A stretch of 64,000 nt of DNA from Fimbriimonas ginsengisoli Gsoil 348 (GTDB lineage Bacteria; Armatimonadota; Fimbriimonadia; Fimbriimonadales; Fimbriimonadaceae), in NCBI RefSeq assembly GCF_000724625.1, contig NZ_CP007139.1, positions 930,001-994,000 on the forward strand, given 5' to 3'. Positions 1-64,000 of this stretch are shown piece by piece. Positions within the stretch are counted from its first letter, which is position 1. Each line of letters begins with the position of its first letter. The translations under genes and the position numbers were made by a program. The notes beneath the pieces were generated by a model. The model was not told the origin of the DNA. It ran no database searches and saw only the letters and a list, made by a program, of their open reading frames with translations.

Positions 1-434
1 ACGCCGGAGGGCGGGTCATCATGTACGCCGACAACATCACCGGCTCGATGCAGCGGGCGATCGACGAGACCGACCGGCGTCGTGAAACGCAGCGTCGATA
101 CAACGAGGAGCACGGGACCCTGCCGCAGACGGTTAACAAGATGGTCCGGGAGACGGTTCGCTCTTACGAATCGGTAAAGGAAGTCGTCGACCAATACAGC
201 GCGGAAACCCGAGCCAAGCTCGGCGCCGACGGCGGCGCCATCCGGCTCGACGAGCTGCCGATCTTGATCTCCAACCTGGAGCGGGATATGAAGGATCTGG
301 CGAAGGCGATGGAGTTCGAAAAAGCCGCCCAAGTCCGAGACGAAATCGAATCGCTCCGCGCCCTAATGGGCACCAGCTCAGGGCGGTTGGGCCAAGACAA
401 ACGGCGAGTCAAACGCTTCGCCGGCAAGCGGTAA
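1..434 (+). CDS. uvrB: Excinuclease ABC subunit B, C-terminal part (cut by window edge)
   Basis: UvrB is the damage-verifying helicase subunit of nucleotide excision repair in the cytoplasm. Only the last ~143 residues are visible; the frame is open to base 3. The stretch reading GRVIMYAD, then SMQRAIDET and YNEEHG, is the conserved end of the UvrB helicase core. Near the C-terminus the LERDMKDLAKAMEFEKAAQVRDEI segment is the UVR motif that binds UvrC. The stop codon is followed at once by a GTGGCAC-ended repeat. Identity is secure; the 5' end lies outside the window. Confidence 0.95.
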   Translation, partial: AGGRVIMYADNITGSMQRAIDETDRRRETQRRYNEEHGTLPQTVNKMVRETVRSYESVKEVVDQYSAETRAKLGADGGAIRLDELPILISNLERDMKDLAKAMEFEKAAQVRDEIESLRALMGTSSGRLGQDKRRVKRFAGKR

Positions 435-458
435 CGTGGCACGGGCGGCTCGCCCATG
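435..458. repeat. Intergenic repeat with CGTGGCAC end, copy 1
   Basis: This 24-base element begins at the base after the uvrB stop codon. It matches the reverse complement of 1245-1268 at 23 of 24 positions, so two inverted copies bracket the membrane-protein gene. A longer element at 6596-6702 has the same CGTGGCAC / GTGCCACG ends and also begins directly after a TAA stop. Confidence 0.75.
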
Positions 459-501
459 ATCTGCTGTACCAAAGGTACAGCAGAATCTCCCTCACCCCCA
501 A

Positions 502-548
502 CCCCCTCTCCCTCGTTCGGCACATACATCCGAAGGAGGGAGAGGGGG
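502..548. repeat. Hairpin repeat, CCCCCTCTCCCTC family, copy 1
   Basis: Arms 502-520 and 530-548 pair at 18 of 19 positions around a 9-base loop. The same arm sequence recurs at 22848-22907, and a shorter relative lies at about 49281-49309. It sits between convergent uvrB and the membrane-protein gene and could also act as a terminator. Confidence 0.75.
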
Positions 549-557
549 CTCCGGAGG

Positions 558-1151
558 TTACTTTGCCGCCCACGAGCGCAAACGGGTCCGTAGCCGCGCT
601 CCCTCCCGGCGGTTCCCAAGCAGAGTCGGCAACTCTCGCGGCTCGACCATGAGGCGGATCGGCTTCTCCCCGACTTTTCCTTCCACCGACACCCACCGAC
701 CCAAACCTAGCAAGGAATGGACGTTGGCGCGGAAACGCACCTCGCTCACGTCCGCCCGCAAGACCTCTACTGTTCGCGACTCGGAGAGGAAGCGGAGACG
801 GTCGTCGGTTACTTCGAGAAATCCGATGTCCTCGTGAGGGTCGACGGTGCTGGAATAGCGGGGGGTGGCGAAACCGACGAACCATTTTTCACCGGCGAGC
901 GTTTCTCCGTTCGCATGGAGGATTCTTTCGAGCTGGGCGCGCATGCGGCGGTTCTCGAACAAGCCAAACCGGTTCAGGGCGAACCAACCGACAACGGTGC
1001 CGGTCACCAAAAGCGCAAGCCCCCCGCCTAGAACCTCACTTTTGACCGCCATCCACGCCAAGCCCGAGACCGCGAAGGGGAGCCAGAACAGCGCGGGCAC
1101 AAGGTTGCCCATGATCTTTCGCCGCGAGGTCCAGACTGTGGGAGGAGCCAC
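558..1151 (-). CDS. Small membrane protein of unknown function
   Basis: The 197-residue product has two closely spaced hydrophobic segments near the N-terminus (about residues 17-36 and 41-60), followed by a soluble, Arg-rich domain of mixed beta character. This is the layout of bacterial PH-like or signalling membrane proteins, but I do not recognise the family. The GTG at 1149-1151 is chosen because TAACAT lies 6 nt upstream, like other leaderless-type starts here. An internal ATG at 1112 (MGNLVPALFW) is the alternative. Inverted repeat copies flank the gene on both sides. Confidence 0.65.
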   Translation of the reverse strand: MAPPTVWTSRRKIMGNLVPALFWLPFAVSGLAWMAVKSEVLGGGLALLVTGTVVGWFALNRFGLFENRRMRAQLERILHANGETLAGEKWFVGFATPRYSSTVDPHEDIGFLEVTDDRLRFLSESRTVEVLRADVSEVRFRANVHSLLGLGRWVSVEGKVGEKPIRLMVEPRELPTLLGNRREGARLRTRLRSWAAK

Positions 1152-1157
1152 CCGCGC

Positions 1158-1163
1158 ATGTTA
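1158..1163 (-). promoter_or_regulatory. TANNNT -10 element (TAACAT) 6 nt before GTG start
   Basis: TAACAT on the minus strand is followed by six bases and the GTG of the membrane-protein gene, with no Shine-Dalgarno. This fits a leaderless transcript. Confidence 0.5.
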
Positions 1164-1244
1164 CACTCATAGGGTCTTCTATGAAAGCCGACGGGGTTAC
1201 ACGGCTTTAAGGGATTTTGACTCGGGCGGGCCGCCCGAGATACT

Positions 1245-1268
1245 CATGGGCGAGCCGCCCATGCCACG
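1245..1268. repeat. Intergenic repeat with GTGCCACG end, copy 2 (inverted)
   Basis: Inverted copy of 435-458 (23 of 24 matches). It ends about 15 bases before the proposed TTG start of the AddB-like gene. Confidence 0.75.
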
Positions 1269-1282
1269 GGAGAGGGACTGAA

Positions 1283-4171
1283 TTGGGATTGAAAGTACTT
1301 AGCGCGGTCCCCGGCCCTACCAGCGTCGGACCGATTATCCGGCAGTTCTGCGGCCGTGGTGAAGGGGTGGTTACCGCGTTTTCGGACTCCGCGCTGCCGG
1401 TCTGCAAGCGGTTCGTTCAGGAGGACGACGCGGTCGAGGTGCTCGCCTTGGGCGAGGTGGTTTCCCGATTCCTGAGAATGTGCGGCGAGAGCGCCCAGCC
1501 GCTATCCCAAGCTGGGCAGGTGGAAGCCGCCATTGCTCGCGCCTGCCTAGAACTTCCCGCGGAGTCGCCGTTCTCGCGAACGGCGCGGTATCCGGGTCTG
1601 CATAAGGCGCTCAATCGGACCCTGAAAGAGCTGCACGAGTGGGAGATCGACCGCGATGAGATGCTGGATCTTGCGTCCGTCGCCACTCCCCGCCTCTCCG
1701 CCAAGCTCCAGTCGCTGGCGGAGATCGACAAGGAAGTCGATTCGGTGATGTTGGCGCTCGGACGCCAGAGCCACTCGGCCCAATTGCGGGCATGCTTCGA
1801 TTCCCTGCCGGAGCGGGACGGAAGCTTCGATCGGCTGCTGATTCTCGCCGGGTCGGAAGAGTCGCCGTTGCGGCTGCGCTGGATCCAGTGGGCGGTGGAC
1901 CAGGGAACGGATATCACGCTCATCGTGGAGCGTCACGCCGCCGATGCGCCGATATTTGCGGGCTCTCGCCGAACGTTGGAAGCGCTTGGCTTTCCCGGCA
2001 TTCCCACCGGAGACGGCAACGCCCTCACACGGAACCTTTTTGCTCCCGATCTCACGGGCGGGCCGGGGGTGGACGTAGCGATCGTCAGCGCAGCCGATCC
2101 GCTCGCGGAGGCCGAGTGGGCGCTTCGCGGGTGCATGGAAGAGGAGCGGCCGGACCAAGCCGGGATCTACGTTCGAAATCTGGAAACGTACGCTCCGCTC
2201 ATCGAAGCGGCCGCCAAGCGGCTCGGCATCCCGGTGAGAATCGCGCGGCGGGCTCCGCTCCTGACCAACTCTTTCGCCCGCTTAACGCTTGCCGCGCTCG
2301 AGTTTTGCGCCTCTAACGACGTGCGCACTCTGGGTCCGATCTTGCAAAGCAGCTACCTCGGCCTTACCGGCGAGGGGCAGGCGCGGCTGGCGTCCGGTCT
2401 GCGCGAGTGCCACTCAATGCGGTCCATGCAGTGGGAAACCTTACGGACCTGGGCGGACATTCATGAGGAAGAGTTCCCGTGGGTCGGAGCGCTACTCGAG
2501 TGGCGGCAGAAGGCGAGCGGCAGCCTGCTTCTGCGGGAATGGAAAGCGCTGGTGACGGAGCTGATCTGCGCCGACGAGCGGTTCCCCTGGAGCACCCGGA
2601 TCATGGGGCGCGATCGCATGATGGCCGAACGCGACCGGCGAGCCCGGCATCAGCTCGAACGCCTGCTCGCCAACTTCGTCACCGTCGACGCCATCGTCGA
2701 CGAGCGGTCGATGACTCTGTCCGAAGTCACCGCGATCTGCCGGCGGGTCTGGAAGGACGCAGACGTAAGCATTCCACCCAGCTCGGAAGTCGGCGTATGC
2801 GTCGCGGACGATCCTTACGCCCTTACCGACGTCGAAACCCTGCGCGTCATGGGGATGCTGGAAGGGGTCTTCCCTCGCCGCCGAAGCGAAGAGCCGGTGC
2901 TTACGGATTACGATCGAGAGGAGATCTCCAATCTCCGTCCCGGACATCCGCCGCTTCTGAATTCGCACGATAAGGCGGAAGCGGAGCGCGACGCCTTCTA
3001 CCGGGTCTGTACCGCCGCGCGGCGGCAACTGGTGTTCAGCTATCCGCTGGCCGACGACTCGCGCGATAACATTCCGGCCTTCTATCTCACCGAGGTCGAG
3101 CGCGCTGCCGGCGGCCACGAAAAGGTGACCCGAAAGGACTGGGCTCGCACGCTTCTAGCTCCCCTGGGCGATGAATGCGTAACCGAAAACGACCGGATTC
3201 TGCGGCAATCGCTGGATGCCCCGCGCGAGTCTCCCTCCGCGGTCGAGCTGATCTCGCAAGCCGCGCGAGACGCCCTCCGTCCGGAACTCGGACATCGCTT
3301 CGCGCCGGGCGAGCTGCGCGACGCGCTGCAATGCCCGTTCCAGTACGCCTTGCGTCACCGGCTTCACCTCCGGGTTCGCCGTCGCGGCGCGCGGTGGCAA
3401 TCGCTTCGCAAGCTGCCGCAGGCCTCGGGGTTGGTTGGGAAGGAGAGCCGCGAGCATGCGGAGCACGCACTGATCGAAGCGCTTCAGGCGGAGTTGGATT
3501 CGCTCTACTCGGAGGTGCCGGACTGGGAGATGCAGCTTTTGCGCGCCGGCGGGCGCCGGCTCATTCGTGAGTGGCTGCGTCGAGAGTTTCGGTCGCGCGA
3601 GATGTGGCCCAAGGAGATCGGAAGTATCCGCGGGAATGTCGCCTTCGGAGCCGACGGACTCCGGGATGCGATGCCGGGCGGCGTGCTTCTCGAAGGGGTG
3701 GTGCCGGCGGTCTCGCGGCACCAGCGCTACTCGGTGGCCCACCTCTACGGCTCCGGGGCCCGCGATCCAAAGAACCTCACGGAAGTCGAAAAGCTTTACT
3801 ACGGGTTGTACTTCCTCGCCCTCCACGAGTCGGGGCGTGAGGGAGCGCTGGAGATCGAGTCGATGCGCGGCAAGCGCGAGCTCGTGGTGCTCACCCGAGC
3901 CGGCGGTCCGGTGAACGGGTTCGCGCAGGACGGGCTTTCGGTCGTCGATCTGGCGACCGCCGACGACCCGGCGCTGAGTAAAAAGATCTTCTTCGACGAC
4001 GTCAAACGCGCCCTCAAGCGGGCGGTGGAACGGATCTACGATTCGCGGGTCGACGCGATGAAAGGGGACCACTGCGACTGGTGCGACTACGGCGAGCTCT
4101 GCCGCCGCTCCCGCGCCTTCGGCGAGGAAGACTCCCCATTCGGGACCGATGTGGTGTTCGAAGATGTGTAG
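1283..4171 (+). CDS. AddB-like helicase-nuclease subunit homolog with degenerate active sites
   Basis: AddB partners AddA in double-strand break processing. The 962-residue product has the AddB/PD-(D/E)XK C-terminal layout: one Cys in LQCPFQYAL (about residue 684) and C-x2-C-x5-C near residues 931-940, the four ligands of the family's iron-sulphur cluster. Where active enzymes read GRIDRVD and then DYKTG, this protein has LLEGVVPAV and HLYGSGA (about 801-827), so the nuclease Asp and Lys are missing. The N-terminal strand that should carry Walker A reads VPGPTSVGP, without GKT/S. The TTG at 1283 is chosen because AGAGGGA lies 5 nt upstream; TTG 1289 is also possible, and upstream codons fall in a repeat. 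The AddA-like gene follows. A structural, non-catalytic role is inferred. Confidence 0.75.
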   Translation: MGLKVLSAVPGPTSVGPIIRQFCGRGEGVVTAFSDSALPVCKRFVQEDDAVEVLALGEVVSRFLRMCGESAQPLSQAGQVEAAIARACLELPAESPFSRTARYPGLHKALNRTLKELHEWEIDRDEMLDLASVATPRLSAKLQSLAEIDKEVDSVMLALGRQSHSAQLRACFDSLPERDGSFDRLLILAGSEESPLRLRWIQWAVDQGTDITLIVERHAADAPIFAGSRRTLEALGFPGIPTGDGNALTRNLFAPDLTGGPGVDVAIVSAADPLAEAEWALRGCMEEERPDQAGIYVRNLETYAPLIEAAAKRLGIPVRIARRAPLLTNSFARLTLAALEFCASNDVRTLGPILQSSYLGLTGEGQARLASGLRECHSMRSMQWETLRTWADIHEEEFPWVGALLEWRQKASGSLLLREWKALVTELICADERFPWSTRIMGRDRMMAERDRRARHQLERLLANFVTVDAIVDERSMTLSEVTAICRRVWKDADVSIPPSSEVGVCVADDPYALTDVETLRVMGMLEGVFPRRRSEEPVLTDYDREEISNLRPGHPPLLNSHDKAEAERDAFYRVCTAARRQLVFSYPLADDSRDNIPAFYLTEVERAAGGHEKVTRKDWARTLLAPLGDECVTENDRILRQSLDAPRESPSAVELISQAARDALRPELGHRFAPGELRDALQCPFQYALRHRLHLRVRRRGARWQSLRKLPQASGLVGKESREHAEHALIEALQAELDSLYSEVPDWEMQLLRAGGRRLIREWLRREFRSREMWPKEIGSIRGNVAFGADGLRDAMPGGVLLEGVVPAVSRHQRYSVAHLYGSGARDPKNLTEVEKLYYGLYFLALHESGREGALEIESMRGKRELVVLTRAGGPVNGFAQDGLSVVDLATADDPALSKKIFFDDVKRALKRAVERIYDSRVDAMKGDHCDWCDYGELCRRSRAFGEEDSPFGTDVVFEDV

Positions 4172-4177
4172 CCTCAT

Positions 4178-4247
4178 CTTTGCGTCTTCGCGCCTTTGCG
4201 AGACATTCCGTTCGGGGAGTTTCACGCAAAGGCGCGAAGACGCAAAG
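4178..4247. repeat. Long perfect palindrome between addB-like and addA-like genes
   Basis: Arms 4178-4200 and 4225-4247 are perfect 23-base inverted repeats (CTTTGCGTCTTCGCGCC...) with a 24-base loop. The stem lies between the AddB-like stop and the AddA-like Shine-Dalgarno. The sequence type resembles palindromes dispersed in many bacterial genomes. It may attenuate transcription or stabilise the upstream mRNA. Confidence 0.85.
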
Positions 4248-4261
4248 GGGGAGGTGGGAAG

Positions 4262-6595
4262 ATGAGCAATGCTGCTCAGGCTTTAAGCCTGTCGACGGAG
4301 CAGAGCGATGTCGTGCAGACGCGGGAAGCCCACTTCTCCGTGGTGGCGGCCGCGGGCGCCGGGAAGACGTTTGTGCTCGTCGAGCGATACCTCCGCCATG
4401 TGGTGGAGGAGGATCTGCGGCCGGACCAGATCCTCACGATCACCTTTACCAAGAAGGCCGCCGCCGAGATGAAGCGGAGGATCGTGCGGCGTCTGCGCGA
4501 CCAAGGTCTGAACGATCAGGCCCAAAACGCGGAAACCGGCCCGATTCAAACGATCCACTCCTTCTGCGAGCGGCTTCTTCGTGAGAACGCCCTCGAAGCC
4601 GGCCTCGACCCGAGCTTCGAGATCCTCACCGAGTCCCACTCCTCCCGCCTCGTCTCCGCCTGCGTACGGGAGGCACTCGCTTCCCCGCTCGACGACGAGC
4701 CCCAAGCGGAAGCGCTGATCTCGTTCCTCGCCGGTAAGCGCCCCGGCTTCGGTGAGAACAAATCGCCCTACGGAATCCTCGAGAGCGCGGTCGAAGCGGT
4801 GCTGCGCGATCTGCGAGGCAGCGGGTTCAGCCAGTTGCAGATCCAGCAATGGCATCTCGACCCCCGAACCCTTCGCGACCGTTGGGAGGATCTCCTCCTT
4901 CGCGAGCTATCGCCGAACGCCCAGGCCGCGTTCGCCAATATCGAGGCCGACTCGTTCCAAGAGCGGATGCAGCAGGCGCTGAAGTCGGTAGGCGAGAAGG
5001 TGCCGGGTTGGCTAAAGAATCGCCCCGACCTGCAGGCCGAGGAAGAAGCGCTGGAGCAGACCTGCGGTCTGGTTCAACTCGCCTGCGCGGCTTGGTGGCG
5101 ACTCGACCGGGAGATGGATGCCGAGCAAGCGCTCGACTTCAGCGCGTTGGAAGAGAGGGCGGTGCGCCTCCTCGAGCGCTCGGAAGCAACCCGCGAGCGG
5201 CTTCAGCGCCAGGTCCAGGTCGTCATGGTCGACGAGGCGCAGGATCTGAATCCGATGCAGTACCGCCTGCTTCGGCGCATCGAAGCGTCTCGCGAGATGC
5301 TGGTGGGAGATGCCCAGCAGTCGATCTACGGATTCCGCCAGGCGGACGTCGAGTTGTTCGAGCGTCGCGCGGTCGAAGGCCATACCCTTCGTCTCTCCCG
5401 CAATTACCGCTCCGTGCCCGGCATCCTCAACTTCGTCGACTTCGTCTTCGGCCGCCTCTGGCACGAGAGCTACGTGCCGATGAGCAATCTCGACGCGCCG
5501 ATGGATCTGGAGAACGACGTCCCCCGAGATTTCGCCGGAGTGGAGGTGTGGCGTCAGGCCGCCAACGACGCGGACGCCACCGCCACCTACATCCGCGAGC
5601 TGCTCGACGAGGGGATCGCCAAGAAGGACATTGCGGTGCTTGTCAGGGATGGCGGCGGAGCGCAGGCGATCGAAACCGGCTTGAAGGGGGTGGGCATCCC
5701 CGCTCGGGTTGCGGGCGGAACGGAGCGGTTTTACACCCGTTTGGAAGTTCGGGACCTCGCCAACGCGCTTCGCGCGGTAGCCGATCCGTACGACGACTTC
5801 TCGCTCCTCGCCTGCTTGCGGAGCCCGCTCGTGGGCCTCTCGTTGGACGCAATTACCCTGCTCGGCCGGGAGGCGGGAGTGGTCGAAAGGTTGGCGGAAT
5901 TCGAGTCGCCGGTGGACGAGGACGGACCAAAGCTCGAGGCGTTCCTCCGCTGGTATGAGCGGCTACGCGGAATCGCCGACCGGCTCGCCGCATGGGAGGT
6001 GCTCGCCGAGATCTTTGCCAAGTCTGAGCTTCTCCCCGCACTTGCGCGCCGGGAAAAGCCGGAGCAGCTTCTTGCGAACGTCCGAAAGCTTCTCTCGCTG
6101 GCGACGCAAGAGCCGGACCTTGGCCCGCTCGAATACGCCGAGCGAATCCGGGAGATCCAAGATCTTCGCCACAAGGAGGGGGATGCGCCCGCCGACGAAG
6201 AGGATGCGGACGTCGTGACGATCATGACCGTTCACAAGGCGAAGGGGCTCGAGTTCCCAGTCGTGGTGCTCCCCCAGACCGACAAGCGGCTAGCGGCCAA
6301 CGCCCGAGACCTCGTGGTCGAGCCGCGCATGGGTCTCGTCGCCACTAAATACGGAAAAGGTCAGTGCCTCATGCACAAGTTCCTCACCGAGCGGCGGAAG
6401 CGGCGCGACGAGGAAGAGGAACTCCGCGTGCTGTACGTGGCCCTGACCCGGCCGAAACAGCGGCTCTGCGTTTCCCTCTACCCGCCGCGCCGCGACCGGA
6501 CGGTCTCGAAAATGCTCCAAGAGCTCCTCGGCGACCCACCCCCACCCGGAGTACGCGTGAGGGACTCGCAGGACCTTTCGCAGATGCCCGTCTAA
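4262..6595 (+). CDS. AddA-like UvrD-family helicase lacking the nuclease domain
   Basis: This is a superfamily 1A DNA helicase of 777 residues. Motifs run in order: Walker A AAAGAGKT near residue 30, TITFTKKAAAEM, DEAQD (about 322), GDAQQSIYGFR, LSRNYRS, TVHKAKGLEFPVV and VLYVALTRPKQ near the end. AddA proteins are usually about 1,200 residues and carry a C-terminal PD-(D/E)XK nuclease; this one stops shortly after the last helicase motif. The ATG at 4262 is chosen because GGGAGGTGGGA lies just upstream; 22 codons before it run through the palindrome. Together with the AddB-like gene it probably forms a DNA translocase in recombination repair, but no nuclease is visible in either subunit. Confidence 0.88.
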   Translation: MSNAAQALSLSTEQSDVVQTREAHFSVVAAAGAGKTFVLVERYLRHVVEEDLRPDQILTITFTKKAAAEMKRRIVRRLRDQGLNDQAQNAETGPIQTIHSFCERLLRENALEAGLDPSFEILTESHSSRLVSACVREALASPLDDEPQAEALISFLAGKRPGFGENKSPYGILESAVEAVLRDLRGSGFSQLQIQQWHLDPRTLRDRWEDLLLRELSPNAQAAFANIEADSFQERMQQALKSVGEKVPGWLKNRPDLQAEEEALEQTCGLVQLACAAWWRLDREMDAEQALDFSALEERAVRLLERSEATRERLQRQVQVVMVDEAQDLNPMQYRLLRRIEASREMLVGDAQQSIYGFRQADVELFERRAVEGHTLRLSRNYRSVPGILNFVDFVFGRLWHESYVPMSNLDAPMDLENDVPRDFAGVEVWRQAANDADATATYIRELLDEGIAKKDIAVLVRDGGGAQAIETGLKGVGIPARVAGGTERFYTRLEVRDLANALRAVADPYDDFSLLACLRSPLVGLSLDAITLLGREAGVVERLAEFESPVDEDGPKLEAFLRWYERLRGIADRLAAWEVLAEIFAKSELLPALARREKPEQLLANVRKLLSLATQEPDLGPLEYAERIREIQDLRHKEGDAPADEEDADVVTIMTVHKAKGLEFPVVVLPQTDKRLAANARDLVVEPRMGLVATKYGKGQCLMHKFLTERRKRRDEEEELRVLYVALTRPKQRLCVSLYPPRRDRTVSKMLQELLGDPPPPGVRVRDSQDLSQMPV

Positions 6596-6910
6596 CGTGG
6601 CACTGGCTTCCAGCCAGTGGGTCCCAAGGGCATCCTGCCCTTGGCCCTTTCACACGACCAGGATGGTCGTGATACACACGGGCTGGAAGCGCCGTGCCAC
6701 GGCCGCATTGGTCCCAACCCAGACCTTTCGACCTGCCAGAATATATTCACAGCCACGGAGGGAACCGCCGGACGAAACGGCAGCGTTTATCTTTCCGTAC
6801 CGAGACGGTAGGTCTCGAGCTGAGTACCTCAATGTCGAGGATGCAACGCATCTGCCGGATGAGCGTCTGACGATGGACGCCCGACCCGCCTCGACCTTGT
6901 AGGAGAACTA
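6596..6910. other. Intergenic region with a compound repeat element
   Basis: Bases 6596-6702 form an element with CGTGGCAC at the left and GTGCCACG at the right end. It contains nested inverted repeats: GGCTTCCAGCC matched by GGCTGGAAGC, CCAAGGGCATCCTGCCCTTGG, and CACGACCAGGATGGTCGTG. It begins directly after the TAA of the AddA-like gene, as copy 1 does after uvrB. Bases 6703-6910 show no convincing gene; TAGGAGAACTA just before 6911 is the next gene's ribosome binding site. Confidence 0.7.
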
Positions 6911-7438
6911 ATGACTGTCATATCACCCGTACGGAGTCCGCTTGACCCGCCGCGGGACCAATACGCTCTGATGACTCGCGAGAGTTATGCGATCCTTTGC
7001 TACGCGGCCAACGCCCTGGAAGCAGAGCGCCCGGCGTTCGACCCGGTAACGAATTTCGAGCACCTCGCCGAGCTGGTCTATTCGCTCGTCGAGCGGCTTA
7101 TCTGGGCGGACGGCTGGCTCGATCCGGCCGAGTCCGACATGCTCGATGCGCTTCTCGAAGAGGATCGCCTACAGAGAGGCGCGCTCGTCGAGCGGCTTTC
7201 GAAAGGACCGGCCGATGACGAGATCCTGAAGCAAGTGCCCGAGTTCATCCGAGCCTGTCGGCGATACGACAGGGTGAACGGAACCCGGCTCGAGCCGACC
7301 GCGATTAACGCGCTCGACTCGCTGGGGATGGGCGTGCTCGCATCCGATCGGGAAATCACCACCCAAGAGTTCGACGCCCTCCGAGACGCCCTGGCCGCTT
7401 GCCATCGGTATCTCGAAACCCGCCCCAAATTGGGCTAA
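6911..7438 (+). CDS. TerB-like (tellurite-resistance-fold) protein
   Basis: The 175-residue, Asp/Glu-rich, predicted all-helical protein has an LAELVYSLVERLIWADGWLDPAESDMLDALL segment. A helix followed by DGxLDxxE is typical of TerB-like domains, which bind metal through paired acidic motifs. A second ASDREITTQEFDAL stretch may be the matching repeat. The start is supported by TAGGAG 7 nt upstream. It is convergent with fucI and stands alone, so its role is unknown. Confidence 0.55.
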   Translation: MTVISPVRSPLDPPRDQYALMTRESYAILCYAANALEAERPAFDPVTNFEHLAELVYSLVERLIWADGWLDPAESDMLDALLEEDRLQRGALVERLSKGPADDEILKQVPEFIRACRRYDRVNGTRLEPTAINALDSLGMGVLASDREITTQEFDALRDALAACHRYLETRPKLG

Positions 7439-7447
7439 GGCGCCACC

Positions 7448-9244
7448 TCAACCATACAGCGGGCCGTACGTAGCGCAGGCGCGGTAGTCCGCGCCTACCG
7501 GGTCGAGGCCGCCGCCGAACCGGTGCCAAGCCGTTGGCCGGTATAGGTTGTCGCTCGGAACGTTGTGGAGGTCGACCGGGATCCGGAGCATGGCGGCGAG
7601 GGAAATCAGGTCGGCGCCGATATGGCCAACCGAGATCGCTCCGTGGTTGGCGCCCCAGTGCTCCATTACCGAATAGACGTCCCGGAAGGCCCCGTCTCCG
7701 CCGGTTCGGGGGACAAACCATGTGGTGGGCCAGCTTGGGCTCGTCCGCTCGTCGAGCGTTCGGTGCACCTCGTCGGGCAACGAGATCGTTTGGCCCTCGG
7801 CGATCTGTAGAACCGGACCGAGGTCACGAACCAAGTTGATCCGGAACATCGTGCACGGGATCCCGCCCAGGGTGGTGAAATCGGTAGACCAACCACCCGC
7901 CGGGAAGTACCCGAGATCGCTGGTGCACCACAGCGTGTCGTCGAGAGCCCGTCCCGCGTCGTCCGATGTGACATCCCACCAGGGCTTGAGGGCGTGGCCG
8001 GTCCAGTCGAGGGCGGTGGGTCCGGAGTTGATAAGGTGAAGGAAACCGCCGGCGGCCGCTCCGTCCAGGGTGTGACCGGTGACCCGCTTCACGGCGTCCG
8101 GCGACCAGAAGGTGCGGACGTCGGAGAACATCTGCGCGGTGCCGGTGAGCAGGTGCCCGAGCAGCATCGACGCTCCGTTGAGCGCATCGTTCTCGGTAGC
8201 GACGATATACGGTTGCCGGATGCCGTTCCAGTCGAACGACGAACAAAGGATCGCCTCGAGAAAGTCGCCGTTCGGGAAATGGTCCGACCACTGGCGCTGC
8301 CCCTGAAAGCCGCCGGCGATGGCGTTGTGCCCCTGGGCCTGTTCGGCGAATCCCATTTCCTTGAGGCGAGGGTTGCCGACCATCAGGTCTCGCGCAACGA
8401 GCGCCATTTTGACGCACGTTTCCCAGTCTTCGTCCTTTTGGTCTCGAGTTCGCTGCTTCTCCGGAGCGTTCCAATCGTGCCCCTCCTTACAGTTTTCCCG
8501 CACCCAAGCGAGGGCACGCTGGTACTCCTCCTTATCGAACATTTCCTTGGCGATGCGGCCAACGAATTCGGTCATGTCGACCGACTCGACCCGCATTCCG
8601 AAGTACCGCTCGAACAGCTCGTGATCGACGATGGAGCCGGCAATCCCCATGCTCACCCCGCCCATGGCTAGGTATGCCTTGCCGCGCATGGTGGCTACCG
8701 CCAACCCGCCGCGAACGAATCGGAGGATCTTCTCTTTCACGTCCTCCGGGATGTTCGTATCGCCGAGGTCCTGGACATCCCGGCCGTAGATGCCGAAGCA
8801 AGGAAGCCCCTTTTGATTGTGCCCGGCCAACGTGGCGGCGAGGTAGACCGCGCCAGGTCGGTCGGTCCCATTAAAACCCCAAATCGCCTTGGGAAGCAGC
8901 GGATCCATATCCATGGTCTCGCTGCCATAGCACCAGCAGGGGGTGACCGTGAGGGAGACGCCGACGCCTTCCCGTTGAAATTTCTCGGCGCAATCCGCGG
9001 CTTCGGCGAACCCGCCGATGCAGGTATCCGCGATGACGCACTCCACCGGGAGCCCACACGAGTGGCGGAGGTTTGCGGAGATCAACTCGGCGGTGGCCCG
9101 CGCCATTTCCATGGTGAACCCTTCGAGCGACTCTCGTACGCCGCCGAAACGGCCGTCGATCGCGGGGCGAATACCTACTTTCGGCATGCTGCCTCGCAGA
9201 CGGTTTGACGGCGGATTGATGCGTAGTGAATCGCGGGTGGTCAT
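7448..9244 (-). CDS. fucI: L-fucose isomerase
   Basis: FucI converts L-fucose to L-fuculose (and D-arabinose to D-ribulose) in the cytoplasm with a Mn2+ cofactor. The 598 residues match the family along the whole length: [69 protein letters not shown] (metal Glu), FSDVRTFW (metal Asp), and GANHG with VGHIGAD near the C-terminus (catalytic His). No fuculose kinase or aldolase lies next to it. The start at 9244 is backed by TAATTT 6 nt upstream and by NRLRGS before PKVGIRP; an ATG at 9187 is the alternative. Confidence 0.95.
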
Positions 9245-9250
9245 ATCAGC

Positions 9251-9256
9251 AAATTA
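9251..9256 (-). promoter_or_regulatory. TANNNT -10 element (TAATTT) 6 nt before fucI ATG
   Basis: TAATTT on the minus strand, six bases, then the fucI ATG, with no Shine-Dalgarno between. This fits leaderless transcription. Confidence 0.5.
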
Positions 9257-9342
9257 CCAAGCCTGAGCCTTCGGTTGTTTTGCCGAATGTGGGTTTCCTG
9301 TGGAAAACTAGGCTCATTCCAGGTAGATTCGCGAGTTCCGAG

Positions 9343-9362
9343 GTCACAATCGTTTTTGTGAC
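9343..9362. promoter_or_regulatory. Inverted repeat GTCACAA-N6-TTGTGAC upstream of ftsZ
   Basis: Perfect 7-base arms with a 6-base T-rich centre lie 82 bases before the ftsZ start and 99 bases from the fucI start. Size and symmetry suit a dimeric regulator's operator. No regulator gene is adjacent. Confidence 0.4.
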
Positions 9363-9443
9363 GCTTTCGCGGGGTTTTGCCCGTCCTGACTGACAGCGGG
9401 ATCCCGTGCACGGATGCCCTTGGAATTTCTCTTTGGAGTGAGC

Positions 9444-10583
9444 ATGCGACCAGAAAATCTTTTCGAAAATCAAGCGACCATCAAGGTCATCGGCGTCGGG
9501 GGCGCCGGCTCCAACGCCGTCAATCGGATGATCTCCGAGGGAGTCGTCGGAGTCCACTTCATCGCCATGAACACGGACGCCCAGGCCCTGGGCCAGAGCC
9601 GCGCGCCCAAGAAGATTCAGATCGGCGAGGGGCTCACTCGCGGTCTCGGCGCGGGCGGCAACCCGGAGGTCGGGCAGAAAGCGGCTCGTGAGAGTGAGAA
9701 GCAGATCCACGAGGAGCTCGAAGGGTGCGATATGGTCTTCATTACCGCCGGCATGGGCGGTGGGACCGGCACCGGAGCCGCTCCGGTGGTGGCAGACATG
9801 GCCCGGCGAATGGGGATTCTCACGGTCGGCGTCGTAACAAAGCCGTTCCTCTTCGAGGGACCCAAGCGTCGTCGTCTCGCCGAAGAAGGAGCGAAGCTGC
9901 TGCAGGCGCACGTCGATACGCTGATTACCGTTCCTAATGACCGCCTCCTCGGATTCGTGGAGAAACGGACGACGATGCAACAGGCATTCGCCGCGGCGGA
10001 CGACGTGCTTCGGCAGGGCGTGCAGGGAATCTCCGACATCATCCTCCTGCCCGGAATCATCAACGTCGACTTCGCGGACGTTCGATCCGTGATGAGCAAC
10101 GCCGGAGTCGCCCTGATGGGACTTGGAACCGGCGTCGGGGATCAGCGCGCTCGAATGGCCGCCCAGCACGCAGCGAACTCTCCCCTCCTGGAGACGAACA
10201 TCCAGGGCGCCAAGAAGCTGCTGGTCAACGTGACCGCCGGCCCGGATTTCTCCATCGGCGAAGCTCACGAGGCGATGGAGTACATCTTGCAGTTCACGGA
10301 CGCGGAGGATGCTGACATCATCCTGGGCCACGTGATGCGCGACACCGGAGATGGCGAAGTCTCCATCACGCTGCTGGCAGCGGGAATGGACCCGGGAAAC
10401 GCGACACCGGCGAAGCAGGATCGTGAGGTCTTTGTCCAGCCGGCCACCTCCATGAACGCCGAGATGCCTCCTGCCTCGCCGCAACTGCGCCCCCAGGCTC
10501 AGCCGGTCATCCCCACTCCGATCCAGCTCGACGAGCTCGACCTCGACATCCCCACCTTCCTCCGCCGCCAACGCGGAGGGTAG
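9444..10583 (+). CDS. ftsZ: Cell division GTPase FtsZ
   Basis: FtsZ polymerises into the septal Z-ring. The 379 residues show the N-terminal strand [17 protein letters not shown], the tubulin signature [10 protein letters not shown], the T7 loop NVDFADVR, and a short linker from about residue 325. The C-terminal peptide [10 protein letters not shown] binds FtsA, ZipA or SepF. The ATG at 9444 is chosen because TTTGGAG lies 5 nt upstream; ATG 9414 would add ten unusual residues. It is not in a dcw cluster here, since its neighbours are fucI and an unknown gene. A clear terminator follows. Confidence 0.97.
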
Positions 10584-10600
10584 CCACATTGCTCGATTGG

Positions 10601-10645
10601 GGATTGCTTGATTGCTAGATTTAACAGACGGCAATCCAGCAATCC
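10601..10645. repeat. Imperfect inverted repeat downstream of ftsZ
   Basis: GGATTGCTTGATTGC (10601-10615) and GCAATCCAGCAATCC (10631-10645) pair at 14 of 15 positions around a 15-base loop. It lies just after the ftsZ stop. Confidence 0.6.
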
Positions 10646-10718
10646 AGCAATGGATCACCCGTCTTGTTTCCAAGAAAAGAGTCCCGGCGGTGTTCGGGAG
10701 AAAACTGGTCCAACGCTT

Positions 10719-10747
10719 CCCCGCCCCAAATTGGGCGGGGCTTTTTT
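10719..10747 (+). terminator. Rho-independent terminator after ftsZ
   Basis: CCCCGCCC and GGGCGGGG form an 8-bp GC-only stem around CAAATT, followed by CTTTTTTG. This is a textbook intrinsic terminator. Confidence 0.9.
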
Positions 10748-10792
10748 GTTTTCCGTGGAAGGACAACCGAAATAGATGTACGTTGAACGGTG

Positions 10793-11503
10793 ATGTCGGG
10801 CCTTCGCGATCTATTTCCTCAGCGCCCCGTCGCCGGGCAGGCGTACATATGGGATTGCGATCCGCTGGTGGTTGTCCACGCCGAAGACGGGGTCGCGTTT
10901 GCCGGGAAGGTTGAAGCCGAGTACGTTCCCGACGACGAGACGGGGCGCACGGGTTGGGTGAAGGCGTTGCGAGCCACGGAAACCGGTTGGACCCCGCAGC
11001 TTCGATTCAAACAACGGTTTGCCACCCAGCAAGTTCTCGACTTTCGAATGCAGAAGCGCCCCGGTCTCATCCTTATCGGCGAAGATGAAACGGGCGAAGC
11101 CTTCACGTGGTACATCAACGGCGAGGCCGACCGTTACCTTGTGAAGCCTCCGGAGATCCCGGCGATAGAAGAGGTCGACACCGACGCGGTCGCCCAGATC
11201 CTACGAACGCCAATCGATCGAGCCACCTGGGAAGTAAAGACCCTGCGCCTCCTGCACATCGTGCGCGAAGACGGTCTATGCCCGTTCTCCGGCCCAGCCC
11301 AAATCAAGGTCAGCCCATCATCGGCCCTGCCGGTGATCGAGCATTACACTTCCCTAGCCCGAAGCGATCTTGGCGGCTGGCCAGAGCTTTACGTCCTTTC
11401 CAAAGACCCCGGCAACGCATCAGGGATCGACGCGCACGGATTCGAGACCACCTGGTACTTCGACTCCGCCGCCGACCAATACCTCCATTCAATCCCCGCC
11501 TAG
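10793..11503 (+). CDS. Protein of unknown function
   Basis: I do not recognise this 236-residue soluble protein. It has no signal peptide or membrane segment, many Trp/Tyr residues and a mixed alpha/beta look. Two WY motifs near FTWYINGEADRYL and TTWYFDSAADQYLH suggest a duplicated half: both read TWY-x2-xxADxYL. ATG 10793 is preceded by GTG 10790, and TACGTT lies 5-8 nt upstream of them. It is a single-gene unit between two intrinsic terminators. Confidence 0.7.
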   Translation: MSGLRDLFPQRPVAGQAYIWDCDPLVVVHAEDGVAFAGKVEAEYVPDDETGRTGWVKALRATETGWTPQLRFKQRFATQQVLDFRMQKRPGLILIGEDETGEAFTWYINGEADRYLVKPPEIPAIEEVDTDAVAQILRTPIDRATWEVKTLRLLHIVREDGLCPFSGPAQIKVSPSSALPVIEHYTSLARSDLGGWPELYVLSKDPGNASGIDAHGFETTWYFDSAADQYLHSIPA

Positions 11504-11523
11504 CGCCGCAGGCGCTTTGGAGT

Positions 11524-11546
11524 GCGCGAGCTTGCTCGCGCTTTTT
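11524..11546 (+). terminator. Rho-independent terminator
   Basis: GCGCGAGC-TT-GCTCGCGC forms an 8-bp stem followed by TTTTT, 20 bases after the preceding stop codon. The GAGTGCGCGAGCTTGCTCGCGC sequence may also belong to a dispersed repeat. Confidence 0.85.
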
Positions 11547-11568
11547 CCACGCTGACCCCTTACGGTCT

Positions 11569-11574
11569 TAAACT
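11569..11574 (+). promoter_or_regulatory. TANNNT -10 element (TAAACT) 6 nt before ATG
   Basis: TAAACT, then GGAGCC, then the ATG at 11581. The spacer happens to contain GGAG, so this gene could also be leadered from another promoter. Confidence 0.4.
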
Positions 11575-11580
11575 GGAGCC

Positions 11581-12666
11581 ATGCTCCGCGGGATGTCGGC
11601 CACCGTTCTTGCCTTCTTTACTTTGGTGAATCTGGCGTCAGCCCAAGACCGATTTCCGGACGTGCCGGACAACCACTGGGTCTACGAGTCGCTCTTGAAA
11701 ATGAGGGCCCATGGTTTATTGCTTGGAGCGCCGTTGCTAGCCCCTCACGCTCACCTTCCGACGCCCACGCGTAGCGACCTTGCAAAGCTGACAGCGGCGG
11801 TTGTGGAACGAATGCGAAACGTCCTCCGGGCTAGTCAACTTGAAGACGAACGACTGGCGCAGTATCCCAAAGGTTGGGGAAAGAGGAAAGATACGGCCGC
11901 CGAAGCACGCCTCCGCCTTCTGAAAAGTCTAGACGAGATTCGCGAACAATGGCCGCCGTTGATCGAGGAGCTACGCCAGCTTGCCACTTTCTTCAAGCCT
12001 GAGCTCGCAGCGATTAATCGAGGATGGATCTTGCCAGAGATTAATTCGCTTAATGCGGAGATCTACCGCTTGAGAGTTGCCGACGTGGGACAGGCGAACG
12101 TGCGTTTCCATGATGTTCCACGCGGCCACTGGGCGGCCGAAGCAACTCAATTCCTAAAAGCAGAGGGAATTTTGCACGGGTACCACGATGCATTCTTCAG
12201 CCATGACGGACTTTCGGCTCCCTTTCCATCTATACCGAGCCACGCCGCAGTTTATGAAGCGCTTGCGAGGATCAAGAGGGCCGGTTTGATTCCGGGCCAC
12301 GATCTATTTCTTACCCGCGAAGGCTTTAGCAGTGGCCCTCCCGCTAGTCGAATGGATTTTGCGATGGCGCTCGACGCGGCCTTTCAATCGGTGAAAAAGC
12401 TCGAGCAAAAATACGCTGACGCAGGATCAACTCCACCAGTTTCGGAAGCGATGAACCTCCTATTTGCCGAGAACGACCAAATCCGGCACGGCTCGTTCGT
12501 GCCGCCGTACTCCACCAGAAGACCCCTGACGGCGTTCGAGTGGTTGGTTCAACTATTCGCCCGGGAACTTCGCGAAAAAGGAGCCGATCCCGACCAAATG
12601 TGTGCCACCTCTAAAGCCCTACGTAACGAGCTCTTTCGCGTCGTCCCTGGGCGTCCGTACCCCTAA
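11581..12666 (+). CDS. Secreted protein with S-layer-homology-like repeats
   Basis: The 361-residue product begins with a short signal peptide ending near ASAQ (residue 22). Right after it FPDVPDNHWVYESLLKMRAHGLLLG has the SLH pattern FxDVPxxHWxxxxxxxLxxxGxxxG. A second copy is FHDVPRGHWAAEATQFLKAEGILHGY near residue 178. Between them is a basic, helical stretch that could be a coiled coil. SLH domains anchor proteins to cell-wall polymers, so a cell-surface role is likely. The C-terminal third is not recognised. Confidence 0.75.
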   Translation: MLRGMSATVLAFFTLVNLASAQDRFPDVPDNHWVYESLLKMRAHGLLLGAPLLAPHAHLPTPTRSDLAKLTAAVVERMRNVLRASQLEDERLAQYPKGWGKRKDTAAEARLRLLKSLDEIREQWPPLIEELRQLATFFKPELAAINRGWILPEINSLNAEIYRLRVADVGQANVRFHDVPRGHWAAEATQFLKAEGILHGYHDAFFSHDGLSAPFPSIPSHAAVYEALARIKRAGLIPGHDLFLTREGFSSGPPASRMDFAMALDAAFQSVKKLEQKYADAGSTPPVSEAMNLLFAENDQIRHGSFVPPYSTRRPLTAFEWLVQLFARELREKGADPDQMCATSKALRNELFRVVPGRPYP

Positions 12667-12715
12667 TCTATTTGTAGCGCCACCATATTGGTCGGCCCCT
12701 GGTAAGACTAGGGGT

Positions 12716-13843
12716 ATGTCATCTCATCCCGACTTCCTACCTACCGGTAACCCGACCGTAGGAGCACGCCGAAGTTACGGGAAGCTGCCGCTGAGCGAGC
12801 GGTTCGGCGTTGGTGTTCTCGGACTGCACGAAGGCCACACCATGCTCGTCGCGCTGCGCGCGTCGGGGCTTTGCCAGGCGGTTGCGGGTTGTGATCTGTC
12901 CCAAGAAAAACGGCAGGCCGCGATGGAAGCCGCGCCCGGGATCTTCATGACCGACGATTACGAGGCGATGCTGGCCCGGCCGGAGGTTCAGATCGTGGCG
13001 ATCTATACGCCGGATCACCTCCACGCAGAACACATCGAGAGGGCATTCCGCGCCGGCAAGCACGTGATCTGCACCAAGCCGCTCATCAACGACCCGGCCG
13101 ACGCGGAGCGGATACGCGCCGCCGCCAAGGAGAGCGGGATGCGCCTGATGGTGGGGCAGTCGACCCGCTTCGGGGAGTCGTTTCAACGGCAACGGGAGTT
13201 GTTCGAAGCGGGGCAATACGGAGAGATCGAGGTGGTGGACGCCCATTACAACCACCGGATGGACTGGTATTACAAGAAATCGCCCTGGACGATCGAGCAC
13301 ACGCACTGGGCTTACCTGGGATTGTCCCATCCGGTCGATCTCGTTCGTTGGTACCTCGGCCCGATTCGTGAGGTGCATGCATACGGGACGACGACGGCGG
13401 TGGGGCGAGAGGTGTCGCTCCCGAACCCGGACGCCGTCTCGGTGAACCTCATCGGCGAGAATGGCCGCATCGGGCGGGTCTTGGGGAATTACGGATTCCA
13501 CGAGCTGCCGAAAGGCCGGGCTTTGATCGAGTGTTTCTTGATGGGATCGGAGGGGACTTCGCTGGCGCGGTATCCCGACCTGCGATTCACTACGACGACT
13601 CCGGAAGGGGGCGAAGTGGAAGAGGATTACGAGCACTCGATGGCCGGCTACTACTATCGGCACGAGTTGAAAGGGATGCATTACGGGGAGTTCTGCAATT
13701 ACGCCGACTATTTCGCCTCGTGCCTGTTATCCGGGAAGCCGAATTCCCCAGATCTGGAGGAGGGCCTAGACACCGTGATGACCATGCGAGCGATCGTCGA
13801 ATCACTGGAGTCGGGCAAGCCAGTGCAAATCAGAAGACCATAG
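12716..13843 (+). CDS. Gfo/Idh/MocA-family NAD(P)-dependent oxidoreductase
   Basis: The 375-residue protein has the N-terminal Rossmann strand GVGVLGLHEGHTMLVAL with a slightly unusual glycine loop, then IYTPDHLHAEHIERAFRAGKHVICTKPL. There CTKP replaces the usual CEKP motif. The C-terminal half has the alpha/beta dimerisation and substrate fold (HWAYLGLSHPVDLVRWYLG). Family members oxidise or epimerise sugars and inositols; the substrate cannot be read from sequence. ATG 12716 has AGGGG just upstream and removes 38 unlikely residues. It lies between the SLH gene and the lipid A block. Confidence 0.85.
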   Translation: MSSHPDFLPTGNPTVGARRSYGKLPLSERFGVGVLGLHEGHTMLVALRASGLCQAVAGCDLSQEKRQAAMEAAPGIFMTDDYEAMLARPEVQIVAIYTPDHLHAEHIERAFRAGKHVICTKPLINDPADAERIRAAAKESGMRLMVGQSTRFGESFQRQRELFEAGQYGEIEVVDAHYNHRMDWYYKKSPWTIEHTHWAYLGLSHPVDLVRWYLGPIREVHAYGTTTAVGREVSLPNPDAVSVNLIGENGRIGRVLGNYGFHELPKGRALIECFLMGSEGTSLARYPDLRFTTTTPEGGEVEEDYEHSMAGYYYRHELKGMHYGEFCNYADYFASCLLSGKPNSPDLEEGLDTVMTMRAIVESLESGKPVQIRRP

Positions 13844-13904
13844 CCGGAGCGCGGACGTCCCGTCCACCTCCCGGACCCCGGGCGTCTCGCCCGATTCCGG
13901 AGAG

Positions 13905-13928
13905 GGCCGCTCTGGAGAGCGACGGTCC
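13905..13928. repeat. Copy of the GGACCGCCGCTCTCCAGAGCGGCC hairpin repeat (inverted)
   Basis: The reverse complement is GGACCGTCGCTCTCC followed by AGAGCGGCC. Nearly the same hairpin occurs at 20354-20377 and 30169-30192, with a diverged relative near 22916-22945. Confidence 0.65.
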
Positions 13929-13956
13929 AGTTCGGCACGACATTCGCCGCAGGCAA

Positions 13957-13962
13957 TACACT
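13957..13962 (+). promoter_or_regulatory. TANNNT -10 element (TACACT) 6 nt before lpxK GTG
   Basis: TACACT, six bases, then GTG 13969, without a Shine-Dalgarno. This fits a leaderless start and supports choosing that GTG. Confidence 0.5.
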
Positions 13963-13968
13963 TTAACC

Positions 13969-14964
13969 GTGCACGCGAGCGAGCTTTGGGGTTCCGATTC
14001 TCCTAAGGCAAAGCTTGCTCGTCTAGGCTTGACGCCCCTTTCGGCGCTCTATGCGCTCGGCTGGGAGGGATACCTGGCGATGTATCGCCTGGGAATCAAG
14101 CAGGCCCAAGAACCTCACTGCCCGGTGCTCTGCGTCGGAAACCTGGTCGTTGGGGGAGCGGGCAAGAGCCCGCTGACGCTGCACCTGGCCCAACTCCTCC
14201 GCGACATGGGGCGCGAGGTCGTCATCGGCTGCAGCGGGTACGGCGGGCCACATGCCGAGGCTGCCGCGCTCGCCCCATCGGGTCCACTCTCTTCGCGAGA
14301 GTGGGGAGACGAACCCGCAATGTTCCGGTGGCTGTTGCCGGACGTTCCATTGGTGGTGGGCCGGAGACGGGTACTGGCGGCGGAATTGGTCCAGCGGAGC
14401 CACCCGAACGCGGTGCTGGTGATGGACGACGGGTTTCAGCACTTGCCAGTGAGAAAGCACGTGACCTTGCTTCTCGATGAGCCGAACCCGAAGAATTCGC
14501 TTTGCCTTCCCGCCGGACCGTATCGGGAGCCGCGGTGGAACCGGAGGCGGGCCGATGAGGTGCTGCCGGGGAGGTTCCGAGTGGAAAGCGAACCTCTTTG
14601 CATCGCTCGACCGGACGGCGAGACCGTCTCTCCTCCGGTCGAGTATGCGTTGCTATGTGCGTTGGGCCAGCCGCAACGATTTATCGAAGCGGTTGAATCG
14701 GCGACGCGAAGAGCGGCAACCCCGGCGATCCGGTTGGCTGACCACGACCCGCTGGACGCGGGTACCCTCCTGGAGCGTTTGCCCACCGACCGGCCGACGA
14801 TCGTAACGGCCAAGGATTGGGTGAAACTACGGGAGCGAGCCGACCTCGGCGAACGCGAATGGCTGATCGCCCGGCACTCGGTGCGCGTGGAGCCGGCGAT
14901 CGAATTTCGGCAGTGGTTGGACGCAAAACTGGATGGACGATCGTCGAAAACGGCTACTGAATAA
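13969..14964 (+). CDS. lpxK: Tetraacyldisaccharide 4'-kinase
   Basis: LpxK phosphorylates the 4' position of the lipid A disaccharide precursor at the inner membrane. The 331-residue protein has the family P-loop VGNLVVGGAGKSPLTLHLAQLL (Walker A with GKS), GDEPAMFRW, and DDGFQHLPVRK, whose Asp-Asp and His are active-site residues. Near the end is TIVTAKDWVKL, where the family has VTEKDAVK. The GTG start is set by the TACACT element; upstream codons run through a repeat. It overlaps the next acyltransferase gene by 32 bases. Confidence 0.92.
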   Translation: MHASELWGSDSPKAKLARLGLTPLSALYALGWEGYLAMYRLGIKQAQEPHCPVLCVGNLVVGGAGKSPLTLHLAQLLRDMGREVVIGCSGYGGPHAEAAALAPSGPLSSREWGDEPAMFRWLLPDVPLVVGRRRVLAAELVQRSHPNAVLVMDDGFQHLPVRKHVTLLLDEPNPKNSLCLPAGPYREPRWNRRRADEVLPGRFRVESEPLCIARPDGETVSPPVEYALLCALGQPQRFIEAVESATRRAATPAIRLADHDPLDAGTLLERLPTDRPTIVTAKDWVKLRERADLGEREWLIARHSVRVEPAIEFRQWLDAKLDGRSSKTATE

Positions 14965-15826
14965 TGTGGTGATCTGGGCCTTCGATCGCGGCCAGAAACG
15001 CTTTCTCACGAAAGACGTCGCCGTCGCAGAGCGCCGGGGCGCCCGTCTGGGGATGCTTTTCTACCGCCTCGACAAGAAGCACCGAGAGCGGACCCATTCG
15101 AATTTGGAGCTCGCCTTTCCCGAATGGACGCCCGAGAAGCGCGACGAAGTCGCCAAGGCGGTTTTCCGGCACTACGGCTTAGTCATGGGCGACTTCCTGC
15201 GCACCCCGATGCGAACCAAGGAAGAGGTTCTGGAGACGGCGGAGGTCGAGGGGTTCGATAATTTCCTCGTCGCGGAGGCGGCCGGCAAGGGAGTTCTGGT
15301 GGTAACGGCCCACCTCGGCAACTTCGAGCGATTCGGACACTATTGCACCGCCACCGGACGGCATATCAGCGTGGTGGCGCGCGACGCTAACCAATCGGAG
15401 ATTCAAGAGCGGATCGCGGCGGTCCGCGCGAATACCGGAGTGGAGTTCATCTCGCGAGGCGAGGCGGCAAGACCGATCATGGTGAAGCTAAGGCGTAAGG
15501 AACTGATCGGCCTCTTACCGGATCAGAACACGGACGAAGCGTTCGTCCCTTTCTTCGGAAAGCCTTGCGGCACGGTGCTCGGACCGGCGGTTTTGCATCA
15601 GCGAACCGGGGCTCCGATCCTTCCCGCTTTTTGCGTTCGGACGGGAGTGGGACGCTACAAAATCATCGTGAAGGAACCGATCGACCTGGAAAATACGGAA
15701 AACGATCGAGAAGCTTTGATGACGCAGGTGAATTCTGTGCTGGAATCAGTGATTCGGGATTACCCTGAACAGTGGTTATGGATGCACGACCGCTGGAAGA
15801 GCGCCCGATTACGGGGCCTTTTGTGA
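14933..15826 (+). CDS. LpxL/HtrB-like lipid A acyltransferase
   Basis: The 297 residues fit the lysophospholipid acyltransferase family that adds secondary acyl chains to lipid A. The catalytic HX4E motif is TAHLGNFE near residue 125, followed by RDANQSEIQERIAAVRANTGVEFISR and LPDQNTDEAFVPFFGKPCGT. The C-terminal PEQWLWMHDRWK matches the family's YPEQWLWxHxRWK. The start overlaps lpxK, indicating one operon with lpxK and the two GT9 genes that follow within 8 bases. Confidence 0.9.
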   Translation: MDDRRKRLLNNVVIWAFDRGQKRFLTKDVAVAERRGARLGMLFYRLDKKHRERTHSNLELAFPEWTPEKRDEVAKAVFRHYGLVMGDFLRTPMRTKEEVLETAEVEGFDNFLVAEAAGKGVLVVTAHLGNFERFGHYCTATGRHISVVARDANQSEIQERIAAVRANTGVEFISRGEAARPIMVKLRRKELIGLLPDQNTDEAFVPFFGKPCGTVLGPAVLHQRTGAPILPAFCVRTGVGRYKIIVKEPIDLENTENDREALMTQVNSVLESVIRDYPEQWLWMHDRWKSARLRGLL

Positions 15827-15833
15827 CGCCTAT

Positions 15834-16808
15834 ATGAGCGCCCCCCGCATTCTGCTCGTCCGATTCTCGGCGATCGGTGACTGCGTCATGGCGGCGTGGG
15901 CGGCCACTTCGATTCGTCGCCGATATCCAGACTCGTTCCTGTGTTGGGCGGTAGAGGCACGTTGCGCTCCCGTGATCGACCGAACCGATCTGGCCACCCA
16001 GGTCTGGGAACTGCCGCGAGACCGCTGGAAACGGGCGCGCTGGTCGCCTAAGACGTGGGCCGAGCAGGTGTCCGCGTATGGGCGGCTGCGACGCCTGAAG
16101 TTCGACATCGGCATCGATTTGCAGGGTCACTCGAAGACGGCGATTTGCCTTCGCCTTTCCGGCGCGAAGCGGCGGATTGCAGCCAAGGCAACCGACGCGT
16201 TCGCCGCGAAGCTCAACCCAGTTTTTGGGCAACGACCGGCGGAGATGCACGTCGTGGAATGGAACCAGCAGGTGCTGAGCGCGGCCGGCGATTTTCGCTT
16301 ACCGGATGCGCCGATCATGCCGCGTCGCCAAGACGCCTTCGAAGCGATCCGCCGTCACATCGTGGAGGGGAAGCGTCTCGCGACGATCTCGGTGAGCGCG
16401 GGACAACCGGATAAGGCGTACCTGGCCGAGAATTGGCGGGTGGTTGCCGAAGCGCTTCTCGCGGATGGGTATCAGGTGGCCTACCTCGGCGGACCCACGG
16501 ATTCGCCAATGAACCAAGAGGGGACCATCGATCTGGTTGGCAAGTTGCCCCTGAGCGAGACGTTGGCGGCGGTGCAGTGCAGCCACCTCCATCTTGCCGG
16601 CGACACCGGGACCGGACATATGGCCGCCGCGTGCGGCGTTCCGGTCGTTTCCGTTTTCGGACCTACCGATCCGGCCGTCTTCCGCCCCTACACCGACAAC
16701 GGAATCGTGCTCCGAGATGGGCGGGAAACGTCGCTGGTTGCACCGGAACGGGTAATCCGTGCGGCGCACGAGCTGGTTCGGAGAGAGGATGCAGCGGTTT
16801 CTGATTAG
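15834..16808 (+). CDS. Glycosyltransferase family 9 (heptosyltransferase-like), first copy
   Basis: This 324-residue GT9 enzyme probably adds a heptose or related sugar to the LPS core from an ADP-activated donor. The N-terminal ILLVRFSAIGDCVMA and the C-terminal HLAGDTGTGHMAAACGVPVVSVFGPTDP are the two diagnostic GT9 segments. It starts 8 bases after the acyltransferase stop and overlaps the second GT9 gene by 20 bases. Confidence 0.9.
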   Translation: MSAPRILLVRFSAIGDCVMAAWAATSIRRRYPDSFLCWAVEARCAPVIDRTDLATQVWELPRDRWKRARWSPKTWAEQVSAYGRLRRLKFDIGIDLQGHSKTAICLRLSGAKRRIAAKATDAFAAKLNPVFGQRPAEMHVVEWNQQVLSAAGDFRLPDAPIMPRRQDAFEAIRRHIVEGKRLATISVSAGQPDKAYLAENWRVVAEALLADGYQVAYLGGPTDSPMNQEGTIDLVGKLPLSETLAAVQCSHLHLAGDTGTGHMAAACGVPVVSVFGPTDPAVFRPYTDNGIVLRDGRETSLVAPERVIRAAHELVRREDAAVSD

Positions 16809-17718
16809 CCGGCTGTCCGCCTTGGGCGACACCGTGTGCTCATTGCCGGCGGCGGCGGCTCTCAAGAAGACTTTCCCGGAGTGCCACATCACTTGGACCG
16901 TGGATCCCCGCTTTGCCGGAATCGTCGAGTGCTGCACGGCGGTGGACGAGGTATTGCGGGTTAAGCCGTCGTTGCGAAGCATCCCGGTTTACGACCACGC
17001 GTTCGATGCGGCGCTGGACTTGCAGGGGCTTCTCAAGAGCGCTCTATGCATCGCCCGAGCCAAGGCGGATCGAAAGGTCGGCTACCACTGGCAGCGGGAA
17101 GGCGCGGCCCTCTTTTCGGAAAAGATCCTGCCCGACCCGTCGTCCTTCCACGTCGTCGACCAATACGTCGACGTCGCACGGGCGCTGGGAGCCGAGTGTC
17201 ACCGAGCCGACTTTGCTTTGAAACCGAAAGAGGAGGACATATTGTCCGTCCGACGGAAGTTGAAAGAGCGTGGGGTCGTCGGGCGAATCATGGTCGTCAA
17301 CGCCGGCGCGGGTTGGGCGACGAAGCGGTGGCCCGCGGAGCACTTTGCCCGGGTCATCGACGCCGTTCAGGCGGAAGGCGTACAGGCGGTTTTGGTGGGA
17401 GGCAAGGCAAAAGCGGACCGAGCCGCGGCGGCGGAGGTAGTCGCACGTTGTGCCACGGCTCCGGCCGATTTGCTGGGAGAAACGAACGTGTCCGAGTTGG
17501 TTGCGCTGATCCGCCTAGCTTCCGTGCATCTAGGCGGCGACACAGGAAGCACGCATATCGCAGCGGCCCTCGATACTCCGGCGGTGGGTTTGTACTCGAT
17601 CACAAGGCCCCGCCGGTCGTGCCCGTACGGTCAGATCGACCGATGCCACTACGACCCTTCGGGTCTGGCAAATATCCAACCCAATGCCGTCCTTGAAACG
17701 ATCCGTGGCATTCTATAG
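16789..17718 (+). CDS. Glycosyltransferase family 9 (heptosyltransferase-like), second copy
   Basis: The 309-residue protein is a diverged paralog of the preceding gene. It has FLISRLSALGDTVCSLPAAAALKK at the N-terminus and HLGGDTGSTHIAAALDTPAVGLYSITRP near the C-terminus. ATG 16789 is chosen because GAGAGAGG lies immediately upstream inside the preceding gene's end. Two GT9 genes in tandem suggest sequential additions of two core heptoses. Confidence 0.9.
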   Translation: MQRFLISRLSALGDTVCSLPAAAALKKTFPECHITWTVDPRFAGIVECCTAVDEVLRVKPSLRSIPVYDHAFDAALDLQGLLKSALCIARAKADRKVGYHWQREGAALFSEKILPDPSSFHVVDQYVDVARALGAECHRADFALKPKEEDILSVRRKLKERGVVGRIMVVNAGAGWATKRWPAEHFARVIDAVQAEGVQAVLVGGKAKADRAAAAEVVARCATAPADLLGETNVSELVALIRLASVHLGGDTGSTHIAAALDTPAVGLYSITRPRRSCPYGQIDRCHYDPSGLANIQPNAVLETIRGIL

Positions 17719-17720
17719 AT

Positions 17721-17990
17721 ATGTCAGCCCCAGAGAGTCATCCAACGGCAAGCCTGCACGATGCCCCTTTGCTTACCTTTGAGGAGATGCGGCAGCGATA
17801 TGACGGCGAGTGGGTCTTGCTCGTCGACTATGAGATCGATGCGGGCACCAATGCCCTTATTCGGGACCGCGTTATCGCACATGATTACGAGGTTCAGAAG
17901 ATCGAAGAGGTGGATCGCGAACTTGGTCTGACTAATGCGGCGTACGAGTGTTTCCGGGAACCCGGAGGCGGGACTATTCTGCTCCTATGA
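17721..17990 (+). CDS. Small protein of unknown function upstream of a retropepsin remnant
   Basis: The 89-residue protein contains TFEEMRQRYDGEWVLLVDYEIDAGTNALIRDRVIAHDYEVQKI. In my recollection short proteins of the EMxxxYxGxWVL type often precede aspartyl-protease-like genes in other bacteria. It starts 3 bases after the GT9 stop. Its TGA overlaps the ATG of the broken protease gene (ATGA). Confidence 0.65.
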   Translation: MSAPESHPTASLHDAPLLTFEEMRQRYDGEWVLLVDYEIDAGTNALIRDRVIAHDYEVQKIEEVDRELGLTNAAYECFREPGGGTILLL

Positions 17991-18317
17991 GGATTTCGTT
18001 CAATCCTCGTCGACACTGGCGCGGCAAAGACGATGATCAACGGATCCCGGCTTAGCCTGGTGGGAGTCGAACCTGAACCGGGGCTCTTTCAGGTGACGAC
18101 CTCCGCGACCGATGTAAAGCAGATGCCAATGGCGCTGTTACCTTCACTCGCGTTAGGCGAACACCAAAGGACGAATTTGCCGGTGGTGGTGCACAACCTT
18201 CCGGGAGTTACAGAAATCGACGGTCTTCTGGGGATGGATTTTCTGGCCGGACTTCATATAAGCATCCGTATGCGGCATGGGATATTGACGTTGGGAGAGG
18301 ATAGTGACACTCTCTGA
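17987..18317 (+). pseudogene. Retropepsin-like aspartyl protease remnant with internal deletion/frameshift
   Basis: An ATG at 17987 gives MRISFNP, the usual opening of small bacterial retropepsin-like proteins, but that frame stops at about 18056. The frame one base on continues as ILVDTGAAKTMINGSRL, which holds the catalytic DTGA motif, and ends with VTEIDGLLGMDFLAGLHISI, the conserved second half. Roughly 20-25 residues expected between MRISFNP and LVDTGA are absent, so an out-of-frame deletion is inferred. The first in-frame ATG after the break, at 18033, would lose the catalytic Asp. A sequencing error cannot be excluded. Confidence 0.6.
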
Positions 18318-18750
18318 AGCGCACCGGCGGCGGGCTGGAAAACGGCTCGTCTTTACAAACGGGGTGTTCGACATCCTGCATGCCGGGCACGTCCGCTATC
18401 TTGCCGAGGCGCGGGCGCTCGGCGATCTTCTCATCGTCGGCGTCAACAGCGACGCCAGTGTGCGTCGTTTAGCAAAAGGCCCAGGGCGGCCCGTGCACAC
18501 CCTCGAGGACCGCATTGCGGTCCTGGAAGCGCTTCGTAGCGTCGACGGGGCGGTCGAGTTCGAAGAAGACACTCCCGAGGCGATCGTCGCCAATCTCCGA
18601 CCGGAGGTGCACGTGAAAGGGGGCGATTACACGCCCGAGCGACTGCCGGAGGCGAAGATCGTGCTCGCCTATGGCGGCGAGGTGGTCATCCTGCCGCTTC
18701 TCGAGGGTCGCTCGACGACGAGGGCGCTGCAGGAGCTCGGACTGGAGTGA
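18304..18750 (+). CDS. rfaE2: D-glycero-beta-D-manno-heptose 1-phosphate adenylyltransferase
   Basis: This 148-residue nucleotidyltransferase activates heptose 1-phosphate to ADP-heptose, the donor for the GT9 enzymes. [21 protein letters not shown] carries the HxGH signature, and LxxRSTT near the end ([10 protein letters not shown]) is also typical. It corresponds to the C-terminal domain of HldE, here a free-standing protein; the kinase domain is not in the window. GTG 18304 has GGGAGAGG upstream. Its TGA overlaps the next gene's GTG. Confidence 0.93.
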
Positions 18751-20282
18751 AGCTTTTCGATACCGACCCGTCGTTGCGGTGGCTCTTCTGCATGACTCAC
18801 CCCGACGATGAAATCTCTATTTGCGCATGGATTCAAAGGCTGGTTCGGAACGGAAATCCGGTCTACATGAGTTGGACGCACAGCAACCCCACCCGAGAAG
18901 CGGAAGCCCGCGCCGTCGCCCATTTGCTCGGCGTGCCACCGTCGCGCCTCTTTTTCTATCAGGCCACGGATGGCTCCGCATGCAACGAGATCCCGACGCT
19001 CCTACCAAAATTTCGAGAAATGATGGAGATCGTGAAGCCCGACCGGGTTTGCTGCGGCGCTTTCGAACAAGGTCACATCGACCATGACACGACGAACTTC
19101 CTGGTTAACCACAGCTTCGCTGGGCCGGTCTTGGAGATTCCGTTCTACCACACCTACACCACCCGCCTCCAGACGATGAACCGGTTTAGCGACCCGCGCG
19201 GAGAAGAGGTGCTGGAGCTGGAAATGGACGAGAGGCGACTGAAGACGATGATCGCCCGGCAATTCCCCAGCCAGAACATCTGGAGCGTGCTACTGTGGTA
19301 CGAGGTTTGGCAGAAAGCTCGCCTCCGTCCGATGGCGCTTACCAAAACCGAGCGAATGCGGCTCCAAACCCATCACAACTTCCTTCGTCCAAACCACCCT
19401 CCCCGGATCGCGAAAAAGATTCGCCGCTCTCCCACATGGCGTCGATGGCGCTCCGCGATGAGGTCGGCGCGGCGTCACATGGCGGAAAGCGGAAAGAATT
19501 CTGCGGAGCCAACGGCAAGTTTCAAGAACTGCATCCTTGGACCACCCCGTCTTCGTAGTGACGTTGCGAGTCAATGCACCATGAATCAATCCCACCCGGT
19601 TCCCATGCGCGGCTTCACCCTGATTGAGCTGCTCGTGGTCATCGCCATCATCGGCATCCTAGCCGCGCTGCTCTTCCCCGTGTTTGCCCGAGCCAAGGCG
19701 GCGGCCGGGGACGCGAAGACGATCAGCAACGCGCGGCAGCTCGGGATGGCCTTTGAGCTCTACCAAGAGAGTTGGGACGATGTGCTTCCCCAGGCGCCGG
19801 ACGGTCTTCCAGGAAGCAACTTAGCCGGAGGCTGGATCAACTATTCTGTCTTTGGAGGGGCCGAAGCAGGATCTTTCATCCCTTCGCGCGGCGAACTGAT
19901 GCCGTATGTGAAAACGAGCGAGATCTATAAGAGCCCGGCCGACAAAGACAGCAATCGGTCCGCCAACTCGTTCGCTATGAACGGATACTTGACGACTTGG
20001 ACCGGGAACGGGATGAACCCTGGAAAGGCGGCGGGAACGATCGAGTTTCCGGCCTCAACGATGCTTCTTGGCGAAGAGGGTTGTGGAGGACCGAAGTTGG
20101 TCGGCTACGGCTACTCCAACGGGACCAACGATGGCTACTTCAATCCATCCACCGACCACTTCGCCAAGTTCCACCCCGCCGGCGCCGCCGTCGTATTCAC
20201 CGACGGCCACGCCAAGATCATCCAAGCCGAAGACCATTTCGACGAAACCATCTGCGGAACCCCAACCCCCTGCTACCGTTAA
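18747..20282 (+). CDS. PIG-L/LmbE-type deacetylase read in frame into a prepilin-like protein
   Basis: The open frame codes for 511 residues with two unrelated parts. Residues 1-225 are PIG-L/LmbE-like: [15 protein letters not shown] (metal-binding HPDDE), then [14 protein letters not shown] with the second metal His. These enzymes remove N-acetyl groups from sugars, fitting the adjacent envelope genes. From residue 279 the frame reads [31 protein letters not shown], a type IV prepilin cleavage signal and pilin helix, ending with an H-X9-DG tail. Residues 226-278 are Arg-rich and look like translated intergenic sequence. A lost stop or frameshift near the PIG-L end is the simplest view; a true fusion would be unusual, since a pilin signal should be N-terminal. 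Confidence 0.75.
19581..20282 (+). other. Prepilin-like module, probable separate gene start
   Basis: Starting at ATG 19581 (or 19605) gives a 233-residue prepilin-type protein. The leader ends in G before FTLIELLVV, the peptidase cleavage point, and the body ends [20 protein letters not shown]. These pseudopilin-like proteins are abundant in Planctomycetota and Armatimonadota. No Shine-Dalgarno is evident at either ATG. Confidence 0.6.
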
Positions 20283-20294
20283 GAAATTCCGGAG

Positions 20295-20377
20295 CCCCCT
20301 CCTCGTCGATGTTTGTGCGATGAGGAGGGGGTTGGGGGTGGAGAAATCCGGAAGGACCGCCGCTCTCCAGAGCGGCC
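20295..20377. repeat. Compound hairpin repeat downstream of the prepilin gene
   Basis: Arms 20295-20308 and 20318-20331 (CCCCCTCCTCGTCG / CGATGAGGAGGGGG) pair at 13 of 14 positions. They are followed by GTTGGGGGTGG and at 20348-20377 by a GGACCGCCGCTCTCC hairpin. The same arrangement, G-rich tract then this hairpin, occurs at 30136-30192. Confidence 0.75.
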
Positions 20378-20408
20378 ATCCCGCGGATTCATCGGCGAGG
20401 CACCGACG

Positions 20409-22085
20409 CTACACGATCGCCTTGCGGCTCAGCTCCTCGCCACGGTTGATGCCTATCGGTTTGACCGACGCCACGTTCTCCGGAGCGTAATCAAGAAGCT
20501 GCAACCAGTCTTCCTGGGTGTCGCCCCGCGGGAAGATCTCGTTCTCCTTGTACTCCTGATTGGCCGCCTGCACCAGATCTTCCAAAGAAACCCCTGCTTC
20601 TCGCTTCGGATCGGCGATCGCCCGCTTGATGGCGGAATCTTTGGCCCGGTCGACGATGCTTTTCAGTAGCGCCCCCGACACAAGGTCTTTAAAGTAAAGC
20701 GTTTCGGAAGAACCGTTTCGCAGGAACACCTTCAGGAATTCCGTCTCTCGGTTTCGACGCCAGATGTGGTCGATGACTCCCTCGATGAGGTCCTTTCGGG
20801 CACAGTCGACCTCGCCGTTCCACTTTCGGAGGACGTCGGGGTCGATCGGAATTCGGTCATGGAGATAGATCCCAAGAATCTGGAGCGATGAGTCGCGATC
20901 GGGTCGCCGAACCTTTACCTTCCGATCGATCCGCTCGGGCCGGAGCACGGCGGGGTCGATATAGTCGGGCCGGTTCGAGGTCAGCATCAGAACGACGTTT
21001 TCCAGCGATTGAAGACCGTCGAGCTCGGCGCAGAACTGGGGAACGACGGTATTCGAGATGTTTAGATACCGTCCGCTCGAACGGGTGCGCAGCACCGACT
21101 CGGCCTCGTCCATGAAGATGAAGACGAGCCGCCCTTCCTTCGCCTTCTCACGCGCGGTCTTAAATATCTCGCGCACCATGCGCTCGGTCTCTCCGAGCCA
21201 CATGTTCAGGATCTTGGGGCCGGAGATCGCCATGAAGTATTCCTTCACTTCCTTTCCGGTCTGTCGACTGTATTCGCGAGTGAGGTTATAGGCGGTCGCC
21301 TTGCCGATCAGCGTCTTGCCGCAACCCGGAGGGCCATAAAGCAGGATTCCCTTGATCGGCTTTTGCTCAAACTTGGCGAAGATCTCTGGATGGAGCAGCG
21401 GTTGCTCGATGGTGTCCCGGATAAGCCGGATCGCTTCCTGCTGACCGCCGACCTTCTCCCAGGGGAGCTCGGGGATCTGCTCGAGGAAGTAGTCCCGGCT
21501 CTCTTGCTTTTCGTAGTGCTCCAGCGCGATGCGACCGCTCGGGTCGACTCGGACCTCGTCGCCGGCGTTGATCTTCGTTTCTTTCAGCGCCTCGCCGCGG
21601 ACGATCAGCCTTCCATCGGAGCCCGGAGTTTCGGAGCCGACGCGAAGGCGGCCGTCGGGGAGCGCCTCACCGACCTTGATCATCCCGCCGTTACCGCTGG
21701 GCGGGAGGAAGCCGACGACGGCGTAGGCGTCGTTCACCTTCACTCGAGCGCCGGTCGTAAGCCGATCGGAGTCGACCTTTGGATCGACTTGCGCGACAAA
21801 TTCTTGGTCGCCGAGTGCGATCAGCGCGAGCGCCTCCGTTTGCTCGCCCTCTTGCTCCAGCCATTGCAGGAACACGCCGATCCGGTTAGCCGGGGCTGTG
21901 AGCTTGTTATAGGCTTCTTCGTACTCGGCCAGCAGCTTTTCGTTTTCTTCGCGATTTTTCGATTCGCTCTCCAGGGAGGTCCGCAACGCCGCGACGTAAT
22001 TCTGGAGGCGGGGGTTGTCCTTCGGAGCCTGTTCAGCGATCTTGTCGACGAGCTCGAGGGACTGCGACCTCTCTTCCATTGCCAT
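20409..22085 (-). CDS. arc: ARC/Mpa-type proteasome-associated AAA ATPase
   Basis: ARC/Mpa unfolds substrates, in actinobacteria those tagged with Pup, and feeds them to the 20S proteasome. The 558 residues show an N-terminal coiled coil (about 10-75), an OB-type region (GARVKVNDAYAVVGFLP), and one AAA module: GPPGCGKT near residue 251, IFMDEAESVL near 320, NRPDYIDPAVLRPERIDRKV as sensor/Arg finger. The C-terminus ends RKAIV and lacks the GQYL-type tail that docks actinobacterial Mpa on the core. No proteasome core, Pup/UBact or ligase gene lies in the window. ATG 22085 has TAGATT 5 nt upstream. Confidence 0.9.
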   Translation of the reverse strand: MAMEERSQSLELVDKIAEQAPKDNPRLQNYVAALRTSLESESKNREENEKLLAEYEEAYNKLTAPANRIGVFLQWLEQEGEQTEALALIALGDQEFVAQVDPKVDSDRLTTGARVKVNDAYAVVGFLPPSGNGGMIKVGEALPDGRLRVGSETPGSDGRLIVRGEALKETKINAGDEVRVDPSGRIALEHYEKQESRDYFLEQIPELPWEKVGGQQEAIRLIRDTIEQPLLHPEIFAKFEQKPIKGILLYGPPGCGKTLIGKATAYNLTREYSRQTGKEVKEYFMAISGPKILNMWLGETERMVREIFKTAREKAKEGRLVFIFMDEAESVLRTRSSGRYLNISNTVVPQFCAELDGLQSLENVVLMLTSNRPDYIDPAVLRPERIDRKVKVRRPDRDSSLQILGIYLHDRIPIDPDVLRKWNGEVDCARKDLIEGVIDHIWRRNRETEFLKVFLRNGSSETLYFKDLVSGALLKSIVDRAKDSAIKRAIADPKREAGVSLEDLVQAANQEYKENEIFPRGDTQEDWLQLLDYAPENVASVKPIGINRGEELSRKAIV

Positions 22086-22090
22086 ACATT

Positions 22091-22096
22091 AATCTA
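22091..22096 (-). promoter_or_regulatory. TANNNT -10 element (TAGATT) 5 nt before arc ATG
   Basis: TAGATT on the minus strand, five bases, then ATG 22085, with no Shine-Dalgarno. Confidence 0.4.
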
Positions 22097-22149
22097 CGCC
22101 AACCGCAGCCCATCGTTGAATGGAAGTGGGCCGGAATTCTCGATGAAGA

Positions 22150-22581
22150 TCATAGGCCGCGAAAAGGATTTTCAATCCGAAGCCCTTCGACGACTTGCCC
22201 GCTCGGAAGATCTTCGGTCAGTAAGACCGTGCATCCTGCGCGCACGGCCGAAGAGACGACTAGGGCGTCATAGAAGCTGAATTCATACCGAGACCGAAGC
22301 CTCAGCGCTTCCTCGAAGAGCTCCGCATCCAGAAAAACCCGGCAAAGAGGCATGAGATAGAGTCGCATGAACTCCGCCGCCCGTTCCTCGCTCATCGGCT
22401 TGGAAAACTTCCGGGTCGCGACATTGAGAAACTCCTGCACCACCTGATAACTCGTCGACCCGGTCCCCAAGTCGAGGCACGTCTGCACGAGGTCCACGGC
22501 GCGATCCTGTTTCGCCGGCGCCCTATCGTCGTGGATGTAGACGAAGACGTTGGTGTCGAGAAACGGATCAGCGCCGCTCAT
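22150..22581 (-). CDS. PIN-domain ribonuclease toxin (VapC-like)
   Basis: The 143-residue protein has the acidic PIN-domain residues: FLDTNVFVYIHDD, the conserved Glu in YQVVQEFLNV, and FYDALVVSSAVRAGCTVLLTEDL. VapC toxins cleave specific RNAs. ATG 22581 (MSGADPFLDTN) is chosen because it lies inside the antitoxin end and gives a normal PIN N-terminus. It overlaps the antitoxin gene by 14 bases, as toxin-antitoxin pairs often do. Confidence 0.88.
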   Translation of the reverse strand: MSGADPFLDTNVFVYIHDDRAPAKQDRAVDLVQTCLDLGTGSTSYQVVQEFLNVATRKFSKPMSEERAAEFMRLYLMPLCRVFLDAELFEEALRLRSRYEFSFYDALVVSSAVRAGCTVLLTEDLPSGQVVEGLRIENPFRGL

Positions 22582-22810
22582 TCGCCTCTTCGCGGGAGAA
22601 GTGCCGCCCCGACTGGATCGGTTCACCCGCCGCAAGGAACTCTCGAATCGTCGGCTTAGCGGGTGTGCGTGATCCGTACAGTTCCAGCCACTCGCGAAAC
22701 GCGTCGTTAAGCGTCGTATTCCGCTCCCGCGCGACCAGCCGAGCCTGATCGATTAGTTCCGCCTCCGCGCTCAGAGTCACGTTCCTAAGGCTTGATGTTT
22801 TCGTGCGCAC
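22568..22810 (-). CDS. Ribbon-helix-helix antitoxin (VapB-like)
   Basis: The 80-residue product has a short RHH motif, LRNVTLSAEAELIDQARLVARERNTTLNDAFREWLELY, followed by a tail ending in a GRHFSREEANERR stretch that probably wraps the toxin. The GTG start at 22810 has TACACT 7 nt upstream. That -10 overlaps the palindrome GTGTACAC, which suggests autorepression. Confidence 0.8.
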   Translation of the reverse strand: MRTKTSSLRNVTLSAEAELIDQARLVARERNTTLNDAFREWLELYGSRTPAKPTIREFLAAGEPIQSGRHFSREEANERR

Positions 22811-22817
22811 TACTCAT

Positions 22818-22826
22818 AGTGTACAC
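22818..22826 (-). promoter_or_regulatory. TACACT -10 element overlapping palindrome GTGTACAC
   Basis: TACACT (22818-22823, minus strand) lies 7 nt before the antitoxin GTG. The self-complementary octamer GTGTACAC at 22819-22826 covers most of it and is a candidate operator half-site for the RHH antitoxin. Confidence 0.45.
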
Positions 22827-22847
22827 GAATGTTTCCAATTCTTATAC

Positions 22848-22907
22848 CTCCCTCACCCCCTCTCCCTCTTTCGGATTGTGCCGAAGGAGGGAGAGGGGGT
22901 GAGGGAG
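22848..22907. repeat. Hairpin repeat, CCCCCTCTCCCTC family, copy 2
   Basis: Arms 22848-22874 and 22881-22907 pair at 26 of 27 positions with a 6-base loop. The inner arm is the same as the hairpin at 502-548. A GGACCGCCGGTCTCC segment follows at about 22919. Confidence 0.85.
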
Positions 22908-23061
22908 TCCGGTCCGGAAGGACCGCCGGTCTCCAGGCTGTCCCCGGCAGGCGACGAACTTTTACCGCTCAACGCCGATTGCTTCGATAAGGTGGTTAGG
23001 CAAAAGATGTAAAAGGGAGGACTCCTTCCTAGAGTTACAATGCATAGAGTTCGGTCCAGCC

Positions 23062-24435
23062 ATGTTCTTCCAGCCTTACTACCTCGCTTGCCTCGCCCAC
23101 GCCTCCTACATGATCGGTGATGGCGGTGAGGCCGTGGTCGTCGATCCGCAACGCGACGTCGACGACTACATTTCGGATGCGGCGGCGGCCGGGCTTCGGA
23201 TCGCTCACATCATCGAAACCCACCTGCACGCCGACTTCGTCTCCGGACACGTCGAGCTCGCCGAACGAACCGGTGCCACGATCCACGTCTGCCATCTGGC
23301 AAACGCGGAATATCGTCACAACCCGGTACGCGATGGCGACGAGATCCACGTCGGCGGACTGACCTTGCAAATATTGGAAACCCCCGGCCACACCCCGGAG
23401 AGCATCTCGATCGTCGCCTACGACGAGGGAGCGCCGGCAAAGCTGTTCTCGGGAGATACCCTCTTCATCGGCGAAGTCGGCCGCCCGGACCTCGCGGGCT
23501 GGCGGGGCCACTCGCGCGATGAGATGGCCTTGGACATGTTCAGATCTCTTCGCGATAAGATCCTGACCCTGCCCGACTCGGTCGAGGTCTGGCCCGCCCA
23601 CGGAGCCGGCTCCGCCTGCGGCAAGTCGATCTCCGACGAGCGGACCAGCACCCTAGGACGCCAAAAGCGGGAAAATTGGGGCCTGCGCATGGTCGCCGAG
23701 GGAGATCAAGCGGGATTTCTTCGCGAGCTCACATCCGGCCTCCCAAGCATTCCCGCCTACTTTCCTCACGACGTCGTCACCAATCGGCGCGGCGCCGCCT
23801 CCATCGACCAGGTCACGAACGTGGCCCGCGCCCTCTCGGCCGATGAAGTCGAGGCCGAGGTGACCGCCGGCGCCGTCCTGCTCGACACCCGTTCCTCCGA
23901 CAACTTCGCCCGAGGTCACATCGCGGGATCGATTAACGTTCCCATCGAAGGAAAATTCGCCCCCTGGGTCGGCGTTGCCGTAGCCAGCGATGCTCGCCTC
24001 GTGCTGGCGACCGACGAAGGAAAGCAGGACGAGGCGGTCATGCGCCTCACGCGGATCGGCTACGACAAGATCGCGGGTTGGCTTAACGGAAGCATCCGGC
24101 TTTGGCGAGCTTCCGGACGGCCTCTATTCTCCTTTGCCCAGGTCTCCGGCGCGCGCCTCGCCGACCGGTACCAAGCCGGCGTCAGCCGTCCGATTCTCGA
24201 TGTACGCACGTCGGGAGAGTGGTTGGAAGGCCATATCGAGGGCTCGATCCATATTCCCCTGTTGGAGCTCTCCGCGCGGATTGAAGAGGTACCGTTCGGC
24301 CCCCTTACCGTAGTGTGTGGTTCCGGTTACCGATCGTCGATCGCCTGTTCCCTTCTCGCGCGAAATGGATGGACGGACCTGGAAAACGTCGACGGCGGCT
24401 GGACCGAGCTTGGCCCTGCTCTCGCCAGACTCTGA
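23062..24435 (+). CDS. MBL-fold hydrolase with two rhodanese domains (persulfide dioxygenase-like)
   Basis: The 457 residues comprise an ETHE1-like metallo-beta-lactamase domain (1-235) with THLHADFVSGH, ETPGHTPES, FSGDTLF and VWPAHG metal ligands, then two rhodanese domains (about 265-345 and 370-455). The first rhodanese reads LVLATDEGKQDEA where the catalytic Cys should be, so it is inactive. The second has VVCGSGYRSS with the Cys. Such proteins oxidise glutathione- or protein-bound persulfide. TACAAT at 23035-23040 lies about 20 bases before the ATG and may be its -10 box. Confidence 0.9.
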   Translation: MFFQPYYLACLAHASYMIGDGGEAVVVDPQRDVDDYISDAAAAGLRIAHIIETHLHADFVSGHVELAERTGATIHVCHLANAEYRHNPVRDGDEIHVGGLTLQILETPGHTPESISIVAYDEGAPAKLFSGDTLFIGEVGRPDLAGWRGHSRDEMALDMFRSLRDKILTLPDSVEVWPAHGAGSACGKSISDERTSTLGRQKRENWGLRMVAEGDQAGFLRELTSGLPSIPAYFPHDVVTNRRGAASIDQVTNVARALSADEVEAEVTAGAVLLDTRSSDNFARGHIAGSINVPIEGKFAPWVGVAVASDARLVLATDEGKQDEAVMRLTRIGYDKIAGWLNGSIRLWRASGRPLFSFAQVSGARLADRYQAGVSRPILDVRTSGEWLEGHIEGSIHIPLLELSARIEEVPFGPLTVVCGSGYRSSIACSLLARNGWTDLENVDGGWTELGPALARL

Positions 24436-24440
24436 CCCCT

Positions 24441-25448
24441 CTATTCCCTGGCGAGCGACCCCACGACGATCTCGACGAACTGGCGGACCTGGGCGGCCGT
24501 AACCTCGCACGATTCCACCTGTTTCCCGAACCGCGCCGCCCGCTGGTACGCCTCGCCCGGATTGATGGACGCCGCCCGCGCCACCTCCGCCTCTCCCAGT
24601 CCGGCGACGTGGAGCATCGCGTAAAGCGCTAAATCTTGAGGGGTCGACCGGGTGAACTGCGCCCGAGACGCCTCCGCGATTTTCAGCATCTTCAGCTTGA
24701 GGTCCCAGGCGCTATTGTCCGCGAAGAACGGGTCCAAAACCCCCAGCGCCCTAAGCGTTTCATTCGCGTCCACCCAAGACACGCCCGAGGCGCGAAGACG
24801 CTTCAATGCTCCTGCCAGCGTACGCCCGTTCCCGTGCATCCGATCGGCCAAAATCTTAACAAGCCGCGGCGATAGCGCCAGCCCTTCCGCCACGCTCATT
24901 TGGTTGAGTAGGCAAACTCTTTCCGCCGGCTGCGGCTCGTGAATCGTCGCGATCGTCCAGTCGCGAGGGCAAGGTAAGAACGTTTTCAATTGCCGGGTCG
25001 GCTTGGGCGACGTAAAGACGAGAATCGCCGGACGACTGGACCGGACGCGTCGCTCGAGCGCCATCCGCAACGCCATCCGCTGGCGCGGTTTTCCCATCAC
25101 TTCTTGGACGTCGTCCAGCAAAAGTGCCCGGCCAGATTCAATTCGCGATGGACTTGCCAAGAATTCCTGAACCCCGATCGGCTCCACTTCCTTCTGCCCA
25201 TCCAACGAAAGCCGATACGCGACGGCGCGAAGAAGGTGCGATTTCCCCCACCCGCTCGGGCCTACGACGGCCACCAACGGGCTGTAACCCGCGCAAAACA
25301 GAAGCGCGGCTTCGATCGCCTCGACGTTGGAAGGGAGCGCCGCAAGCGAGGAGAAAGAAAGCTCTCTCTGCTCAAATAACACGTCTGAGAGCCTTGGCGA
25401 TGACGTTGCGGTTCCTTGATCGGTCGGCACGAATGTTATCTCTCCCAC
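24441..25448 (-). CDS. DnaA-like AAA+ ATPase, diverged
   Basis: The 335-residue protein has the DnaA/Hda-type ATPase core: VVGPSGWGKSHLLRAVAYRL (Walker A, about 60-80), ALLLDDVQEV (Walker B), and HGNGRTLAGALKRLRASG, which aligns with the sensor-2 helix of DnaA (NVRELEGAL). The C-terminal ~80 residues are helical but lack the DnaA domain IV signature, so I would not call it the initiator itself. It may be a paralog regulating replication or another loader. The GTG at 25448 is given; GTG 25430 has GGGAGAG 9 nt upstream and is at least as good. Confidence 0.75.
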   Translation of the reverse strand: MGEITFVPTDQGTATSSPRLSDVLFEQRELSFSSLAALPSNVEAIEAALLFCAGYSPLVAVVGPSGWGKSHLLRAVAYRLSLDGQKEVEPIGVQEFLASPSRIESGRALLLDDVQEVMGKPRQRMALRMALERRVRSSRPAILVFTSPKPTRQLKTFLPCPRDWTIATIHEPQPAERVCLLNQMSVAEGLALSPRLVKILADRMHGNGRTLAGALKRLRASGVSWVDANETLRALGVLDPFFADNSAWDLKLKMLKIAEASRAQFTRSTPQDLALYAMLHVAGLGEAEVARAASINPGEAYQRAARFGKQVESCEVTAAQVRQFVEIVVGSLARE

Positions 25449-25618
25449 ACTCTCTTAATGGTGACTTGCGCCTCCCAGATTGTGGACGGGTCCCGCCCGT
25501 TCGTCAAGGGAACTCCGCCACCGAAACCTAACCGTTACAGCTCCCAAATGCGCTCGTTTCCGGCTGTTTTCGCGCGTAATCTCTAATTTGGCCTTTGACC
25601 CAAGTTCCGAATAAACGG

Positions 25619-26911
25619 TCATTTATGCGAGATCTTCTGCCAGTAAGAAACGAAATTAAAGCCAGGACTCTGATCTGGCGTGTGACATGTGGTACAGACC
25701 GCCTGCCCCAGGTGCGCGAGCCGATTCCCCTTGGGATCGGCCACGTGCGCCGCCGCCGGTCCATGGCATGATTCGCAGCCGACGAAGGCAAGATTCGGCG
25801 TCTCGACTCGGGACCGAAACCCCCTCTCGCTGGTCAGCCCCGTGACGTGGCAAGAGACACAGTCCGGGTCCCGGCCGTGCCCCTGCTTTTCGAGCGTCGC
25901 CAAAGCATGGGAATGCCCCGATTTCTCCCAGACATGCGACGCAGTCACGTGGCACGCCGCGCAACTGGCGCTCCCGGCGAAAGCCGGCGACGGAACGCGT
26001 GGAATCTGCTCCAGCAAGTTGGCCCGGTCCACGCGGCGTAAGTAGGCCGAGTAATACCGCTGGATCGTCGCATCGTCCAGGAACTGCGGCCCGAGCCGCT
26101 TGACCGAGTAGCCGTCGAAAGACCGCCCGTCAAACCGGACGCTCACCACCGACTTTCCGCGCTCGCCGGGAGTAAGCAGCCACACTTTGCCGACATGCTC
26201 CGGCCGGTCGGGTGGCCAGCCATTCAAGTGATAGACGATCGCCCGGAGCGCCGGGTAGCGCTTAGCCATCGCCACCGCCTCCGCGCGGCTGCCGTCGAGC
26301 ATGAGCACGGCGGCCCCTCGCTTTTCCTTGGCCGTTCTCAAAAGCGATTCGACGGCAACCGAATCCGGAACTGAGGGAGCCGCCAGCGACTCGCCGATCC
26401 CATCGGAAATCCCGGCGATCACGAACGGTCCCCGCTCCACGGTGGACCGAACTCCCTCTACCGCTCCGTTTGGTAGGCTGGAACTCACGACCCGCCCCTC
26501 GGCCAAGCGCGCCACCGACATCAACGACCCTTTACCGAGCCGGGCATCCTTAGCGGTGACGTTGATAGCGGCGGCATCCAGATTGGTGAGCGACTGGGCC
26601 ATTGTCTCGGCCTTCATCTCTCCCTGCCGGCCCGGTTCGCCTCCGAGTTCTCCGGTATCAATGAGCACCACACGCGAATGCCGGGCGATGTCCCTCACGG
26701 CGGTTCCCCGGCGCCGAATTCCGCCCGTCATCGGCGAGGTGCAGCCGCAAGGGGAGAGGTACCCGTCGGTATCTCCCGACACGACCAGGGTCCAGCCCGG
26801 ATTCTTGGCTTGACTCTTCGGCTTGGCCGGGCTTTGGAACGCCAGCCCGGCGGCGGCGAGCCCGAGCGCGGTAAGCGCCGCGGGCCAGAGCCTTACGGGC
26901 AAGATCGTCAT
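25619..26911 (-). CDS. Secreted tetraheme cytochrome c with a metallophosphatase-like N-terminal domain
   Basis: The 430-residue protein has an N-terminal hydrophobic export segment, a domain opening SGDTDGYLSPCGCTSPMTGGIRRRG (a Cys-containing variant seen in 5'-nucleotidase/SoxB-like folds), and four CxxCH heme sites near residues 316, 352, 380 and 407 (CAACH, CVSCH, CESCH, CTTCH). The heme part resembles cytochrome c-554-like proteins. It is likely periplasmic and involved in electron transfer. The ATG overlaps the stop of the upstream DUF1573-like gene (ATGA), so the two are co-translated. Confidence 0.85.
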   Translation of the reverse strand: MTILPVRLWPAALTALGLAAAGLAFQSPAKPKSQAKNPGWTLVVSGDTDGYLSPCGCTSPMTGGIRRRGTAVRDIARHSRVVLIDTGELGGEPGRQGEMKAETMAQSLTNLDAAAINVTAKDARLGKGSLMSVARLAEGRVVSSSLPNGAVEGVRSTVERGPFVIAGISDGIGESLAAPSVPDSVAVESLLRTAKEKRGAAVLMLDGSRAEAVAMAKRYPALRAIVYHLNGWPPDRPEHVGKVWLLTPGERGKSVVSVRFDGRSFDGYSVKRLGPQFLDDATIQRYYSAYLRRVDRANLLEQIPRVPSPAFAGSASCAACHVTASHVWEKSGHSHALATLEKQGHGRDPDCVSCHVTGLTSERGFRSRVETPNLAFVGCESCHGPAAAHVADPKGNRLAHLGQAVCTTCHTPDQSPGFNFVSYWQKISHK

Positions 26912-28506
26912 CGCGTGGAGCCGACGATCGGGACGTGAACCACCGATTGCTTCGGATCGTTCGTCGTCACTACGACCTCGCCTTCGATCGGCCCCGCGGG
27001 GGCTTTACCGTCGTAAGCGATCTGCAGCTTCACCTCGTCCGGATGATCGCCGGGGAGCACCTTGACCGTGAACGTGCTCAGTGTGGAGCGTGCCGAAAGC
27101 ACCTGGAACGGACGCCCCGGACGGGTCAGCACGACCGTCGACGTGCGCCGCTCGTGGTTCGTCTCGCCGAGGAAAAGCTCCTCCGGTTGGGCCACGATCC
27201 CTCGTTGAACGAAAATCGAATGGTAAACGACCGGGTAGTCGGGCGACGCGGTGACGAGGGCGATGTTCAGCGGCGCCCGTCCCGGCGGAAGTTTTCCGGG
27301 AATATGCACCTTGAGGTGGTAGCCGCGGCGTAGCTTCGGCCCTTCTTTGAACTCCGGATCCGGGAGTGTTCCGCTCCAAGGTTCGATCTCCACCGAAGAG
27401 CCTTCGATCCCGATCGTCCGGGCGTTCGTTATCTTCAGCTCGTTTCCTTCCCCATCCGGGTAGGTGAAGTAGAGATCGGAAACGCTCCCCCCTTCGTCCA
27501 CCGCAACCGCGTTTCCGTTCGGGGTCAGGAACCGGTAACGCGACACGACGCTCACCTGGACCGGAATCGTAACGATTGGATTGTTTGGGTCGTTGGTGAA
27601 GAGGGTGATATGCCGCTCGAGCTCTCCTGCCAGTTCGTGAGTGTTCAGAATTACTCGCACGATGGTGCTTTCGCCAGGGGCGATCGGATCCGTTTTCTCC
27701 GGCACCAGACATCCGCAATCGCCCGCCGCCTGAACCGCGAGCAATCCCTTGCCGCGGTTCGAAACTTGGATCGGCAGCTCCAGGTTCTCACCCTGCACGC
27801 CATCGCCTTTGAACCGAACCGGGTCGATGAACGCATCGGAACGGCCGGAGAGTCCAACTTTCTTTTTAGCGGCGATCGCCTCGCGCAAGCGATCGGAAAG
27901 CCGCAAGGTCGCCGCCGCCGCCACGGTCTCTCGGCTGGTGATGTCGGGAAGGTTATCGCTCCGGGTGGAGCTGCCCATGATGAACCCAGGGGCGCTGAGT
28001 TTAGCCAATCCGAGGTAGGCGCCGATCGCGTAGCGGGCATCGTTGAAGAAATCGCCGGCCGACGTATCGCGCACCGGCTTTCCCCGGTGCAGTCCGATGA
28101 CCGCCTCCACCCTCGGCTCGCCGGGGGTGCTCGAGAAGAAGGTGACCACGTTCGCCGACGCCCCCGTCTCCGCGTCCACCGCGAGCGCCGGCTCGAAGGC
28201 GATCCGCAAATCCGCCGGACCCGTCTTCACCACCGCTTCGACATCCCGCCACCCGCGGACGGCCTGCGCAAGCAGGGTTCGATAGGTGGGACGTAACGTA
28301 GCCGGCAGCTTTCGATCGTCGAACGAGATGGTGAAGCGGCGCTTCGGCAACATCGTCGCCTGCTTCTGAGCCAAAGCGAAGTTCCCTTGCTCCATGCTCT
28401 GCTCGACCAAGAGGACGGTGTCCTGAAAATTGGCGGAAGTAAGCGGAGGCAACGCCGGGCCTGGCTTGGCCGCGGCGGCAAGGACGATCAACAGCGGTGC
28501 GAACAT
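26908..28506 (-). CDS. Exported DUF1573-like Ig-fold protein
   Basis: The 532-residue protein has a short N-terminal hydrophobic export segment. The region LPIQVSNRGKGLLAVQAAGDCGCLVPEKTDPIAPGESTIVRVILNTHELAG matches the DUF1573 pattern with its CGC motif, followed by LFTNDPNNPIVTIPVQVSV. A second similar Ig-like unit ends VVVTTNDPKQSVVHVPIVGS. The N-terminal half (about 60-230) is an unrecognised domain with protease-like or zincin-like spacing but no HExxH. Overlap with the cytochrome gene suggests a shared periplasmic redox function, inferred from context only. Confidence 0.75.
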   Translation of the reverse strand: MFAPLLIVLAAAAKPGPALPPLTSANFQDTVLLVEQSMEQGNFALAQKQATMLPKRRFTISFDDRKLPATLRPTYRTLLAQAVRGWRDVEAVVKTGPADLRIAFEPALAVDAETGASANVVTFFSSTPGEPRVEAVIGLHRGKPVRDTSAGDFFNDARYAIGAYLGLAKLSAPGFIMGSSTRSDNLPDITSRETVAAAATLRLSDRLREAIAAKKKVGLSGRSDAFIDPVRFKGDGVQGENLELPIQVSNRGKGLLAVQAAGDCGCLVPEKTDPIAPGESTIVRVILNTHELAGELERHITLFTNDPNNPIVTIPVQVSVVSRYRFLTPNGNAVAVDEGGSVSDLYFTYPDGEGNELKITNARTIGIEGSSVEIEPWSGTLPDPEFKEGPKLRRGYHLKVHIPGKLPPGRAPLNIALVTASPDYPVVYHSIFVQRGIVAQPEELFLGETNHERRTSTVVLTRPGRPFQVLSARSTLSTFTVKVLPGDHPDEVKLQIAYDGKAPAGPIEGEVVVTTNDPKQSVVHVPIVGSTR

Positions 28507-28903
28507 CTTTGTAGAAACCTACCTGGGAACCAACGCGCGAAGGCAGGTTCTTGTTTCAGACGTCTACCAAGCCTGAAATCGCTCGCCTCGACTGCCTGAC
28601 AAATGGAAAAGGACCGATACACCGACAAGGGGAGAGCAAATTCGGCGACCGATCCCACCCAAAACTATGCCTCGCCAACCCACAAGCCATTCCGCGAAGT
28701 TAGAAGTGTTGCGATAAGGAGGGCAAGAAAGCGGGAGGGTGTTGAGGTGTTACGGTTTTGCGGTGTTGGGGCCGCCTCATGTGGACTGTGGCGTGTGGCT
28801 TGTGAACTGAGAGGTCGAATGAGACTCATCTGTCCCCGAAGTCCCATTCGTCCCATCAAAACAGGCAAAGCCACGCTAACAACACCCCAACGCCCAACGC
28901 CTT
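28507..28903. other. Gene-free region with a dispersed repeat
   Basis: Bases about 28738-28900 contain a repeat shared with 47640-47760: CATGTGGACTGTGGC, then GGTCGAATG..., and CCCATTCGTCCCA.C.AAA.AGG.AAAGCC. At its left edge GTGTTGAGGTGTTACGG...GCGGTGTTG is a decayed inverted form of the CAACACCG octamer array at 47756. The right edge is AACACCCCAACGCCCAACGCC, also similar to 38319-38349. Short frames here are not credible genes. Confidence 0.65.
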
Positions 28904-30020
28904 TTACTCAATAAACGCATCTTCCGGCGGCGCTTTCTTGAGGAAGGCTTCGATGAAGCCGTCGATGTCGCCGTCGAGGACGCCGCTTACGTTTCCGGTT
29001 TCGTAGCCGGTGCGGTGGTCTTTGACCATGGTGTAGGGCTGCATCACGTAGCTACGAATCTGCCGGCCCCAGGCGGCGGGGCCGCCGTCGCCTTTGAGGG
29101 CGTTGATGCGGTCTTGCGACTGCGTCCTTTCCAACTCGCTGAGGCGCGCCAAGAGGACCGACATGGCGCTGGCACGGTTCTTATGCTGGCTCCGTTCGTT
29201 CTGGCAGTTCACCACCAGCCCGGTCGGCAGGTGGGTGATACGCACCGCGCTCTCCGTCTTATTAACGTGCTGTCCACCCGCGCCGCCGGCGCGTAGGGTT
29301 TCGACCTTTAGGTCGTCGGGGTTGATCGATACCTCGTTCTCCTCGATCTCCGGCAGAACCTCCACTTTGGCGAACGACGTGTGGCGGCGCGCCGCCGCGT
29401 CGAACGGCGAGATTCGGACGAGGCGGTGCACGCCGCTTTCCGCTTTCAGGAAGCCGTACGCGTTCTCTCCTGCGATCAGCATCTGCACCGACCGGTACCC
29501 GGTGACGTCGCCCGGAGTCTCGCTCAGGATCTCCATCTTGTAGCCGTGCTGCTCGGCGTAGCGGGCGTACATTCGCTGGAGCATCGCCGCCCAGTCGCAC
29601 GCCTCCGACCCGCCGGCGCCGGCGTTCACTTCAAGCAGCGCGTTGCGCCCGTCGTGCTCGCCCGACAGCAGGGTTCGGAGCTCGTACGCGTCGAGTTTGG
29701 CGATCAGGTCGATCGCCATCTTATCGGCCTCGCGCTCGGTCCCTTCGTCGGGCTCCTGGCGAAGCATGTCGTACAGCTCCTGGATGTCGCGTTCGGTCTT
29801 GTCCAGCTCCAGAAACGGGGTTGCGATCCCGCGGAGGCGGGAAAGCTTCTGAAGCGAACGGTTGGCGGAATCGGGGTTGTCCCAGAAACTGGGCTCGGCG
29901 GAAAGCTTCTCTAGCTCCGCGATTTCGTTTTGCAGGCGAGGGAGGTCAAAGATGCCCCCTAATAGCGTCCAGTCTCCCGCGAGCTTTGGACAGCGCTTCC
30001 TGCTGATCTAGGTTCAGCAT
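28904..30020 (-). CDS. prfB: Peptide chain release factor 2, with programmed +1 frameshift
   Basis: RF2 terminates translation at UGA and UAA. The first frame, 30020-29949, reads 24 codons (MLNLDQQEALSKARGRLDAI...) and reaches an in-frame TGA at 29946-29948. Shifting +1 at CTT-TGA-C continues as DLPRLQNEIAELEKL to the stop at 28904, giving about 371 residues. An AGGGGG (29955-29960, complement) sits just before CTT TGA, the internal Shine-Dalgarno that drives the shift in E. coli. The main frame has the RF2 SPF stop-recognition tripeptide (RISPFDAAARRHTSF) and GGQ in AGGAGGQHVNK. Starting at the first ATG of the long frame (29767) would drop the N-terminal domain. Confidence 0.95.
29945..29960 (-). 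promoter_or_regulatory. prfB: Programmed frameshift site of prfB
   Basis: On the minus strand the sequence is AGGGGGCATCTTTGAC: internal Shine-Dalgarno, slippery CTT, in-frame TGA and following C. It differs from the E. coli site by one base in the spacer. Low RF2 slows termination at this TGA, favouring the shift and restoring RF2. Confidence 0.93.
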
Positions 30021-30027
30021 GGGTCCG

Positions 30028-30033
30028 ATGATA
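30028..30033 (-). promoter_or_regulatory. TANNNT -10 element (TATCAT) 7 nt before prfB ATG
   Basis: TATCAT, seven bases, then ATG 30020 on the minus strand. An AGGAAGG further upstream would precede the transcript start, so a leaderless mRNA is likely. Confidence 0.45.
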
Positions 30034-30356
30034 CCTTCCTGGGTTAGCGGTTAGCGGGTGGCGGTTAGCAGTCCGGAGCTCTTGCCGTCGCGGCAAAGTA
30101 ACCCCGCTCACCACCAAACCAGACCGCGAACGGGAGGAGGAAGGGGGTTGGGGGCGGCGGTTCCGGCCGGACCGCCGCTCTCCAGAGCGGCCGCAAAATC
30201 GGAAACGGAGGCAATCATCGCGAACCGCCAGGAAGTTCCCCAAACTCTCCGAGCCCGGAGGGCTCTTCAGAACTTAGCCCCGGTTCAGCAGACCCGGGGT
30301 AACGGACCGCCCACCCTCCCCGACCCCGGTAGGCGGTCGAAGAACCTTCCGAAACC
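30034..30356. other. Gene-free region with hairpin repeats
   Basis: Bases 30136-30192 hold a G-rich tract followed by GGACCGCCGCTCTCC and AGAGCGGCC, the compound repeat also at 20322-20377. The remainder is GC-rich with no coding signal that I trust. Confidence 0.6.
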
Positions 30357-30893
30357 TCAGACCAGAGCGCCGGGCCGCAAATCCAAATCAATCTCCTCCC
30401 AACGCCCATCGGGAGCGGAGTACCGGTTCAACCGGATAGACGTCCCGTTCACTCCAAGAAGGGAAAGCACATCGTCCGAAACGTCTTCAGAGGTCCAAGT
30501 CTTGCCGGATTTATTGATCGTGGTCACTCGAACAAAATCCACGAGCGCCAGGACTTCGGCTTCTGGGCACGGCGCGACGTCGCTGACCGCGAAGGTTTCA
30601 AGTTCCTCCACCTCCCAAGAAGTGGTGAACTTCAAAAGGTATGCCGCTCCAAACACGCAGGCGCAAAGCATCCGCGGGTGAGGAGCCGAACATAGGCTGA
30701 TCTTAGGGTCATATCCCGACTTTCCAAAAGGGAGCGAAACCGCCGCCGAGACACCGCAACAAGCGAGTCCGACCCGAAAGCCGTCAGGATCGAACCCTTT
30801 CCCAACGACCTCCAACGATTCCGGAGTCTCGACACCAATCCCCAAAATCTCAATCTCCGTCTCAAATGTAAGGTCGACAATCGGCTTGTTCAT
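30357..30893 (-). CDS. Protein of unknown function
   Basis: The 178-residue acidic soluble protein (MNKPIVDLTFETEIEILGIGVETPESLEVVGKG) has alternating hydrophobic residues typical of beta strands. I do not recognise it. AGGGGAACTG just before the ATG is a good ribosome binding site. It is the first of several small unknown genes, in sequence less GC-rich than the surroundings, suggesting an accessory patch. Confidence 0.7.
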   Translation of the reverse strand: MNKPIVDLTFETEIEILGIGVETPESLEVVGKGFDPDGFRVGLACCGVSAAVSLPFGKSGYDPKISLCSAPHPRMLCACVFGAAYLLKFTTSWEVEELETFAVSDVAPCPEAEVLALVDFVRVTTINKSGKTWTSEDVSDDVLSLLGVNGTSIRLNRYSAPDGRWEEIDLDLRPGALV

Positions 30894-30991
30894 CAGTTCC
30901 CCTACGTCGGAGGCGTTTGGCCGCCGCTAAGCGCGACACTTAAAGTACAGAAGGTACACCAGGATCATCGGCGGGGACGCCGACGCTACCA

Positions 30992-31378
30992 CTACTTGTC
31001 AACCGGAAAATCGCGCGAGGCGCAGTCTTGCTTTGCAGCCGAGAGCCGTCTCATCGTATGCCTGCCTCCCCGTTCGAAGAGATAAAGACGGATCTCTCCT
31101 CCACGAACTTCGAACCGACTAGTTACCCCCAATAAGTGATCTTGCTCGATATAGAAGGCTCGCTTGTCCGAAGGGGCATCCGCCCACATCGCCGCCGAAT
31201 CGGTCGGCCATTTATTGTGGCCGCAGAAATACTGAGTCACGTACATGAGGTAGCTCATCTTGACCGGGCCATCTACGTCGACCCCAGCCAATCTCCACTC
31301 GACAAAGCCGACCGCTAAAAGCGAGGTGAGAATAGACACCGCAATCCAACCGGACCAAGGTCTCGGCAATGCCGACAT
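30992..31378 (-). CDS. Small membrane-anchored protein of unknown function
   Basis: The 128-residue product has one N-terminal membrane segment (GWIAVSILTSLLAVGFVEW) and an exposed domain with two Cys. ATG 31378 follows a TTG at 31381; AAAGGGA lies about 10 bases upstream. No family is recognised. Confidence 0.6.
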   Translation of the reverse strand: MSALPRPWSGWIAVSILTSLLAVGFVEWRLAGVDVDGPVKMSYLMYVTQYFCGHNKWPTDSAAMWADAPSDKRAFYIEQDHLLGVTSRFEVRGGEIRLYLFERGGRHTMRRLSAAKQDCASRDFPVDK

Positions 31379-31714
31379 CAATACTTGATCCCTTTTGGAG
31401 GAGTCGTCATCGGTTCTTCGTCCAAGAAGTAATCACACGTCTCAGAGACGGGCGTGTGATCGGGAGAATGCACCGTCACTCTAATTACTCGCTTGCGTTT
31501 AGTGGGGTTTTCGCTACCCTTCAAGGGCCCGGATACACTCCGTTCAAGTGTCAAGGGATGTTGTTATCTGGCTCGTTCCCATAGCTCTGTCTCTGTCCTT
31601 ATTGCACCGAATGAATCCGAACGCTACCAGAACCAAAGGAGCCGCAAGCGCCGGATGCAAGCTAAACCTGTTCATTGCCTCATTCCTTTCTCGGTTCAAA
31701 AGTTCGAGTGTAAA
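31379..31714. other. Intergenic region, nothing recognised
   Basis: About 335 bases with mixed composition. Short plus-strand frames lack ribosome binding sites and family resemblance. ACACGTCTCAGAGACGGGCGTGT at 31435-31457 is a small inverted repeat that might be a terminator or operator. Confidence 0.5.
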
Positions 31715-32128
31715 TCAGCCCGCTTCGGATCTACTTCGCGATTTTGAAAAGATGCGATCCAAATTCTTTTCGATGTAATCGGCGTAGAATCGAACCTCTT
31801 CGCGAAGATTTGCCCTTGAATGCCCCCACTCGTTTGCACCAACAAGGCCATCACTGACCATCATGTCCTCGATAGCTACGGGTTGATCTGGGTCCGACGA
31901 TGAAAACCAAGACGCCAGTCTTTCCGCCAACCCCGGCCGAAGGTTTCGAACGGTGACGCCGACATAGCATTCTCGCTTATCATAGGCAATAATCAGCCAC
32001 ATTGACCGACTTTCATAGGTGAGAGACTCTCCAATTCCGTTCGAGCTGGCATCGGCCTCGTGCATCCCCAGACGCGACATAAGGGGGCCAAGTTCCGACT
32101 CGACAATTTCTCGAAAAACATCCTTCAT
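31715..32128 (-). CDS. Protein of unknown function
   Basis: This 137-residue acidic protein begins MKDVFREIVESELGPLMSRLGM and has a central beta-rich part (SMWLIIAYDKRECYVGVTVRNL). Size, acidity and grouping with other small orphans resemble immunity-type proteins, but this is only an impression. No toxin partner is seen. Confidence 0.65.
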   Translation of the reverse strand: MKDVFREIVESELGPLMSRLGMHEADASSNGIGESLTYESRSMWLIIAYDKRECYVGVTVRNLRPGLAERLASWFSSSDPDQPVAIEDMMVSDGLVGANEWGHSRANLREEVRFYADYIEKNLDRIFSKSRSRSEAG

Positions 32129-32180
32129 TTCGAGCCAATAACTCCTACGCCTCCCTGATCCGACCTTGCCGCACTATCCT

Positions 32181-32603
32181 TCAAGCCCCGAGCCGCCTCA
32201 GATAGTCTTGCCAATAGGGATCATCGCGTGCTCGCCTCATTTCACTGATGTCATTCGCAAGCTCGCCAATCAATCTTTTGGGGATACGATCCTCCCACGG
32301 GCCTGACCCGATAGGCAAGTCATCAACTGGGTTTGTAAGCGCAAAGAATCGATCGTCCAGGGGCTGAAGTATTGCCTGGGCTTCCTCCGCGACTTCCCCG
32401 TCAGCCTCAGTCATGGCGCTCGCCACCATCTCTCTATAGGCAACTTGGTAATTGTAGTCATCGCTTGAAAAAGGGTAGCCAGCCTCGATCCTACTTATGA
32501 GCACCCACAGCTTCTTCACGATCTCATCGAAAGGCACGGCTTTCGGCCATATCGTCTTCTTCCACAGAATAGCGTTTAGTTTATCTTTCGACTTAGTGGT
32601 CAT
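32181..32603 (-). CDS. Protein of unknown function
   Basis: The 140-residue helical protein has many Trp and acidic residues (KLNAILWKKTIWPKAVPFDEIV; DPYWQDYLRRLGA). GGGTGAG immediately precedes the ATG. It lies 52 bases upstream of the previous gene in the same direction, so they may be co-transcribed. No family is recognised. Confidence 0.65.
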   Translation of the reverse strand: MTTKSKDKLNAILWKKTIWPKAVPFDEIVKKLWVLISRIEAGYPFSSDDYNYQVAYREMVASAMTEADGEVAEEAQAILQPLDDRFFALTNPVDDLPIGSGPWEDRIPKRLIGELANDISEMRRARDDPYWQDYLRRLGA

Positions 32604-33191
32604 CTCACCCTGCGCGCACGGGGCCTGTGCGCACTCCAGTAGCGCCCTGAGAGTCTAGACCCAGGATTGGATCGCAATTAGAAGCCGCAAAACACTTGCA
32701 AACGTTTCCTCCCGCTCTAACCTCATGCTCTTCAAGTCAGTCGCAAGCCCTCCGAATCAAAAGCTTCGGTAACCGGTTTTGCCCGGTCCATCAACTGACT
32801 TTGAGATCGGCGATTTCGGCCCAGCGCAGTGGCATGGATTGGGTTGTTCCTGGGCCGGTCGGTCCGCCATATTCGTTCATTGTCCTGCGCTCCGCTTGTC
32901 GCATCTTACTGCAACACACGGTCGCTTCCGACTGGCTCTTCACCTCTGCGGTCGCATCGATCCACCGAAACAAAGAACCTTCCGGTTCCATGTCGCCAGC
33001 GGTTACCGCAGGCAACAATGCGCCGGCTGGGGGGTGAATGTCCGCCGCCCGATTAAGAAAGGCCGCCTTGACGCCTCAACGATGCCGAATGTTCCGCGAT
33101 TTCCTTGTGCGTGTGCGCCTGCTTGCACTACAATCTGTAGTAAGCGGCCGTGCGTCTTCATGTTCGGCCTTTTTTAGCCAGAGGTATCAAA
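32604..33191. other. Long intergenic region upstream of a secreted-protein gene
   Basis: Open frames on both strands (32696-33177 plus, 32791-33018 minus) overlap each other and match nothing I know. A possible promoter is TTGTGC (33105-33110), 18 bases, TACAAT (33129-33134), followed at 33179-33184 by AGAGG before the TTG start. Confidence 0.45.
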
Positions 33192-35213
33192 TTGAAGGCA
33201 TTCTCAACTATCTCCCGCCTTGTGCTTAGCGTAGCCGTGGCAATGGGCGCCGTTGGTGCGATTGCGCAGTCGACCCAAGGTTTAAAGGCGGTCAAGTCTT
33301 ACGCGCTGCCCAAGCCGGTCATTTATGACGCGAGCAAGCAGGTGCCGAAGATCGCCCCGCTGAAGTCAACCCGCGGACGCACGTCCGAAAACGAGTCGAC
33401 CTCCCCCTTCCCAACAATCGGTTTGCCGAATAGCCTGCCAGTCGGCGGAATGCTGCCGGACCAACGGGGGGATAAGCCCCATATCCTTATTCCGGGCCCC
33501 GGGTTTACCGATGGGTGGCCACCCGACTGCGACTGTTCGGTGGGACCGAACCACCTCATCGTGGTCGTAAACACGGCAATGGCCGTTTACGACAAGAAGA
33601 CGGGGAGCAAACTGTTCCAAACCAATCTCACCGGCGATCAGTTCTTCTCCGGTCTTGGCGTTACTGGGGAAGTCATCTCGGATCCGAAGACTCTCTACGA
33701 CAAGACGTCGGGCCGTTTCTTTGTCCACATCATCGAAGTTAGCTTCGCGAACAGCGAGAGCCACCAGCTCATCGCCGTCTCGAACACCAGTGACCCGACC
33801 GGAAGCTGGAAGAAGTACCGGCTTGATTCGGTCATCACCCAGGGCAGTAACAAGATTTGGTTGGACTACCCGGAGATCGCCACCACGACGGATGGATTTG
33901 CCTGGACCGGAAATATGTTTCCGTTCTCGGCGGGCAACACGACAACCGCGATCTTTGCGACGAGCAAGCAGGCGCTCCTCAATGGAACCGCCGGCACGGT
34001 GACGGTTTTCACCGACGACGCCGGTCGGACAATCAACGTCTCGCGGAACTTCGATGCCACGCAGAGCACGATGTATGCGGCGTCGAACAACAACACGAGC
34101 AGCATGAAGCTGTACGCCATTTCGAACTTTGCCGGAACACCCACCGTACAAAGCACCGATGTCACCGTGCCGTCTTACATAAGACCCACCCGAAACGCGA
34201 TGGGTCCGAACGGTCATGCGATGGATGGTTTCGGCGACGCCAGAAACTTCACCTCGAGCTATCGAGGCGGCTTCCTTTACACCGCCCACAACATCATGTC
34301 GCCGGACCGCTCGACCCTCGGACTTCGATGGTACGAGTTCGACCTCAAGGGATGGCCGAAGAGTGGAACCTTGCCTGCCGTTCGTCAGTCCGGAAACGTC
34401 ATCGGAGCAGGAGTGGACTACCACATGCCGGCGATCCAAGCGAACAAGCTTGGAGCGATTTCCCTGATTTACACCCGGTGCAGCCCGACCTTAGAAGCGC
34501 AGGTGGTTTACTCCGCTCGGAAGAAGAGTGACCCGCTCGGCACGATGGGACAGCCGGTCCTCATTGCCAACAGCCCGGCAAATTCCGGCCCTCAACCGGC
34601 TAATCGCTGGGGAGACTACTTCGGCCTCGCCCTCGATCCCAGCGACGACAATACGTTCTGGGGATTCGGAGAACTCGCCGCATCAGGCGGTCTTTGGACC
34701 ACGGTCGCAGCGAGTTGGAAGATCTCCGATCCGGCGTCGATGGTTACTTTTGGAGCGGCCAACGCGACTGCGGTTACCGGGCGCATTGTCTCTGGGACGG
34801 CTGCCGTGCTTAGTCAGATCGACGGAATCACGCTGGACAACAAGTCCGTCCCGATTAACGGGGTTGGGCAGATCACAGCCACCGAAGTGACCTACAACAC
34901 GACGCTCGTTTCCGGCGCGGTGGATCTGTTGACGCTTCGCCCATCGACCAACGCCCCCTCGGCGGCGACACAACAGGTCTATGTTTGGAACTGGGCAACC
35001 GGCAAGTACGACCTGATCATCGCCCGACCGGGGAATCAGAACACCGAAATTACCTTGGCGGACACCAAGACTTCGGCGAAGTACGTGAAGGTCGGCGGCC
35101 AGGTCAAGGTGCTCTTCCGAACGGTCATGCCGCTATCGGGCGGAGTTCAGCCTTCGGTCTACACGGTGAAGGCGGACCAACTCCTCCTTGCCGGCCTGCC
35201 GAGCACTCCGTAG
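33192..35213 (+). CDS. Large secreted protein with a C-terminal module shared with the neighbouring sedolisin
   Basis: The 673-residue product has a signal peptide (KAFSTISRLVLSVAVAMGAVGAIAQ) and a beta-rich body (about 80-525) containing FTDGWPPDCDCSVGPNHLIVVVN, KTLYDKTSGRFFV and NRWGDYFGLALDP. Such repeats suggest a propeller. From about residue 534 the sequence runs parallel to the C-terminus of the S53 peptidase at 35569-37716. TTG 33192 is chosen because AGAGG lies 7-8 nt upstream and the signal peptide then starts normally; the 14 codons before it do not fit. It is probably extracellular; no catalytic motif was seen. Confidence 0.75.
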   Translation: MKAFSTISRLVLSVAVAMGAVGAIAQSTQGLKAVKSYALPKPVIYDASKQVPKIAPLKSTRGRTSENESTSPFPTIGLPNSLPVGGMLPDQRGDKPHILIPGPGFTDGWPPDCDCSVGPNHLIVVVNTAMAVYDKKTGSKLFQTNLTGDQFFSGLGVTGEVISDPKTLYDKTSGRFFVHIIEVSFANSESHQLIAVSNTSDPTGSWKKYRLDSVITQGSNKIWLDYPEIATTTDGFAWTGNMFPFSAGNTTTAIFATSKQALLNGTAGTVTVFTDDAGRTINVSRNFDATQSTMYAASNNNTSSMKLYAISNFAGTPTVQSTDVTVPSYIRPTRNAMGPNGHAMDGFGDARNFTSSYRGGFLYTAHNIMSPDRSTLGLRWYEFDLKGWPKSGTLPAVRQSGNVIGAGVDYHMPAIQANKLGAISLIYTRCSPTLEAQVVYSARKKSDPLGTMGQPVLIANSPANSGPQPANRWGDYFGLALDPSDDNTFWGFGELAASGGLWTTVAASWKISDPASMVTFGAANATAVTGRIVSGTAAVLSQIDGITLDNKSVPINGVGQITATEVTYNTTLVSGAVDLLTLRPSTNAPSAATQQVYVWNWATGKYDLIIARPGNQNTEITLADTKTSAKYVKVGGQVKVLFRTVMPLSGGVQPSVYTVKADQLLLAGLPSTP

Positions 35214-35228
35214 ACCCGGAGATCGCAA

Positions 35229-35270
35229 GCAAAGGCGGGGTGGGATCGGTCGATCCCACCCCGCCTTTGC
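35229..35270 (+). terminator. Strong stem-loop after the secreted-protein gene
   Basis: Perfect 20-bp arms (35229-35248 and 35251-35270; GCAAAGGCGGGGTGGGATCG) sit 15 bases after the stop. The T-tract is weak, so it may be a terminator or an mRNA 3' protector. Confidence 0.8.
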
Positions 35271-35305
35271 GTGGTCTCTTCGCTCGCTGGGTAGCTATCT
35301 TCACC

Positions 35306-35523
35306 CACCCGTAGCCCGGGGATTATTGTCTTCAATCAAATAGATTGACAAACCAAGTCACCCCGTAGCCCGGGGATTTATCCCCGGTAGAACCTTGAAC
35401 CGCGGCTAAAGCCACGGGTTACGGGTGAAATCAGGCAACGTAAATGCAACCTAATTTGTGAATGGCCATGGAGAGCTTAACGAAACGGTAGCGCGGGTCA
35501 TCGGCTGGGAGCCGATGCTACGA
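35306..35523. repeat. Cluster of short dispersed repeats
   Basis: GTAGCCCGGGGATT occurs at 35311 and again at 35365, the second continuing TATCCCCGG to form a hairpin. GCGGCTAAAGCCACGGGTTAC follows. At 35489-35522 GTAGC...CATCGGCTGGGAGCCGATG...GCTAC forms another stem-loop. These resemble REP-like elements of other bacteria. No coding potential. Confidence 0.65.
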
Positions 35524-35524
35524 A

Positions 35525-35559
35525 AATGCCCCCCTCGGACGACGTCCGAGGGGGGCATT
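35525..35559 (-). terminator. Rho-independent terminator of the sedolisin gene
   Basis: Arms 35525-35540 and 35544-35559 are perfect 16-base inverted repeats (AATGCCCCCCTCGGAC). On the minus strand the stem is followed by TTTTCG, 10 bases after the protease stop codon. Confidence 0.88.
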
Positions 35560-35568
35560 GCCGACGGA

Positions 35569-37716
35569 CTATGACGTCTCGATCAAGGTCGCTTCGTCTA
35601 GCTTAAGCTGGAACGCCGCGCCCGAGGTCTTATCCGGGAGGACGGCCCGGTCGATCATGAGCACCTGCCCGGTGCTGCTCACGTAGTTTTGGAAGTTCTT
35701 CACGACGAACGAGACCGTCGAGTTAGCTCCGCTGCCGGGCGCCGCGTTGACTACCTCCCATGCCCGGCTCATCTGGTTGTAAAGGTAGATGTAGTTCGTA
35801 GCCGCCCTCGGTGTGTTGGATACGACCTTGAGCTGCAGAGCGATCAAATTCGACGCCGGAACCGACGTGTGGAAGCCGATTTGGGCCGCCGCAATGGCGC
35901 CCAGACCGCTCTGCGGAACCGAGTTTACGGAGAAGTAGGCTCCGTCGGTCTTCGTCAACTGGGCGGGGCCGCCGGAAGGCGCCTGGCCTTGGTTGCTGTA
36001 AACCGAAGCGGAGACCGGAGAGTCGGTCGTAGGGACCGTCACCTTTTGCGAGGCGACCCAAGCGTCGACGTCCATCACACCGAATCCGGTCACAAAATCC
36101 CACCCGGTGGTCGCCGAGCTGGTTGCGCCGTTCGGCAGCGTTCCGTTCGAGCCGCTCTTTACGTCGAACCAAACGCCGCTCCGGCCGTTCTGAGCGTAGA
36201 TCGCATCTTGCATTCGGCCAAGCCGGTGCTTGCCGTTAGGCCCAGCCGGGAGCGCCCCAGTGGCGATCATCTTCTCCTGAGCCGTCGCCAACAGGCCTGC
36301 GAACATCGGCGAAGCAAAGCTCGTTCCGGAGAAGTCGGAATTCATCTGACCCTCGAAGACGAACTGGTAAGCGCCCGTGTTATTCCCCGCGGCATTGAAC
36401 GAAATGTCCGGGTTCAAACGGAAGTTGATGCTCGTGGGAACGCCGGTTCCCTTCTGCCAAGACGGAAGCTTGTTGAACGAAGCCGAGTTGGTGCTCCAAC
36501 CGCCGCCGCTGCCCGACCATCCAACCTCGTTGGTCCGCTTGCCGTTCGAGTCGATGCTCGCAATCGTTCCGCCGACCTGGAGAACTTCCGGCTCATAGTT
36601 CGGATATGAGAACGGCTCGAGATCGGTGCCAAAGTCGCCGGTGGCCGCCATATAGGTGATCCCCTGCGCCGTCATCGCCACGTGTAGGTTGTGCGCGGCG
36701 GCCGCTTGGCTCGAATCGAGTTTCCAGCCATAGCTCTCGCTGATAATGTCGGCGCTGTCGTCGTTCGCTTCCTTGGTCAGAACGCTGATCAGATCCCCGC
36801 CTCCGTCGTAAATCGTGAAGGTAGAGAGGGGCGCCATTCCGAGGACCATCTGAATGTCGAGGTCCCCTTCGCCGTTTGGCGAGCCTGCCCCCGAGCCGCC
36901 CGAGATCGGGACGACGCGGATGTTCGATCCAACCCCGCCCGCCGGAGTCGGGAGATTGAATGCCGAGTAGTAAAGCGGCACGTTGGAAAGCCGGAAGCCG
37001 TCCCAGCTCGAAATCGCGACGTTGCGCCCCAAGCCGCGCATCCCGTTGTTATAGATCGGAGCCGAGTTGTACAGGACACGGGTCTGGGTCGCCGTAAGGG
37101 CGCGCGGATGAGGCTTCGTAAAGTTCTCCGCTCCTCCCACGTCAACGATGTAAGGGGCGATCGTGCTCGGCAGCTTCAGCGGCTCCGCGTACGAGTAATA
37201 GTCGATCCGCCCCGGCTCGTTCGCGTTGAGCGCGTGGTAGTTATTGATCGTCGTGTCGAACGCCTTCTCTACCTTGGCGGCGGTCGCGTCGGCAAGGATG
37301 CTCAAGCGGTTTGCCCCTACCAGCGTGATCGTAAATCCCTGGCTCTTGAGGTAATCGCTAAGCGCTTGGATGCGGGTCGCCGGCTGACCGAACCGCTGGC
37401 CGATCTCGGCGGGGGTCACAAAGTGCCGGTAGTTCGGGCTCTTCGGATCGCTAACGCTATCCGCCAGCGCTTGCAGGCCGGTCGGATTGGCGGGTGGCAA
37501 GCTGATGGAGAGGTGAAGAACCTGGTTCGGGTCGATATGTCCCTTGAGCTGAGATCTCTGGATAACCGAGGGGACCTCCAGCGGAAGTGGAACAAGCCTG
37601 TACTGCGGCTGTACCTGGCCAAACGCGGCCGGAACGGCCGCCAAGCCAAGGACGCCGGCCAAGAGAAACTTGGGGCGAAGGAGAAAGGATTGGAGGGAGT
37701 CAGATCTGGTGTGCAT
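35569..37716 (-). CDS. Secreted S53 (sedolisin/kumamolisin-type) serine-carboxyl peptidase
   Basis: The 715-residue preproprotein has a signal peptide ending near AAFGQ and a pro-kumamolisin activation domain (about 50-200) with SPNYRHFVTPAEIGQRFG. The catalytic domain shows NGEGDLDIQMVLGMAP (Glu and Asp of the triad), the oxyanion Asp in AATGDFGTD, and the nucleophile in SGTSFASP; it ends GWDFVTGFGVMDV. A final beta-rich module (about 585-712) is shared with the protein at 33192-35213. These enzymes are active at acid pH outside the cell. Confidence 0.92.
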   Translation of the reverse strand: MHTRSDSLQSFLLRPKFLLAGVLGLAAVPAAFGQVQPQYRLVPLPLEVPSVIQRSQLKGHIDPNQVLHLSISLPPANPTGLQALADSVSDPKSPNYRHFVTPAEIGQRFGQPATRIQALSDYLKSQGFTITLVGANRLSILADATAAKVEKAFDTTINNYHALNANEPGRIDYYSYAEPLKLPSTIAPYIVDVGGAENFTKPHPRALTATQTRVLYNSAPIYNNGMRGLGRNVAISSWDGFRLSNVPLYYSAFNLPTPAGGVGSNIRVVPISGGSGAGSPNGEGDLDIQMVLGMAPLSTFTIYDGGGDLISVLTKEANDDSADIISESYGWKLDSSQAAAAHNLHVAMTAQGITYMAATGDFGTDLEPFSYPNYEPEVLQVGGTIASIDSNGKRTNEVGWSGSGGGWSTNSASFNKLPSWQKGTGVPTSINFRLNPDISFNAAGNNTGAYQFVFEGQMNSDFSGTSFASPMFAGLLATAQEKMIATGALPAGPNGKHRLGRMQDAIYAQNGRSGVWFDVKSGSNGTLPNGATSSATTGWDFVTGFGVMDVDAWVASQKVTVPTTDSPVSASVYSNQGQAPSGGPAQLTKTDGAYFSVNSVPQSGLGAIAAAQIGFHTSVPASNLIALQLKVVSNTPRAATNYIYLYNQMSRAWEVVNAAPGSGANSTVSFVVKNFQNYVSSTGQVLMIDRAVLPDKTSGAAFQLKLDEATLIETS

Positions 37717-37836
37717 CGTCGATTCACGGAGGTCTGGTCAGCCCAACGGCCGAAAAGAGATATACGATTGCGCGAACGCGCCAACACCTTTCCGGTACGC
37801 CGCAACCAGGCTAGATATCGCTTACTGGCCGCAGAG

Positions 37837-38298
37837 CTAATCGGGCGACGTCTCTCGAGGAGTAGCCGCCATGCCGATGAGCAACACGGCCAGGATCCAT
37901 GCGATCGGGATCAGCCCCTGCATCGACGCCGGATACTCCGGCTCCGGTATCCGCCGCGCCATCCAGGCGAGGAAAATCTGGTTCAACCGAAGGTAGAGAA
38001 ACATCGCGGTCGCGATCGCCCCGCCGACTCCGCCACAGGCCCCGGCCATCCCAAACTTGATCGAGGCGAAGACAGTTAGAATCGCCGCCGGAATAAGCCC
38101 CACCCCCAAGGAGATCGCCAGAACGCTCAGCCGCTGGGTATCCGGAAAGACGAAAAACGGCCAAACCGAGAGAGCATAGCCGCCTAGCGAAGCGACAAGA
38201 AAGCCGGAACAGCCAAAGAGCATCTGGTCGTCCATATCCCGAACCCGCGTCGCGGGACGCTCCAATTTCTCATCCGTATCCAGGGGTTCGAATGGCAC
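37837..38298 (-). CDS. Small integral membrane protein of unknown function
   Basis: The 153-residue product has four hydrophobic spans (about 30-50, 57-77, 84-104 and 127-147) after a charged N-terminal tail. No family is recognised. The GTG start has TATCAT 6 nt upstream. It follows the protease gene in the opposite sense of htrA and shares a spacer with it. Confidence 0.7.
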   Translation of the reverse strand: MPFEPLDTDEKLERPATRVRDMDDQMLFGCSGFLVASLGGYALSVWPFFVFPDTQRLSVLAISLGVGLIPAAILTVFASIKFGMAGACGGVGGAIATAMFLYLRLNQIFLAWMARRIPEPEYPASMQGLIPIAWILAVLLIGMAATPRETSPD

Positions 38299-38304
38299 GG
38301 GGAT

Positions 38305-38310
38305 ATGATA
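38305..38310 (-). promoter_or_regulatory. TANNNT -10 element (TATCAT) 6 nt before GTG
   Basis: TATCAT, ATCCCC, then GTG 38298 on the minus strand; no Shine-Dalgarno. Confidence 0.5.
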
Positions 38311-38487
38311 GCGGGTTGGCGTTGGGCGTTGGGGCGCTAGGCGTTGGGCGTGAAGGACAGCTTAGCGGGCATCGCATCGAGGTTCATCGGCGGGGTGCCA
38401 ATGCTGCGAGCGGCCAATGGGACCCCTGGAACTCTCGGCACTTGGCCTGCGTTTTCCAGCGTAGTAACGGTTAGGAACTGAGAAAAA

Positions 38488-39663
38488 ATGAAGACCTCTA
38501 GTATTTTGTTCGTCGGCGTCGCGGTGTTCGCGGGCGTCCTCGGAGCGCAACAGGTCGACCACCTCTTCAGCCGCAATCAAGCGGCTCAAGGAGCGGACCT
38601 GCTCCCCATGCGATCGACTTCTACCCCGATCGTCAAGACCGGCTTCGAGACCACCGCCCCGGGCACCCCGTTCGATTTCACCTTTGCCGCCAAAAAGGTG
38701 AGCCCCAGCGTCGTCAGCGTCGATCGCTACGAGAAAGTGCAGCGAGATTTCTTTGACCGGACCGGCACGATCGCCGAGACCGGGCAGGGGTCCGGCGTAA
38801 TCGTGTCGGCGAACGGAACGATCGTGACCAACAACCATGTCGTCACCGACGAGCGGTCGGGCGAAGTCGTCGACCAGGTTAAGGTTCGACTCAACGACGA
38901 CCGAACGTTCACCGCTAAGGTGCTGGGCCACGACGCCCGCTCCGACCTCGCCGTGCTGAAGATCGACGCTCCCAACCTGACGCCGATCGACCTCGGCAAC
39001 AGCCCGGACGTCCAAGTCGGCCAGTGGGTGCTCGCGGTCGGTAACCCGCTCGGCTTCTCCAATACGGTTTCGGCCGGCGTGGTCAGCTCGCTCAAGCGAA
39101 ATCTGCCGATCGGCGGACAAGGAATGGTCGACGCGATCCAAACCGACGCGGCGATCAACCCCGGTAACTCGGGAGGCGCCCTCTGCAACGCGCAAGGCCA
39201 GCTCATCGGCATCAACTCGGCCATCGCCAGCAGCACCGGTCAGAGCGTCGGCATCGGATTCGCGATTCCGGTCGATCGAGTGAAGACCGTCGTCAACGAC
39301 ATCGTCAAGCTCGGCTACGCTCGCTACGCGGGCCTCGGTATCTCTTTCGACCCGCGGCTTGAAGGCGCCCTCGCCGACCCGCAGGCGCGAGAGCAGCTCC
39401 TGCAACTCGCGGGAGGCGACAAGGCTCCGTCGAGCGGCGTCATCGTGCAGACCGCCTCCGGATCGGCCCAGTCCGCCGGAATCGGCCAGTACGACGTCAT
39501 CCTGGCCGTCGACGGGCAGAAGGTGGAAGGAACGTTCGATCTGAACAAGATCCTCATCCCAAGGAAGCCGGGCGATAAGGTGCAGGTCAGGTTCTGGTCG
39601 AAGGGACAGACCAAGACGACCTCCGTCGTTCTGCAGGAGATCCGCCCAGAACGACCGGTCTAA
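38488..39663 (+). CDS. HtrA/Deg-type serine protease with one PDZ domain
   Basis: The 391-residue periplasmic quality-control protease has an N-terminal membrane or signal segment, a trypsin-like domain with His in IVTNNHVVTDE, Asp in ARSDLAVLKID and Ser in INPGNSGGALCN. A single C-terminal PDZ domain (about 275-385) contains SAGIGQYDVILAVDGQKV. This domain order matches DegS or HtrA of the single-PDZ type. A strong terminator follows. Confidence 0.93.
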   Translation: MKTSSILFVGVAVFAGVLGAQQVDHLFSRNQAAQGADLLPMRSTSTPIVKTGFETTAPGTPFDFTFAAKKVSPSVVSVDRYEKVQRDFFDRTGTIAETGQGSGVIVSANGTIVTNNHVVTDERSGEVVDQVKVRLNDDRTFTAKVLGHDARSDLAVLKIDAPNLTPIDLGNSPDVQVGQWVLAVGNPLGFSNTVSAGVVSSLKRNLPIGGQGMVDAIQTDAAINPGNSGGALCNAQGQLIGINSAIASSTGQSVGIGFAIPVDRVKTVVNDIVKLGYARYAGLGISFDPRLEGALADPQAREQLLQLAGGDKAPSSGVIVQTASGSAQSAGIGQYDVILAVDGQKVEGTFDLNKILIPRKPGDKVQVRFWSKGQTKTTSVVLQEIRPERPV

Positions 39664-39682
39664 CGATCGGTTAACAAACAAT

Positions 39683-39724
39683 CGAAAGAGGCGCAGGCTC
39701 TGGAGCCTGCGCCTCTTTCGTTTC
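39683..39724 (+). terminator. Rho-independent terminator after htrA-like gene
   Basis: Arms 39683-39700 and 39703-39720 are perfect 18-base inverted repeats (CGAAAGAGGCGCAGGCTC), followed by TTTCTC. It starts 20 bases after the stop. Confidence 0.9.
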
Positions 39725-39830
39725 TCTGGCGCGCAACACAAAAGGCCCATATTGAAGCGCCGAAATCCGGAATGACGTCTTATATTGTGAGGGAGCCGAA
39801 TCGTGAGATTCGGCAAACAGAAAACCTAAT

Positions 39831-41462
39831 ATGTCTCTCCACATCGACGGCCTCGCGCAGTTCCTCGACGTTCTCCCGGCAGTAGTCCGCGAGCGGCTGG
39901 AGAAAAGCGGAGATTTAGAATCCATCATCGAAGTCGTCCTCGATTACGGACGCCCCGCCGAAGCCCGCTACCGCGACCACGTCGAACGTTGGCCGGAAGT
40001 GATCGTCTCCGAATCCGATATCGAGTTCGTTTCCAAACGGCTCGGCGAGTTCGGAACGGATAACCGGGCCGGCATCGAACGGACTCTCCATCGAATCTCC
40101 GCCATCCGCAACCGGCATAGCAAAATTATCGGCCTAACGTGCCGCGTCGGCCGCGCCCTCGAGGGCACGATCGACGTTATCGACGACATCGTCCGCTCCG
40201 GGCAGTCCATCCTGCTTCTCGGGCGTCCCGGTGTCGGTAAGACGACCAAGCTCCGTGAAATCGCCCGCGTGCTCGCCGACGAGGCGAACAAGCGGGTCGT
40301 AATCGTGGATACCTCCAACGAAATCGCCGGCGACGGCGACGTTCCCCATCCGGGGATCGGCTCGGCGCGCCGGATGCAGGTCCGCATCGCATCCGAGCAG
40401 CACGCGGTGATGATCGAGGCGGTGGAAAACCACATGCCGGAAGTGATCGTCATCGACGAGATCGGCAACGAGGCGGAGGCCCAGGCGGCTCGGACCATCG
40501 CCGAGCGGGGGGTGCAGCTCGTGGGTACCGCCCACGGCCAGACGCTGGAAAACCTGATGCTCAACCCGTCGCTCGCCGACCTGATCGGCGGCATCCAGGC
40601 GGTTACTCTGTCCGATGCGGAAGCCCAACGACGCGGCACCCAGAAAACGGTGCTCGAGCGGAAGTCTCCGCCCACTTTCGACGTCGTCGTCGAACTGCTC
40701 GACTACGACCGGCTGGCCGTTCATAACAACGTCCAGAAGACGGTGGACATGATCCTACGCGGAGTGCCTCCGCGGCCGGAGATCCGTGTACGGACCGGAG
40801 CCGGCGACGTGGAAGTGGTTCAGGAAGAGCGAACCGCGGAGCTGACGGACCCAGGGTTCAACCAGCGCTTCCCTTCCCTGGCCCGAAATGGTGGCAAGGA
40901 GAGCGTGCCGAACGGTTCGCCGGGCCGCAACTCTCCTACCGTGTCCCCGCCTCCCCAACGTCCAGCCCCCGCTGAGGAGGTGACGGATGAGCAGACGAAG
41001 CTCATTCGTATCTTTCCCTACGGGATCGCGCGGACCCGGCTGGAGAGGGCGATCCGGGAAAAGAGGGCGCCGGCGTACGTAACGAACGACATTTCGCAGG
41101 CGGATGCCGTGATGGCGATTCGGTCGACCTACCAAGCGAAGCCCAAGAAGCTTCGGGATCTGGCGGGCCGGCCGGTCAACACGGTGGTCGTCAAGTCGAA
41201 TACGTTCAGCCAGATCGCGGCCGCGCTCGACGACATCCTTCAAGGCGGGGGGGCCGTCTCGGACGAGAATGGCAAGGCGGCGGAAGAGGCCCAAATGGGG
41301 ATCGAGCTCGTGCTCCAGTCTGGTAAGCCTTACGAGCTGAGTCCGGCTTCGGGCCCGGTTCGGAAGATGCAGCACCAAATGGCAGAGGCGAGGCGACTGG
41401 CGAGCGAGTCGGTAGGGGAGGATCCGCACCGGCGGCTCCGAATCCTACCGACCAGGCTCTAG
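39831..41462 (+). CDS. SpoIIIAA/Ycf45-like secretion-type ATPase with R3H-type C-terminal domain
   Basis: The 543-residue protein has a RecA-like ATPase core: ILLLGRPGVGKTTKLREIARVLAD near residue 125, VVIVDTSNEIAGDGDVPHPGIGSARRMQV, and EVIVIDEIGNEAEAQAARTIAERGVQLVGTAHG. This is the pattern of the SpoIIIAA/Ycf45 family found in firmicutes, cyanobacteria and plastids. After a Pro-rich linker (about 340-385) a conserved C-terminal region (LIRIFPYGIARTRLERAIRE ... RLRILP) includes an R3H-like end that may bind nucleic acid. The cellular role outside sporulation is not established. It stands as a single gene. Confidence 0.85.
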   Translation: MSLHIDGLAQFLDVLPAVVRERLEKSGDLESIIEVVLDYGRPAEARYRDHVERWPEVIVSESDIEFVSKRLGEFGTDNRAGIERTLHRISAIRNRHSKIIGLTCRVGRALEGTIDVIDDIVRSGQSILLLGRPGVGKTTKLREIARVLADEANKRVVIVDTSNEIAGDGDVPHPGIGSARRMQVRIASEQHAVMIEAVENHMPEVIVIDEIGNEAEAQAARTIAERGVQLVGTAHGQTLENLMLNPSLADLIGGIQAVTLSDAEAQRRGTQKTVLERKSPPTFDVVVELLDYDRLAVHNNVQKTVDMILRGVPPRPEIRVRTGAGDVEVVQEERTAELTDPGFNQRFPSLARNGGKESVPNGSPGRNSPTVSPPPQRPAPAEEVTDEQTKLIRIFPYGIARTRLERAIREKRAPAYVTNDISQADAVMAIRSTYQAKPKKLRDLAGRPVNTVVVKSNTFSQIAAALDDILQGGGAVSDENGKAAEEAQMGIELVLQSGKPYELSPASGPVRKMQHQMAEARRLASESVGEDPHRRLRILPTRL

Positions 41463-41481
41463 ATGCCGGCTGGTCCGCTCA

Positions 41482-42135
41482 CTAGGACTTCGCCGGCTTC
41501 TTCCTTTGGTTCGGCTTCTTCGCCGGCTTAGCGGCGGTCGCCGGCTTTGGCTGGAGATACGTCGCCTGCGACTTGCCGACGGTGCCCGCCATTAACTGCG
41601 TCAACGCGACGTTCGCGAACCTGCCTGCTAAAGCCATATCGATCATTCCGTCGGTGCGGCCCACGGTCACGTCGTTACCATTCACGACGACGATGGCGAG
41701 GCCGCCGGCCGGTGAACGCATGAAGAGCATTTTGTTGTCCTCGCTGGCGGAAAAGACCATTCGGCGGTATCCGGCACGTGTGAAGATCGGCTCTTGGAAC
41801 CGCATCCCGTCCGTTTGATCGTTAGTGTGGTAGGTGATCACGTGGACCTGATGGATCTTCCGGAGGATTCCCGAGACGTCCTCCAAATTAAGGCCCAGCT
41901 TCTTCAGCGGATCGGCCGCACCCTTCGGCACGCTCACCTTCGATGCTGGGGTGCTCGAAGACGCCCCTAGCGCCTGCTTGATAAAGGCCAGGATGTCGTC
42001 GTCGCGCGCATCGACCTCCATGGTAACTTCGGCGCCCTCCGGAAGGGTGATCAGCAAGGGCTTGGAAGCCGAACTCTGGGCGAAAGCAGGGGGGATAATG
42101 GTAAGCAGGGTGAGGGAAAGGATCAAACGGCGCAT
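41482..42135 (-). CDS. Exported protein of unknown function
   Basis: The 217-residue product starts MRRLILSLTLLTIIPPAFAQ, a clear signal peptide, and ends in a Lys/Pro/Ala-rich tail (KPATAAKPAKKPNQRKKPAKS) that could bind wall polymer or nucleic acid. The middle has KLGLNLEDVSGILRKIHQVHVITY and GNDVTVGRTDGM. ATG 42135 is chosen because GGAG lies 10 bases upstream and it directly begins the signal peptide. No family is recognised. Confidence 0.7.
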   Translation of the reverse strand: MRRLILSLTLLTIIPPAFAQSSASKPLLITLPEGAEVTMEVDARDDDILAFIKQALGASSSTPASKVSVPKGAADPLKKLGLNLEDVSGILRKIHQVHVITYHTNDQTDGMRFQEPIFTRAGYRRMVFSASEDNKMLFMRSPAGGLAIVVVNGNDVTVGRTDGMIDMALAGRFANVALTQLMAGTVGKSQATYLQPKPATAAKPAKKPNQRKKPAKS

Positions 42136-42210
42136 AACTACATTCTCCACGACAGGTCTTCTGTAGTTCTAAGAATTATCGAATCCTTTCTCGTTTCGCC
42201 AGTTTTTTAC

Positions 42211-43338
42211 CTATCCAATATATGCCTTGCTCGACCGAACCCGGCGCTGGGCGCGCCGGAGGGCATCCGCCATGGGTTGGTGAAGGGTTCGAGTGCCGTC
42301 GTTCGCAACCTCCCATAACCCCATGTGGGCCCACATGGTGCGGTCGTGCCACTCGGGCATGCCGAGGACGGGATAAAGGCAAACCCCGCGCAACGGAATC
42401 CCTTCCCGCAAACAGGCGGCCGCCTCTTCGGCGACACTGGCCGTCCACCAAGCCTTGTTCGACTGCGAATGCGAGGTTTCAGAGACGACCACGTCGTGCC
42501 CGTATCGATGCCAAACCCACCGAATCAGGTCGCGGAGCGGCCAACACCGCTCGTCGCTCTCGGCGAGCGTGATCTCGGGACGGCCATGGACCCACTGATT
42601 CGTCCAGTAGTAGTTGATACCAATGGTCCCCAGGTGGGCGGGAGAGCCCCCCAGCTCCGGATGCAGACGGCCCCCGAGCATGTCGAACGCTTGAAAGACC
42701 ACGTGTTCGTTAAATCCGTTCGCCTCATCGGCCAAGTCGGGACGATCTCGGGGAGGTACGACGCGGCAGATCGGGTCAACGTTGAGTATCCGCGCATCCG
42801 GGATCTCACCACGAATCGCGTCGATCCCTTGGATGGCAGCCCGGACCAGCTTAACTTTCAGCTCATACGACCGCCCCGCGCAGTGAGGCGCGAAAAGGTT
42901 GGCGTCGCCGGCCGCCCAGGCAAAGTACGAGGGCTCGTTGACCGGCGTAAACCAGTGAGGTCCCGCCATCCGGGCTTTCACCCGCCGCGCCACGGCCTGA
43001 CAGTAGCTTGCGAAGCGCTCAGCGAAGCGGTCGGAAAACGGGTCCTCGTCGTGCGGATAGCCGTAATGGAAGAGATCCCAGATCGGCTCGATTCCATGCC
43101 GGTTTGCGGCGTCGACCATGACATCCAGAGTCGAGTAATCGAGGCGGCGGCCCCGATCAACCACCGGCCAGCGAACCCCCTCCCGGACCGTCTGGAGTCC
43201 CAGGGCGGCAGCGGCGGCGTAATCTTCGTCCACTCTCCGGTCATGCTCCGTCGCCTCGACCTGGTCGATCCAGTGATGGTCGCGATTCCAGCCGGTCGCA
43301 CATTCGAATCCGGCCATAAAGAAGCTACGAAACGCCAA
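42211..43338 (-). CDS. GH1-like glycoside hydrolase, first of a pair
   Basis: The 375-residue TIM-barrel enzyme has the GH1-type acid/base motif in WFTPVNEPSYFAWAAG (about residue 135) and a strand-7 Glu in DVVVSETSHSQSN as the likely nucleophile. It is shorter than classical GH1 proteins (about 450) and may belong to a related clan GH-A family. It overlaps the upstream GH1-like gene by 14 bases, so the two are co-translated. Confidence 0.8.
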   Translation of the reverse strand: MAFRSFFMAGFECATGWNRDHHWIDQVEATEHDRRVDEDYAAAAALGLQTVREGVRWPVVDRGRRLDYSTLDVMVDAANRHGIEPIWDLFHYGYPHDEDPFSDRFAERFASYCQAVARRVKARMAGPHWFTPVNEPSYFAWAAGDANLFAPHCAGRSYELKVKLVRAAIQGIDAIRGEIPDARILNVDPICRVVPPRDRPDLADEANGFNEHVVFQAFDMLGGRLHPELGGSPAHLGTIGINYYWTNQWVHGRPEITLAESDERCWPLRDLIRWVWHRYGHDVVVSETSHSQSNKAWWTASVAEEAAACLREGIPLRGVCLYPVLGMPEWHDRTMWAHMGLWEVANDGTRTLHQPMADALRRAQRRVRSSKAYIG

Positions 43339-44629
43339 TCGGCACCTCCCGTCTCAGTTCGCCGACCGAGCGATGCCCAGCGGCGATCGCCCGACGATAC
43401 TCCTGGACCACGCAGCTTTCGACCCTCTCCAGATCGTCGCCGCGAAGGTCCCACAAACCCATCGGTACCACGTAGTTGCTCAGCGGACCCATCTTCTGGC
43501 GGTACGCCCAGGTCACGAGCGAAAACATCGGCCACCACGTGTAGCCCACGACGGGGACTCCGGCCTGCCGAAGCTCCCGCACCCCTTCCAGCGATTCCGC
43601 CAGCCATTTCGAGCGGCGCTGGATCGTCCCTTGGGAGGCGGTTTCGGAGATCATCACCGGTCGCCGGTACCTCTCCCAGAAACCCTCGCAGATCCGCTTC
43701 ACCAGGGTCCGGTCTCCGTACCTGGCCTTGAATCGAGTGAGGTTGGGGCCTCGGAAAACTTCCCGCCTAGAGAACATCGGATAGAGGTTCACGCCCAGGA
43801 CGTCGGGCTCGATCGAATGCTGGGAAAGCCATTCGAGCTGACTCTCGCGGATGCCGTTCTTCCTAAGCCAGTCGAACAGGCGATGTCCCGGTTCCACCCG
43901 TCCGGTCACGAGATCGGTCGCCAAGTAAATTAGGTCTCGACGAAACTCGACCTGCGGCTCCATCGTCGGATCACCGGTATCGTAGGTCTCGGTGGCGTCG
44001 ACGTGCAGGACCACGTTCTCAGGGTCGACGGCGTGGATCGCTCGGTCGGCGAGAACGATTCCTTTCGCGCAGGACATCATCACCTCGGAAAACCCACGCC
44101 ACCCAAAGCGGTTCGGCGGCCACCATCCGATCCGGCCGCAGTAGTGAGCGGTGATACGCGGCTCGTTCAGCGGGGTGTACCAGCGGATGCGCCCCTTATA
44201 TCGTTCGGCCACTGCCACTGCGTACTCCTCCATGTACTGAGGAAAATCCGGGTGGAGAAAGGCGCCTTCCAACCACTTGGGCGCTCCGTAGTGGATCAGG
44301 TCGACGATCGGGTCGATGCCGAGATCCAGCATTCGCTCCAGCGCCGCATCCGCGAACGACCAATCCCACTTTCCCCGATCGGGAGAGAGCTTGTACCAAG
44401 GAATACCGTAGCGCGCGGCGGGGACTCCGAGCGAGCCCATGAGGTCCAAATCTTCGCGCCACCGCTCGTAGTGTTTCGTTAGCTCGTACTCGTCGAGAAT
44501 GCGTCCCGTAACCGCATGGGGATTGAACACGAAGGTGTCCTCGATGCCGGTTGCCCACAGAAATGCGGTCGGCTGGAGCAAATCGTCGAGTTGCGAGCGC
44601 TTAGGCGCCCGCGTCGGTCCTCCGTCCAT
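43325..44629 (-). CDS. GH1-like glycoside hydrolase, second of a pair
   Basis: This 434-residue enzyme has YTPLNEPRITAHYCGRIGWWPP (acid/base Glu about residue 165) and PVMISETASQGTIQRR (nucleophile). ATG 44629 is chosen for the strong GGGAGGGGG upstream. It is a distant paralog of the next gene. No signal peptide is seen, so it acts on imported oligosaccharides. Substrate is unknown; beta-glucosidase or beta-galactosidase activity would be typical. Confidence 0.83.
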   Translation of the reverse strand: MDGGPTRAPKRSQLDDLLQPTAFLWATGIEDTFVFNPHAVTGRILDEYELTKHYERWREDLDLMGSLGVPAARYGIPWYKLSPDRGKWDWSFADAALERMLDLGIDPIVDLIHYGAPKWLEGAFLHPDFPQYMEEYAVAVAERYKGRIRWYTPLNEPRITAHYCGRIGWWPPNRFGWRGFSEVMMSCAKGIVLADRAIHAVDPENVVLHVDATETYDTGDPTMEPQVEFRRDLIYLATDLVTGRVEPGHRLFDWLRKNGIRESQLEWLSQHSIEPDVLGVNLYPMFSRREVFRGPNLTRFKARYGDRTLVKRICEGFWERYRRPVMISETASQGTIQRRSKWLAESLEGVRELRQAGVPVVGYTWWPMFSLVTWAYRQKMGPLSNYVVPMGLWDLRGDDLERVESCVVQEYRRAIAAGHRSVGELRREVPIGVS

Positions 44630-44688
44630 CGTTCCCCCTCCCTGTGGCGCCTCCAGTGAGACGCGCTGCAAGTTCGACCCAAGAGAGC

Positions 44689-45663
44689 TTAACCAGGTTC
44701 CTTAATGCGAATGGTTTGCGGGGTGGTGGTGGGTCCAAGCGCCCGCGGCCCGTCCTCGGTCCAAACGAGCGGATCAATGAATAACCGCCGCGCCGTCATC
44801 GCCGGGTCCCACGCGTGGTAGCAGATGAAGAGGGTCTCGCCGTCCGGACCGACGACCGCCGAGTTATGGCCCGGTCCCAACACCTTTCCGTGGATCGTCC
44901 GAAGAACTCGAGGCGATTCGGAAGCGTCCGCGCGCCACGGTCCCATCGGATGATCGGCGACCGCGAAATCGACCCCGTAGCTCTCGTTCTCCCACCGCCC
45001 CCCGCTAAAGAGGCAGTAATACCGGCCCCCATGCTTCAGGACACAAGGTCCTTCTAGCGTGTGCCAGTCATAGACGCCGCCGTACATCGGACGGTCGCTC
45101 ATGAACCGCTGCCACGGTTGGGTCGCGCGGAGAACCGTGCGCTCTTCCCCGGCGGTTTCCGTCATACCGACAAGGCGGTCCACCACCAGTGCGGTTCCGG
45201 GCTTCGACTCTGCGCCCGTATCGAGAAAATCGCGGGCGTAGAACAGGTACCAGGCACCGTCGTCGTCGAGAAACGGATGGGCGTCGATGGTGAACGGCTG
45301 GTCGGTATGCGGGAGGACTCTCCCTTGGTCCAGGTACGGGCCTTCGGGGGAGTCGCTCGTGGCGACGCGAAGGACGTGGCCGGATTCATTCCCGGGTCCA
45401 ACCGAATAGTAGAGGTAGAAGACCCCGCCATGAAAGGCGACCTCAGGGGCCCAAAACTCGTTACCCGACACCTGCTCGCCATGGCTAAGAGCGTAACCCG
45501 CGCGCTCCCAATCGACGAGATTGAGGGACCGAAGGATCGGGAAAAGTCCACCTTCGGCCAGTCCGGCGTCCGTCCCTACCGCGTAATACACCCCTTCGTG
45601 CCGAAATACAAACGGGTCCGCGAAGTATTCGGGAAAGACGGGATTCTGATACGTCAACGTCAT
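44689..45663 (-). CDS. GH43-type beta-xylosidase/alpha-L-arabinofuranosidase
   Basis: The 324-residue five-bladed propeller enzyme carries the GH43 residues: Asp in YFADPFVFRHEG (general base), Asp in FTIDAHPFLDDDG (pKa modulator), and Glu in HTLEGPCVLKHGG (acid). GHNSAVVGPDG is also typical. It has no signal peptide. It lies 59 bases upstream of the GH1 pair in the same direction, forming a plant-polysaccharide side-chain degradation unit. Confidence 0.9.
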   Translation of the reverse strand: MTLTYQNPVFPEYFADPFVFRHEGVYYAVGTDAGLAEGGLFPILRSLNLVDWERAGYALSHGEQVSGNEFWAPEVAFHGGVFYLYYSVGPGNESGHVLRVATSDSPEGPYLDQGRVLPHTDQPFTIDAHPFLDDDGAWYLFYARDFLDTGAESKPGTALVVDRLVGMTETAGEERTVLRATQPWQRFMSDRPMYGGVYDWHTLEGPCVLKHGGRYYCLFSGGRWENESYGVDFAVADHPMGPWRADASESPRVLRTIHGKVLGPGHNSAVVGPDGETLFICYHAWDPAMTARRLFIDPLVWTEDGPRALGPTTTPQTIRIKEPG

Positions 45664-45738
45664 CGGGGTAGATAAGGATATCTCCGATGATCGGCCCGAT
45701 GCCCTTGAGAGGATCTAATTAGGCAGCGATGCCCCCTC

Positions 45739-46872
45739 CTAGGAGTGGTCATGAAGCTCATCCCCGTTTCCGTAAAGCCAATCGGCGTCCAGAGCCGCAT
45801 CGACGGATTTTCCGGATCGGGAAATCATGCGCACGCCACCCTCGGCTTTAGAAATCGATTGGACGTGGTCAAAACCTTCCGGTATTTCGGCGATACCCAT
45901 GATTGTGTTCACCACCAGGGGACGACCTGGGTCGAGCACGACGTGGGTGGTATAGCCCTCGCGGCTCGCCTCGTTTTCCGCGACCGATCCGGCGAGGCCG
46001 AGCATGGTGGCAGTTACGTCCTCCACCCCAAGCACGCGGCGGTGACGGCCACGCCAGGGGGCGTAGTGACGCCCCCCGTTGGAATGCCAAAGCACGGTCC
46101 CGGTCAGCACCCGCGGGTCCTTGAGCGAGAACCAGACGTAACCCTCGGCGGGAAACGTGACCGCGGCCCAAGCAAAGTCGCCCCCCCGTTCGGAGTAGAC
46201 GATGACGCAGTCCTCAAAACCTTCGCGCGCAGGATAGCGGGAAAGATCGGCCGTGGTTCCGTCGAGCGCCGGTACCGCATCGAGCGCGTCGAAACGCGCC
46301 CCCTGCCTCAGGGCGTAGTAGCCGCCTTCCACCGGATTTTCAAACTGGCCGGGAAACACCTGCCCATATCCGATCGGGCTCATCGCGACCAGCCCCTCGG
46401 TCTGGCACTTGAGCATGGCGTGGTGGCCGAATGTCATCGGGCCGCTCGTTTCGCGGACGGTATGTCGCGAGTAAATGGCGTGCTCGCCATCCCGGATCTC
46501 GATCTCTTTAGTCACCCGGCCGGGCCGGATGGTGGTCGGCAACTCCATCTTCACGCTACGACCGGTCGAGCCGGTGACCTGCCAGTCTCCGTTCGCGGTT
46601 TCCCCGTGGATCGGGTGGAACTCGGCGCCGAAAGGAGCAGGATTTCCACCAAACGGCATGCAGAAGAAGTCGCCGCGGAGCACTCGAATGCATGGTGGAT
46701 CGTTTAGCGGTTCATCGAACCAGGGAGCAACGTGAAACGGCTGAATATTCCGGTCCCCGATTCGAAAACTGACCGGGCCAAGCTGTCCGGCAGTCTTTGT
46801 GACCCACGCTTCCACTTCTTTTGTGCGCAATCCGACCGAGTCGAATCCCATTACCTGCTGTTCAATCGCCAT
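45739..46872 (-). CDS. Galactose-mutarotase-fold protein, probably sugar-related
   Basis: The 377-residue beta-rich protein has VKMELPTTIRPGRVTKEIEIRDGEHAIYSRHTV, TFGHHAMLK and WHSNGGRHYAPWRGRHRRVLGVEDVTA. The His in a GHH motif and the carbohydrate-binding aromatic content suggest an aldose-1-epimerase-like beta-sandwich. GAAAGG lies just before the ATG. As the promoter-proximal gene of the GH43-GH1-GH1 run, it probably handles the released sugar. Family assignment is uncertain. Confidence 0.65.
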   Translation of the reverse strand: MAIEQQVMGFDSVGLRTKEVEAWVTKTAGQLGPVSFRIGDRNIQPFHVAPWFDEPLNDPPCIRVLRGDFFCMPFGGNPAPFGAEFHPIHGETANGDWQVTGSTGRSVKMELPTTIRPGRVTKEIEIRDGEHAIYSRHTVRETSGPMTFGHHAMLKCQTEGLVAMSPIGYGQVFPGQFENPVEGGYYALRQGARFDALDAVPALDGTTADLSRYPAREGFEDCVIVYSERGGDFAWAAVTFPAEGYVWFSLKDPRVLTGTVLWHSNGGRHYAPWRGRHRRVLGVEDVTATMLGLAGSVAENEASREGYTTHVVLDPGRPLVVNTIMGIAEIPEGFDHVQSISKAEGGVRMISRSGKSVDAALDADWLYGNGDELHDHS

Positions 46873-46957
46873 CCTTTCGCCATTCTGGCGCTAGACTGAA
46901 CGTTCCCGCGTCGTTAGCGATCAAAGATCGACTCCGAAGCGCCGGGCCAAGATAAGC

Positions 46958-47626
46958 ATGGGAGAGCGTCTCAAATTTACACGACTGCCGCGTCACGTCG
47001 GCCTGATCCCCGACGGCAATCGCCGGTGGGCCCGCGAGCGAGGGCTGCACCCGGCGGAGGGATACGCGGCAGGCATGGTCTGCGGCCTTCAGATGTTGGA
47101 CGACTGCATCGACCTCGGTATCGAAGAGGTCAGCGTCTACGGATTTACGACGGACAACACGAAACGGCCGCGGGATCAGCGGGAAGCGTTCGCCGCCGCC
47201 TGCGTCTTGTTCGTCGAGGCCGCAAAGACCCGGGAGATCAGCCTCAAAGTTGTCGGCGACTACACGTCGGCGATGTTTCCCGATGAGCTCAAGCCGTACG
47301 CGATCGAGCGCCAGGGAGACGGCGCCCTCAAGGTGAACCTCTTGGTGAACTACGGCTGGAATTGGGACCTGCAGGCGGCAGTCTGCGCCCAAGCGGAGAG
47401 CGACGCTCGCCGCCCATTCACCGAGTTCCTCGCCTCGTCCGACGTCTCGCGCATCGACATGGTCGTCCGCTGGGGCGGCATGCGCCGCCTAAGCGGCTTC
47501 CTACCGATCCAAACGGTTTACGCGGACTTCTACGTCGTCGACCAATACTGGCCGGACTACGCCCCCGAGCAGTTCTACGAGGCGCTACGGTGGTACGCGA
47601 AGCAGGATGTGACGCTGGGGGGTTAG
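46958..47626 (+). CDS. Cis-prenyltransferase (undecaprenyl diphosphate synthase family)
   Basis: The 222-residue enzyme condenses isopentenyl diphosphate to polyprenyl diphosphate, the lipid carrier for wall and LPS sugars. HVGLIPDGNRRWARERG holds the catalytic Asp and the following N-R-R-W-A. The C-terminal RWGGMRRLSGFLPIQTVYADFYVVDQYWPDY fits the family's RTGGExRLSNFLxWQxxYxE pattern, with W-G-G-M instead of T-G-G-E, an atypical variation. Product length is unknown. Confidence 0.85.
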   Translation: MGERLKFTRLPRHVGLIPDGNRRWARERGLHPAEGYAAGMVCGLQMLDDCIDLGIEEVSVYGFTTDNTKRPRDQREAFAAACVLFVEAAKTREISLKVVGDYTSAMFPDELKPYAIERQGDGALKVNLLVNYGWNWDLQAAVCAQAESDARRPFTEFLASSDVSRIDMVVRWGGMRRLSGFLPIQTVYADFYVVDQYWPDYAPEQFYEALRWYAKQDVTLGG

Positions 47627-47635
47627 GCTTGCCGG

Positions 47636-47755
47636 GTTTCATGTGGACTGTGGCTTGTGGACTGAGGGGACGTATGGGTCGAATGGGACACATGAGACTC
47701 ATATGGCCCGGATGTCCTATTCGTCCCACTAAAAGAGGTAAAGCCTCAGGCTAGG
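47636..47755. repeat. Dispersed repeat, second copy of the 28770-28880 element
   Basis: CATGTGGACTGTGGC, GGGTCGAATGGGACA, ATGAGACTCAT and TGTCCTATTCGTCCCACTAAAAGAGG.AAAGCC match the copy near 28780-28870 in order. GGGTCGAATGGGACA pairs imperfectly with TGTCCTATTCGTCCC, so it can form a hairpin around ATGAGACTCAT. Confidence 0.7.
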
Positions 47756-47876
47756 AACACCGCAACACCGCAACACCGCAACACCGCAACACCGCAACAC
47801 CGCAACACCGCAACACCGCAACACCGCAACACCGCAACACCGCAACACCGCAACACCGCAACACCGCAACACCGCA
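47756..47876. repeat. Tandem octamer array, AACACCGC x about 15
   Basis: Fifteen nearly perfect head-to-tail copies of the 8-base unit AACACCGC run up to the A of the phosphatase ATG (final unit AACACCGC, A, ATG). There is no Shine-Dalgarno in the array. Such arrays expand and contract by slippage, which would change promoter spacing. Confidence 0.93.
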
Positions 47877-48473
47877 ATGCTCCCCCTCCTCTTATCCGTT
47901 CTCATCCTTGCTCCCTCGACCGACCTCACGTTTGTGCGGCACGGCGAGACGGTGGCGAACGCTACCGGGCGGTACAACTCTCGGACGCTTAACGAGTTCT
48001 CGGCGAAGGGGGCGGCGGGGGTGGAAGCGCTTACCCAGCGGCTGTTGAAAGAGCCTCGGTTCGACCGGATTTTGGTTTCACCTTCTCCTCGCGCGCTCAA
48101 GACGATTGCGCCGTACCTTCGAGCCTCGCACCAGAAGGCGACAGTCTGGCCGCTTCTTTACGAATGCTGCACTGGGCGGCGTCCGAAGGGAGCGCATGCG
48201 ACGAAATTCACCTGGGGGGGGAAGATCAGCGTGCCACCGGACCTTGCACCGCTGTTTCTGATCGAGCGGGGTGAGGACCGCTTCCCTAACTCTCCCGACT
48301 ACAACTCGGGCCTCGCCCAGTCGGCGGCCTCGGTGAGAGAGTTCCGCCGTCGATTTTCCGGCGGTCGCGTGCTCGTGGTGGGGCATTCAGGGCACGGTGG
48401 GCAATTCCTTTACGCGCTGGTCGGCAAGCGGCTAAAGGTCGATAACGCGAAGGAGATGCGGTTTCGCCTTTAA
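47877..48473 (+). CDS. Secreted histidine phosphatase (phosphoglycerate-mutase-like)
   Basis: The 198-residue protein has a short N-terminal signal (LPLLLSVLILAPS) and the RHG motif in LTFVRHGETVANATGRYN, followed by ILVSPSPRALKTIAPYL and the second catalytic His in VLVVGHSGHGGQF. This superfamily hydrolyses phosphomonoesters; the substrate is unknown. The ATG directly abuts a 15-unit octamer array, so its expression may vary between cells. Confidence 0.85.
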   Translation: MLPLLLSVLILAPSTDLTFVRHGETVANATGRYNSRTLNEFSAKGAAGVEALTQRLLKEPRFDRILVSPSPRALKTIAPYLRASHQKATVWPLLYECCTGRRPKGAHATKFTWGGKISVPPDLAPLFLIERGEDRFPNSPDYNSGLAQSAASVREFRRRFSGGRVLVVGHSGHGGQFLYALVGKRLKVDNAKEMRFRL

Positions 48474-48570
48474 AATCCTGGGCGTCTACCACGCCCCATG
48501 GACATCCAAGGCAGAATTGAACGCGCAATTCGGGTGACGACGAGGAAAGGAAGGCTCCGCAGGATTGGAC

Positions 48571-48576
48571 TAAACT
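48571..48576 (+). promoter_or_regulatory. TANNNT -10 element (TAAACT) 6 nt before GNAT ATG
   Basis: TAAACT, GCGCGC, then ATG 48583 with no Shine-Dalgarno. Confidence 0.5.
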
Positions 48577-48582
48577 GCGCGC

Positions 48583-49158
48583 ATGCCTCGCGTTCCGACC
48601 TTCGTGACCGACCGCCTCGTCCTGCGGCCCCCTTCACCCGGAGACCTTGCCGATATCGTGGCATTGGGGGGCGATCCCGAGGTGATGCACTTTGTTGGAA
48701 AGGGGCGGACGCAATTGCCAGTTCAGGCCACCTACTGGTTGGAGATAATGCTGTTGGAGGCTCGGCACGGCTCACCGAATCCCGCGGCGCCGGCGGGGAT
48801 GCCGGGGGCTTCGGTGATCATCGAGCGGGAGACGCAGGAGTTCGTCGGGTTGACCGTATTGCGACTACTGCCACCGGACCAGGTTGCGGCGATCGGCGCG
48901 GAGGACTGCCCTACTCCATGTCTCGAGGTCGGCTACATTCTGGCTCGCGCATTCTGGGGCCGGGGGATCGCTTTCGAGGCGGCGACGCCACTCGTCAGGT
49001 ACGCGTTCGAGAAGCTTGAGCTACCCACCTTGGTCGCCATTGCCGACGTGAAGAACACGGCGTCAAACAAGATCCTCGCCAAGCTCGGTTTCCAGCATAA
49101 GAAGGTGTACGTCTCGAACAATATCGAGATGAACTACTGGACAATGGAACGGAATTAG
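48583..49158 (+). CDS. GNAT-family N-acetyltransferase (RimJ/RimL-like)
   Basis: The 191-residue protein starts TDRLVLRPPSPGDLADIVALGGDPEVMHFVG and has the acetyl-CoA-binding segment EVGYILARAFWGRGIAFEAATPLVRYAF (motif A variant RGIAFE), then NTASNKILAKLGF. It is typical of acetyltransferases that modify ribosomal proteins, amino acids or antibiotics. A linker rich in Ala/Pro (about 65-85) interrupts the fold. Substrate is unknown. Confidence 0.88.
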   Translation: MPRVPTFVTDRLVLRPPSPGDLADIVALGGDPEVMHFVGKGRTQLPVQATYWLEIMLLEARHGSPNPAAPAGMPGASVIIERETQEFVGLTVLRLLPPDQVAAIGAEDCPTPCLEVGYILARAFWGRGIAFEAATPLVRYAFEKLELPTLVAIADVKNTASNKILAKLGFQHKKVYVSNNIEMNYWTMERN

Positions 49159-49321
49159 TCGACCACGACTACCCCCCAAGCTCTGGCGTCGGGAGCAGAA
49201 GGAGGCACGCGGGAAGGTGCTACGAGGGTTTTTAAGGCCGTGTTCGTAAGGTGCACGCCAAGATTGAGGCACCCTTCACCTTAACCCTCTCCCTTCCTGA
49301 GAAGGGAGAGGGAATCGGGTG

Positions 49322-50890
49322 CTACAGGAGCTTGGCTTTTCCGTGTTCTTTGGCCGTTGTCTGCGTTACCCCGAGCTCCTCTTCGGAGGTATGGGGTTCG
49401 TCCGGCTTGTCGCCCACTTGCTTGGAGGCGGCGAGGAGGAGGCGTTCGGCTTCCTTCTTCGGGTCGCCGGAACCGGCTTTTACGGATCGTTCGTGGGCGG
49501 CGGCTTTGCGTCCGTCTTCGGTCGACTCGTACTTGATTCCGATCGTCGTTTCCGGTTCGTCGAGAAGCAGGCGGTTGACTAGCTCCACTCCCTGCATAAG
49601 CGAGTGGTCGGTGTTAGCAACTTCGTACTTCCACATGCCGAACCGGCCGCGGGAGTAGATGTCGCGCTCCTCCAGCCAAGGGATGACCTCGGCCAAGATT
49701 TCGTCGCGCTCCACAGACGGGGTCGGGTAGCTGTAGTCGGCGTAATAGACCCAAGTGGACACGATGTCCTGGCGGTCCTCTTCTTTCAGCATGCCGCAGT
49801 TGATGAGACCCTGGATCGTGTCCTCCACAATCGTATCGCCGTTCTCCGGTTTGAACTCGCTGGCGCTCGTCTCGCACAGCAGCGAGTAGTGAGTGTCCGG
49901 GTCGGGGGTCATGTACTTGGAGTAGTTGCTCAGGTACGTGACTCGGTAGAACGGGCAGTTATCCTCCGGGAAGTACATCCAGCTCTTGGTGCTGGGGCAT
50001 GGCTGCTTGAGGCCGATGCCAACCATGTAGCCGCTGCTGTGCTGGAGGCGGCCGGCGGCTACCTTGATGTTCTTCGGCACGGCGCCGTTCAACACGCTGC
50101 TACACAGAAGGTCGAGGGGCAGCGTCGTGATGAGGATGTCGTACTTGACGATGGATCCGTCGGCGAAGTAGATCTGCTTGTGCTGGCTGTCGATATATTC
50201 GACTTCGGCGTTCAGCGTTATATGATCGCTGAGGTGCTCGCCCATCCGCTTGTAGAACTCGCCGGTGCCGCCTCGAAGGGGGTACTTGAACATGTTGTTC
50301 GGTCCCCATCCGAAGTCGTCGTTGCCGAGAATGACGTTCTTGAGCGCGCGGTTGATATCGAGGACGGCGACCCTCTCGCCGATCCACTCTTTGTTCATCA
50401 TCTCCGGCTCGTGCGCCCAGACTTTGAAGTTGTACGGCCGCATGAAGTGCTTGCCGATGCCATCGCCAAAAACGGCGTCGATGAACTCGCCGAAGTTCTT
50501 TGCCTTCTTATGGTCCCGCTTCGTCTGCGCCTCGATAAGGCCGGCCATGCACTCGTAGCAGACCTCGGGCGGGAGGAAGCGGATGTTGTTTTGGAACGGG
50601 TAGGGGACCCATCGGTCGAACATCCGGACCCAACACTCCCGCATATTTTCCTGATACTCGTCCCCCATCATCGCTTCGAAGCACTTGTCGTAGTACTCGT
50701 AGTGGGAGAACATGACGTGGCCCCCGATGTCCCACGTGAACACCGCTTCGTCGGTGAAGGAGGTTGCAAGGCCGCCGATATACGGGTTGCGGTCATACAT
50801 GTGGAAGTTGGTGTAACCCAACTCCTTCAGGCGGTAGCCCGCTCCCAAGCCTGTTGGACCGGCGCCCAAGATTACGATTTTCTTTTCCAT
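49322..50890 (-). CDS. Eukaryotic-type UDP-galactopyranose mutase
   Basis: UGM converts UDP-galactopyranose to UDP-galactofuranose with reduced FAD. The 522 residues match the fungal/protozoan class more than the ~370-residue bacterial Glf: KIVILGAGPTGLGAGYRL, DIGGHVMFSHYEYYD, RWVPYPFQNN, FMRPYNFKVWA, GERVA, YFPEDNCPFYRVTYLSNYS, and SRGRFGMWKYEVANTDHSLMQGVE with the active-site Arg and substrate Asn/His. The C-terminal 40 residues are polar and variable. ATG 50890 has GAAGGGGATCTA upstream. The glycosyltransferase gene is immediately upstream, suggesting galactofuranose transfer. Confidence 0.88.
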   Translation of the reverse strand: MEKKIVILGAGPTGLGAGYRLKELGYTNFHMYDRNPYIGGLATSFTDEAVFTWDIGGHVMFSHYEYYDKCFEAMMGDEYQENMRECWVRMFDRWVPYPFQNNIRFLPPEVCYECMAGLIEAQTKRDHKKAKNFGEFIDAVFGDGIGKHFMRPYNFKVWAHEPEMMNKEWIGERVAVLDINRALKNVILGNDDFGWGPNNMFKYPLRGGTGEFYKRMGEHLSDHITLNAEVEYIDSQHKQIYFADGSIVKYDILITTLPLDLLCSSVLNGAVPKNIKVAAGRLQHSSGYMVGIGLKQPCPSTKSWMYFPEDNCPFYRVTYLSNYSKYMTPDPDTHYSLLCETSASEFKPENGDTIVEDTIQGLINCGMLKEEDRQDIVSTWVYYADYSYPTPSVERDEILAEVIPWLEERDIYSRGRFGMWKYEVANTDHSLMQGVELVNRLLLDEPETTIGIKYESTEDGRKAAAHERSVKAGSGDPKKEAERLLLAASKQVGDKPDEPHTSEEELGVTQTTAKEHGKAKLL

Positions 50891-50995
50891 TAGATCCCCT
50901 TCAATTCTTTTTTGGCCGCCGCACCCCATCGTGGGCAGGCCGGTTATTGGCGGACTCCGCCGCCACGCTTTTCCCATCCGCCTCCTGTAACGGAT

Positions 50996-52204
50996 TTAGC
51001 TCATGAAGGCCGGAGCGGCTGCGGTTCCGACGGCCTCGTCGATCAGCTCTTGCATTCGTTCCACCGTGGCTTCCCAGCTCGCTTGGCGAGCTTTCTCGAT
51101 TCCACGTTGGATCATGATTTCATCGGGTGCGTTTAGCGCCCTCTCGATGCACGCCACGAAGTCTTCCGGGGTTGAGGCGATGGCGACGGTGTCGGCGTAT
51201 TGCCGGACGACATCGCTTACCGGGGTGCTCACCACCGGTTTACCGGTGGCCAGATACTCGAGCGCCTTCGTCGGGTTGATGTACTGCGTCGCCTCATTCA
51301 GGGCGAAGCACATCATGCACACATCGTAGGCTGCACAGTAGTCGGGCAGCACTTTGTAGTCTCGCCCGCCTGGCCAATGTAGATTTGGCGCTTGCGGAAG
51401 CGTATTCGGATCGACCTTAACCACAGGCCCCACGAGCACGAAGCTCCAATCGGGCCGCAACTCGGCCATCCGTTTTAGTAGGCTATAGTCTACCCGTTCG
51501 TCCACGACCCCGAACCAGCCAACTATCGGTTTGGCAAGATGCCGAATGTCGTCGGGAATAGCGGTAGCTTGGCTTTGAGCCTTGGCGAAGTGGTCGTACT
51601 CGACCCCACAACCGAAGAAATGCACATTCGGGTGCTGCTTGGACTTCTTGAGATAAAGCTCGTAGCCGCCCGTGAAGACGATGTCCGCCTCTTGCATGAG
51701 ACGGCGCTCGTTATCGATCAGCTCTCGCGGAGCTCCCGCAAACTGCGAAAGCTCGTCCATGCAGTCGTAGACCACCGCGCGCCCTTCAATCTCGCCCAAC
51801 GACCACGCCGCTTCCATGGGGCTGTAGTACCAAAGGAGCGGGTTATCGAACTGGCCGTAATGATTCACGGTCTCGATCGCCAGCCGCGCGTAATGCAGCA
51901 TCAAGGGCCCCACCGCATCGCTCCCTCTTAGCGAAGCGGGTAGGTGCAAGGTGGCTACCGTGACGTTCGAAGCCGCGTTTTCCACCGCGAGCACCGGTTC
52001 ATCGCCGTCGTTCAGGCGAAAATCCGGTTCCTCGATGAAAAGAACCGGATGCTCTTGAGCGAATCGCGAGAGGAACTGCTGCGGACGCTGCCAGACGAAA
52101 TTCCAACGAAGGTGGCTGAAAGCCACGATTCCATAATTTTCCTTTTCAAGGCCCTTGCTTTTCAGAAGCGAAGCGGCACCGTTTGTGGTGACACCAATGT
52201 CCAA
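50996..52204 (-). CDS. GT4-like glycosyltransferase
   Basis: The 402-residue protein has an N-terminal Rossmann domain with HLRWNFVWQRPQQFLSRFAQEHPVLFIEEP, then AVVYDCMDELSQF, DIVFTGG and KPIVGWFGVVDERVDYSLL. The C-terminal donor-binding part ends NPTKALEYLATGKPVVSTPVSDVV. This WxRPQ type often accompanies sugar-mutase genes. TTG 52204 has AGGGGG 8 nt upstream. It probably uses UDP-galactofuranose made by its downstream neighbour. Confidence 0.88.
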   Translation of the reverse strand: MDIGVTTNGAASLLKSKGLEKENYGIVAFSHLRWNFVWQRPQQFLSRFAQEHPVLFIEEPDFRLNDGDEPVLAVENAASNVTVATLHLPASLRGSDAVGPLMLHYARLAIETVNHYGQFDNPLLWYYSPMEAAWSLGEIEGRAVVYDCMDELSQFAGAPRELIDNERRLMQEADIVFTGGYELYLKKSKQHPNVHFFGCGVEYDHFAKAQSQATAIPDDIRHLAKPIVGWFGVVDERVDYSLLKRMAELRPDWSFVLVGPVVKVDPNTLPQAPNLHWPGGRDYKVLPDYCAAYDVCMMCFALNEATQYINPTKALEYLATGKPVVSTPVSDVVRQYADTVAIASTPEDFVACIERALNAPDEIMIQRGIEKARQASWEATVERMQELIDEAVGTAAAPAFMS

Positions 52205-52559
52205 GTTTCGTTCCCCCTAAAGTGTGGAGCCGGGGTCGAAACCCTAGGCGGTCAGCCTCGCGCCACGCGCCAATCTTCTGACCAACCTTTCCCTGCTCCC
52301 AGCAGGCAGACCGTCTCAAACGGCTTTCATGTTCCATTTTGAGGCGTCCATTAACGTTTGATTAACCGGTTCACCTCAGCCTCCTTCAAGGGGTGGTCGC
52401 ACATTTCCGCGACGCAAACGACCCAAACGATACGGCTCGGCTGCGCGTCTTGCCTAGCATAAGTACGGGTGTAGAGATCAATCTACGTTGTTGGCAATCC
52501 GGGATCGGTTTTTGTGCACTCCACCGCAAATGTGCGAGGAGCCCTCGCAAGGAGAAACA
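52205..52559. other. Divergent intergenic region
   Basis: It separates the glycosyltransferase (minus) from the GH2 unit (plus). Nothing coding is supported. GTCTTGCCTAGCATAAGTACGGG near 52448-52470 may hold a -10 box, and AAGGAG at 52549-52554 is the ribosome binding site of the leader ORF. Confidence 0.5.
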
Positions 52560-52622
52560 GTGACGCCCAAGATGGCCTGGAAAGCAATGGAGAGCGATCT
52601 CTCGACACGGAGATGTCAGTGA
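52560..52622 (+). CDS. Putative 20-residue leader peptide coupled to the GH2 gene
   Basis: GTG 52560 has AAGGAG 5 nt upstream, the best ribosome binding site in the region. It reads 20 codons (MTPKMAWKAMESDLSTRRCQ) and ends in TGA at 52620-52622, overlapping the GH2 GTG at 52619 (GTGA). Translational coupling is the likely purpose. It could also be a fortuitous frame. Confidence 0.4.
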   Translation: MTPKMAWKAMESDLSTRRCQ

Positions 52623-54424
52623 AAATTCAACCGAGACCGGAGTATCCGCGGCCGCAATTCGTTCGGCAGCAATGGACCAACCTCAATGGCGAATGGGAGT
52701 TCGCGTTCGACGATCAGGAGACCGGCATCGCCGAGAGCTGGTTCGATGGTCGTTCGCTGGATCGCCGTATCACGGTTCCGTTTCCCTACCAATCCGAGGC
52801 GTCGGGAATTAACGAGAAAGAGGTTCATGAGGTCGTGTGGTACGCCCGGGACTTCGACTTTCATCCTGAGTGGCGGGGACAAGATTTGCTCCTCCACTTC
52901 GGCGCCGTCGATTACGCCAGCACGGTTTGGGTCAACGGGAACTTGGTCGGCGGAAACCGCGGGGGCCACGTTCCGTTCACCTTCGACATCGCCCCCTACC
53001 TAACGGAGGGAAGCAACCGGATCGTGGTGCGCGTGGAAGACCGGCAGGACCCCTGCCAGCCACGCGGCAAGCAATCCGTTTCCGGCAAGCCGGTTGGCAT
53101 CGACTACTACTGCACGACCGGAATTTGGCAAACCGTGTGGTTGGAGCCGGTCCCGCAGGTGCGCATCGAGCGAATACGCGTCACCCCGGACGTGGAGGAA
53201 TCGGCGTTTAAGCTGAGCGTTTACCTGCACGCACCCGCCGCAAACTGGACAATCGAGGCGGACGTTCTCGAAGGGGAGAACGTCGTGGCCACGCTCCGCA
53301 AAAATACGACCAACGCCTCGGCCAGGCTCTTTGTTCGCGTACCGGACGCCAAGCTTTGGTCGCCCGACACGCCGAACCTTTACGATCTGCGGGTCCGGAT
53401 CCTGCAGAACGGGGAGCGACTCGACGAGGTCGAATCGTACGCCGGTATGCGGTCCATCGAGCTTCGGAACGGCGAGTTCCTGTTGAACGGCGAAGCGGTC
53501 TACCTCAAAATGGTGCTCGACCAGGGTTACTGGCCGGAAAGCTACTTAGCCGCCCCTTCGGACGATGCGCTTCGCGCGGATGTCGAGATCACGAAGGAGC
53601 TTGGGTTCAACGGATCGCGCAAGCACCAGAAGGTCGAGGACCCAAGGTGGCTGTACTGGTGCGACAAGCTCGGCCTCTTGGTTTGGGGCGAGATGGCGAA
53701 CGCCCGCGATTGGTCGCCGGAGGCGGAAGAGATGCTGCTTTCGGAGTGGCAACGAGTCGTTCAGCGCGACTATAACTCCCCTGCGATCGTTTCCTGGGTC
53801 CCCCTCAACGAAAGTTGGGGGGTTCCCGAGATCGACAAGGGTCATGCCGCACAGTATGCGTTCGTGGAGCGAGCCGTCAACGCCACGCGCTTCCTGGATC
53901 CGCACCGGCCAGTGATCGACAACGACGGTTGGGAACACACCGACGTTTCCGATGTAGTGACGATCCACGACTACACCTCCAGCGGCGAGGAGATGTTCGC
54001 CAAGTACGCCCAGACGGCCGCCGGGGGGGCTCTTCCCGACCGAACTTGGTGGGACGGCAAGCTGACCTTTGCCCAGCGTGGTCACTACCGAGGCCAACCG
54101 GTGATGCTGACCGAGGTGGGCGGATTCCTTATCCGGCCGCATTGGCTGCCGGCCGACCAGTGGGATGTTCTGTACGACACCTACGGTTCGGTCAACGATA
54201 CGGCCGAGCTGCTGGCGAAGTACGAGGACCTCATGGGAGCCATCGCCTCGCTCCGGTTCGTCTCGGGTTTCTGCTACACGCAGCTAACCGACGTCGAACA
54301 GGAGATCAACGGCCTTCTCACTTTCGACCGGCGCCCTAAAGTTCCCGTCGCCGAGATCGCCCGGATCAACCACTCCCTGCGCCTCCGTCCCAGCGAAGCC
54401 CCCGCCGAGATCGCCGCCTGCTAG
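52619..54424 (+). CDS. Glycoside hydrolase family 2 protein
   Basis: The enzyme of about 601 residues has the GH2 domain order: jelly-roll sugar-binding domain (WTNLNGEWEFAFD ... RITVPFPYQSEASG ... VWVNGNLVGGNRGGHVPFTFDI), an Ig-like domain (about 190-285) and a TIM barrel with NGSRKHQKVEDPRWLYWCDKLGLLVWGE. The acid/base Glu is in VPLNESWGVPEI and the nucleophile in MLTEVGGFLIRP. Activity as beta-galactosidase, -glucuronidase or -mannosidase cannot be told apart. GTG 52619 is chosen since GGAG lies 6 nt upstream; ATG 52613 is the alternative. Confidence 0.9.
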   Translation: MKIQPRPEYPRPQFVRQQWTNLNGEWEFAFDDQETGIAESWFDGRSLDRRITVPFPYQSEASGINEKEVHEVVWYARDFDFHPEWRGQDLLLHFGAVDYASTVWVNGNLVGGNRGGHVPFTFDIAPYLTEGSNRIVVRVEDRQDPCQPRGKQSVSGKPVGIDYYCTTGIWQTVWLEPVPQVRIERIRVTPDVEESAFKLSVYLHAPAANWTIEADVLEGENVVATLRKNTTNASARLFVRVPDAKLWSPDTPNLYDLRVRILQNGERLDEVESYAGMRSIELRNGEFLLNGEAVYLKMVLDQGYWPESYLAAPSDDALRADVEITKELGFNGSRKHQKVEDPRWLYWCDKLGLLVWGEMANARDWSPEAEEMLLSEWQRVVQRDYNSPAIVSWVPLNESWGVPEIDKGHAAQYAFVERAVNATRFLDPHRPVIDNDGWEHTDVSDVVTIHDYTSSGEEMFAKYAQTAAGGALPDRTWWDGKLTFAQRGHYRGQPVMLTEVGGFLIRPHWLPADQWDVLYDTYGSVNDTAELLAKYEDLMGAIASLRFVSGFCYTQLTDVEQEINGLLTFDRRPKVPVAEIARINHSLRLRPSEAPAEIAAC

Positions 54425-54434
54425 CCGCACGAGA

Positions 54435-54893
54435 CTACGACTTCACCACCGACGACAGGATGCCTTGCGAGATTGACTCGAGCATGTCGGCGACGGCCTC
54501 GAAGTCGGTAAGGTCGCCGTAGTACGGGTCCGGCACCTCGATAAGGGGGGAGGCGGGGTCGAAGGAAGTGGCGAGGCGGATCCGGCCGGGATCGGCGCCG
54601 CGCCACGAGCGAAGCTCACGCTCGTTCGCGAGGTCCATCGGAATTACCAAGTCGAACTCTTTGAAGTCCGACGACTTCACCTGGCGAGCCCTCATTTCCA
54701 TGCGGCAGCCCCGGGCGATGCCGACTTGGCGGGCGCGCCGGTCTGGCAGCTCCCCAGTGTGCCAATCGCCCGTTCCGGCGGAGTCGATCTGGATATCTAC
54801 GCCTCGAGCCTCGGCATCGCGACGGAGAATCGCCTCGGCGAGGGGGCTTCGGCAGATGTTGCCGAGACATACGAACAGGATTCGAGGGGGCAT
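54435..54893 (-). CDS. Low-molecular-weight protein-tyrosine phosphatase
   Basis: The 152-residue enzyme begins with the P-loop FVCLGNICRSPLAEAI (CX5R with the catalytic Cys) and has the general-acid DPYYG motif in IEVPDPYYGDL. In bacteria these phosphatases often regulate exopolysaccharide-related tyrosine kinases, fitting the surrounding sugar genes. GAGGGG precedes the ATG. Confidence 0.94.
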   Translation of the reverse strand: MPPRILFVCLGNICRSPLAEAILRRDAEARGVDIQIDSAGTGDWHTGELPDRRARQVGIARGCRMEMRARQVKSSDFKEFDLVIPMDLANERELRSWRGADPGRIRLATSFDPASPLIEVPDPYYGDLTDFEAVADMLESISQGILSSVVKS

Positions 54894-54962
54894 CCCCTCA
54901 TTTTGGTTCGGATCTTTCTTTTTGGCGACCCTAGCGGGGGCTTAGCCTTTCCCTCGGTCTTT

Positions 54963-55003
54963 GTACGTTTTGTACACTGGTGAGGGAGGTGTACAAAACG
55001 TAC
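54963..55003. promoter_or_regulatory. Perfect 15-base inverted repeat GTACGTTTTGTACAC
   Basis: Arms 54963-54977 and 54989-55003 match perfectly around an 11-base spacer. Each arm itself holds two GTAC boxes. The site lies between the LMW-PTP start and the 3' end of the next minus-strand gene, 70-110 bases upstream of the phosphatase start. It could be an operator for the phosphatase or a stem-loop. Confidence 0.6.
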
Positions 55004-55066
55004 GACAAAGTCCCTTCAAAAATGGTCGCGAAGATCGGTGGGACGGTTGACGAGGGCCGAACCGGA

Positions 55067-55414
55067 CTAGGCTTCTTCAACGGTCAGGGAGTCGAATTCG
55101 ATTCCCTCGGGGCGTTGATTTCGTACCATGTCGAGAGCGTCGGTGAGGTCCTTGACCGGGAAGGTACAGGTCTTGCGGCCGGAGCCGTCGACGGCGAAGT
55201 CGAGGTGAATGCAGTCGTCGCGGATCTCTAATTTGCAATAGCCGCCCAGGACCGAAAGTTGCAGGGGGGTGCCTTGGCTAAGGGCATCCTCAAGGTCGCC
55301 GACAGCGGTCCAGAAGCGGACGGTGGTGCCGCCGGTGACGGCGACCAACACTCGTTCGCCCGCCCCGCTTACGCTAACCCGTACCCCTTCATCGCAAAGA
55401 ATGCGCTCGGCCAT
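55067..55414 (-). CDS. Small protein of unknown function
   Basis: The 115-residue product (MAERILCDEGVRVSVSGAGERVLVAVTGGTTVRFW) is beta-rich with a helical C-terminal end and no export signal. I do not recognise it. ATG 55414 is preferred over the in-frame start at 55459, because the longer form would overlap the response-regulator gene. It follows that gene directly and could be co-transcribed with it. Confidence 0.6.
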   Translation of the reverse strand: MAERILCDEGVRVSVSGAGERVLVAVTGGTTVRFWTAVGDLEDALSQGTPLQLSVLGGYCKLEIRDDCIHLDFAVDGSGRKTCTFPVKDLTDALDMVRNQRPEGIEFDSLTVEEA

Positions 55415-55415
55415 G

Positions 55416-55886
55416 CTACTTAGGCCGCCTTTGTACCCCGTTTTCTTCGGGCAAAACACAGAATGTGGGTCCCTTCCTTAGATGCGAGGTGGTGATTTCA
55501 CGCACGCTCTCTTGGTACAGCTCGTAGTCGACCGGCTTGGGCACGTAGTCGGTCGCTCCCAGCGCCTTGCATCGGTCGATATCGGAGGTCTCGTCGGAAG
55601 AGGAGAAGATGACGAAAGGGACGTCTTTTAGGCGCTCGCTGGCTCGAGCCCGGCGGAGGATCTCGTCACCGGAAAGCTTGGGGAGCTTGAGATCGCAGAG
55701 GACGAGATCCGGTACCGGGCCATCCGCGTTTGCGTCATCGAGCCCGAGAAGCTTTACCCCCGCCTCGCCATCGCGCGCGACCTTAACCATCAGCGGGACG
55801 CCGAGCTGCCGCAGCGCGCGTAAGGCGAGCTGCTCATCGTCGGGCGTATCCTCGATCAGGATCAGGGTTGCAGGTTCGTGAATCAC
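55416..55886 (-). CDS. Single-domain response regulator (CheY-like), first copy
   Basis: The 156-residue receiver domain has the acidic pair in LILIEDTPDDEQLALRAL, the phospho-acceptor Asp in LVLCDLKLPKLSG, Ser-Ser-Ser in FVIFSSSDETSD and Lys in DYVPKPVDYELYQ. It resembles Rcp1-type regulators with no output domain. A C-terminal extension of about 25 residues is unique. GTG 55886 is preferred because GGAG lies 7 nt upstream; GTG 55895 would add three residues. A paralog lies at 62981. Confidence 0.88.
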   Translation of the reverse strand: MIHEPATLILIEDTPDDEQLALRALRQLGVPLMVKVARDGEAGVKLLGLDDANADGPVPDLVLCDLKLPKLSGDEILRRARASERLKDVPFVIFSSSDETSDIDRCKALGATDYVPKPVDYELYQESVREITTSHLRKGPTFCVLPEENGVQRRPK

Positions 55887-55997
55887 GATGGGCACTCCGA
55901 GTTATGACTCCGGTTAACCTCCGGTTACCGCAAAGGAACCTATGAGCAAGTAATATTGCGGGGGTTATCACAAGGTCCCGACGAAGGAGATTTCCCC

Positions 55998-57266
55998 TTA
56001 TAGAGCTGGTTCGACTTGTGGTGCGTCGGTTAGGAGTTTTTCGCCTTGGGTTTCGGGGGCGAAGGGGAGGGCGAGGAGGCCTAGAAGGTAGATCGAGCCG
56101 GAGAGGAGGACGCCGGTAGCGACATTACCGCCTCGGGCGGCGATGACTTGGCCGATTAGGATCGGGACCGGGATGGAGAGAACCCGGCCGACGTTATACG
56201 CGAGACCCGCGCCGGTGGCGCGGATGCGGGGTGGGAAGAGCTCTGGGAAGTAGAGGACGAACGCGGCGGAGACGCCTATCGCGAAGAAATTGACCAGCGG
56301 GAGGAGCCACAGGAGACGGGCATAGTCCGCCCCGCCGCCGATCGCCAGGGCGACGCTGGCGGGTGCGAGAAGATAAAAGGCGGCGATCGTGCGCCGGCGT
56401 CCGAAGCGGGTGCATAGCCAAGGAACCAGAAGCACTCCCAGCAGGGTCCCGATGTGGGAGATCATCGCGACCGCGCTCTTGCGCGCGTCCACGTCCGCCT
56501 TCGCCAAACCGACGCTCGCGGCTTGGACGAGGTTCGGCTGCCAATACGTCGCGGTACCGGCACCGGCGATGCCGACAGCGCCGATAACCACGGCGGCGAG
56601 AGCCCGCTTCCGCCACTGAGGCACCGTCAGTACCTCGACAAGCGGCGTCCGTTCCGGTTTCGGCGGCCGAACCGGCTCATGGGCTCGAAACCGTATGAAT
56701 ACGCACACCAGAGCGGGGGCGATACCCACGAGGAACAAGAGCCGCCAATCCATTCCCTTTAGTGCCAGATTGGCGAGGGCGGCCAGAATCGGCCCCACGG
56801 CGGCGGCGCTCTGTAATAGCCCGGCGGCTCCGGCACGCGCCCGGTCGGGAAAGGTCTCGGCCACGAGCGCGGCGCCGGCCGCCCACTCGCCGCCGATCCC
56901 GAGGGCGGTGAGGAACCGGACGATGGCGACCTGCTCAGGGGTGCGGCAGAGCGCGGTAAACCCCGTGAAGGCGCAGTAGAGAAGCACCGTCAGCACCAGC
57001 ACCCGAGTTCTCCCCCAGGTATCGGCAAGGACCCCGAACACAAGGCCACCTATCGACCAGCCGAGGAGGAACAACCCCTGGATCCATCCCTCGACCAGGG
57101 GCCCGTGCGCCTTGTACGCGGCAGGCCCACCCAGCAACTCCGTCAACATCGGCCCTTTTGCGAAGTTGAACAGGGCGGTGTCCATGATGTCGAACACCCA
57201 CCCGAGCCAGGCGATGGCGAGGACGGCCCACTGGCGGCGGGTCAAACCCTCGGTCCAGGAAAGCAT
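55998..57266 (-). CDS. Major facilitator superfamily transporter
   Basis: The 422-residue protein has about 12 membrane spans in two halves. RRQWAVLAIAWLGWVFDIMDTALFNF opens span 1, and VFGVLADTWGRTRVLVL is the MFS signature between spans 2 and 3. The sequence resembles the acid/sialic-acid symporter (sialate/shikimate-like) subgroup. ATG 57266 is chosen as a normal N-terminus; ATG 57308 would overlap the divergent acyltransferase gene. Substrate is unknown. Confidence 0.88.
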   Translation of the reverse strand: MLSWTEGLTRRQWAVLAIAWLGWVFDIMDTALFNFAKGPMLTELLGGPAAYKAHGPLVEGWIQGLFLLGWSIGGLVFGVLADTWGRTRVLVLTVLLYCAFTGFTALCRTPEQVAIVRFLTALGIGGEWAAGAALVAETFPDRARAGAAGLLQSAAAVGPILAALANLALKGMDWRLLFLVGIAPALVCVFIRFRAHEPVRPPKPERTPLVEVLTVPQWRKRALAAVVIGAVGIAGAGTATYWQPNLVQAASVGLAKADVDARKSAVAMISHIGTLLGVLLVPWLCTRFGRRRTIAAFYLLAPASVALAIGGGADYARLLWLLPLVNFFAIGVSAAFVLYFPELFPPRIRATGAGLAYNVGRVLSIPVPILIGQVIAARGGNVATGVLLSGSIYLLGLLALPFAPETQGEKLLTDAPQVEPAL

Positions 57267-57288
57267 GGGAAGAGCATAGCGCTCAATG

Positions 57289-57294
57289 TATGCT
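57289..57294 (+). promoter_or_regulatory. TANNNT -10 element (TATGCT) 7 nt before acyltransferase ATG
   Basis: TATGCT, seven bases, then ATG 57302 with no Shine-Dalgarno. GAGCATA...TATGCTC at 57272-57295 is an inverted repeat that overlaps it. Confidence 0.5.
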
Positions 57295-57301
57295 CTAGCC
57301 C

Positions 57302-57997
57302 ATGGCATCGGCTTGGTACGCGTTTGCGCGGTGGGCGACGAAGACGTTCTTCTATGGCTCCAAAGGAGGGCTTCGTTCAGTCGGTCAGGAAAACGTTCCC
57401 CTCACGGGTCCGTTAATCGTCGCTCCGAATCATGTCAGTAACCTCGACCCTCCCGCAGTAGCCTGCGGCACCAAGCGCCGGCAGCTTAGATTCATGGCGA
57501 AAGAAGAGCTGTTCAAAGGGTTCTTGGGAAAACTGATTTCTTCCCTCGGCGCGTTTCCGGTGAAAAGGGGCGAAGGGGATACCGAGTCGATTCGAAACGC
57601 GATCGCGATCCTCGAAAGCGGCGAGGCGCTGCTCATCTTTCCGGAGGGAACCCGAGGGGACGGGCGGACGATGCTGCCGGTCAACCGCGGCGTGACGATG
57701 CTTGCCAAGCGGACCAACGCGCTCGTTTTGCCAGTCGGCATCATCGGCACCCACATCGTCTCCCCCAAAGGGGCCAAGGGGAAGAGCCATCCGATGCTGG
57801 TGGCGTACGGAGAGCCGTTCACCTACCAACAGACGGCGACGGGAGCGAACGAGCGGGAGAACCGGGAGCTGTTTGCCGCCGAGCTAGAGAAACGGATTCT
57901 CGCGCTCTGCAACGCGAACGGCCTGCCGCTCAAAAGCGCCGCGTCAATTGAAGGCTCAGCAGAGTCTGGTGGTCCCGCACCTGAGCTCGCAGGTTGA
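57302..57997 (+). CDS. 1-acyl-sn-glycerol-3-phosphate acyltransferase (PlsC-like)
   Basis: The 231-residue membrane-associated enzyme makes phosphatidic acid from lysophosphatidic acid. It has the HX4D motif in APNHVSNLDPPAV and FPEGTRGDGR, the glycerol-phosphate binding motif. Other lipid acyltransferases share these motifs. Its 3' end overlaps the convergent outer-membrane-like gene by 68 bases. Confidence 0.88.
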   Translation: MASAWYAFARWATKTFFYGSKGGLRSVGQENVPLTGPLIVAPNHVSNLDPPAVACGTKRRQLRFMAKEELFKGFLGKLISSLGAFPVKRGEGDTESIRNAIAILESGEALLIFPEGTRGDGRTMLPVNRGVTMLAKRTNALVLPVGIIGTHIVSPKGAKGKSHPMLVAYGEPFTYQQTATGANERENRELFAAELEKRILALCNANGLPLKSAASIEGSAESGGPAPELAG

Positions 57998-58538
57998 GGA
58001 GACTGGAGACTTGGTACTCGATCCCCGAGGAGATGCGGAAACCGTTGTGCTCCACGAGAAGGTGAAACTCCTTGCTAAAGGGGATCGAGACCCCCACGAA
58101 CGGAGACCAGTGGCGGCCCGCGAACACGCCTAAGGTGATGTCGGCTGGAACGTCGCCGTTGATCGTGGTGAACGGCTCGCGAAAGGTAGCGGCTCCGAAG
58201 AAGCGGCGGCCATCGGCCGTCCGGTCGACGGCATCCTGCACCCCGAGACTGAGACCCGGCGTCAGGCCGGGGATCGCCGAGATGTAGTTGTAGGCGAAAT
58301 CGAAAGTGTCGACGGCTCGCTCTCCCGGCTCTTGATCGAGACGCAGCTCCATATCGAACGCGGTCCCGATGCCGAGGCCGATAAGGTTCTCCCTTTCACC
58401 AATCTGCTTCGGTTCGCCTCGGAATTCGTAACGGACGGTTCGGTATGGAAGCTTTCGCGCCGTGGGGATGGTGATCAGCCGGTCCGCGTGGCCAATGGCG
58501 GCGGAGGCGATCAGGGTCAGCACAAAGGCTCGGCGCAT
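57930..58538 (-). CDS. Exported beta-rich protein, possibly outer-membrane
   Basis: The 202-residue product has a signal peptide (MRRAFVLTLIASAAIGHA) and alternating amphipathic strands ending in a C-terminal aromatic (LQLTRRF), as in outer-membrane barrels. Repeated phrases such as IGLGIGTAFDMELRL and ITLGVFAGRHWSPFVGVSIPF fit a barrel of about 8-10 strands. ATG 58538 has TACTTT 6 nt upstream. The function is unknown. Confidence 0.7.
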   Translation of the reverse strand: MRRAFVLTLIASAAIGHADRLITIPTARKLPYRTVRYEFRGEPKQIGERENLIGLGIGTAFDMELRLDQEPGERAVDTFDFAYNYISAIPGLTPGLSLGVQDAVDRTADGRRFFGAATFREPFTTINGDVPADITLGVFAGRHWSPFVGVSIPFSKEFHLLVEHNGFRISSGIEYQVSSLLNLRAQVRDHQTLLSLQLTRRF

Positions 58539-58544
58539 TACGGC

Positions 58545-58550
58545 AAAGTA
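58545..58550 (-). promoter_or_regulatory. TANNNT -10 element (TACTTT) 6 nt before ATG
   Basis: TACTTT, GCCGTA, then ATG 58538 on the minus strand. It lies within 20 bases of the upstream gene's stop. Confidence 0.45.
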
Positions 58551-58555
58551 CCCTT

Positions 58556-59617
58556 TTAGCGTTTGATTGTGATGCTTCCTGGCCCGTTCTCCGATCCTCG
58601 GATGGTGATATGGATGGGCGTGAACTGTTTGACGACCCATGAGCAGGTGAGGAAGCGCGAGGTGAGCCGGGAGACGGTGAAGACCGACTCACCTTCCGCC
58701 ATCACAAGGGGAAGCAGAAGCTGATCGGCCAAGTAAGGGTCCACCGTGCTCGGTCCGGCCATCCATTCGTACATCTCTTCGAAGGCGAGCTGGGCAAGCG
58801 TCTCGGAGCGGAGGCCGCGCATCCCCATCGCCGTACCGCCTCCCATCCCGCGCTCGTATTGAGCCCACGAGGTCACGTAAACGCCTGCACCTCGGGCGCC
58901 GACCTCGATGTGCTCGGCCTGCATTTGGAGTCCGGAGTTCTGAGCGAGCCGTCGAAGGTGCGCGACCGCGCGATCGCCGACCGAGGCCGGGAGCGAGGCG
59001 GTGGAGACGATCGCCCGAATCTCTTTCAGCTTGCCCCGGTCGCTCCAGGTAACCCCCTGCAGGGCGCTCGGCTCTACGTCGAGGGTCACCTGCCCTTTCG
59101 ATTCGCGTCCGAAGCCGGCGGTCATCAGCTCCGGGAAGGCGTAGAGGCCGGTCTTTCGCAAGGCGGCGAGGGTGACGTTGGCGAAGTAGTCGTAGCTGAG
59201 CGAGTTCGCCCCGAAAGTTTCCCCCTCTACCGCGAGAGAGGAGTAAACACCACTCTTCGCCAGCACGGGCAAGAGGGCGCCCAGGAGGACACAGGCGTTC
59301 GGACCTCGGGGGGCCGACTGGTGCTGATCGCCCGACAGCGCGCCGGAGAACCCCTCGGGTCGGTTCGTCGGGAAAAAGCCGACGGTTTCGGAGGCGATTT
59401 CCGCACCGGTCGTTTCGGCACGGCAGATCCGCGCCAGCGCTTTGAGATAGGTGAGATCTTCGACATCCAGGCCGGGAAACTTGGTGCCTCCACGTACGGA
59501 GTGGATGCGAACGGCCTGCTGGGTTAGGGCGGCCATGGCAAAGGCGGTCCGGAGCAGCGCCCCTCCCCCTTCGCCATGGGACCCGTCGATCGTGATCAGC
59601 GCTTGGTTTGCGGCCAT
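58556..59617 (-). CDS. RtcA-like RNA 3'-phosphate cyclase homolog lacking the catalytic histidine
   Basis: RtcA converts RNA 3'-phosphates to 2',3'-cyclic phosphates through a covalent His-AMP. The 353-residue protein keeps the fold: ITIDGSHGEGGGALLRTAFAMAAL at the N-terminus, VRGGTKFPGL, RGPNACVLLGALLPVLAKSG, and DPYLADQLLLPLVMAEG near the end. The segment expected to hold the nucleophile (CHLLTN or similar) reads TSRFLTCSWVVKQF, so Arg replaces His. A cyclase-dead or altered activity is inferred. It starts 6 bases after the membrane-protein stop. Confidence 0.8.
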   Translation of the reverse strand: MAANQALITIDGSHGEGGGALLRTAFAMAALTQQAVRIHSVRGGTKFPGLDVEDLTYLKALARICRAETTGAEIASETVGFFPTNRPEGFSGALSGDQHQSAPRGPNACVLLGALLPVLAKSGVYSSLAVEGETFGANSLSYDYFANVTLAALRKTGLYAFPELMTAGFGRESKGQVTLDVEPSALQGVTWSDRGKLKEIRAIVSTASLPASVGDRAVAHLRRLAQNSGLQMQAEHIEVGARGAGVYVTSWAQYERGMGGGTAMGMRGLRSETLAQLAFEEMYEWMAGPSTVDPYLADQLLLPLVMAEGESVFTVSRLTSRFLTCSWVVKQFTPIHITIRGSENGPGSITIKR

Positions 59618-59623
59618 GCGCGC

Positions 59624-60709
59624 TTAGAGCTTCGCTCGGAAGATCAAATACTCCAGCGTCTTCATCGCGTAGGTCAGGCCGATGATGAAGAACACCATCA
59701 GGAGCGTCTCCGTAAAGAAGGCGGGGGCCTCGAACGCTTTGCCACCCGGTCCCGCTTCCAAGGTGAGGTGCCTCATTCCTTTGTTGACTGCCATGACGAG
59801 ACCGTTGATCGCGGCGATCAGCGGGCCGTGGAACAGCACGTACACCAGCACAAAGCTTACGAGCACGCCGGGCATCGACAGCTTGTACTTGTGCCGCTGG
59901 TGCTCGTTGTAGATCACGCAGTTTCGGCACCGCTCCTTCTTCTGTGGCTCGGTCAGCTTGTTGTTCCGCGGGATCATGTTGGCGGCAAGCAACGCGTCCT
60001 TCGGGATCGGCTTGTTCTCCATGGCATTGCGGATAACCGCTTCTTCGCACATGCAGCCGACGAGCTCCTTCCAGCACGTGGTCTTGGCGTGGTAGATGGG
60101 GCACTTCTCGCGGACGAACTTGCGGCAGAACGGAAGCTGCCAGCACTTGCCCATGAACACGTTCTGGGTGCCGGCCTCTTCCTTGATTCCCTTGCCGTAC
60201 TTGAGCTGATCAGCCTTCGTGCCTTTTTTGACGCGTTGGTTCACCCGCTGAACGACGTCGCCGGCGATCGCGAGGACCGCGAATACCGCCATGATGATCC
60301 CGCCCGTCTGGAGAGCGCCCATCGCGTTGTTCGACGCGGTCAAGGCATTGCCGGAGGGGGTTCCCGTTATGGAGGGGAGATACATCGGCGCGCAAAACAG
60401 GACGGCGGCGACGATAAGCTGGACCGGCCCCAACATTTCAAAGCCCCACCACATGTAGGCGGTGCCGATGGAGAGGGCGATGACGCCGACCGTCAGAACC
60501 TTCTGAAGGGTGTCGATGTTCGCCTGCGCGTCGGCGAGGCGGAAATCGGCGGCGTTGCCGCCGAACCGGAAGCAGAGAAAGATGAGAAATCCAGCGGAGC
60601 CAAGCGTGGCAAGACCGCCCAGACCGGCGACAAGCTTTGCCGCCCCATCGAGGAAGTTCTGGAACGATTCTGAAAGGTCCATTCCGGACCGGCGTCCGCC
60701 GTAACTCAT
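59624..60709 (-). CDS. Cys-rich integral membrane protein of unknown function
   Basis: The 361-residue protein has about four N-terminal spans, a central cytoplasmic-type loop and two C-terminal spans. The loop (about 185-270) has Cys in MGKCWQLPFCRKFVREKCPIYHAKTTCWKELVGCMCEEAVI and RCRNCVIYNEHQRHKYKL: eight Cys and several His. That could bind iron-sulphur or zinc. Its ATG lies just after the efp stop. I do not recognise the family. Confidence 0.75.
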   Translation of the reverse strand: MSYGGRRSGMDLSESFQNFLDGAAKLVAGLGGLATLGSAGFLIFLCFRFGGNAADFRLADAQANIDTLQKVLTVGVIALSIGTAYMWWGFEMLGPVQLIVAAVLFCAPMYLPSITGTPSGNALTASNNAMGALQTGGIIMAVFAVLAIAGDVVQRVNQRVKKGTKADQLKYGKGIKEEAGTQNVFMGKCWQLPFCRKFVREKCPIYHAKTTCWKELVGCMCEEAVIRNAMENKPIPKDALLAANMIPRNNKLTEPQKKERCRNCVIYNEHQRHKYKLSMPGVLVSFVLVYVLFHGPLIAAINGLVMAVNKGMRHLTLEAGPGGKAFEAPAFFTETLLMVFFIIGLTYAMKTLEYLIFRAKL

Positions 60710-60715
60710 GTGTGT

Positions 60716-61282
60716 CTACTTCTTGACGCGCTCAAGGTACGAATCCGTGCGGGTGTCGACCTTGATTACGTCACCAATATTAATGTGGAAAGGGACCTGC
60801 ACGGTTGCGCCGGTCTCCAATTTTGCGGGTTTATTGCTTCCGCTAACCGTGTCGCCGCGGTGTCCCGGATCGGTTTCAACGACTTCGAGCTCGGCAAAAT
60901 TCGGCAACTCGTAACCGAGCGTCTCTCCGGCGGCCTGAAGGGCCGAGATTTCGGCTTCGTCTTTGAGATATCTTCCCTGGCCTCCGAGCGAATCGAACGG
61001 CACGGGAATCTGCTCGTACGTGTCCAAGTCCATGAGGATCGCGTCGCTCCCCTGCTTGTACAGATACTGCATCGGCACCTTCTCTACGAACGCGGGCTCT
61101 ACCCGCTCTCCCGATCGGAACGTTTTTTCCACGACCTGGCCGGTTCGGACTTTTCGCAACCGGGTACGGACGAACGCGCCCCCCTTACCGGGCTTCACGT
61201 GCTGGAACTCGATGATGGTCCAGACATCGCCGTCCATATAAAAGTGCATGCCGTTCTTGAAATCGCTGGTGTCAATCGCCAA
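60716..61282 (-). CDS. efp: Translation elongation factor P
   Basis: EF-P relieves ribosomes stalled at polyproline. The 188-residue protein has the KOW-like N-terminal domain with FQHVKPGKGGAFVRTRLRKV, whose Lys after PG is the usual modification site, and C-terminal OB domains ending TGATVQVPFHINIGDVIKVDTRTDSYLERVKK. TTG 61282 has AGGAG 10 nt upstream. The order efp, Cys-rich membrane protein, RtcA-like protein suggests a single operon. Confidence 0.96.
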   Translation of the reverse strand: MAIDTSDFKNGMHFYMDGDVWTIIEFQHVKPGKGGAFVRTRLRKVRTGQVVEKTFRSGERVEPAFVEKVPMQYLYKQGSDAILMDLDTYEQIPVPFDSLGGQGRYLKDEAEISALQAAGETLGYELPNFAELEVVETDPGHRGDTVSGSNKPAKLETGATVQVPFHINIGDVIKVDTRTDSYLERVKK

Positions 61283-61479
61283 AGTCTATTTGCTCCTGAT
61301 GGAATGAATACGCTTCCAGAGATTGTGACATGCGCTCGCGACGGTGGCTCGAAGGTTGGGGAAGAATGGTGTGCCTCGCGTTCCAGGTCATATGTGCGCG
61401 ACGCTCATTGTAACGTTCATTGCAACGGTTGGGTTCGCCCAATTTGATGGCGGCGTTAAGCGGATGGAACTCCCCAAGC

Positions 61480-61485
61480 CATAAT
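61480..61485 (+). promoter_or_regulatory. -10-like hexamer CATAAT 6 nt before cyclophilin ATG
   Basis: CATAAT, TGCGCT, then ATG 61492; no Shine-Dalgarno. It matches TATAAT at five of six positions but not strictly TANNNT. Confidence 0.4.
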
Positions 61486-61491
61486 TGCGCT

Positions 61492-62025
61492 ATGCCTACC
61501 GCTCAGCCTGGCGAAGAAGTCGCCGTCATGCAAACGAACTTTGGCCGCATCGTCATCCGATTCCTGGATGACAAGGCTCCCAACCACGTGGCGAACTTCA
61601 AGAAGCTCGCCCGCGAGGGATTCTACGACGGAACCAAGTTCCACCGGGTGATTCCGGGGTTCATGGTGCAGGGAGGCGATCCGAACTCGCGCAGCGCCGA
61701 CCGGTCCACCCACGGCACCGGCGGGCCGGCCCAGCGGGTAAACGCCGAATTCAACGACACCCCGCACGTTCGCGGCATCCTCAGCGCCGCCCGATCTTCG
61801 GACCCTAACTCGGCAGGCAGTCAATTCTTCTTGATGGTGGCCAACGCGCCTCACCTGAACGGCCAGTACTCCGCCTATGGTGAGATCGTCGAGGGAATGG
61901 ATGTCGTCGACAAGATCGTCCAACTGCCGCGGGACAGCCGGGACAATCCGCTCCCCGCCAACCCGGCGATTTTGGAATCGGTGACCATCGAGCCGTACGC
62001 CGGGGAATCATCCACCGGGGCCTAA
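61492..62025 (+). CDS. Cytoplasmic cyclophilin-type peptidyl-prolyl isomerase
   Basis: The 177-residue protein has the cyclophilin core: FYDGTKFHRVIPGFMVQGGDP, GILSAARSSDPNSAGSQFFLMVANAPHLNGQYSAYGEIVEGMDVV. It has no signal peptide. It is the closest relative of the lipoprotein cyclophilin that follows 35 bases later, so the pair arose by duplication. Confidence 0.93.
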   Translation: MPTAQPGEEVAVMQTNFGRIVIRFLDDKAPNHVANFKKLAREGFYDGTKFHRVIPGFMVQGGDPNSRSADRSTHGTGGPAQRVNAEFNDTPHVRGILSAARSSDPNSAGSQFFLMVANAPHLNGQYSAYGEIVEGMDVVDKIVQLPRDSRDNPLPANPAILESVTIEPYAGESSTGA

Positions 62026-62060
62026 CTGTTTTGTTTTCTGAGACCCGAAACTTTAACGCT

Positions 62061-62843
62061 ATGAAAACAAGAAAATTTGCCTTTATTTTTAGCGGCTTGC
62101 TCGTCGTCGCCCTCGCCGCGGGGTGTGAGCCGACGGCCGGTGGCACGGCTACGGTTAGCAGTGCTTCCAAGGTAACGCCCAACGACAAGAGCACCGCGAC
62201 CCACAGCTCCGCATTCACGCCGGCCGATCCGGAAGCCGCCGCCAAGCGCGACGAGGCGGAGAAAGCCAACGCGAGCAAGATCGCCGAGAAGGCGGCCGTC
62301 ACCGAAAAGATTTCTGGCGCTCCCCCTAAACCCGGTGAGGAGGTGGCAGTGATCGAGACCAACCTCGGTCGGATCGTGCTGAAATTCTTCCCGAACAAGG
62401 CGCCCGGCCACGTCAAGAACTTCATTTCGCTGGCAAACAAGAAGTTTTACGACGGCACCAAATTCCACCGCGTCATTCCGGACTTCATGATCCAGGGTGG
62501 AGATCCTAACAGCCGTACGGGCAATGGCCCGGTGGGACAAGGCGGGCCTGGCTACTCGATCAAAGCCGAGTTCAACGATATCCACCACAAGCGCGGCATT
62601 CTCAGCATGGCCCGCTCCAACGATCCGGACTCGGCCGGCAGCCAGTTCTTCATCTGCGTTTCCGAGTCGCCGAACGTGGTCAATTTGGACGGTAAATACA
62701 CTGCCTTTGGTCAGGTCGTCTCCGGCATGGACGTGGTCGATAAGATCGTCAATCTTCCCCGCGACGAGAACGACATGCCCACCCCGGATGAGGCGGTTAT
62801 GAAGACGGTTCGCATCGAAAAGTGGCCGCTTAAGAAGAAGTAA
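62061..62843 (+). CDS. Lipoprotein cyclophilin-type peptidyl-prolyl isomerase
   Basis: The 260-residue protein has a lipoprotein signal (FIFSGLLVVALAAGC, lipobox LAAGC, Cys22), an Ala/Lys/Glu-rich linker of about 60 residues, and a cyclophilin domain with FYDGTKFHRVIPDFMIQGGDPNS and GSQFFICVSESPNVVNLDGKYTAFGQVV. It probably assists folding of exported proteins. A perfect 20-bp stem-loop follows. Confidence 0.93.
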   Translation: MKTRKFAFIFSGLLVVALAAGCEPTAGGTATVSSASKVTPNDKSTATHSSAFTPADPEAAAKRDEAEKANASKIAEKAAVTEKISGAPPKPGEEVAVIETNLGRIVLKFFPNKAPGHVKNFISLANKKFYDGTKFHRVIPDFMIQGGDPNSRTGNGPVGQGGPGYSIKAEFNDIHHKRGILSMARSNDPDSAGSQFFICVSESPNVVNLDGKYTAFGQVVSGMDVVDKIVNLPRDENDMPTPDEAVMKTVRIEKWPLKKK

Positions 62844-62845
62844 AT

Positions 62846-62895
62846 CTAACGAGACAACCTTGTCGTATTTTCATCCGACAAGGTTGTCTCGTTAG
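62846..62895 (+). terminator. Perfect 20-bp stem-loop after the cyclophilin genes
   Basis: Arms 62846-62865 and 62876-62895 (CTAACGAGACAACCTTGTCG) match perfectly around TATTTTCATC. There is no T-tract after it, so it may terminate poorly or belong to a mobile repeat. Confidence 0.7.
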
Positions 62896-62980
62896 TTCAC
62901 CCATTACTGGCGATCTAAAAGGGGTAGGGCCTACACCCGGCCTGAATCAGTTATTATGTGCCCGGCAAGGGGTAGGTTGG

Positions 62981-63400
62981 ATGAACGAGAGCTTAAAAAT
63001 TCTCCTGGTGGAGGACAATCCGGACGATGAGCAGCTCACGATGCGGGCTCTCCGGAAGCTGACTCCGAAGGTAAACGCCGACGTCGCCCGTGACGGCCAA
63101 GAGGCGTGGGATTACCTTTCGGACCCGTCTCGCCCGCTGCCGAACCTCGTCTTGCTCGACCTTAAGCTGCCGAAGATTTCAGGGTTGGAACTTCTCGAGA
63201 GGCTTCGCAAGGTCGAGCGGACGAAGTACCTTCTCGTGGTCGTGCTCACTTCCTCCGACGAGCCTTCCGACGTGAGGGCCAGCTACCGGCAGTATGCCAA
63301 TAGCTACATTCGCAAACCGGTCGCCTACGAGGAATTCGGCGACGTGGTGCGGCAGTTGGGTCTCTACTGGCTCGACACGAACATCCTGCCGCCTTCTTAG
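62981..63400 (+). CDS. Single-domain response regulator (CheY-like), second copy
   Basis: The 139-residue receiver domain reads ILLVEDNPDDEQLTMRALRKL, with phospho-acceptor Asp in NLVLLDLKLPKISG, Thr/Ser in VVLTSSDEPSD, and Lys in SYIRKPVAYEEF. It has the same layout as the gene at 55416 and belongs to the Rcp1-like group. TAGGTTGG is the likely ribosome binding site. No kinase is adjacent. Confidence 0.92.
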   Translation: MNESLKILLVEDNPDDEQLTMRALRKLTPKVNADVARDGQEAWDYLSDPSRPLPNLVLLDLKLPKISGLELLERLRKVERTKYLLVVVLTSSDEPSDVRASYRQYANSYIRKPVAYEEFGDVVRQLGLYWLDTNILPPS

Positions 63401-63459
63401 CGGCTCACAGCCGATGAGGGCGAACATCCTTTCGACTGTAGGCCGGCACTAGGTCTCAA

Positions 63460-63494
63460 CCGATCCCTCCCGACGCGCCGTCGGGAGGGATCGG
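63460..63494. terminator. Bidirectional stem-loop between convergent genes
   Basis: Arms 63460-63475 and 63479-63494 (CCGATCCCTCCCGACG) pair perfectly around CGC, between the response regulator (plus) and the last gene (minus). Confidence 0.85.
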
Positions 63495-63506
63495 AGGCTC
63501 GCTACG

Positions 63507-64000
63507 TTACGCGTACTTGCTCGGCGCGACGTCGAGGGAAAAGAACTCCAGGACGTCGTCCAACCGGTCGGACTCGGTGTGGCAGGCTTCGCTGACGCGG
63601 GTTTGCTTGGCTTTGAAATCTTCGATCGACTGACGGCGTTTGGCGATTTCTTGCTCTAGGGCGCTGATCTCGAGCTCGGTTTTCGAGACGTATTGGTCAA
63701 CCTGCTGAACGAAGCTTTGGGCGTAGGTGGCGAGGGCGGCGAGCTTGCGGGAGGCGTCGGCGACGATCGCCTCGGCGTTTACGCCGGTCGACTGACTCAT
63801 CGCGTTAACGGTTACCTTCACGGTCGCGCGCTTGGTCTCGATCGGCAGCTCTTGAGGCAGGGTCGCGAGAAGCTCCAGCATCTGCTCCGCATCGAACGGG
63901 CAGCCGGGGAGGTTGGCGAGCTTGTAAATCGCCTGAAAGTCGACCGTCCCATCCGGCGAGACGACCGGCCCGGTTTGGGAGGCGGATACCTTGATCTCGT
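63507..64000 (-). CDS. Coiled-coil protein of unknown function (5' end cut by window edge)
   Basis: The frame stays open from 63881 to the window end, so the gene is longer than 164 residues. The visible part reads EIKVSASQTGPVVSPDGTVDFQAIYKLANLPGCPFDAEQMLELLATL, then a long heptad-rich helix (about ADASRKLAALATYAQSFVQQVDQYVSKTELEISALEQEIAKRRQSIEDFKAKQTRV). It ends in a short acidic tail. No family is recognised. Confidence 0.7.
   Translation of the reverse strand, partial: EIKVSASQTGPVVSPDGTVDFQAIYKLANLPGCPFDAEQMLELLATLPQELPIETKRATVKVTVNAMSQSTGVNAEAIVADASRKLAALATYAQSFVQQVDQYVSKTELEISALEQEIAKRRQSIEDFKAKQTRVSEACHTESDRLDDVLEFFSLDVAPSKYA

Follow-up and report, generated by a model that had tools for sequence, protein, structure and literature searches.

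A derived AddAB pair predicted to lack both nucleases in Fimbriimonas and related Armatimonadota

We analysed a 64-kb stretch of DNA (the window), which corresponds to positions 930001–994000 of a complete single-contig genome of 5.23 Mb. Positions 1283–6595 of the window are occupied by an addB-addA pair, with both genes on the + strand. The families compared are labelled f1 (the window's own family, Fimbriimonadaceae-like Armatimonadota) and f2, f9 and so on (other families of Armatimonadota). The features of the pair are listed below.

1283..4171, + strand: addB-like gene (962 aa, TTG start) encoding inactive helicase-like domains and a nuclease-like domain
1292..1333, + strand: segment at the expected Walker A position, KVLSAVPGPTSVGP, with no GKT/S (alignment with GKT-bearing relatives)
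1622..1639, + strand: LKELHE, in which Glu116 corresponds to the Chi-latch residue E129 of B. subtilis AddB (profile alignment to 3u44_B)
2903..2920, + strand: TDYDRE, in which Arg545 corresponds to the Chi-latch residue R629 of B. subtilis AddB (alignments to 3u44_B)
3296..4105, + strand: nuclease-like domain with a PD-(D/E)XK fold and lost catalytic residues (PF12705 match)
3329..3343, + strand: QCPFQ, with the first Fe-S cysteine, C684, invariant in the alignment
3413..3442, + strand: LPQASGLVGK, which occupies the place of the LLH (His) motif
3695..3712, + strand: GVVPAV (aa 805–810), which replaces GxIDRV of intact relatives; the catalytic Asp is Pro
3734..3757, + strand: VAHLYGSG (aa 818–825), which replaces xIDYKxG of intact relatives; Asp and Lys are lost
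4073..4102, + strand: CDWCDYGELC, with three further Fe-S cysteines, C931, C934 and C940
4262..6595, + strand: addA-like gene (777 aa) encoding a complete SF1A helicase without a C-terminal nuclease

The addB and addA genes lie side by side in the window, as they do in 32 of 35 family loci; in the other three, L066 (G099), L080 (G181) and L082 (G177), the fetched flanks of addB contained no addA. In most f9 genomes, addA lies apart from addB. Relocation of a nuclease into the operon was rejected because no conserved nuclease was found near addB-addA in the 35 family loci. A local frameshift or misassembly was also rejected because the window AddB aligned over its full length with 64 other family orthologs.

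The original prediction had described a 777-aa AddA-like protein that stops after helicase motif VI without a nuclease, and this description was borne out. The window AddA possesses intact SF1A helicase motifs I–VI (UvrD-helicase match, 197.9 bits), and only 42 residues follow motif VI, compared with the 285–360 residues containing DYKTG found in the nuclease-bearing AddAs of Armatimonadota. The AddAs of f7, f10, f36 and f37 carry the nuclease, with 340–360 residues beyond motif VI and the whole nuclease query matched; those of f1, f2, f9, f5 and f25 lack it and end 24–93 residues beyond motif VI. The helicase motifs are complete in the AddAs of the family.

In regards to AddB, the protein matched PF12705 over the full model with 44.7 bits. 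The four cysteines of the Fe-S ligands (C684, C931, C934 and C940) surround the nuclease-like domain, VVPAV and HLYGSG stand where D and DYK are expected from the alignment with intact relatives, and GKT/S is missing from the Walker A position, all as had been predicted. The QxPxY motif is gone in addition to LLH. GKT/S is present at the Walker A position in nearly all relatives outside the family. The same prediction suggested that the pair has only one ATP site; the nucleotide-binding signature of AddB is indeed lost, but a single motor is normal for AddAB-type enzymes, which always have one (PMC4824097), so only the lost signature in AddB is unusual. The Chi-latch residues of B. subtilis AddB are E129 and R629 (PMC4824097), and their putative equivalents, E116 and R545, are kept in 49 and 48 of the 65 family AddBs, respectively.

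The predicted structure of AddB was confident almost throughout (mean pLDDT 90.2). Structural comparison, proposed with the original prediction as a check, indicated that the AddB fold is retained from end to end: the model matched solved AddB chains with Z 28.4–29.2 over approximately 900 of 962 residues (Foldseek E 1.7e-29), and the matches to AdnA (Z 21) and RecC (Z 20.5) were both weaker. The nuclease-like part alone (residues 667–959) of the model matched Cas4 chains with Z 11.4, and the profile alignment of AddB to 3u44_B gave E 2e-62. AddB diverges fast, with identities within the family of mostly 25–50%. Among close relatives, the dN/dS values of the nuclease-like domain were 0.02–0.15, similar in most pairs to those of the rest of AddB; the values were low in the helicase-like part too, and those of AddA were 0.02–0.19. 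These results indicate that the predicted nuclease-dead domain of AddB is under strong purifying selection.

We compared the AddBs of 65 same-family genomes (approximately 32 genera) in which the protein was readable. The catalytic Asp and Lys did not occur together in any of the 65, the DYK motif nowhere began with D/E, and no GKT/S stood at the Walker A position. All four cysteines were found in 64 of the 65, and in the remaining one this region is a run of N. The loss noticed in the window is therefore common to all 65 same-family orthologs, and neither an AddB with normal motifs nor a D/E together with a K at the aligned positions of the active site, either of which would have told against the original prediction, was found among the 65. 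The AddB of the sister family f2 (a single genome, G188) retains all of the nuclease residues H, D, D, K, Q and Y, as do 18 other Armatimonadota AddBs, nearly all of which have GKT/S. Because the second motif of B. subtilis AddB is AYK, not DYK, the claim of loss rests on the Asp of GxIDR and on the Lys, together with the loss of His and Gln.

Nuclease residues are also partly or wholly lost in five AddBs of f9: G022 (L035/L134), G155 (L142), G189 (L137), G131 (L148) and G159 (L149). The changes are H to R and DYK to DYT, TYR or HYR, or the residues are wholly gone; Walker A and the four cysteines are kept in all five.

The order of the losses was examined using an AddB tree built from the helicase-like part only, with the nuclease domain left out. 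A branch with full support set all f1 sequences apart, and f2 adjoined them, a placement that involves long branches. The distribution of the AddA nuclease, present in f7, f10, f36 and f37 and absent from f9, f5, f25, f2 and f1, indicates that it was lost first, before the split of f1 and f2, apparently leaving an AddAB with one nuclease. The loss of the AddB active site maps to the base of f1 and thus appears to be later. The most parsimonious count of nuclease-loss changes in AddB on the tree was five, and treating three decayed f9 AddBs as one shared loss gave an AU p of 0.057. The tree and alignments indicate that at least one loss of the AddB nuclease, in f9, is separate from the f1 loss.

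From these sequences and the structural model, we classify the window pair as a derived AddAB, a nuclease-less variant and not a separate class. The pair resembles AddAB of B. subtilis (PDB 3u4q and 4cej) in its full-length AddB fold, adjacent genes, single SF1A motor in AddA, four-Cys Fe-S ligands and equivalents of the Chi-latch pair, but it lacks the AddA nuclease domain, the AddB catalytic residues and the AddB Walker A. Unlike AddAB, it also fell far below the NCBIfam equivalog cut-offs for AddA (addA_Gpos, 265.9 bits; cut-off 707.65) and AddB (addB_Gpos, 46.9 bits; cut-off 903.7), although the f2 pair, with an intact AddB, misses these cut-offs too. The fold, operon order and phylogeny thus make the pair an AddAB descendant, whereas the two missing nuclease features place it outside the definition of AddAB as a helicase-nuclease. 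The original prediction of a helicase that has an Fe-S scaffold but lacks an intact nuclease accords with these results, but its proposal of an enzyme distinct from AddAB, AdnAB and RecBCD does not, since the fold, operon and phylogeny are those of AddAB.

The other known systems are less similar. RecC of RecBCD likewise has helicase-like domains that lack an ATP site and, after them, an inactivated nuclease-like domain whose probable role is to guide DNA; however, the window AddB keeps the Fe-S cysteines, is closer to the AddB fold (Z 29 versus 20.5) and gave no match with the recC model, and its partner motor AddA also lacks a nuclease, unlike RecB. Mycobacterial AdnAB belongs to the same superfamily and also processes ends with two subunits, but AdnA and AdnB both have nucleases, whereas the window pair has neither nuclease residues in AddB nor a nuclease domain in AddA, and the structural match is weaker (Z 21). 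The laboratory mutants RecB(D1080A)CD and AddA-dNUC AddB-dNUC have an intact helicase and no nuclease activity, as the window pair is predicted to have, and they still repair. These mutants are engineered, whereas the Fimbriimonas state is natural and family-wide, with the sites erased or deleted.

Because both built-in cutting sites are lost, any cutting must come from something else. We consider it likely that the nuclease-less derived AddAB acts on DNA ends only as a helicase, while another enzyme trims the 5' strand in trans and RecFOR loads RecA. In this scenario, AddA would have lost its C-terminal nuclease domain by deletion before f1 and f2 diverged, and erasure of the AddB active site, with the fold kept, would have followed at the base of f1. 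AddB has also lost its nucleotide-binding signature. The remaining complex would most likely bind double-stranded DNA ends and unwind them with the single AddA motor, and AddB, stapled by a putative Fe-S cluster, would serve as a RecC-like scaffold that splits and guides the strands. A separate exonuclease, probably RecJ, would then shorten the unwound 5' strand, and RecA would be loaded on the 3' strand by RecFOR.

Three precedents make a helicase-only AddAB plausible and underlie our proposal of a helicase that serves resection while trimming occurs in trans. At a replication-dependent break at a nick in B. subtilis, repair requires the AddAB helicase but neither of the AddAB nucleases, and RecJ is not needed (PMC12748557). 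In E. coli, the nuclease-free RecB1080CD cooperates with RecJ and RecFOR, although less well than the wild type (PMC3375238). RecC illustrates how a nuclease-like domain that has become inactive can guide DNA, and the author of that study suggested that RecC-like inactivation set out from a stage similar to AddAB (PMC1185551). Since nuclease-dead AddAB of B. subtilis works without RecJ, the trimming enzyme may be other than RecJ.

The genes for the proposed partners are present. RecJ was found in all 50 near-complete family genomes and RecO in 35 of 36, and RecF, RecR and RecQ are present in the window's own genome. As RecJ and RecFOR are near-universal, their presence lends weak support to trimming in trans. 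SbcCD was rejected as a general substitute because SbcD scored above the model cut-off in only 1 of 26 family genomes.

A different source of cutting would be a solo Cas4-like nuclease that docks on the helicase as a dedicated third subunit, giving a split AddAB comparable to HerA-NurA. The candidate is a Cas4/AddB-nuclease-like protein of 254 aa encoded at positions 4552243–4553004 of the genome (L001:1486-2247). It has four Cys, LHRVLE, GRVDRVD and VDYKSG and hence an intact active site, matches cas4 weakly (34.9 bits, below the cut-off), and is the only PF12705 protein besides AddB that was found in its own genome. One copy occurs in each of 34 family genomes with 47–68% identity, far above the conservation of AddB. 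However, the protein is equally present in most Armatimonadota with an intact AddB, including f2, and its gene lies outside the addB-addA operon. Its distribution does not track the loss in AddB, so it did not arise as compensation, and we rejected it as a specific compensation and regard the third-subunit arrangement as unlikely. We judge it similarly improbable that the complex has been repurposed as a plain translocase that acts at stalled forks, in protein displacement or as an anti-recombinase, with no role in end resection. The loss of the nuclease and of the AddB nucleotide site and the fast divergence of AddB agree with such a change, but the AddB fold, the Fe-S ligands and the E116/R545 pair persist in the window protein and in most family members. 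Moreover, an AddA query of the window's own genome matched only AddA and a PcrA/UvrD-type helicase, which leaves no alternative end-resection motor of the AddA class.

Two further explanations carry much less weight. Migration of the active site is known in the PD-(D/E)XK superfamily, and AddB might still cut through a site rebuilt from residues elsewhere: the Asp column is Asp in 16 of 65 sequences, the Lys column is Lys in 4 of 65, and some [DE]xK lies nearby in 8 of 65. We nevertheless consider this very unlikely, because no sequence has both Asp and Lys or a D/E at the first position of DYK, the catalytic columns hold a free mix of residues (P, A, D, S, T, G), and the His, Gln and Tyr motifs have disappeared too. 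That addB and addA are decaying remnants is the least probable explanation; several activities are lost, but the frames are open in nearly all 65 genomes, dN/dS is low in AddA and in both parts of AddB, and the helicase motifs of AddA remain complete.

In the textbook AddAB and RecBCD enzymes, unwinding, cutting and Chi control are joined in one machine, and to our knowledge, nuclease-less forms have so far been known mainly as laboratory mutants. Among open-access papers, we found none on AddAB in Armatimonadetes or RecB in Fimbriimonas, and an earlier mention elsewhere is possible. A family-wide nuclease-free AddAB maintained by selection indicates that evolution can retain the helicase alone. 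It is possible, and we suggest this tentatively, that end resection has been uncoupled naturally and repeatedly in Armatimonadota, with the stripped AddAB acting as a non-destructive helicase and RecJ or the solo Cas4-like nuclease cutting in trans. Such uncoupling would parallel eukaryotic BLM-EXO1 and Sgs1-Dna2 and archaeal HerA-NurA, and a Chi-regulated destroyer of linear DNA would have been turned into a non-destructive resection helicase. A nuclease-free AddAB also implies that bacteria of this family are without the enzyme that normally degrades linear foreign DNA. The role of the nuclease-like domain and Fe-S ligands of AddB beyond cutting, and the purpose of Chi if no nuclease is left for it to restrain, become testable questions. 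A helicase-only family accords with the 2025 evidence that, in B. subtilis, the helicase activity of AddAB is by itself enough to repair a break at a nick (PMC12748557).

The surroundings of the pair are partly conserved. A divergently transcribed gene for a protein of approximately 200 aa (window 561–1151, minus strand), which gave no NCBIfam match, adjoins addB in 31 of 35 family loci. In the window, this gene is flanked by a 25-base inverted repeat (435–459 and 1244–1268, 96% complementary) with no further copy within the window. A carbon-nitrogen hydrolase gene (nitrilase superfamily) is absent directly downstream of addA in the window and occupies that position in 24 of 35 family loci (e.g., L033:12242-13102).
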